Positions 1 through 20,895 of a DNA stretch of 20,895 nucleotides are shown here, piece after piece. Positions within the stretch are counted from its first letter, which is position 1, and each line of letters opens with the position of its first letter. The notes beneath the pieces are model-generated. The model saw only the letters and a list, made by a program, of their open reading frames with translations, did not search any database and had not been told where the DNA came from. This DNA comes from a virus, in the IMG/VR virus record IMGVR_UViG_3300047371_000072, positions 1-20,895 of that record. The stretch is one strand, 5' to 3'. A program made the translations under genes and the position numbers.

Positions 1-390
1 TAGTGAAGTCACCATTGAAGGTGTGAATCCGTATTCAGTATTACCCTTCACAACACGTACAGTTAAATCACTGGTAGCATTTAAAACTTTTAGTGATACA
101 ACATATGAAGAGTTAAGTTGAATAGATGGTTCGGACACTTTCTGGAACATCCAGCCGTCCGTACCAAATGCAGTCATTGGAGCACTTGAATTATCAATAT
201 TCCATGTTAATTCAGTTGCGTTTCTTGTATTCGGGAGATTACTGCCGATAGTATTCCAAGTGGTAGAACCATCGTTAGTGTTCTCAGGCATGTATTGCAC
301 TGGTCCTACGTATGGTGGGTTGTCTGCGTCTACACCGGCAATTACTTGACCGGCATTAAACACCGCACCCGCTAAAATTTGATTTGCCAT
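1..390 (-). CDS. Partial protein, 3' end outside window; possible virion protein
   Basis: An open frame of 130 codons runs from an ATG at 390 off the left edge of the window, so the C-terminus is missing. A Shine-Dalgarno (SD) match AAAGGA lies upstream of the ATG. The product starts MANQILAGAVFNAG and continues with a Gly, Asn, Thr and Ser-rich, beta-strand-like sequence without Cys clusters or membrane segments. I do not recognise a family. The composition, and its place after a block of genes with predicted capsid-targeting peptides downstream of a late promoter, suggest a structural or decoration protein, but that is inference from context only. Confidence 0.7.
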   Translation of the reverse strand, partial: MANQILAGAVFNAGQVIAGVDADNPPYVGPVQYMPENTNDGSTTWNTIGSNLPNTRNATELTWNIDNSSAPMTAFGTDGWMFQKVSEPSIQLNSSYVVSLKVLNATSDLTVRVVKGNTEYGFTPSMVTSL

Positions 391-412
391 TTTTTTAAAA
401 GTCCTTTAAGTT

Positions 413-685
413 TTATGCTAAGTCTTTGTCATGGTTTAGTCCGCCTTTCTTCTTCTTGACGATGAAAGCGTTAACCCTTGCCATTCCCCATTGTTGTGGT
501 GTGGTGCCTGGGCGGTGACCCGTTTTCCATGCAGCAACCCCTCTATTATATACTTTACGCAAAGTGTCCGATGATATACCAGACTTCTTTGCTTTCGCCG
601 CGATACCATCTGGACCTTCATCAAGGTCTAGGGTATCATACATTCCATATCTCTTTTCACTGAGATACTGTTTAAAATTTATCAT
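413..685 (-). CDS. Small protein with capsid-targeting-like N-terminus (DUF5824-like)
   Basis: This 90-residue basic protein starts MINFKQYLSE-K, which fits the T4 capsid-targeting/prohead-protease consensus (M-x-x-[FY]-x-x-[FY]-[LIV]-x-E, cut after E10). Residues 30-80 include GISSDTLRKVYNRG, AAWKTGHRPGTTPQQW and ARVNAF, a pattern I recall from a small conserved family in T4-like cyanophages (DUF5824-like; from memory, not searched). No catalytic motif is visible. GGAG lies 7 nt before the ATG, and the start overlaps the stop of the upstream nucleotidyltransferase gene as ATGA. It is the last of five consecutive genes with this type of N-terminus. Probably an internal head protein; its biochemical role is unknown. 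Confidence 0.82.
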   Translation of the reverse strand: MINFKQYLSEKRYGMYDTLDLDEGPDGIAAKAKKSGISSDTLRKVYNRGVAAWKTGHRPGTTPQQWGMARVNAFIVKKKKGGLNHDKDLA

Positions 686-2376
686 GCTAAATCTCCGATC
701 ATTTGCGCAAGTGCTTTGCGATCCATGTCCAGTCCAAATTTACGAATTGCATTCGCGGCATGGAATTCATGAGACCTTCCGTCACCGGACTTCTTCAATT
801 CTTTTTTGATATATTGTGCAACTTTAGTGTATTTATTCTTATTAACAGTCTTGGCTCCGATCTTATGCATTAAATCAGTTACCCAGTTTTCTAGTATATC
901 ATTTTCTTCTGCAACACAATTAGGGACCATCTTATTCCCTTTCTTCTTCATACCAACTTCTTTGTAACCATCCCAACAATCTTCATCGTACATGTCTTTA
1001 AATGACTTGGTGTACTTGGATGGTTTAGTCTTAGCGGTCTTATCTCCAGGCGCTGGTTTGTATGCAGACTCATCATCGTCTGCCTTCTTACCATGTTTCT
1101 TGAAGTGTGCATCACGTTTGACCTTGGTCGACTTTTCTAGTCCCTTATGGTAACGCGATGGTTGAGTACCTTCACGATCCTTTATATCTGGGTCCTGTGA
1201 CTCGTACTTGATTTCAGGACTCGATGTCTTGAAGTCTTTCTTACGCATGATAGTTTTGTTCACTACTTCGAACTCACCGTTCTTATAGTTCACCACAACA
1301 GGGAGATTTAGATCGGACTGCATATCTTTCAATACTGCTTCCGCATCTCCGTGTTTCTTTACGTCTTTGCCCTTATTCTTTGCGATCTTCTTAAACAACC
1401 GTTGGAGTTCTGTGACCTTGATAGCAGGGTCATTTCTCTTATCGTTCATACGGTCTGCGAAGTGTCGTGTAAATTCGATGTCAATGTTGAACTTCTTCAA
1501 CAAACGGTCACCGAACTTTTCTAAATCATTGAGCTGTCCTTGGGTCACGTCTTCGGAGATCAACTCCACAGACTCTAACCACTTTCGCATTTTCTTACCA
1601 TCGTTAGTTTCAACGATGACATAGTTTGCACCTAGGATGGATACAGTAGCAATCTCATCACTTTCTTTGATCACTACTGTATCACCAACCCCAAACAGTT
1701 CGCCCGAAACATATTGTTCACGGGTTTCTGATACTGTTTCTAGTTCTAAGTGATTACGGAATTCGTTGGCCTCCTTCAGACCCATACCCGTACGCACGTC
1801 ATTGAATAATTTACGTGTGTCTGGGTTAGACATTGATGTAGGAACCCCCTGTGAGAATGCAACAAAATCATTCTTTGATGCATTCTCTCGTTGCTTAGAG
1901 GCAGACATACCTTCAACTCCAACAGAATCCGGATCTCTCTTACCTGCGGATACTATATTGATAGATTTGAAATTATAAAAACCATGTCTTGCTTTAGTAC
2001 CATTGTATTTCTTCAATAGTACTTCGAATTCTGTAATTCTGTCGTCACCGACAACCATAGTTACTGACTTGTAACCTTGGTCATACAGTGCGACCATGGC
2101 GTTGATAGCGGTCTTTACCGACTTATCCACCATGATATTCCGTGCATGTTTCGGAAACATCTTACGAGTGTGTTTGATTTTATCGGAGTACGATAGCGGA
2201 TTCTTCTTTGCGTCCTGTGATTGTGACACAAATACTTTATAGTCTGATTTCCCAGACTTCATCGCTAGTGTATCCATTACCTTGCCGTGGCCAACCGTAG
2301 GTGGATTCATACGACCAAACGTGAAATATACTTCGCGTTCCTCTTCAACAAGGTATTGACTGAAATTTTTAATCAC
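682..2376 (-). CDS. Multidomain nucleotidyltransferase with capsid-targeting-like N-terminus
   Basis: This 564-residue protein has a GTG start (GTGA overlap with the upstream stop) and begins MIKNFSQYLVE-E, one residue longer than the usual capsid-targeting peptide. Residues 17-165 look like a cytidylyltransferase-type nucleotidyltransferase: FGRMNPPTVGH carries the TxGH motif (T27, G29, H30), VVGDDR lies at 109-113, and GMSASKQR (156-163) occupies the place of the ISTSxxR motif. Relatives transfer NMP groups, for example in NAD or lipid-precursor synthesis; the substrate here is unknown. Residues about 228-272 resemble a small SH3/KOW-like barrel. Residues 300-385 (RHFADRMNDKRN to KTIMRKKDF) form a second conserved block that I cannot assign. 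A polar linker with CWDGYKEVGMKKKG (467-480) and a helical C-terminal domain follow. It lies within a capsid-targeted operon. Confidence 0.85.
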   Translation of the reverse strand: MIKNFSQYLVEEEREVYFTFGRMNPPTVGHGKVMDTLAMKSGKSDYKVFVSQSQDAKKNPLSYSDKIKHTRKMFPKHARNIMVDKSVKTAINAMVALYDQGYKSVTMVVGDDRITEFEVLLKKYNGTKARHGFYNFKSINIVSAGKRDPDSVGVEGMSASKQRENASKNDFVAFSQGVPTSMSNPDTRKLFNDVRTGMGLKEANEFRNHLELETVSETREQYVSGELFGVGDTVVIKESDEIATVSILGANYVIVETNDGKKMRKWLESVELISEDVTQGQLNDLEKFGDRLLKKFNIDIEFTRHFADRMNDKRNDPAIKVTELQRLFKKIAKNKGKDVKKHGDAEAVLKDMQSDLNLPVVVNYKNGEFEVVNKTIMRKKDFKTSSPEIKYESQDPDIKDREGTQPSRYHKGLEKSTKVKRDAHFKKHGKKADDDESAYKPAPGDKTAKTKPSKYTKSFKDMYDEDCWDGYKEVGMKKKGNKMVPNCVAEENDILENWVTDLMHKIGAKTVNKNKYTKVAQYIKKELKKSGDGRSHEFHAANAIRKFGLDMDRKALAQMIGDLA

Positions 2377-2744
2377 TTCTTATCGCCGCCTTTATTCTTA
2401 CCTCTTTTGCGTTCGAGTTCCTGTTTACGAACTACCTTTACAAGTTTTTTTGCTTGGCGATCTATACGTGATTGTAGTGCGGGTCTGTCTAGTCTTTTCT
2501 CGATTTCTTTCTTACGAGCAATTGACATCTCCCCTTTGTCTTGACCCTTAGTCAATTTTGATACCATTGCATTACGTGCTTGTCTACGCGCACGTTTCTT
2601 TAGCGTGTCCATATTCGCGACCTTTCTTTCGGACCGCTTACGTGCAATGGCTATTTTTGCTTTATTCTTTTTCATTCGCATCGCTAGTTTACGACGCTGT
2701 GTCATATCGAGAACCTCTGACACAAATTGTTTAAATGACAACAT
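2373..2744 (-). CDS. Very basic internal-head-type protein with capsid-targeting-like N-terminus
   Basis: A protein of about 123 residues, extremely rich in Lys and Arg and predicted helical. I chose the second ATG (2744), not the ATG at 2750, because it gives MLSFKQFVSE-V, a 10-residue capsid-targeting consensus, and better spacing to AGAGGA; the longer form would add only Met-Thr. The following MTQRRKLAMRMKK and repeated basic helices contain no enzyme motif. This fits a nucleic-acid-binding, head-internal protein like the small basic internal proteins of T4, though with no recognisable sequence identity to them. The stop overlaps the next start as GTGA. It lies between a ligase-like gene and a nucleotidyltransferase gene. 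Confidence 0.82.
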   Translation of the reverse strand: MLSFKQFVSEVLDMTQRRKLAMRMKKNKAKIAIARKRSERKVANMDTLKKRARRQARNAMVSKLTKGQDKGEMSIARKKEIEKRLDRPALQSRIDRQAKKLVKVVRKQELERKRGKNKGGDKK

Positions 2745-2776
2745 AGTCATCTATTCCTCTATTGGTTTATTCCATA

Positions 2777-3997
2777 TTATCTACGGGCTGAATCCCAACC
2801 CTTTAATATATCGGATGAAAAGTTGTTGTATGAAAATTCCATACGGTCAACCAATTTCACCGCGTCACCACCAAGCGTATCAATTGCAACGTATCCTTCC
2901 TCACCAGTCACTTTGTAACCATTAGAAGTTTTCACGAAAGTATCAATCGATTTAAGTTTGTCCAAACTATTTATAAGTTTTAATTTGACCAATACAATCA
3001 TTTTTTGCAATTCAAACATTTTTACTAGGTTTGCTTTGTTCGTAGCAGAGAAAAACTCCATCTCATCCTTCATCTTAGCAATCCAAGTGTCTTTACCACG
3101 TTGAGATTTCTTACTTGCAATCTCTTTTGTGTAGTAAGCTTGTCTATTACTTATCAGTCCAGTAACATGCTTTCTTGAGTCTGGGAGTAAGGCTCCTGCA
3201 CGAACAAACGAGTTGTTGTAAGTCTCAATCGCCTGTGCAAGGTTCTGGTTATCTTCTAGCGCCTTCAGTGTTGTAGCAGATGTCTGTTTGAATAGACGAC
3301 CGATTTGTGTCAGTAGATCATTGACTGATTTGGTTTCGCGTTCACTCATCGTCGCATTGGTCACGTCGGTCAACATCGCATCTTGTGACCATACGTTTAC
3401 AGAATTGCGAAACTTCGATACGTCCACACCATATGTTGCTCGCATAGACTCAAATGTATCACCAGTGTATGTTGTGTGCCATACGATACCGATCTTAGCA
3501 GCACGTACTTCTTTCGCTTGGTCATAGGGTACCGCATATGCAATGGTGTTTGGATGAAACACACTGTACTTCTGACCATCGATGGTCTTGGTAGTCACAT
3601 CGCCACTACCAAACAAAAAGTCACCTTGTATGACGCCCTTGATTCCTAGGGATGGTAAATACTTGAGTGCGTCTTTCAACTTAGAGTTCAGATCACCTGA
3701 CGTATCCGCGTCGATGTCTGCGTCGGTCTTGTAGACCTTTGGGTTCTTGTTGAAAATACCTTTCTTGGCAACGAAGAACTTACCGTCAATAGGGTCTTCT
3801 CCACAAAAGATTGCGGGCGCACCGTCCCATTTGACAGATACATTGCCCGCACCCTTTCCCGCTAACATGTCTCGCAAACCACGTAACGCATTGATAGCTT
3901 CACGCGTACCAGAAACTCCACCGTACAGGACCTTGTCCTCGATGTGAGTCATGTGGGTGTTCTTCTGTTCCGTTATGAAGTTTGCGAAGTTTTCCAT
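2777..3997 (-). CDS. RNA/DNA ligase-like nucleotidyltransferase with capsid-targeting-like N-terminus
   Basis: This 406-residue protein starts MENFANFITE-Q, matching the capsid-targeting consensus. SVKWDGAPAIF at 54-64 contains the KxDG adenylation motif (K56, D58, G59) of the covalent nucleotidyltransferase superfamily of ligases and capping enzymes. Candidate later motifs are IQGDFLFG, IGIVWHTTY, then EGYVAI and VKLVDR near the C-terminus, in the places of motifs III to V. A gene of this type (a DUF-level family, from memory) is common in marine T4-like phages. The likely activity is AMP transfer to itself and then to an RNA or DNA 5' phosphate; substrate and activity are inferred. The start shares one base with the upstream stop (TAATG). 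If the first ten residues are removed in the head, the mature enzyme keeps all its motifs. Confidence 0.85.
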   Translation of the reverse strand: MENFANFITEQKNTHMTHIEDKVLYGGVSGTREAINALRGLRDMLAGKGAGNVSVKWDGAPAIFCGEDPIDGKFFVAKKGIFNKNPKVYKTDADIDADTSGDLNSKLKDALKYLPSLGIKGVIQGDFLFGSGDVTTKTIDGQKYSVFHPNTIAYAVPYDQAKEVRAAKIGIVWHTTYTGDTFESMRATYGVDVSKFRNSVNVWSQDAMLTDVTNATMSERETKSVNDLLTQIGRLFKQTSATTLKALEDNQNLAQAIETYNNSFVRAGALLPDSRKHVTGLISNRQAYYTKEIASKKSQRGKDTWIAKMKDEMEFFSATNKANLVKMFELQKMIVLVKLKLINSLDKLKSIDTFVKTSNGYKVTGEEGYVAIDTLGGDAVKLVDRMEFSYNNFSSDILKGWDSARR

Positions 3998-5283
3998 TAT
4001 GTACTCAATGAATTATATTTGACTGCTAAATTAAAAAATTGTCCCAGTTTCTTTTGGCCCGCGTTACCCGCTTTATTAGTTCGTATGGACATCTCCATAG
4101 TCACATTATCATCTTTCGACTTTAGTTCAATGAACCAATTCTGTTTTGATGTAGTAGATGGGTATGCACGAACAAACTTTACCATAGGCAAAAAGACGCC
4201 TAGTTCATCATTCGAAGTGATCTCTTCAAAACCGTCCTTTACTGCTTTAATAACCTTAGTAGGAACATCGGGTGCGTCTCTTAATATTTCTGTCCGGATA
4301 TAGTCTAAAGTCTTATCTTTATCCGTATTGAAGAGGTCGATGACAGCCTTACGGCATGTCTCCAAGTGTTTGTCGTACAGTTCCTCATATTTGGTACTGT
4401 CATCACGATTCAACTTTACTAGTAGTCCAGAAGTAACTCGTTTCTTGGATTTGTCATATGCACCACTAGGTGGCATACCTTGTATCTTAGAATAGACATC
4501 GGTGTGCAGTTGTCTGCGAAGGACACTTACATTACGTTGTTTCTTGAAGGACGTGAAGATAGGATTGACGTAGGTGTTGAGTTTAGGTTCTTTGGTCTTC
4601 TTACCACCCGCTTTGAGCGATACTCCCAACATTGCACCATCGGTAAACTCAATAAAGATATCGCCGGGATGGTTCTTAGGGACACCCGTAGGTTTTGCAC
4701 GATATCCCCAATAGACCTGTTTGATTGATTTGTTCTTGTTTTCTTCTTGCAGATACTTGTAGACACCCATCGCGTTCAACATCTTCTCAGTGAACTTGGA
4801 AGATTCAGACGCCTTCTGGATGGTATCGATTGCCGCTTGAGCATCGGACGGTTGAACACAGGTTAGAGTTTTAGGGTCCTGTTTCAATAGGTGATCATAG
4901 AAATCTTGTACACTGGTCGTCATCGTGTAACCCGTTTCCCACGCGATGGCAGGGAACAGTTCTGTAATAGATGCGTTTAGAGTGGTCTCACCTATACCAC
5001 CGGACTTAGGTTTTACCAGAATAACTACTTTGGTATCGAAACCAGAATCAATGAATATAGGGTCAACTGACTGCCCAGACTTCTCACGAACTTCTGCCTT
5101 GACACCCGCTTGGTTTAGATCACGAGCGATCTCATCCCTGTCCGTGAGACGGTCTTCTGACCGAACAACAAATACTGTGGTCTTACTGTTTTCGGATTTT
5201 TTCTCAACAGGAAGGTCCCCGAATACGTCCGGAAAATCGGACACACCGACCTCTTCTGATAAGAAGGCTTTAAAAGTTTTCAT
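3997..5283 (-). CDS. Capsid-targeted protein, possibly PD-(D/E)XK-fold nuclease
   Basis: This 428-residue protein starts MKTFKAFLSE-E, almost the T4 internal-protein leader MKTYQEFIAE. It is the first gene after an overlapping early/late promoter, and AGGGA lies 6 nt before the ATG. No family is recognised with certainty. Three segments recall a restriction-endonuclease-like fold: an acidic helix with LNASITELFPAIAWETGY (102-119), PGDIFIEFTDG (206-216, D208) and VSLKAG (221-226, K224). The expected Asp or Glu two positions before the Lys is a Ser, so catalysis is doubtful and the assignment is tentative. Residues 35-70 resemble a small alpha/beta repeat. It heads the five-gene capsid-targeted operon, with a one-base TAATG overlap to the ligase-like gene. 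Confidence 0.8.
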   Translation of the reverse strand: MKTFKAFLSEEVGVSDFPDVFGDLPVEKKSENSKTTVFVVRSEDRLTDRDEIARDLNQAGVKAEVREKSGQSVDPIFIDSGFDTKVVILVKPKSGGIGETTLNASITELFPAIAWETGYTMTTSVQDFYDHLLKQDPKTLTCVQPSDAQAAIDTIQKASESSKFTEKMLNAMGVYKYLQEENKNKSIKQVYWGYRAKPTGVPKNHPGDIFIEFTDGAMLGVSLKAGGKKTKEPKLNTYVNPIFTSFKKQRNVSVLRRQLHTDVYSKIQGMPPSGAYDKSKKRVTSGLLVKLNRDDSTKYEELYDKHLETCRKAVIDLFNTDKDKTLDYIRTEILRDAPDVPTKVIKAVKDGFEEITSNDELGVFLPMVKFVRAYPSTTSKQNWFIELKSKDDNVTMEMSIRTNKAGNAGQKKLGQFFNLAVKYNSLST

Positions 5284-5312
5284 ATCAATTCCCTAGTAAT
5301 TAAGATATGGTT

Positions 5313-5341
5313 AGTATACTTTTATTCTATTTATATGTCAA
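5313..5341 (-). promoter_or_regulatory. Sigma70-type early promoter overlapping a late promoter
   Basis: On the minus strand TTGACA (5341-5336), a 17-bp spacer, and TATACT (5318-5313) form a strong sigma70-type promoter, with a predicted start near 5306, ahead of the gene beginning at 5283. Its -35 box lies inside the end of the exonuclease gene, and its spacer contains the TATAAATA late element. Confidence 0.7.
5328..5335 (-). promoter_or_regulatory. T4-type late promoter (TATAAATA)
   Basis: An exact TATAAATA on the minus strand, the -10 consensus read by the T4 gp55 late sigma factor, with a predicted start about 6-7 nt further left. The exonuclease stop codon TAA is part of it. It would transcribe the five capsid-targeted genes. 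Confidence 0.7.
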
Positions 5342-6008
5342 GGGAATTGTGAGAATTTTCTTCATTATATTGAGCGATAGTTTCACGTAGAGGACGAACC
5401 CAGTTGTCACGGTGTTCGATAAACACCTGTGGTTCATGATTGTCTACGGATATGATAGTGACAAGTTGTGTGATGGGACGACCTGTGCGTTCTTCCCACA
5501 TAATTGCATAGGCAGATTCTTGCATGAAATAGTTCTTGATCCAATCAAGACGTTTTGGTTTCATAGATGTTTTAAAATCGATGATAGATAACTGACCGTC
5601 AAACTCAGCAACACAATCCACACGCCCAGCGACACCCAGATGGTTGGAGTAGAGTGGTGCTTCCTGTGCATATACTCTGCCAATACGATCATCAAGAATG
5701 GGTTTAAGATCAAGAAAAGAATTAATAATATCTGGAGTATATCCATTTTGGTAGCTCTCATTGTTGTCGATATATTTTTCAACTATTTCATGGACACGGG
5801 TTCCACGTCCAGATGCACGAGTTGAAATTCGGTTTGCTTCTTCTACACCGACACGAGCACGCCACTTCGCAATAGAATCACGAGAGAGAATAGAAAGTAC
5901 GGTAGTGATTGAAGGTAAGTTCACACCTTCGGGTGTTTTGTATTTACGACCTTGGTCCGTAGTCACGGCGGTCATCTCGCTCAAGTTCACAGGAACATGT
6001 TCAAACAT
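5331..6008 (-). CDS. PD-(D/E)XK exonuclease (RecB/Cas4-like nuclease family)
   Basis: This 225-residue nuclease is counted from the ATG at 6008, which has GGA 7 nt upstream; an in-frame TTG at 6020 would add four residues and looks less likely. Family motifs are complete: GRGTRVHEIVE (68-77) with H73, GVAGRVDCVAEF (125-136) with D131, IIDFKTS (142-148) with D144 and K146, and the QESAYAIM helix (163-170). The family contains phage and RecB-type metal-dependent DNA exonucleases, and T4-like marine phages often carry a version of this size. The likely role is DNA processing during replication or recombination, or degradation of host DNA. A perfect sigma70 promoter lies directly upstream, so early expression is expected. 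It does not carry the capsid-targeting leader of its downstream neighbours. Confidence 0.88.
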   Translation of the reverse strand: MFEHVPVNLSEMTAVTTDQGRKYKTPEGVNLPSITTVLSILSRDSIAKWRARVGVEEANRISTRASGRGTRVHEIVEKYIDNNESYQNGYTPDIINSFLDLKPILDDRIGRVYAQEAPLYSNHLGVAGRVDCVAEFDGQLSIIDFKTSMKPKRLDWIKNYFMQESAYAIMWEERTGRPITQLVTIISVDNHEPQVFIEHRDNWVRPLRETIAQYNEENSHNSLDI

Positions 6009-6035
6009 AATATAATCCAATCAATTTAATAGTAT

Positions 6036-6064
6036 ATTATACGTTATTAAAACGTATCTGTCAA
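6036..6064 (-). promoter_or_regulatory. Consensus sigma70 early promoter
   Basis: TTGACA (6064-6059), a 17-bp spacer and TATAAT (6041-6036) on the minus strand match the sigma70 consensus fully; the predicted start is near 6029, about 20 nt before the exonuclease ATG. The spacer to -10 region holds a perfect palindrome, ATACGTT-TTAAT-AACGTAT, which could be an operator. Confidence 0.85.
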
Positions 6065-6078
6065 GTATATTTGTTAAT

Positions 6079-6210
6079 TTATTTTAATGGGTTAGAGTCA
6101 TTTTTTTCTAACTCACGTCGTTCCTTTTCTAAAAGGATATAAGAGACTAAGCTAGTTACAACAACTACTATACCTACTATCATAAAGAAACATTTTATAA
6201 ACGTTAACAT
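6079..6210 (-). CDS. 43-residue single-pass membrane protein
   Basis: This short frame has an excellent SD match (AGAGGTAA, 6 nt before the ATG). The product begins MLTFIKCFFMIVGIVVVV, gives one predicted membrane span over residues 4-26, and ends in a charged tail (LEKERRELEKNDSNPLK). I recognise no family. It follows tRNA-Ala and the candidate structured RNA, so it is probably co-transcribed with them. Single-span micro-proteins of this kind in phage early regions sometimes act on host membrane functions, but nothing in the sequence says which. Confidence 0.72.
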   Translation of the reverse strand: MLTFIKCFFMIVGIVVVVTSLVSYILLEKERRELEKNDSNPLK

Positions 6211-6233
6211 AATTTACCTCTGGTGATAAGAAT

Positions 6234-6395
6234 CCCCACAAGTACAGGGCTCCGAAGGGTACTTTATGTGTCGGTGAACCGTAACTAACTGCTTGGCATT
6301 TTCACATGCACGTTTTGAGAGATCGCAGTTTTAAGTTAGTGCGCGATGGTTGGCGCATTGTTCATCTCGTGTACCGAGCCCTGTACTGTGTGGGG
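6234..6395 (-). ncRNA. Candidate 162-nt structured RNA
   Basis: The region is closed by a long helix: 6389-6395 with 6234-6240 (7 bp), 6376-6386 with 6242-6252 (11 bp) and 6371-6375 with 6258-6262 (5 bp), interrupted only by small bulges. The interior, read on the minus strand, can form TGCGC/GCGCA with an 8-nt loop, GCAT/ATGC with a 6-nt loop, and a CGG/CCG hairpin. One segment at 6284-6292 can pair either with 6334-6340 (7 bp) or with 6325-6330 (6 bp), which allows a pseudoknot or a switch. It begins 4 nt after the CCA end of tRNA-Ala, so the two are probably processed from one transcript. No convincing reading frame lies inside. I do not recognise the family. T4 also makes stable RNAs of unknown role (C and D) in its tRNA cluster. 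The strand is inferred from its neighbours. Confidence 0.6.
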
Positions 6396-6399
6396 AAAC

Positions 6400-6475
6400 T
6401 GGTGGAGTTAGAGGGAATCGAACCCACGACCTTCTGGATGCAAACCAGACGCTCTCCCTACTGAGCTATAACCCC
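6400..6475 (-). tRNA. tRNA-Ala (UGC)
   Basis: A 76-nt cloverleaf: acceptor GGGGTTA/TAACTCC, D-arm AGCTCAG, anticodon loop TTTGCAT (anticodon TGC) closed by TCTGG/CCAGA, T-loop GGTTCGATTCC, and an encoded CCA. Confidence 0.96.
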
Positions 6476-6491
6476 TAAATCTTACCTTCCT

Positions 6492-6499
6492 TATTTATA
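6492..6499 (-). promoter_or_regulatory. Possible T4-type late promoter (TATAAATA)
   Basis: An exact TATAAATA on the minus strand between tRNA-Gly and tRNA-Ala, 17 nt before tRNA-Ala. It could drive late synthesis of tRNA-Ala, the structured RNA and the 43-residue membrane protein. The AT-rich spacer makes chance occurrence possible. Confidence 0.5.
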
Positions 6500-6512
6500 T
6501 ATCTATCTAATT

Positions 6513-6588
6513 TGGAGCGGATAGTCGGGTTCGAACCGACGACCTCGACGTTGGCAACGTTGTGCTCTACCAGCTGAGCTATATCCGC
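6513..6588 (-). tRNA. tRNA-Gly (GCC)
   Basis: A 76-nt cloverleaf: acceptor GCGGATA/TATCCGC, discriminator T, encoded CCA, anticodon loop TTGCCAA (anticodon GCC). The anticodon stem CAACG/CGTCG has one A-C mismatch (28:42). It starts 8 nt after the cytochrome c peroxidase stop. Confidence 0.94.
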
Positions 6589-6596
6589 AGTTTTCA

Positions 6597-8012
6597 TTAA
6601 TCGCATCCTAATTCGGAACGTGAGTCATCATCATTATTAGTGACACACAGACCACTTGGTAGCTCTGTCGGTACATATCGCATCAACTCAGGATCGTATA
6701 GACTTGTCTCTAAGAATGTAACTAGGTTAGAGATTTCCTCTTCAGTCAAGTCAAGTGGTGTGAATCGATAGTCTAGGTCACTAACCTCTACATCTGGGTT
6801 TTGAGGAGTTGCCGCAACTTTATATCGTACGACCTCTTCTACACTAGTAAATGATGCGCCATGGCCAAATACAGTAGTATCTATAAGGTTGTAAAGTGGC
6901 GGTACTTTGAACGCATACTTCTCCATATCGTCACCCGTAAATCCGGATCGACCTTCTCTTACACCATCCGGCACTTCACCAATAATGTCGTCCCACATGT
7001 CTAGGTCATGGAATCCAAGTGTCATGAATACTTCGGTTGCCATAGAACCAACGGGTGATGACAGGGCGGGTCCATTATGACAACCAGCGCAGTTACCTTT
7101 ACCAAAGAACACTTTTGCACCTTCAACTTCTTCTATTGTCAGTGCATCTTCATTACCGCGTAAGAATTCTTGGAATGGTGCGCGGTTTGCAAGGATAGTC
7201 CTCTCGTATGCGGCAATCGCGAGTGCGGCAGCTTCTAACATATCGTGCGGTTGCGATGTGCCATATGCCGCTTCGAACATCATCTGATACTTCTCATTGG
7301 TGGTAAGTATAGAACCTTCTTCCACATTCATTCGGTGAACGCCTAGACCCGCGACTGCCTGTGTCTCAAGACCAGACAACCCTCTTAGGTTGGCTTCCTT
7401 CGGAGTACCTTCCGTGAAGTGACGATCTGGGTCAATACCTATGTTCACAATACCACCAACTTCATTACCGAACTGACCATTCCAAAGCATAACTTCTTGG
7501 TAGGCAGTATTCAGTACTGTAGGTGATGTTACTGGTTGCACATCAGCATCTTCTGGATTAATTCCTTCAGCAAGCATACGATGATTGAATCCGATACCAC
7601 CTTCACCGATACCCTGACGAATACCAGACTTGAATCCATTCTGACCATTGTGGCAAGATGCACATGACCATGTATTCTCCAAGTCTGTCTTATTAGTTTC
7701 GGTAGATGTGATTCCCGTCTCATGATAAATGAACTTGCCCAACTCCACCTTTTCGGCAGTGATTGGGTTACTGGGGTCTTGGGGGATGTTTAGGAAGTCG
7801 TCACTCTCAGGTAGCAGGTATCCTTCATAAGAACCTGTAGGTGACGTGGTTCCCATAATTTCTTTAAGTTCTCCGATAGAGACTTCAAGTGCTGTCGGTT
7901 CTGGTGCGGGTAGAGGTGCCACCGCCACTGGCTCTGGTGCGGAATCCGAAGTGCCACCCGAACAGGCGCTAAGGACGGTCGTGCATAATACTACAGATAG
8001 TAGGTTTTTCAT
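6597..8012 (-). CDS. Di-heme cytochrome c peroxidase / MauG-family lipoprotein
   Basis: This 471-residue protein is counted from the ATG at 8012; a TTG at 8030 would add six residues without benefit. MKNLLSVVLCTTVLSAC is a lipoprotein signal peptide with lipobox LSAC (C17), followed by a Pro/Ala-rich linker, so the enzyme should be anchored facing the periplasm. Two heme-binding CxxCH motifs, CASCH (117-121) and CAGCH (308-312), lie about 190 residues apart, as in bacterial cytochrome c peroxidases. Family segments such as AAYERTILANRAPF, KVPPLYNLIDT and FGHGASF are also present. Relatives reduce hydrogen peroxide with electrons from a small cytochrome c, or oxidise protein and metabolite substrates. 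A strong early promoter lies upstream and tRNA-Gly follows. A host-derived metabolic gene of this kind is unusual in a phage; the separately encoded cytochrome c at 12608-12919 is a plausible partner. Confidence 0.92.
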   Translation of the reverse strand: MKNLLSVVLCTTVLSACSGGTSDSAPEPVAVAPLPAPEPTALEVSIGELKEIMGTTSPTGSYEGYLLPESDDFLNIPQDPSNPITAEKVELGKFIYHETGITSTETNKTDLENTWSCASCHNGQNGFKSGIRQGIGEGGIGFNHRMLAEGINPEDADVQPVTSPTVLNTAYQEVMLWNGQFGNEVGGIVNIGIDPDRHFTEGTPKEANLRGLSGLETQAVAGLGVHRMNVEEGSILTTNEKYQMMFEAAYGTSQPHDMLEAAALAIAAYERTILANRAPFQEFLRGNEDALTIEEVEGAKVFFGKGNCAGCHNGPALSSPVGSMATEVFMTLGFHDLDMWDDIIGEVPDGVREGRSGFTGDDMEKYAFKVPPLYNLIDTTVFGHGASFTSVEEVVRYKVAATPQNPDVEVSDLDYRFTPLDLTEEEISNLVTFLETSLYDPELMRYVPTELPSGLCVTNNDDDSRSELGCD

Positions 8013-8054
8013 AATATAAGAGCCTCTCAAATACTCTTTTCAATTTAGAAAGGA

Positions 8055-8084
8055 ATTATACTATAAGATATGAGGACTTGTCAA
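8055..8084 (-). promoter_or_regulatory. Sigma70 early promoter
   Basis: TTGACA (8084-8079), an 18-bp spacer and TATAAT (8060-8055) on the minus strand, with a predicted start near 8048, about 36 nt before the cytochrome c peroxidase ATG. Confidence 0.8.
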
Positions 8085-8094
8085 GGGTAAATGG

Positions 8095-8781
8095 TTATTT
8101 ATTTTTAACTCGTTTGGTCGCCTGCTTCTCTGCATCAATCCACTTCTGTGCCTTCTTAGAGACAGGTTTGTCAGTGAACTTCTTAGCATCACGGAATGCA
8201 GTTAGAGTTTCTTTCTCGTAGTCTTTACCTTCAGAGTTATCTACAACCAAGAAGTTAGGTTTACCAAACATACGTTGGAACTTACCGATATTGCGTTGTA
8301 CTGCTTTCCAATACTCAGTAACACCTTTCTCGCCTAGGGTACGAGCACGTTTTGCATCACGGCTGATAGCAGTATCAAGGTCTGTGTTTACGAAAATCAT
8401 TGCGACATCGTAACCCATGGCCTTTACTTTCTTTGCCTGTTCAGCAATTTTATCTGGGTCTTTACCAGTACCATCTACTACGAGACCAAGACGACCTTTC
8501 AGATAACGCTCTTCCCTTTTCCCTGTAAGCTTCTTTGCCTTACCACGGAGTTCTTGTCCTTTCGGAGAGAAGATGTTGTCCGGAGTCATATCCATATCAA
8601 CCTTCTTCATAGCAGCTTCGAATGCGTCATCTGAGTTGACAACCTTGTAACCCATAGAAGTCAGACCTGTCTTACCGACGATGAATGACTTACCAGAACC
8701 TGGCCCACCCGCAAGAAAGATTGCCTTGAAGATTGCTGGATCGTTTACGCCTTCGTCTAAGAATGTTTTAAAAGATTTCAT
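8095..8781 (-). CDS. P-loop kinase (zeta-toxin/AAA_33-like) with capsid-targeting-like N-terminus
   Basis: This 228-residue protein is counted from the ATG at 8781, giving MKSFKTFLDE-G, a clear capsid-targeting consensus. A longer frame from 8823 would cross the late promoter and is rejected. Walker A GGPGSGKS lies at 25-32. VVNSDDAFEAA, then VVDGTGKDPDKI and a lid-like segment with RDAKRARTLGEKG, follow the small-molecule/polynucleotide kinase plan (AAA_33 or zeta-toxin related). The likely reaction is ATP-dependent phosphorylation of a nucleic-acid end, nucleotide or sugar; the substrate is not evident. The C-terminus is Lys-rich. No good SD precedes the ATG. The gene stands alone between a late promoter and the peroxidase promoter, so it is probably made late and packaged. 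Confidence 0.87.
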   Translation of the reverse strand: MKSFKTFLDEGVNDPAIFKAIFLAGGPGSGKSFIVGKTGLTSMGYKVVNSDDAFEAAMKKVDMDMTPDNIFSPKGQELRGKAKKLTGKREERYLKGRLGLVVDGTGKDPDKIAEQAKKVKAMGYDVAMIFVNTDLDTAISRDAKRARTLGEKGVTEYWKAVQRNIGKFQRMFGKPNFLVVDNSEGKDYEKETLTAFRDAKKFTDKPVSKKAQKWIDAEKQATKRVKNK

Positions 8782-8812
8782 TGTAATAGTATCTGTTGAT
8801 GGTAGTTGTATG

Positions 8813-8820
8813 TATTTATA
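8813..8820 (-). promoter_or_regulatory. T4-type late promoter (TATAAATA)
   Basis: An exact TATAAATA on the minus strand, 31 nt before the ATG of the kinase and just after a T7 run following tRNA-Ser. Its only downstream gene before the next promoter is the capsid-targeted kinase. Confidence 0.72.
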
Positions 8821-8828
8821 CAAAAAAA

Positions 8829-8919
8829 TGGCCGAGGGATAGGGATTCGAACCCTAGATACGCTATTAACGTATGCCAGTTTTCAAGACTGGTGCATTCA
8901 ACCGCTCTGCCATCCCTCG
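8829..8919 (-). tRNA. tRNA-Ser (UGA)
   Basis: A 91-nt class II tRNA: acceptor CGAGGGA/TCCCTCG, anticodon loop CTTGAAA (anticodon TGA) closed by CCAGT/ACTGG, long variable arm ATACG...CGTAT, discriminator G, encoded CCA followed by a T run. Confidence 0.95.
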
Positions 8920-8936
8920 TTAATTTTTATACTTTC

Positions 8937-9013
<77 letters not shown>

Positions 9014-9023
9014 GTAGAAAAGT

Positions 9024-9098
9024 TGGCTGGGGTGGAAGGATTCGAACCTACGAATGACGGGATCAAAACCCGTTGCCTTACCACTTGGCGACACCCCA
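9024..9098 (-). tRNA. tRNA-Gln (UUG)
   Basis: A 75-nt cloverleaf: acceptor TGGGGTG/CACCCCA, anticodon loop TTTTGAT (anticodon TTG) closed by ACGGG/CCCGT, discriminator G, encoded CCA. Confidence 0.96.
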
Positions 9099-9165
9099 AA
9101 CCTGTTTGCTCTACTGGGCACCACTCATTCAGTTATTTGTAAAGGGGAATGAGACCCTTATTCTT

Positions 9166-9242
9166 TGGTCGGGAATGTAGGATTTGAACCTACGACCCTT
9201 CGCTCCCAAAGCGAATGCGCTACCAGACTGCGCTAATCCCCG
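9166..9242 (-). tRNA. tRNA-Pro (UGG)
   Basis: A 77-nt cloverleaf: acceptor CGGGGAT/ATTCCCG, anticodon loop TTTGGGA (anticodon TGG) closed by TTCGC/GCGAA, discriminator A, encoded CCA. Confidence 0.96.
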
Positions 9243-9321
9243 TAATAAAGGAGCAGTTTTCCACTTACTCAGGTGACGGGCGTAACGACCAGTGCAAGTT
9301 TAAAGTCATTCCGAGACTAAA

Positions 9322-9405
9322 TGGTGGGGAGAGGTGGATTCGAACCACCGAAGCTTTCGCGTCAGATTTACAGTCTGATCCCTTTGGCCGCTCGGGAACC
9401 TCCCC
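9322..9405 (-). tRNA. tRNA-Tyr (GUA)
   Basis: An 84-nt class II tRNA: acceptor GGGGAGG/TCTCCCC, anticodon loop CTGTAAA (anticodon GTA) closed by TCAGA/TCTGA, variable arm of about 13 nt, discriminator A, encoded CCA. Confidence 0.95.
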
Positions 9406-9410
9406 GATAT

Positions 9411-9623
9411 TTAGCCGAGGATAATCTCCTCTCTTTTCTTCTTAGCGGGTTGACGAATACCAAGATAAGTTTCGAGAATCTCGATCTCCTTGTCCTTACG
9501 CTTCTGCCACTGTTGCTCAGTTCGAGCAACCCCTTTCTTGTTGTTCTTCTCAAAGAACTTTGACTCTGTGAGTCTCTCTAGTGCGCCTTCACGGCGACGG
9601 CGATCTTCTGCCTTACCTCTCAT
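9411..9623 (-). CDS. Small highly charged protein inside the tRNA cluster
   Basis: A 70-residue frame with a very good SD (AAAGGA, 6 nt before the ATG at 9623), ending 5 nt before tRNA-Tyr. The product is almost entirely charged and probably helical: RRRREGALERL at 8-18, then KKGVARTEQQWQKRKDKEIE. No Cys and no membrane segment. The middle block resembles a short conserved protein I recall from marine T4-like phages, without a known function. Lodged between tRNA-Asp and tRNA-Tyr, it must be co-transcribed with them. A nucleic-acid-binding role would fit the charge but is only inferred. Confidence 0.75.
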   Translation of the reverse strand: MRGKAEDRRRREGALERLTESKFFEKNNKKGVARTEQQWQKRKDKEIEILETYLGIRQPAKKKREEIILG

Positions 9624-9644
9624 AAACTATCCTTTTTATAAAGT

Positions 9645-9721
9645 TGGCGGAGCGGACGGGACTCGAACCCGCGACCCCCGGCGTGACAGGCCGGTATTCT
9701 AACCAACTGAACTACCGCTCC
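9645..9721 (-). tRNA. tRNA-Asp (GUC)
   Basis: A 77-nt cloverleaf: acceptor GGAGCGG/CCGCTCC, anticodon loop CTGTCAC (anticodon GTC) closed by CCGGC/GCCGG, discriminator G, encoded CCA. Confidence 0.96.
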
Positions 9722-9726
9722 AATAA

Positions 9727-10104
9727 TTATGGTTTCAATCCTTTTTTACCTTGGTGGTATCTTCCCCAGATACAGTGAGCAACTTCATGCCCAATCAACT
9801 CTGGTTCCCATTGCCACTCAGGGTCTTTAATATAAATTGTACACTCACCCGTTGACGGAATCCATAGAGCAAACGCACTCACCGAATCCCACTTTACACC
9901 TAACTTTTTCTTACGAACATGATCGTACTCAGCTTGGTTCTTCAACAAAATAAAATTAACCTTTGGGCTTAGATTCTCATATTCCTTTACAAGGAACTTA
10001 AAGTCATCTGCACCATAGCGATATGTGTTAGTTACACCGCTTGAAGCACAACCGCCTAAAACTAAACTAACTATTATCGTGAACGTGTAACTGAATAAGC
10101 GCAT
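9727..10104 (-). CDS. Small lipoprotein with HExxH zinc-protease-like motif
   Basis: A 125-residue protein with a lipoprotein signal, MRLFSYTFTIIVSLVLGGC (lipobox LGGC, C19), so it should be attached to a membrane facing the periplasm. Near the C-terminus HEVAHCIWGRYH (106-117) gives H106, E107 and H110 plus G114 and H117. This resembles the metzincin HExxHxxGxxH pattern but has one extra residue. At this size it is a minimal zincin-like protein; peptidase activity is possible, the target unknown. Its start lies inside the upstream DUF3310-like gene (38-bp overlap), which implies co-expression. A late lysis or cell-envelope role is as plausible as a superinfection role; I cannot choose between them. 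Confidence 0.82.
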   Translation of the reverse strand: MRLFSYTFTIIVSLVLGGCASSGVTNTYRYGADDFKFLVKEYENLSPKVNFILLKNQAEYDHVRKKKLGVKWDSVSAFALWIPSTGECTIYIKDPEWQWEPELIGHEVAHCIWGRYHQGKKGLKP

Positions 10105-10441
10105 AATGCAAAACCTTCATTAAATCTTTACGCGCATCGTTATCGGTTCCTTTCTTACCGTAACGTTGCGCATACTTTAAAACATTACCGATACAGAACC
10201 CTGTACCATGACCGCCGTCAACAATAAATTCAGTCGCCTGAAACTTGTCTTTGGCATAGTGCTGATTGTATGTGGCATCGATATATTGCTTGAACTCATC
10301 AATCAACTTACCTTCACTAAACTTATAGTCCACAGTACTAATATCAGCAGCTTCTCGCATTGTTACACCATTCGAGTATCTCTCAAACTCTACCGTCTCA
10401 TTAGTATAAGGTGGAGTGTGTGCATAAATCGTTTTACTCAT
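10067..10441 (-). CDS. DUF3310-like phage protein (nucleotide-kinase-associated family)
   Basis: A 124-residue protein with a C-terminal signature typical of the family: ATEFIVDGGHGTGFCIGN (69-86), then KYAQRYGKKG, a DARKDL helix and KVLHYAL. DUF3310 proteins are common in phages; to my recollection the T7 gp1.7 nucleotide kinase contains such a region, but this protein has no P-loop. Residues 1-65 are less conserved, with a helical stretch at KLIDEFKQYIDATY. One base separates the start from the upstream membrane-protein stop, and the end overlaps the HExxH lipoprotein gene. Expected to be cytoplasmic and early, perhaps in nucleotide metabolism. Confidence 0.82.
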   Translation of the reverse strand: MSKTIYAHTPPYTNETVEFERYSNGVTMREAADISTVDYKFSEGKLIDEFKQYIDATYNQHYAKDKFQATEFIVDGGHGTGFCIGNVLKYAQRYGKKGTDNDARKDLMKVLHYALIQLHVHDNS

Positions 10442-10442
10442 A

Positions 10443-10730
10443 TTACCATTCTCTCAATATAGTTGTGCCTAACATAAACAAGGAAACCGCATTTAGCATA
10501 ATCAATGCGCGATCCTTCCAAATAACTGATACCCAAGTCCATAGTATGATGCCTACGAACCCGATTGTCAAGTCATACATGCGATAATCTGGTCCGGCAG
10601 ATCGCATCGCCATTGAAATTAAAATCAAAATAGAAGCGACCCACTTGAGATACCAATCAAAGTTTTCAGGGTACCACGAACGATCCGGCTTAGTTCGACC
10701 GTCTGCTCTTACTTGAGGATCTCCGTTCAT
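10443..10730 (-). CDS. Small membrane protein with three predicted spans
   Basis: A 95-residue protein with a polar N-terminus (MNGDPQVRADGRTKPDRSW) and three hydrophobic segments at roughly residues 29-45, 52-70 and 73-91, joined by short loops such as WKDRALIM. Similar short membrane proteins occur in other marine T4-like phages; no function is known to me. The start overlaps the upstream cupin stop as ATGA, and the stop lies one base before the DUF3310-like start, so the four genes from 11080 to 9727 form one operon. Confidence 0.82.
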   Translation of the reverse strand: MNGDPQVRADGRTKPDRSWYPENFDWYLKWVASILILISMAMRSAGPDYRMYDLTIGFVGIILWTWVSVIWKDRALIMLNAVSLFMLGTTILREW

Positions 10731-11080
10731 GACTTACTCCCTATGGTTCGACGGACGATGTCGTTGTGGTTAAACTCTGCCCAATATAACTCGAATGCAA
10801 CTCCGTCTTTGAGACCTTCGAACTGGTGAATCTTGCCTGGCTTGACTTGAGTGAACTCTCCCGCACGTAGAATGGTCTCATCGACAAGACCGTCTTGGTC
10901 ATCTTGCCATACGCGCACGATCATCTCACCGGACTCTACGAAGAAACCGTTCCACTTATATTCATGGAGATGTTCGGAACACTTGAAACCTTTCTTGTAT
11001 TCGATACGATGAAACTCTAGAACGCCATTCGCATGAATGAGTTCTGTCTGTCCCCAAATCTTTCCTGCCTTCATAGTCAT
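10727..11080 (-). CDS. Single-domain cupin protein
   Basis: A 117-residue beta-barrel protein with both cupin motifs. SEHLHEYKWNGFFVESGEM supplies the first (His, His and Glu metal ligands before a Gly), and PGKIHQFEG supplies the second. Small cupins bind a metal and act as isomerases, dioxygenases or sensors; the substrate is not visible here. GAGAG precedes the ATG; a second ATG two codons later is an alternative start. It is the first protein gene after tRNA-Asn and tRNA-Leu and probably shares their consensus sigma70 promoter, with expression early in infection. Confidence 0.87.
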   Translation of the reverse strand: MTMKAGKIWGQTELIHANGVLEFHRIEYKKGFKCSEHLHEYKWNGFFVESGEMIVRVWQDDQDGLVDETILRAGEFTQVKPGKIHQFEGLKDGVAFELYWAEFNHNDIVRRTIGSKS

Positions 11081-11104
11081 ACTACTCTCACTGGATCATA
11101 ATAA

Positions 11105-11191
11105 TTTGGTGCGAAAGGAGAGACTCGAACTCTCACGCCGTGAAGCACTGGTACCTAAAACCAGCGTGTCTACCAATTCCACCACTCTCGC
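11105..11191 (-). tRNA. tRNA-Leu (UAG)
   Basis: An 87-nt class II tRNA: acceptor GCGAGAG/CTTTCGC, anticodon loop TTTAGGT (anticodon TAG) closed by CTGGT/ACCAG, variable arm, discriminator A, encoded CCA. Only 4 nt separate it from tRNA-Asn. Confidence 0.95.
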
Positions 11192-11195
11192 ATAT

Positions 11196-11271
11196 TGGCT
11201 GGCAAGGCAGGGCTCGAACCTGCGACCAGATGATTAACAGTCATCGGCTCTACCAACTGAGCTACTTGCCA
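11196..11271 (-). tRNA. tRNA-Asn (GUU)
   Basis: A 76-nt cloverleaf: acceptor TGGCAAG/CTTGCCA, anticodon loop CTGTTAA (anticodon GTT) closed by GATGA/TCATC, discriminator G, encoded CCA. The predicted transcription start lies only about 7 nt upstream. Confidence 0.96.
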
Positions 11272-11284
11272 AAATTATGTGCAT

Positions 11285-11313
11285 ATTATATCAAAAAATA
11301 AGAGGACTGTCAA
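11285..11313 (-). promoter_or_regulatory. Consensus sigma70 early promoter for tRNA-Asn/tRNA-Leu
   Basis: TTGACA (11313-11308), a 17-bp spacer and TATAAT (11290-11285) on the minus strand, with a predicted start near 11278. The -35 box overlaps the last codons of the upstream HExxH gene. Confidence 0.87.
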
Positions 11314-11687
11314 GTGTCCAAATCGTCTAAATTGACAACCCCTTCATGGAGCCACTTCTCTTCTAAAGGGGTCAGTTTTTCGTTCTCATACTGACGCGCC
11401 TCTATTTCATCAGGATGATTATGATATCCCTTAATAAGATTGAGAAGGACATATCGCAAATAAAACATGACAACACCCCTCTTTTTTATTTGATAACAGT
11501 GTTGCAACTCATGTCGATATAATTTAACAAGAGATCGCCGTGTCATTAATTCTGATTGTGCTACTGACCCTGTAGCATACTTACGTGGACGCATGATCAT
11601 ATATGGCCATAACACTACACCACGAAAACGAGACCTCCAAGGAAATATAGACTCGCTCTCATTTTTGTACACAATTTTAAACTTCAT
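11310..11687 (-). CDS. Minimal HExxH metallopeptidase-like protein
   Basis: A 125-residue basic protein with RHELQHCYQ (58-66), a zinc-binding HExxH (H59, E60, H63), and about 30 residues later HPDEIEARQYE (91-101), whose Glu could be the third ligand as in gluzincins. A hydrophobic helix, GVVMFYLRYVLLNLI (71-85), lies between the two. There is no signal peptide. The layout recalls very small M48/SprT- or DUF4157-like zincins; I cannot decide which, and peptidase activity is unproven. Its start overlaps the 39-residue membrane protein gene by 11 bp, suggesting coupled translation. A second, unrelated mini-HExxH protein lies at 9727-10104. Confidence 0.83.
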   Translation of the reverse strand: MKFKIVYKNESESIFPWRSRFRGVVLWPYMIMRPRKYATGSVAQSELMTRRSLVKLYRHELQHCYQIKKRGVVMFYLRYVLLNLIKGYHNHPDEIEARQYENEKLTPLEEKWLHEGVVNLDDLDT

Positions 11688-11796
11688 CTTTACCCCACCG
11701 TCTTAGTGTCTCTTTATGTATAGTTTTGTGACAGTAGTACATCGTAATACCGCCAAATACCATAGGGCACAAAAAGACCGCAAGAATACCCAACAT
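11677..11796 (-). CDS. 39-residue membrane protein
   Basis: A short frame starting at an ATG at 11796, just after the stop of the preceding gene and running 11 bp into the next one. The product MLGILAVFLCPMVFGGITMY has one predicted span over residues 2-20, followed by a basic tail (CHKTIHKETLRRWGKDEV). The SD is weak (GAG 7 nt upstream), so it may depend on translational coupling. The tight fit between neighbours and the coherent membrane-plus-tail design support a real gene. No family recognised. Confidence 0.6.
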   Translation of the reverse strand: MLGILAVFLCPMVFGGITMYYCHKTIHKETLRRWGKDEV

Positions 11797-11804
11797 TCCT
11801 ACAC

Positions 11805-12017
11805 TCAAGCGTTTGCCCGTTCCACCATCTCTTCATGGGTGACTTTGCGTTTCGCTAATTCGTTACGGAACTTTTGTTTCAACTTAGGTGTGCGGCATGA
11901 TAAAAACTCATTCCACAACGATTCCGTCGAAAGGTTCTTTACATAGAAACGTGATGTCGTGACCTTTAATGTCATACGATCTTTCACGATACTATCTTCT
12001 TTGTACTTAATTGGCAT
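11805..12017 (-). CDS. Small conserved phage protein
   Basis: A 70-residue basic protein with a strong SD (GAGGTAA, 4-5 nt before the ATG). Segments such as VKNLSTESLWNEF and LKQKFRNELAKRKV resemble a short family I recall from marine T4-like phages, usually left unnamed. No Cys, no membrane segment, no catalytic motif. It starts 7 nt after the previous stop in a run of six genes leading from tRNA-Glu towards tRNA-Asn. Confidence 0.8.
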   Translation of the reverse strand: MPIKYKEDSIVKDRMTLKVTTSRFYVKNLSTESLWNEFLSCRTPKLKQKFRNELAKRKVTHEEMVERANA

Positions 12018-12024
12018 TGTTACC

Positions 12025-12252
12025 TCACAGCTTTAATATAGGGACCACAACATTTTCACCCTGTGGTTCGTCTTCTTCTTTTCCACCGCACCAAGAACAT
12101 TCTTCTCCTCGTGCGACATATATGTAACCGTCATGCATACAACTATGTGGCCACATCACGGTCTTTGCGTTTTCATAAAAACACTCGTTAAAAGTGTCAT
12201 CCCACTCTGAGTTACCTGTTTTAGAAATAGGCGACTCCGCAATCTCAATCAC
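12025..12252 (-). CDS. Small acidic protein with possible zinc-binding cysteines
   Basis: A 75-residue protein from a GTG start that overlaps the upstream stop (GTGA), with AAGG just before it. It is acidic and contains C24, HSCMH (36-40) and CSWCGGKE (52-59). The CxxC and the Cys/His pair could form a small zinc ribbon or knuckle. No family recognised. It sits between a membrane protein and a small conserved protein in the tRNA-Glu/cytochrome operon. Confidence 0.72.
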   Translation of the reverse strand: MIEIAESPISKTGNSEWDDTFNECFYENAKTVMWPHSCMHDGYIYVARGEECSWCGGKEEDEPQGENVVVPILKL

Positions 12253-12584
12253 CCTTCGTTCTCCAGATCCCAGAGACTCCTTCGATCCTTAGGCAATATA
12301 TTATCACGCTTGACCCACAAGTGTCCATTCTTCTCAGCATCGCTGAATATAGCAACGGTAATGAAGAATGCACCAAGCACTGCAAGGTGACCACCCACAC
12401 TATAAATGCCATACTTCCACGTGTAACCTGCCCAGAAAGTGAACACTACTGACCACATCACTGACAAGTAAAACATGAGAATAAACTGTACAAGTTCATT
12501 CGGAATGTGTCTCAGTGGATTGACCTTCAAATCAAAGAAAAATCTATAAAAATCATAAATTGCAAATCCGACACTCTTAAACAT
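12249..12584 (-). CDS. Membrane protein of unknown function
   Basis: A 111-residue protein with a good SD (AGAGGA, then 8 nt, then ATG). Hydrophobic segments lie near residues 31-55 (LVQFILMFYLSVMWSVVFTF) and 62-82 (VGGHLAVLGAFFITVAIF). An aromatic-rich N-terminus and a charged C-terminal tail (DRRSLWDLENEG) flank two spans. It directly follows the cytochrome c gene, so it might serve as a membrane partner, but no heme or metal ligands are visible to support that. No family recognised. Confidence 0.8.
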   Translation of the reverse strand: MFKSVGFAIYDFYRFFFDLKVNPLRHIPNELVQFILMFYLSVMWSVVFTFWAGYTWKYGIYSVGGHLAVLGAFFITVAIFSDAEKNGHLWVKRDNILPKDRRSLWDLENEG

Positions 12585-12607
12585 TTCACTATTCCTCTAT
12601 AAATTGT

Positions 12608-12919
12608 CTACTTTGATGGTAGACCTTCCTGAACGAAAACACCAAGCGTACCGATCTGTCCTTCAGACAAAGCTTTTGCTTGACTCCACATAAGACCAGA
12701 CAATGGGCCGCGAGTCTCACCATTCCTATATGATAAGAGAGCGTCGATAATATAATCAGCGTTCTTTCCTACTAATGCGGGAAACGAACCCATACCCTGA
12801 CCTTCTGTTCCATGACAACCTGCACAAACCATCCATATACCACGAACATCTTCAAATCGATCTTCGTCTGCACATACTGGTGCGCTGATTAGTAACATTG
12901 ATAATAATAAGTTTTTCAT
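12608..12919 (-). CDS. Periplasmic class I cytochrome c
   Basis: A 103-residue protein counted from the ATG at 12919, which has AAGGA at ideal spacing; an ATG at 12937 would add six residues. MKNLLLSMLLISAPVCA is a cleavable signal peptide (cut before DED). The mature part, of about 86 residues, has CAGCH (32-36) for covalent heme and Met77 in PLSGLMWSQAKALSEGQI as the likely sixth ligand, the usual small c5/c553-type arrangement. It should carry single electrons in the periplasm, maturing through the host cytochrome c machinery. It follows tRNA-Glu under an early promoter. It is the natural electron donor candidate for the phage-encoded di-heme peroxidase, though the two genes lie about 4.6 kb apart. 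Confidence 0.9.
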   Translation of the reverse strand: MKNLLLSMLLISAPVCADEDRFEDVRGIWMVCAGCHGTEGQGMGSFPALVGKNADYIIDALLSYRNGETRGPLSGLMWSQAKALSEGQIGTLGVFVQEGLPSK

Positions 12920-12938
12920 AACTATTCCTTTAGTCATA

Positions 12939-13013
12939 TGGTATCCCGTAGGGGACTCGAACCCCTGTTACCGCCGTGAAAGGGCGGTGTCCTAACCTCT
13001 AGACGAACGGGAC
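12939..13013 (-). tRNA. tRNA-Glu (UUC)
   Basis: A 75-nt cloverleaf: acceptor GTCCCGT/ACGGGAT, anticodon loop CTTTCAC (anticodon TTC) closed by CCGCC/GGCGG, discriminator A, encoded CCA. Its first bases belong to an inverted repeat with the promoter spacer. Confidence 0.96.
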
Positions 13014-13045
13014 ATTTTGAGTATTATAACAAAAGACAATGTCCC
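13009..13045. repeat. Inverted repeat spanning the tRNA-Glu promoter and 5' end
   Basis: GGGACATT (13009-13016) and AATGTCCC (13038-13045) are perfect 8-bp inverted arms around the -10 box. One arm lies in the promoter spacer next to the -35 box, the other covers the 5' end of tRNA-Glu. Only readthrough RNA would contain both arms. Confidence 0.6.
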
Positions 13046-13051
13046 TGTCAA
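13023..13051 (-). promoter_or_regulatory. Consensus sigma70 early promoter for tRNA-Glu and cytochrome c
   Basis: TTGACA (13051-13046), a 17-bp spacer and TATAAT (13028-13023) on the minus strand, with a predicted start near 13016, a few bases before tRNA-Glu. Confidence 0.87.
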
Positions 13052-13055
13052 TACC

Positions 13056-13313
13056 CTAGTTGATTTTTTCCACTAGGATTGTTACTTCTCCTAAATCGCC
13101 TCTAACTGTGATAGCCCAATCAAACACATCAACGTGCACTGTATTGTATTGGTAGTCTTTAGTCACTTCATCTGCAGCGCGGTCTATCGCCCGTTCCGCA
13201 TCACCGTACACACAGATTAACCCACCTGTGTGGTCGTACAATATATATGCATTATTTACCTCTAGTTTTTCCGGAAACAAGCCTGTCGGAAGTGATGCAT
13301 AATCGATTGACAT
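13056..13313 (-). CDS. Small acidic protein of unknown function
   Basis: An 85-residue acidic protein with a strong SD (AGAGGA, then 6 nt, then ATG) and a one-base TAATG overlap with the cell-wall hydrolase stop. The sequence alternates beta-like strands (AYILYDHTGGLICVYG, HVDVFDWAITVRG, EVTILVEKIN) with one helix (ERAIDRAADEVTKDY), a compact alpha/beta plan. No signal peptide, Cys cluster or catalytic motif. No family recognised. Last gene of the operon that begins at 14114. Confidence 0.78.
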   Translation of the reverse strand: MSIDYASLPTGLFPEKLEVNNAYILYDHTGGLICVYGDAERAIDRAADEVTKDYQYNTVHVDVFDWAITVRGDLGEVTILVEKIN

Positions 13314-13834
13314 TAGTATTCCTCTTTATAGAAGATATGGTCTCCTATCCTACCAATCAATCTCATCCTTTCGTGGGAACTCCACTCAGGTTTTACATAA
13401 TTAGCATGGTAGTGTGTAGACCCTTCTGTTATCCCATTGTACTTACGGAAGAAAATCATATCTCGGGCCACGTCCTTTGCACGTAACCAAGAATATGTCT
13501 CTACTGGTTCGTCTGAGAGACCATCACAATACCAACTGAACTGACACATATTGCGTCTAGGTATTATAAGCCCTCTGTCGGTTCCCCATTGACTCAGTAC
13601 TGCTTGTTTGACGACCCCACATATAGATGATGGATAACGTCGATCTTTCACACGATTGAGAGTAACATCCGCAACCGCATATTGTCCGGCAAGACTTTCG
13701 CTCCTTGCTTCATGGTATATATTCAATGCCAGACATTCGACTTCTTCATTCATATCATCATCTTGTGCGTTGACATAGTTTATATATCCAATTACAGATA
13801 TTGACACGAGGAACGATAATATGCGCAATCTCAT
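13313..13834 (-). CDS. SleB-like cell-wall hydrolase (Hydrolase_2 family)
   Basis: A 173-residue protein with an N-terminal hydrophobic signal (residues 5-20, possible cut after VNA at 21-23), so it is directed to the periplasm. The family core is clear: CLALNIYHEARSESLAGQYA (34-53) with the probable catalytic Glu42, VTLNRV, ICGVVKQ (71-77), MCQFSWYCDG (96-105), and HYHANYVKPEW towards the end. SleB/CwlJ-type enzymes cut peptidoglycan glycan strands. The likely role is lysis, or cell-wall modification early in infection. The start shares one base with the stop of the preceding 41-residue gene (TAATG), so it is translated as part of the operon under the promoter at 14150-14178. Confidence 0.9.
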   Translation of the reverse strand: MRLRILSFLVSISVIGYINYVNAQDDDMNEEVECLALNIYHEARSESLAGQYAVADVTLNRVKDRRYPSSICGVVKQAVLSQWGTDRGLIIPRRNMCQFSWYCDGLSDEPVETYSWLRAKDVARDMIFFRKYNGITEGSTHYHANYVKPEWSSHERMRLIGRIGDHIFYKEEY

Positions 13835-13959
13835 TAGACTGTCTTACGCAGTAGTTTTAGAAGTTTTGCTAACTCTTTCTTTTGTTTAGGGCTGGGATTG
13901 GAACCCGACTTTGCGAGTAGTACGGCGTACTCTCTGGCAATGTTTGATTGATAACTCAT
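13834..13959 (-). CDS. 41-residue basic protein
   Basis: A short frame with a near-perfect SD (GGAGG, 7 nt before the ATG at 13959). It overlaps the upstream gene as ATGA and the hydrolase start as TAATG. The product starts MSYQSNIAREYAVLLAKSGS and ends in a Lys/Leu-rich amphipathic helix (PKQKKELAKLLKLLRK). No membrane span. No family recognised. The overlaps on both sides make it very likely a translated gene. Confidence 0.75.
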   Translation of the reverse strand: MSYQSNIAREYAVLLAKSGSNPSPKQKKELAKLLKLLRKTV

Positions 13960-14114
13960 TGTATACCCTCCACACTAAAGTAATCACAGACACATTTCAT
14001 CGCCTCTATGAGTTCGCTCTCTTCCTGTGGACATAGGTATAGAATATTGTCAGACAATGTTTTGACCATCAATTGGTCAATACTATCATCATCTACTTCA
14101 AGTTGAACTAGCAT
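13956..14114 (-). CDS. 52-residue acidic protein
   Basis: First gene of the hydrolase operon. The ATG at 14114 is preceded by TGAGGTG, which lies within an inverted repeat. The product begins MLVQLEVDDDSIDQLMVKTL, is acidic, and continues with two helices (PQEESELIEAMKCVCDYF). Similar short proteins with an N-terminal beta strand and acidic helices occur in marine T4-like phages, without assigned function as far as I recall. The stop overlaps the next start as ATGA. Confidence 0.75.
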   Translation of the reverse strand: MLVQLEVDDDSIDQLMVKTLSDNILYLCPQEESELIEAMKCVCDYFSVEGIQ

Positions 14115-14118
14115 AAAA

Positions 14119-14148
14119 CACCTCAATAGTTATTAGTAACATGAGGTG
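14119..14148. repeat. Inverted repeat covering the SD of the hydrolase operon
   Basis: CACCTCA (14119-14125) and TGAGGTG (14142-14148) are perfect 7-bp arms with a 16-nt loop that itself can fold GTTA/TAAC. On the minus strand the downstream arm contains the SD of the 52-residue gene. The predicted start of the local promoter (near 14143) falls inside the upstream arm. Confidence 0.65.
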
Positions 14149-14149
14149 A

Positions 14150-14178
14150 ATTATACCCTATTATATAGGGAGTGTCAA
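14150..14178 (-). promoter_or_regulatory. Consensus sigma70 early promoter with palindromic spacer
   Basis: TTGACA (14178-14173), a 17-bp spacer and TATAAT (14155-14150) on the minus strand. The spacer contains the palindrome CCCTAT-ATA-ATAGGG, shared in nearly identical form with an internal promoter at 18502-18530. Confidence 0.87.
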
Positions 14179-14182
14179 GTGG

Positions 14183-14977
14183 TTATTGACTAATTTTAGC
14201 GATGATTTCGTGTAACTGGTTTGCGAACACTTTTTGTGTTCTTTCGCCTGGATGACCATGCTCTTTAATATTATTTAAAGAGATACCTATACTGTACATA
14301 TCCTCACCGTGACCCATACCAATACGACTAGTCTTTTTCAGATTAGTTATAGATTGTGTCAACCACTCTTTGTAGTCTGGTATAGATTCTATACGTTGTT
14401 CTTTATTTTGTATTTTGCCTGAAGCATCATCTGGACATTTATCTGACAATATAGAAATTATGTTAGACCAGTTTCGTTTATGGAAAACTCCCTGAACTAG
14501 AATTATTCCTTTAGCCTCACATATAACCTCTAGAGCTTTCATTTTGCTGAGAGTATGCATGATGTCAGTCTTAGAGTCATATGCCTCATCAAACATATAT
14601 TTGTAAGCACGTCTCCATTCTTTATCATAGATAATTTCAGTACGAAGCTGTGAAAACTGCGTGACATCATTCTGACGACCAATCTTCACCTCACGTTCCT
14701 CCGGCATATACTCTACAACTTCTTTGCGTTGCCATGCGGACCACATTACAACTACATGAGTGACCTCATCTTTGTGAGGGTGAGAATGCAAAAAGTCAGT
14801 AACTTCACGAAATATTTTATCGTTACATGCACCGCAAACACCACGGTTAGAATACTCGATACCAAGTTTCTTAGCAAGCAGGTGAGTAAAAGTATATTCC
14901 CAATGGGTAGGTGGAGAATCATTCCAACCTTTCAGTTCGTCTCCCCAGACGAAACTACATCCAGCTGTTACCAACAT
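14183..14977 (-). CDS. SGNH-hydrolase-like protein
   Basis: A 264-residue protein whose N-terminus MLVTAGCSFVWGDEL is the block I pattern of SGNH/GDSL esterases, with S8 as the likely nucleophile. NRGVCGACNDKIF gives a plausible block II/III Gly and Asn, and GHPGERTQKVFANQL near the C-terminus offers the block V His. No signal peptide, so cytoplasmic. Relatives deacylate or deacetylate sugars and lipids; similar proteins in marine phages are unassigned. The start shares one base with the iscU stop (TAATG). Substrate unknown. Confidence 0.8.
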   Translation of the reverse strand: MLVTAGCSFVWGDELKGWNDSPPTHWEYTFTHLLAKKLGIEYSNRGVCGACNDKIFREVTDFLHSHPHKDEVTHVVVMWSAWQRKEVVEYMPEEREVKIGRQNDVTQFSQLRTEIIYDKEWRRAYKYMFDEAYDSKTDIMHTLSKMKALEVICEAKGIILVQGVFHKRNWSNIISILSDKCPDDASGKIQNKEQRIESIPDYKEWLTQSITNLKKTSRIGMGHGEDMYSIGISLNNIKEHGHPGERTQKVFANQLHEIIAKISQ

Positions 14978-15351
14978 TAATTCTTCTCTTTATAGTCTTT
15001 GATAGCAGCTTTGATCGCATCTTCTGCGAGTACACTGCAATGAATTTTTACGGGCGGAAGTGCGAGTTCTTTGGCTATGTCTGTATTACGGATATTCCCG
15101 GCGTCTTCAATATCTTTGCCTTTGACCCACTCTGTGAGTAGAGAACTAGAAGCAATAGCACTACCACAACCATAAGTTTTGAATTTAGCATCTTGAATAA
15201 TTCCATTATCACCGACAAGGATCTGGAGTTGCATAACGTCACCACACGCGGGTGCACCGACCATGCCAGTACCGACGTTGTCGTCTTCTTTATCCATCTT
15301 CCCTACGTTGCGTGGGTTCTCGTAATGGTCTAGAACCTTGTCGGAATACAT
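14977..15351 (-). CDS. iscU: IscU-type iron-sulfur cluster scaffold
   Basis: A 124-residue, full-length IscU. All functional residues are present: C36 in GAPACGD, C62 in TYGCGSA, H105 and C106 in KIHCSVLAED, and the Asp after C36. The LPPVK motif (99-103) that the HscA chaperone recognises in bacteria is intact. The sequence is strikingly close to enterobacterial IscU as I remember it, with identical runs such as YGCGSAIASSSL and TEWVKGK, which points to acquisition from a gammaproteobacterium. It would need host IscS and HscA/HscB. It may support Fe-S supply for phage enzymes or virion proteins. It lies in an operon between dsbA and an SGNH-like gene. Confidence 0.96.
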   Translation of the reverse strand: MYSDKVLDHYENPRNVGKMDKEDDNVGTGMVGAPACGDVMQLQILVGDNGIIQDAKFKTYGCGSAIASSSLLTEWVKGKDIEDAGNIRNTDIAKELALPPVKIHCSVLAEDAIKAAIKDYKEKN

Positions 15352-15626
15352 TACTGAAATAGTTCCTCATACAACTCATAAACTTCATTAGCCTCTGTGC
15401 GAGACTCTTCCATGTTTTGTTTATGATAGATAGTCGCAAGTTTACGGAAGTGTTTCTTATCAACACCGTACTTCTCGTTAGTGACATCTACGATATCTTT
15501 CATCAATTCTTTCTCAGCATCGATACGCAACATGCTGTCAGACATCTCTCTAATCGCGTCTGCGACTTTCTTTTTATCTTCCGGACCTATCATATTAATC
15601 TTACTCCACTTGTTGCTTCCGTCCAT
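15351..15626 (-). CDS. dsbA: DsbA-like double-stranded DNA-binding protein (late transcription)
   Basis: A 91-residue helical protein. The C-terminal half (YGVDKKHFRKLATIYHKQN followed by an acidic ELYEELF helix) aligns with T4 DsbA as I recall it: ELGVD, a Phe-centred helix, LYHKDN, then VVELYDTVF. T4 DsbA binds double-stranded DNA near late promoters and enhances late transcription, and is unrelated to the disulfide oxidase of that name. This matches the TATAAATA promoters seen elsewhere in the window. The start overlaps the upstream gene by 37 bp, and the stop meets the iscU ATG. Confidence 0.8.
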   Translation of the reverse strand: MDGSNKWSKINMIGPEDKKKVADAIREMSDSMLRIDAEKELMKDIVDVTNEKYGVDKKHFRKLATIYHKQNMEESRTEANEVYELYEELFQ

Positions 15627-15874
15627 GCGGCGGAAAAATCATCATTAGTTAGTGTGCATAGAACATACTGTTGGAAACAAACCTTCTCAGGATTTTCCTT
15701 ACTTGTCATACACACACCACGTGCAAAACCGATACCTTGATCGCCATGAATCAACATACGAGGATCTTTGAGCGTAACTGTACCATTACTATTCATGCCG
15801 CCCAAATTACTTTCCAAACGACCTACGTATTCTCCACTTACTGTGACTACCGTCACCACATCATTATTCTTCAT
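15590..15874 (-). CDS. Small conserved phage protein, Sm-like beta-barrel pattern
   Basis: A 94-residue protein counted from the ATG at 15874; a TTG at 15889 is the only longer start. The N-terminal half (VVTVVTVSGEYVGRLESN, then VTLKDPRMLI) has the strand pattern of an Sm/Hfq-like or SH3-like barrel, followed by GIGFARGVCMTSKENPEKV. Proteins with this FARG block are common unassigned genes in marine T4-like phages (from memory). RNA or protein binding is possible but unproven. It overlaps the oxygenase gene by 11 bp and dsbA by 37 bp. Confidence 0.8.
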   Translation of the reverse strand: MKNNDVVTVVTVSGEYVGRLESNLGGMNSNGTVTLKDPRMLIHGDQGIGFARGVCMTSKENPEKVCFQQYVLCTLTNDDFSAAWTEATSGVRLI

Positions 15875-16547
15875 TTTCAATCTCTTCAATTAACATATCA
15901 CGCATTTGTTGTGCTTTCGCATCTTCGGGATTATCCACACTACCATTATTCACAAATTTATATGCGAGAGTAATGCGCTGACAGCCTGCATACGCAGCGT
16001 GCCAACAGTGTAGGTCTTCTTCATGACCCGCACCGAAATAATAGTGACGACACTGCCAGCCAGGTACATCCTGAATCTTTACAATCTCATCTGTCTTCTT
16101 ATCGTAGTACTCAAAGAAACCTTCTCCGGTCTCTGACCACGTGAATAAGACTTGGTATGCATTGGCATCATAGTTAGTGTGCCATCCTACAAAACCGCCT
16201 GGCGGATAGTAAGATAGTAGAGCGGACGTATGCGCACCTAGGTGAGAAGCAAAATCATACTTCACCTTCTGCATAAATCCACCCCACATCTCCTTATCTT
16301 CGCGCACCATCTTAGAGATTGGTTGTGCGAAGTATCTATCGGGCGGGCCAACCAGACCATCACGACCACGAGACAAACAGTCTTCTAGATATTCACGAGA
16401 AGTGTAATAATCCCCTTTGTGAACATCTTCTGGTTCGTGATAGGTCCAATACTTTTCGTCGTTGTACGACGGTTTAGACAGCATCTCATCTGAGAAACTG
16501 TTTAGAGTCTCTAACAACTCTTTATTACGAATAACTACCTCAGTCAT
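15864..16547 (-). CDS. 2-oxoglutarate/Fe(II) oxygenase-like protein
   Basis: A 227-residue protein with the core of a 2OG-Fe(II) dioxygenase: SYYPPGGFVGWHTNYD (112-127) with H123, a central beta sheet (VLFTWSETGEGFFEYYD), DLHCWHAA (178-185) with H180 or H183 as distal His, and R191 in RITLAYKF as the 2-oxoglutarate-binding Arg. The usual HxD is HxN here (H123, N125), with D127 nearby, so metal binding may be altered. Such genes are frequent in marine T4-like phages; proposed substrates are proteins or nucleic acids. The stop overlaps the next gene by 11 bp. Confidence 0.85.
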   Translation of the reverse strand: MTEVVIRNKELLETLNSFSDEMLSKPSYNDEKYWTYHEPEDVHKGDYYTSREYLEDCLSRGRDGLVGPPDRYFAQPISKMVREDKEMWGGFMQKVKYDFASHLGAHTSALLSYYPPGGFVGWHTNYDANAYQVLFTWSETGEGFFEYYDKKTDEIVKIQDVPGWQCRHYYFGAGHEEDLHCWHAAYAGCQRITLAYKFVNNGSVDNPEDAKAQQMRDMLIEEIENEE

Positions 16548-16549
16548 TA

Positions 16550-16735
16550 TTAAATATCATCTCCATTCATAAATCTTTCATTGGCTTTCTTTAGATCGTT
16601 TTCAGTACAAGCACCCATCTCTAAAAGGTATGCTACTGCGGCATTAATTCCCTCTTGTCTTCCCATCTTCTTGCCGATATAATTTGCGGTACCCATTAGT
16701 ACTAATGTCATAATAGTTTGTGAAATTGGGTCCAT
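16550..16735 (-). CDS. Small membrane-associated protein
   Basis: A 61-residue protein with a good SD (AAGGA, about 9 nt before the ATG). MDPISQTIMTLVLMGTANYI gives one hydrophobic segment over residues 6-20, followed by a soluble helix (GRQEGINAAVAYLLEMGACT) and a charged tail. Similar short proteins recur next to gp41-type helicase genes in marine T4-like phages as I recall, without a known role. The start lies 11 nt after the helicase stop and the stop 2 nt before the oxygenase ATG. Confidence 0.78.
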   Translation of the reverse strand: MDPISQTIMTLVLMGTANYIGKKMGRQEGINAAVAYLLEMGACTENDLKKANERFMNGDDI

Positions 16736-16746
16736 TACAGATATCC

Positions 16747-18147
16747 TTATAGTGTGAAGCCATCAAAGTTCATCTTTTCGGACGAAATTCTCTGACCGGA
16801 GTTTGAGTTATCAAAGGCGGGACCATTATCTACCTCTTTATTTAGGGGAGAATCGTTTTGGTCTACATCAAATAATCTCATCTTACTCCGGTCAATGCCC
16901 ACAACAAATCGTTGATATGTACTAGGATCATTATACCGATTTTTTAACTGCTTTACTAATATCTGTCCGTTTGCATTCAACTCATCATTACTGATCAGTG
17001 CAAACATCAAGTCTGCTGTGGCGGGAAGTCCAAACGATTCGGACGTGTCCTCCAGACCCACATCATCATTACTATAACCGGAACGAGTAGTCTGCGTTGC
17101 GGAAAATACAGGAACATCAAACTCAACAGCAAGACCTCGCAATTCTTCTGCGATAGACTTGATATATGTATAAGAGTTGATAGAACCCCCCATTGACTTC
17201 ATCCTAGAAGACGCACAGATGTTCAGGTAGTCAATAAAAATCATATCCGGTGTGAACTTCTTCTTTAGTTTCAATTCGTTCAGCAACGCACGGAAGTGAC
17301 TAGCGTGGGCCTGACCCGTCGGATATTCCTTGATGATCAATTTACCATTAGTCTTGTCTGCAATGCCTTTAACACGATTTGAAAACATGTCCTTACTCAG
17401 ATGTTCCAACTGGTCTATCGGGACGTTAAGTAAATTTGCGTCGATCCTTTCTGCGATGCGTTCTTCAGCCATTTCCATAGTGATGTAAAGGACATTCTTC
17501 CCCTGTGACAGGGCAGCACCAGCACAATGACACATGAATAGAGACTTACCGACACCCGTACCCGCCAGTGCGATATTGAGGGTCTTATTAGGTATTCCAC
17601 CTTTAGTGATTCGGTTAAAGTAGTCCAGATCGAACGGAATACGTTCTTCTTGCTCATGATAGAACTCATATCGCGCATCCACAGATTCAAGATAGTCGTG
17701 GCCAATATTTGTATCAAATGTTACGGATAATGCTTTTGATAAAACATCGGGTATAGCATTCTTAGAAAGTTCTTGGTGTTTACCATCAATAATAGTTATA
17801 GATTCCATAACTGCATTGAATACCGCACGATCTTGACACCACTTCTCAGTGCGTTCTACCAACCACGATAAGTCTTCCTCAGCATACTTGAAGATGTCTG
17901 GAAGGATATCCATAGTGTGACGATAATGTTCATCTGACAATCTGTCCTCTGAGTCAATCTCAATCTTGAGTGCCTCTTTGGACGGAAGGTTATTATACTT
18001 GGCGATATACGCATTGAACTCTTTGAAGATACTTTTATAAGTACCCTCAAAGTATTCAGGAGAGAGGAAGGGAGCAACCTTCCTCATATACGAATCGTTA
18101 GTCAGTAGATTTCGAAGAATCGTCTGCTGTAGATTGATGTCCGTCAT
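16747..18147 (-). CDS. 41: Replicative DNA helicase, T4 gp41 (DnaB-like)
   Basis: A 466-residue protein, close to the 475 of T4 gp41. I chose the ATG at 18147 (MTDINLQQTILRNLL) because AAGGA lies 6 nt upstream; an ATG at 18186 adds 13 atypical residues. Residues 1-150 form the helical N-terminal domain. The RecA-like motor has Walker A GTGVGKS (196-202), Walker B MIFIDYLNI (302-310), ITMEMAEERIAERI just after Walker A, and SATQTTRSGYSNDD as the DnaB-type sensor region. It unwinds DNA at the phage fork as a hexamer with the phage primase. It starts inside the end of the preceding gene (50-bp overlap). Confidence 0.95.
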   Translation of the reverse strand: MTDINLQQTILRNLLTNDSYMRKVAPFLSPEYFEGTYKSIFKEFNAYIAKYNNLPSKEALKIEIDSEDRLSDEHYRHTMDILPDIFKYAEEDLSWLVERTEKWCQDRAVFNAVMESITIIDGKHQELSKNAIPDVLSKALSVTFDTNIGHDYLESVDARYEFYHEQEERIPFDLDYFNRITKGGIPNKTLNIALAGTGVGKSLFMCHCAGAALSQGKNVLYITMEMAEERIAERIDANLLNVPIDQLEHLSKDMFSNRVKGIADKTNGKLIIKEYPTGQAHASHFRALLNELKLKKKFTPDMIFIDYLNICASSRMKSMGGSINSYTYIKSIAEELRGLAVEFDVPVFSATQTTRSGYSNDDVGLEDTSESFGLPATADLMFALISNDELNANGQILVKQLKNRYNDPSTYQRFVVGIDRSKMRLFDVDQNDSPLNKEVDNGPAFDNSNSGQRISSEKMNFDGFTL

Positions 18148-18460
18148 TTGTATCCTTAGTCTGTAAGTAACCTTCATTGATTGCAACGTCTAAAATATCA
18201 CCCAACACTTCACTCGCAAATCCTTGCAAATTAATATTGTCTATGGTATACTCGACGTTCTCAGTGGCGATGACATCAAAATTATAACTAATGTTTCCCG
18301 CCTCACCATTGATACGGACATTGTTGTACCGAATCGTGGTGTTCTCATATGGAGCGCGTAATAGCTCTACGTTCCATAGGTCACTATCGTCATCCCCGAT
18401 CGCGGGGACTAACTTATAGTCTAAGTTTTCGGACGGCTTGTCCAAGTCTAGATCTTTCAT
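18098..18460 (-). CDS. Acidic protein between uvsX and 41 (position of T4 gene 40)
   Basis: A 120-residue, strongly acidic protein. The centre (APYENTTIRYNNVRINGE, then ISYNFDVIATENVEYTIDN) alternates strands, followed by a helix (GFASEVLGDILDVAINEGYL) and a polar Ser/Asp tail. Conserved small genes at this spot, between uvsX and the helicase gene, are a feature of T4-like marine phages. In T4 the same spot holds gene 40, but I see no similarity strong enough to equate them. The start shares one base with the uvsX stop (TAATG), and a possible internal promoter lies 40-70 nt upstream. Confidence 0.82.
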   Translation of the reverse strand: MKDLDLDKPSENLDYKLVPAIGDDDSDLWNVELLRAPYENTTIRYNNVRINGEAGNISYNFDVIATENVEYTIDNINLQGFASEVLGDILDVAINEGYLQTKDTNDGHQSTADDSSKSTD

Positions 18461-19512
18461 TACACTACTTCCTCAACTAAATCTTCTGGATTTAAGACAC
18501 CATTATACCCTATTTTATAGGTCTTGGCAAGGAATTCTGAAAAATCACTTGACTCAAAAATAGGTTCCCAGAAATCAGCAGTCATGGTTTCCTTTAATCG
18601 CAACTTAGAACCAAGGACTTCACCTGTAGTCAAGTCAACACGTTGATACCATCCGTTAGATGGTTTGTCAACATATCCACCTGCAAGAGCAACTTCGAGA
18701 AGGCCGGAGTACTTCTGTACGCCACCTTCCCATGATACACCGATTGGAATCTTGGATTGCTCTTTGACATAACGAGACTTCTCGACTTTGATGACAAAGT
18801 CGTATCCAACTATTTCGGTGCCTTGCTTATCTTGACGACGACCGATAATCCAGATATTGTCAGCTGAGTAATAGATACCAGTACCACCACCTACAACATC
18901 TTTCGGAAACAAACCGATCTCTTTATAAGTGTGATTGACTGCGATCATTGGAATGTTTTTCATTGCAAGATGTGGAGTTGCCATACGGAACAGTCCTTTC
19001 AATGCTTTCGCACGTGACATGTCTGCAACACCCTTCTCATTAAGTGCGTCATCAAGTTCTTTCTTAGATGCAAGGTTACCGATAGAGTCAATAACAATGA
19101 TAACATCATCTTCACGATCAAGCTCTTCTAATTGGTTGATCATATCAAACTTTAAATCTTCGACGTGTTTTATGGGTGTGTGCAATACCCGACTAGTATC
19201 AATACCGAATTGTTCAAAGTAAGACTGTGGTGAACCAAACTCTGAGTCATAAAACAACATGACGGCGTCTGGTTTTGCGTTAAGATATGCACCCGCCATA
19301 AGTAATGCGAATGATGTCTTGAAGTGTTTTGATGGTCCCGCAAGGACGGTAAGCCCAGGCGAGATACCACCGTTTATGGAACCGGATAACGCGACGTTTA
19401 CCATCGGAACGTCGGTCGGTACCATATCTTTTTCAGTGAAGAACTTACTAGTGGAAAGTGTCGCCGTCTCCTTTATCTTCGAGTTCTTCTTCAGTTTGTC
19501 CATTATCGACAT
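18460..19512 (-). CDS. uvsX: UvsX, RecA-like recombinase
   Basis: A 350-residue protein counted from the ATG at 19512, with GGAGG 7 nt upstream (a TTG at 19527 adds five residues). The T4-type Walker A GPSKHFKTS (59-67) replaces the usual GxxxxGK(T/S), as in T4 UvsX. IIVIDSIGNLASKKELDDA is the Walker B region, and NHTYKEIG and VGGGTGIYYSADNIWII correspond to the DNA-binding loop area. It forms filaments on single-stranded DNA for strand exchange and recombination-dependent replication. Unusually, its first 65 bp lie inside the upstream dehydrogenase gene. It is followed by a small gene and the gp41 helicase, the T4 order. Confidence 0.96.
   Translation of the reverse strand: MSIMDKLKKNSKIKETATLSTSKFFTEKDMVPTDVPMVNVALSGSINGGISPGLTVLAGPSKHFKTSFALLMAGAYLNAKPDAVMLFYDSEFGSPQSYFEQFGIDTSRVLHTPIKHVEDLKFDMINQLEELDREDDVIIVIDSIGNLASKKELDDALNEKGVADMSRAKALKGLFRMATPHLAMKNIPMIAVNHTYKEIGLFPKDVVGGGTGIYYSADNIWIIGRRQDKQGTEIVGYDFVIKVEKSRYVKEQSKIPIGVSWEGGVQKYSGLLEVALAGGYVDKPSNGWYQRVDLTTGEVLGSKLRLKETMTADFWEPIFESSDFSEFLAKTYKIGYNGVLNPEDLVEEVV
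18502..18530 (-). promoter_or_regulatory. Possible internal sigma70 promoter inside uvsX
   Basis: TTGCCA (18530-18525, one mismatch to consensus), a 17-bp spacer and a perfect TATAAT (18507-18502), inside the 3' end of uvsX. The CCTATAAAATAGGGTATAAT block matches the promoter at 14150-14178 in 19 of 20 positions. It would transcribe the acidic gene and 41. Confidence 0.5.
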
Positions 19513-20434
19513 TATTGTTTCCTCCAAAATCTACAAATGTAATGTTGTTTACTTTTTCACGTTCATCGAGGTCATATTGTACACGATAAGCACTATTGAT
19601 GTCAAGTACTTTCTCCAATAAATCAAAACTAGTTTCAGTTCCATCCTCAAAATCATGTGCAGAGAAGTTTAAGAACGCTCTCGTATCTTTTGGGAGACAT
19701 GCGCCACCAAACCCACGTTTACCATCAAAGCCTGGCACACGGGTGTGACCCATACCTACACGTTCATCCTTGCCTGCGGCACGAACAATCGTGTTATAGT
19801 TACAACCATAAAGGTTGACTAGATCATATAGTTGATTGAAGAATGTGATCTTCGTAGACAGGAATGAATTAATCGTGTACTTTACAAACGATGCTTCATA
19901 CGCAGTCATACGGTGATAGTCGTTAGACTCACATGCACTGAAGATTTCATAAATGTCAATCAAGTCATTCACTGCATCAGGCATACCGCCCATGACGTGA
20001 AACTTCGCACATACAAAGTCTGCTTTCGCATTCTTCTCTGTCAAAAATTCTGGATTGTAGACAAAACGATCTACTTGTTCTCTGTTCATCGCAGAGTATA
20101 ATCGGTCAACTGACTCCGGAGTAATCGTAGACTTTACGACTACTAGCGCATCGGTATAGACTAGACAGTTCGCAACTGCAGCCTCGACAATAGTAGAGTC
20201 AACCGAACCATCGTCATTCGATGGAGTAGGAGCGCACACAAAGAAACACTGTGGATGATTCTCCTTTGGTAGATATTGCAGGTTTTCGACTGAAGTATTA
20301 TACTTCGGGTCATAGAAGTTGAAGTCTACGAGAGGATGCGTGAATGCATACTCGACCGCTTGACCTACAAACCCATGACCAATGACTCCTATCCGGAATC
20401 GATTTGGGTTACCCTCAGGCATTATTCTAGACAT
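19448..20434 (-). CDS. UDP-glucose/GDP-mannose dehydrogenase family, short form
   Basis: A 328-residue protein. GVIGHGFVGQAVE (16-28) is the NAD-binding Gly-rich loop, VVKSTITPESVDRL (99-112) and YNPEFLTEKNA (126-136) are family segments, KYTINSFLSTKITFFNQL begins the central helix, and GFDGKRGFGGACLPKD (235-250) holds the catalytic Cys246. Enzymes of this family oxidise UDP-glucose to UDP-glucuronate in two steps, but are usually 390-450 residues long. Here the C-terminal UDP-binding domain is missing and replaced by a short acidic tail (EEELEDKGDGDTFH). The last 65 bp overlap the uvsX start. Its start shares a base with the stop of the epimerase gene, implying one pathway. Confidence 0.9.
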   Translation of the reverse strand: MSRIMPEGNPNRFRIGVIGHGFVGQAVEYAFTHPLVDFNFYDPKYNTSVENLQYLPKENHPQCFFVCAPTPSNDDGSVDSTIVEAAVANCLVYTDALVVVKSTITPESVDRLYSAMNREQVDRFVYNPEFLTEKNAKADFVCAKFHVMGGMPDAVNDLIDIYEIFSACESNDYHRMTAYEASFVKYTINSFLSTKITFFNQLYDLVNLYGCNYNTIVRAAGKDERVGMGHTRVPGFDGKRGFGGACLPKDTRAFLNFSAHDFEDGTETSFDLLEKVLDINSAYRVQYDLDEREKVNNITFVDFGGNNNVDNGQTEEELEDKGDGDTFH

Positions 20435-20895
20435 TATTCAATCCCATTATAAGTTTTATACCATTCGTAAAATCTTTCAACACCTTCAGCGATACTTACC
20501 TTCGGTTCGTACCCTAGTGCTTGCAGCTTGGTGGTATCAGACCAAGTCTCTAATGTGTCTGCTGGATGTTTTGGAGCAAGATTCTTAATCGCATCTTTAC
20601 CCGTATTTTTCTCAATTTCATTGATGAAGTCCATCAATGCAACCTGTTCACCACGACCGATGTTAAATATCTCACCCGCCTCGATGTCGGTATTACCTAA
20701 AACGACTTCAATACCATCTAGGATATCATCCACGTAAGTAAAGTCACGTTTCATGTCACCATAATTATACACGGTTATTTCTTTTTCGTCAAGGATACTC
20801 TTGGTGAAATCAAACAACGCCATATCTGGACGACCCCAAGGACCATAGACTGTGAAGAATCGTAGACCGACCGTATTCAGGCCAGATGACTGCAT
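20434..20895 (-). CDS. NAD-dependent epimerase/dehydratase, C-terminal part (UDP-glucuronate 4-epimerase-like)
   Basis: The 153 residues in the window are the C-terminal half of an extended short-chain dehydrogenase. LRFFTVYGPWGRPDMALF (11-28) and RDFTYVDDILDGIE (49-62) are signatures of UDP-glucuronate 4-epimerases, and GEIFNIGRGEQVALMDFI follows as usual. The NAD-binding Gly-rich loop and catalytic YxxxK would lie upstream, beyond the window edge, so the Met at the edge is not the start. With the adjacent UDP-glucose dehydrogenase it could convert UDP-glucose to UDP-glucuronate and then to UDP-galacturonate, for polysaccharide or for DNA/virion glycosylation. Substrate is inferred from motif resemblance. 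Confidence 0.88.
   Translation of the reverse strand: MQSSGLNTVGLRFFTVYGPWGRPDMALFDFTKSILDEKEITVYNYGDMKRDFTYVDDILDGIEVVLGNTDIEAGEIFNIGRGEQVALMDFINEIEKNTGKDAIKNLAPKHPADTLETWSDTTKLQALGYEPKVSIAEGVERFYEWYKTYNGIE

Follow-up and report, generated by a model that had tools for sequence, protein, structure and literature searches.

At least six different proteins of a marine T4 relative, several of them enzyme-like, start with the same short tag, which raises the question of what this tag is for. In the window (the whole stretch of DNA analysed here, 20,895 nucleotides of virus record IMGVR_UViG_3300047371_000072), a preliminary description had reported five consecutive genes with a shared N-terminal peptide, and we found all five, adjacent on the minus strand (413-5283), with N-termini fitting M-x(1-3)-[FY]-x-x-[FY]-[LIVM]-x-E (Table 1). 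Adjoining genes share 1 or 4 bases except at one 32-base gap (2744/2777), and the basic-protein ORF has an alternative ATG two codons earlier at 2750 (MTMLSF...). Early-region genes had been described as free of the peptide, which was wrong for a kinase-like gene outside the operon. The motif was present in 6/39 called ORFs of the window, and at 7/105 N-zone start codons (one ORF with two starts was counted twice) versus 0/265 internal ones, which is above chance. Our reading, which we hold to be quite likely, is that the six window peptides are T4-type capsid-targeting sequences on late-expressed cargo that is packaged, cut and injected.

Table 1. Tagged genes and late promoter matches of the window (minus-strand genes begin at the higher coordinate).
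Feature	Position	Strand	Tag (position)	Residue after Glu	Remark
90-aa DUF5824 protein	413..685	minus	MINFKQYLSE (656-685)	K	Pfam PF19141, E 1.6e-19
564-aa cytidylyltransferase/NMNAT-like protein	682..2376	minus	MIKNFSQYLVE (2344-2376)	E	phrog_3041/395; GTG start; one extra residue in tag
123-aa basic protein	2373..2744	minus	MLSFKQFVSE (2715-2744)	V	phrog_23027, E 3.4e-8
406-aa DUF6267 protein	2777..3997	minus	MENFANFITE (3968-3997)	Q	
428-aa protein	3997..5283	minus	MKTFKAFLSE (5254-5283)	E	phrog_2496
T4-type late promoter match TATAAATA	5328..5335	minus			44 bp before first tagged gene
228-aa P-loop kinase-like protein	8095..8781	minus	MKSFKTFLDE (8752-8781)	G	sixth tagged gene; AAA_33/Zeta_toxin match
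Second TATAAATA	8813..8820	minus			31 bp upstream of ATG of sixth tagged gene

A motif search across related genomes, proposed in the preliminary description, bore out the restriction to N-termini. Among 80 related loci, which share ancestry, the motif was found at 232/3571 N-terminal start codons and at 0/12043 internal ones, and 18/385 protein clusters were tagged; of the six patterns used for scanning, one included the DUF6267 tag, and the counts of DUF6267's own tag are therefore biased. Nine sequences including the window gave 32/4298 N-zone versus 3/13780 internal matches (Fisher 3.0e-17), and 25/4193 versus 3/13515 when the window was excluded (3.3e-13). The tag could nevertheless be an artefact, arising where phage start regions encode K/F-rich N-termini, and detection in virions would then reflect carry-over of abundant late proteins; indeed M-[KR]-x-F starts are common among the proteins of these loci. 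However, the terminal E is specific, since with the last motif residue left open it was E in 232/286 N-zone matches versus 0/35 internal matches in the 80 loci. Moreover, the amino acids were kept despite free synonymous change: in 57 distinct DUF6267 tags the fixed positions vary synonymously at the DNA level, and the tag is conserved at the protein level. We also considered whether cytoplasmic proteins carry the motif in general, and set this aside. Among the C48C1 matches the one annotated replication protein was a UvsW-like helicase, matched at its annotated start, and we read this match as chance because an alternative in-frame start is available 16 codons before the motif site and because UvsW of S-CREM2 lacks the motif at its N-terminus.

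The tag is portable as judged by sequence comparison, certain homologues without it beginning directly at the domain. The DUF6267 proteins of S-SZBM1 and P-HM2 keep the domain and start with MAKNTHLEHLED and MSKNTHLEHLED, respectively, in place of the tag, the P-HM2 cytidylyltransferase is also untagged, and distant phrog_2496 relatives have different N-termini. The strict motif was present in only 10/69 members of the basic-protein cluster, and the nearest Melnitz kinase begins MKTFAELQEG, which is not a strict match. Which gene lies 5' of DUF6267 varies across loci. That the proteins encoded there are diverged copies of one nuclease was rejected after an hhalign comparison with the 428-aa family: the family itself, cluster 44, scored 100, and the others reached at most 14% probability, the highest (cluster 38) through residues 1-15 only, which are the tag, and cluster 14 at 4.6% over 26 aligned residues. 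The earlier statement that the tagged proteins are otherwise unrelated held with one exception, DUF5824, of which residues 406-465 of the cytidylyltransferase resemble the first part (20.2 bits, below the curated cut-off of 25) and the 90-aa protein covers the last part. In the PHROGs scan, phrog_455, phrog_3041 and phrog_23027 each aligned to two of the tagged-cassette proteins, which suggests natural fusions; phrog_3041 spans the 90-aa protein and the cytidylyltransferase.

Both tagged units of the window have TATAAATA in front of them. It occurs 4 times in the window versus 1.21 expected, a count of 4 being reached in 3/100 shuffles, and NATAAATA lies at most 120 nt upstream of 16/16 orthologous first genes; for the remaining plus-strand ORFs in those loci the figure is 7/146. 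We rejected TATAAATA as a marker of tagged genes in general, since it was not significant outside the window's group: in nine other genomes it was not enriched before tagged genes (3/25 versus 103/2068, p=0.13).

Of the enzyme identities proposed earlier, the nucleotidyltransferase was upheld by Pfam (CTP_transf_like, 22.2 bits, above the curated cut-off of 21), and the nuclease-like and ligase-like proteins have weak fold matches together with motifs. The 428-aa protein is perhaps restriction-endonuclease-like, or nuclease-like: a search for D...[DESQ]-x-K found D208, S222 and K224 invariant in 21 sequences of its family, and its model aligned with HinP1I at Z 7.1 (rmsd 5.1, 211 residues), a weak value within the range of common arrangements, the top fold rows being nucleotidyltransferases (Z up to 8.1, residues 7-95 only). 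The DUF6267 protein (Pfam PF19782, E 1.3e-104) is perhaps an ATP-dependent ligase-like nucleotidyltransferase; F4 and E10 of its tag are invariant in 42 sequences, K56, D58 and G59 are also invariant and form K56-x-D-G, as in ligase motif I (K-x-D-G), and the best fold row of its model was T4 RNA ligase 2, a weak match (Z 6.3, rmsd 4.4, 173 residues), with 0 Foldseek matches at E <= 0.001. A sequence-only search of solved structures with four query proteins gave no useful match, and PADLOC and NCBIfam scans of the six tagged proteins gave nothing beyond weak matches. The HTVC008M relative of the kinase-like protein lies between DUF6267 and the cytidylyltransferase.

If the tag directs packaging, tagged proteins of related phages should be found in virions, and for this we drew on the available parts of published virion studies. 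With a weight matrix trained without any cyanophage peptide, 219 S-CREM2 proteins were ranked (52 reported as detected in virions, 167 others), and the top four were all among those detected: gp154 cytidylyltransferase, gp136, gp14 kinase and gp6 SAM hydrolase. At score 6 or 8 this gave 4/52 detected versus 0/167 others (p=0.003), and at score 10, 2 versus 0 (p=0.056). In S-SZBM1, one of four above-threshold proteins (gp140) was reported in virions (p=0.45), whereas gp191 and gp192 (105 and 165 aa, both strongly tagged) and gp34 (above threshold, no plain tag) were not among the virion proteins given. The untagged DUF6267 protein is absent from the 30-protein list, in keeping with the packaging reading. 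In four of four T4-like phages whose virions are reported to contain it, S-CREM2, S-SZBM1, S-SCSM1 and S-SM1 (the last according to the main text of its paper), the cytidylyltransferase is tagged. The S-PM2 cytidylyltransferase, whose ORF continues from a DUF6267-like part and starts without a tag, was not detected in virions as far as the source goes, which agrees with the packaging reading. The S-CREM1 enzyme is tagged (MKRYTNFLSE followed by A) and is not named in the paper text among the 14 virion proteins found, given there as four structural proteins and ten that are either unmatched or of unknown function. Carry-over, named as an alternative by the authors of two of these studies, would also fit S-CBWM1, which is not T4-like and whose NMNAT is reported in the virion, the matching ORF being untagged; but carry-over should not favour tagged proteins as seen in the S-CREM2 ranking, and we regard the artefact explanation as highly improbable.

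The tag might instead be a helix that docks onto another late partner, be it scaffold, portal, packaging motor or replication machinery; in that case the proteins would act at the forming head and would not be carried over to the next host. HTVC008M, with 0 strict matches in 204 ORFs and only shortened forms at some cassette genes, would fit this, as would the virion texts and lists in which tagged S-SZBM1 gp191 and gp192 and the S-CREM1 cytidylyltransferase are missing. Residues after the Glu also differ from those of T4: alanine is found in 6/120 distinct tags of the 80 loci, Q, G, E, S and K being commoner, and in none of the six window tags, although alanine is not an established necessity; it is present in the four virion-detected cytidylyltransferases. 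Against docking stand the tagged SAM hydrolase, kinase and cytidylyltransferase in the available S-CREM2 virion list, and the same motif on T4 IPII and IPIII, and we think this explanation decidedly unlikely. The window tags contain an L/I/V-x-E site, a candidate cleavage site, and L/I-x-E also occurs in capsid-protein N-termini of C48C1 (FLTE), S-SZBM1 (ILTE) and S-CREM2 (LLTE), all three of which have an annotated prohead or head maturation protease. Capsid targeting is well supported, because the motif finds IPII and IPIII, sits on the N-termini of many proteins, is conserved at the protein level, recurs as L/I-x-E in relatives' capsid proteins and is associated with virions in S-CREM2.

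The earlier proposal of a head-packaged cargo is partly supported, namely for capsid targeting; virion evidence among the five operon families concerns, in the sources as available, the cytidylyltransferase of relatives and none of the other four, and packaging in this phage itself we infer. We propose that the tagged genes would be transcribed late from the TATAAATA promoter, that the N-terminal peptide would bring each product into the prohead scaffold core, that a gp21-type prohead protease of the phage would cut after the Glu, and that the mature proteins would remain among the head DNA and enter the next host together with it. Since purified particles of related phages have been found to contain a number of labelled enzymes, this phage probably brings proteins made beforehand into the cell that it infects. 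The putative cargo, nuclease-like, ligase-like, kinase-like and NMNAT/cytidylyltransferase-like enzymes of nucleic acids and nucleotides plus a basic protein, would act in the first minutes of infection, ahead of phage gene expression, and may counter first-response defence by repairing or protecting nucleic acids and the nucleotide pools. A packaged set that is structural or DNA-condensing in the head and does no work in the new host would suit the 123-aa basic protein, and S-SZBM1 gp136 and gp139, close to gp140, are reported in virions as well; the catalytic-looking residues conserved in the ligase-like and nuclease-like proteins and the variable place 5' of DUF6267, unusual for structural parts, speak against it, and we hold it unlikely. 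A more specific version of injected cargo, which we consider doubtful, is a kit for the repair of nucleic acids and NAD, made up of a nuclease, an RNA-ligase-like enzyme, an end-processing kinase and an NMNAT-like enzyme. It would undo first-response host defence (tRNA or DNA cuts, NAD depletion) within minutes of entry, its contents being swapped by recombination behind a fixed exchangeable tag.

In a control scan of T4, 3/276 ORFs matched near the N-terminus, namely IPII, IPIII and gene 61.1; IPI was not among the matches, its start itself not being compared. IPII and IPIII, both annotated as internal virion proteins, start MKTYQEFIAE, the same N-terminal pattern as the window tags. Mullaney and Black reportedly described T4 internal proteins with a capsid targeting sequence in 1996. 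Unlike IPII (100 aa) and IPIII (193 aa), the window proteins reach 564 aa, are enzyme-like and stand together in one cassette, and the residue after the Glu, A in IPII and IPIII, is seldom A in the marine tags; cleavage here is putative. The T4 Alt ADP-ribosyltransferase, which is packaged in the head, injected and cut by gp21, is likewise a packaged enzyme; among related loci, one tagged protein (L054:6998-7909) has a weak match to phrog_832 (RNA polymerase ADP-ribosylase, E 0.0068), and the window proteins had no match to phrog_832 (Alt-like) in the PHROGs scan. T4 internal proteins are described as a diverse set in which the targeting sequence alone is conserved (PMC3012670, available part). 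Cyanophage virions are reported to contain the cytidylyltransferase/NMNAT family (PMC10665884, PMC9146016, PMC9602691, PMC3037559), tagged in all four T4-like phages checked; the available parts of these papers do not name a targeting signal, two leave carry-over open, and the S-CREM2 main text has no word beginning 'targeting' or 'cleav'. In our literature search, no paper among the matches listed treated capsid targeting in marine T4-like phages. The P1 Dar proteins are packaged and defence-related, DarB with an N-terminal capsid signal, but a consensus N-terminus was not found among them according to the part of the source available (PMC9024508). A ten-residue tag readable from sequence thus offers a possible mechanism for the enzymes in cyanophage virions, carry-over being otherwise possible; if this is true, one could predict from genomes which proteins marine T4-like phages inject, and anti-defence candidates could be picked among proteins of unknown function. 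The principle is already known from T4, and what is new is that enzyme-like proteins are grouped in a cassette, one position of which is variable.

All of the T4-type peptides that the preliminary description gave for five minus-strand genes, from 5283 to 413, were present in the window sequence. Its statement that no other gene it could read had the peptide was incomplete, since a sixth minus-strand gene, encoding a P-loop kinase-like protein, also carries it. The cytidylyltransferase gene starts with GTG, the basic protein was counted from the ATG at 2744 (another in-frame ATG lies at 2750), and the longest ORF at the sixth gene begins with TTG at 8823; as this TTG would place the start upstream of the promoter match (8813-8820), the ATG further inside is probably the true start. 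The kinase was counted in the same cargo set as the five-gene operon because its HTVC008M relative sits between DUF6267 and cytidylyltransferase. PHROGs profiles phrog_455 (DUF6267 and cytidylyltransferase), phrog_3041 (cytidylyltransferase and DUF5824) and phrog_23027 (basic protein and the middle of cytidylyltransferase) each span two proteins, which suggests natural fusions and a common role. In predicted structures, residues 91-426 of the 428-aa protein (mean pLDDT 80.7) weakly resembled HinP1I (Z 7.1), with D208, S222 and K224 invariant in the family alignment, and the top fold rows of the DUF6267 model (mean pLDDT 73) were RNA ligases (Z about 6) intermixed with unrelated helical proteins.

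Features of the window and of related phages (slash: point after the Glu of the tag; L-numbers: related viral loci)
Feature	Source	Location	Strand	N-terminus	Remark
428-aa protein, phrog_2496	window	3997-5283	-		PHROGs match; no Pfam family
DUF6267 protein	window	2777-3997	-		Pfam; K56-x-D-G motif
Basic protein	window	2373-2744	-		no Pfam match
Cytidylyltransferase-like protein	window	682-2376	-		Pfam
DUF5824 protein	window	413-685	-		Pfam
P-loop kinase, AAA_33/zeta group	window	8095-8781	-	MKSFKTFLDE/G	Pfam
Eleven tRNA genes	window	6400-13013	-		surround sixth tagged gene
MauG/MbnH-type di-haem enzyme	window	6597-8030	-		lipoprotein-like; matches under NCBIfam cut-offs
Gene with similar start	C48C1	57990-59411			position corresponding to window 6597-8030
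Small ORF	window	12608-12937			CxxCH motif
Cytidylyltransferase	S-CREM2	gp154		MKNFSSFLTE/A	listed virion protein
Protein	S-CREM2	gp136		MQTFSMFFSE/D	listed virion protein
Kinase	S-CREM2	gp14		MKRFDAFLTE/E	listed virion protein
SAM hydrolase	S-CREM2	gp6		MKDFDSFLEE/F	listed virion protein
36-residue module (approximate)	S-CREM2 gp12, gp14	within L086:7704-12846
36-residue module (approximate)	S-SM1	within L147:1261-2424
36-residue module (approximate)	S-SCSM1	within L138:8819-10048
36-residue module (approximate)	S-CREM1	within L207:1501-2634

Counted as M-x(1-3)-[FY]-x-x-[FY]-[LIVM]-x-E, the strict motif was found in 6/39 window ORFs vs 0/265 internal start codons, and at 32/4,298 N-terminal vs 3/13,780 internal start codons in the window plus eight complete phage genomes. 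In the eight genomes without the window the counts were 25/4,193 vs 3/13,515 (p=3.3e-13). Among 80 viral contig loci containing a DUF6267 gene (992 kb, 1,429 ORFs), the counts were 232/3,571 vs 0/12,043, and the 225 tagged ORFs fell into 18 of 385 protein clusters; the cluster count outweighs the ORF count because the loci are mutually related and one of the six patterns used to find them covered the DUF6267 tag. In these loci the motif was present in 68/80 DUF6267 proteins, 51/73 cytidylyltransferases, 39/45 DUF5824 proteins, 11/11 kinases and 5/5 members of the 428-aa family; for the basic protein, whose cluster is mixed, it was present in only 10/69. When the last residue was left open, Glu occupied it in 232/286 N-terminal vs 0/35 internal matches of the 80 loci, and in 22/47 vs 3/54 of the eight genomes.

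Fixed residues of 57 distinct DUF6267 tags used differing codons (TTT 33, TTC 24; GAA 38, GAG 19; three Ile codons), therefore conservation acts on the protein sequence; F4 and E10 were invariant in 42 aligned DUF6267 proteins. DUF6267 of S-SZBM1 and P-HM2 begins at the residues following the tag in the window protein (KNTHLEHLED). Close relatives of the 428-aa protein had an [FY]-[LI]-x-E start in 15/16 aligned, the exception (L163) having M for the second aromatic residue, and four distant relatives in the alignment and an ACG-2014b relative had different, untagged N-termini. The slot 5' of DUF6267 held 20 clusters, some truncated by contig ends, with the strict tag in four (38, 44, 14, 57). 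The tag is portable.

The T4 late promoter core, TATAAATA, occurred four times in the window vs 1.21 expected; two of the copies precede the tagged units at 5283 and 8781, at distances of 44 and 31 bp respectively. Upstream of all 16 first-gene orthologues tried we found NATAAATA, starting 34 to 54 nt before the start codon, vs 7/146 other ORFs of the same loci. Nine other genomes gave no enrichment of TATAAATA before tagged genes (3/25 vs 103/2068, p=0.13).

A weight matrix trained on peptides of the window, C48C1, Melnitz-3 and DLP_6 ranked gp154, gp136, gp14 and gp6 first among the 219 CDS of S-CREM2, and all four are among the 52 virion proteins listed in Table 3 of PMC10665884 (p=0.003, or 0.056 with the strictest score cut-off). 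Listed virion proteins gp13 (MKDLHSFLTE/Q) and Cas9-like gp12 (RFASFMAE/AA, residues 18-25) bear related peptides, chosen by eye and outside this test. In S-SZBM1, tagged gp140 is among the 30 virion proteins in Table 1 of PMC9146016, strongly tagged gp191 and gp192 are absent from that list, and tag and listing were not significantly associated (p=0.45). PMC9602691 counts the S-SCSM1 NMNAT (ORF91) among the virion proteins, and the matching ORF at 88819-90048, presumably ORF91, starts MKSFLQFLKE/A; the S-SM1 cytidylyltransferase T4-GC190 is named as detected in virions in PMC3037559, and the sole match in S-SM1 starts MKKFSAFLNE/A. The cytidylyltransferase was thus tagged in 4/4 T4-like phages for which such a report was found (S-CREM2, S-SZBM1, S-SCSM1, S-SM1). 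Three phages were examined after this count: the tagged S-CREM1 protein (MKRYTNFLSE/A) is not named among the 14 detected virion proteins in the text of PMC9964418; S-CBWM1, not T4-like, reportedly has NMNAT in virions and its matching ORF is untagged; and S-PM2 cytidylyltransferase, reported as undetected in virions, comes from an ORF with an untagged start.

The most likely route is that the tag directs its carriers to the core of the prohead, that the prohead protease (for which C48C1, S-SZBM1 and S-CREM2 each have an annotation) cleaves after the Glu of the tag, and that the proteins exit the head together with the DNA. Capsid proteins of relatives contain an FLTE/ILTE/LLTE site, where this protease probably cuts. 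We regard packaging as quite probable; cleavage, predicted from sequence, is reasonably likely and rated no higher because of the residues found after Glu. Injection is moderately favoured, and a cargo role in repair or counter-defence is doubtful.

T4 gene 61.1 (54 aa, hypothetical; L202:267-431, NC_000866 18966-19130) starts MKTFKEFIKE, fits the motif and may possibly encode an unrecognised packaged protein; it adjoins 61.2, described as adfA, a DarT inhibitor, in PMC9391042. By eye, a module of about 36 residues behind the tag, L-x-L-x-x-x-G-x-G-x-[YW], was common to Cas9-like, kinase and cytidylyltransferase proteins; an HMM from four module sequences revealed a second copy in S-CREM2 gp14 and matched no window protein. 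Tagged proteins at L054:6998-7909 and L067:16824-17540 weakly matched T4 Alt-type RNA polymerase ADP-ribosylase (E 0.0068) and RNA 2'-phosphotransferase (E 0.031, under the cut-off), respectively. At L185:8515-9794, a tandem pair of P-loop kinase-like genes lies 3' of a DUF6267-like gene, the first starting with a variant tag (MKTFKHFYFE).

Among the matches listed, a literature search did not find this tag on an enzyme-like cassette with a variable neighbour slot in marine T4-like phages. Capsid targeting by this peptide is already known in T4.
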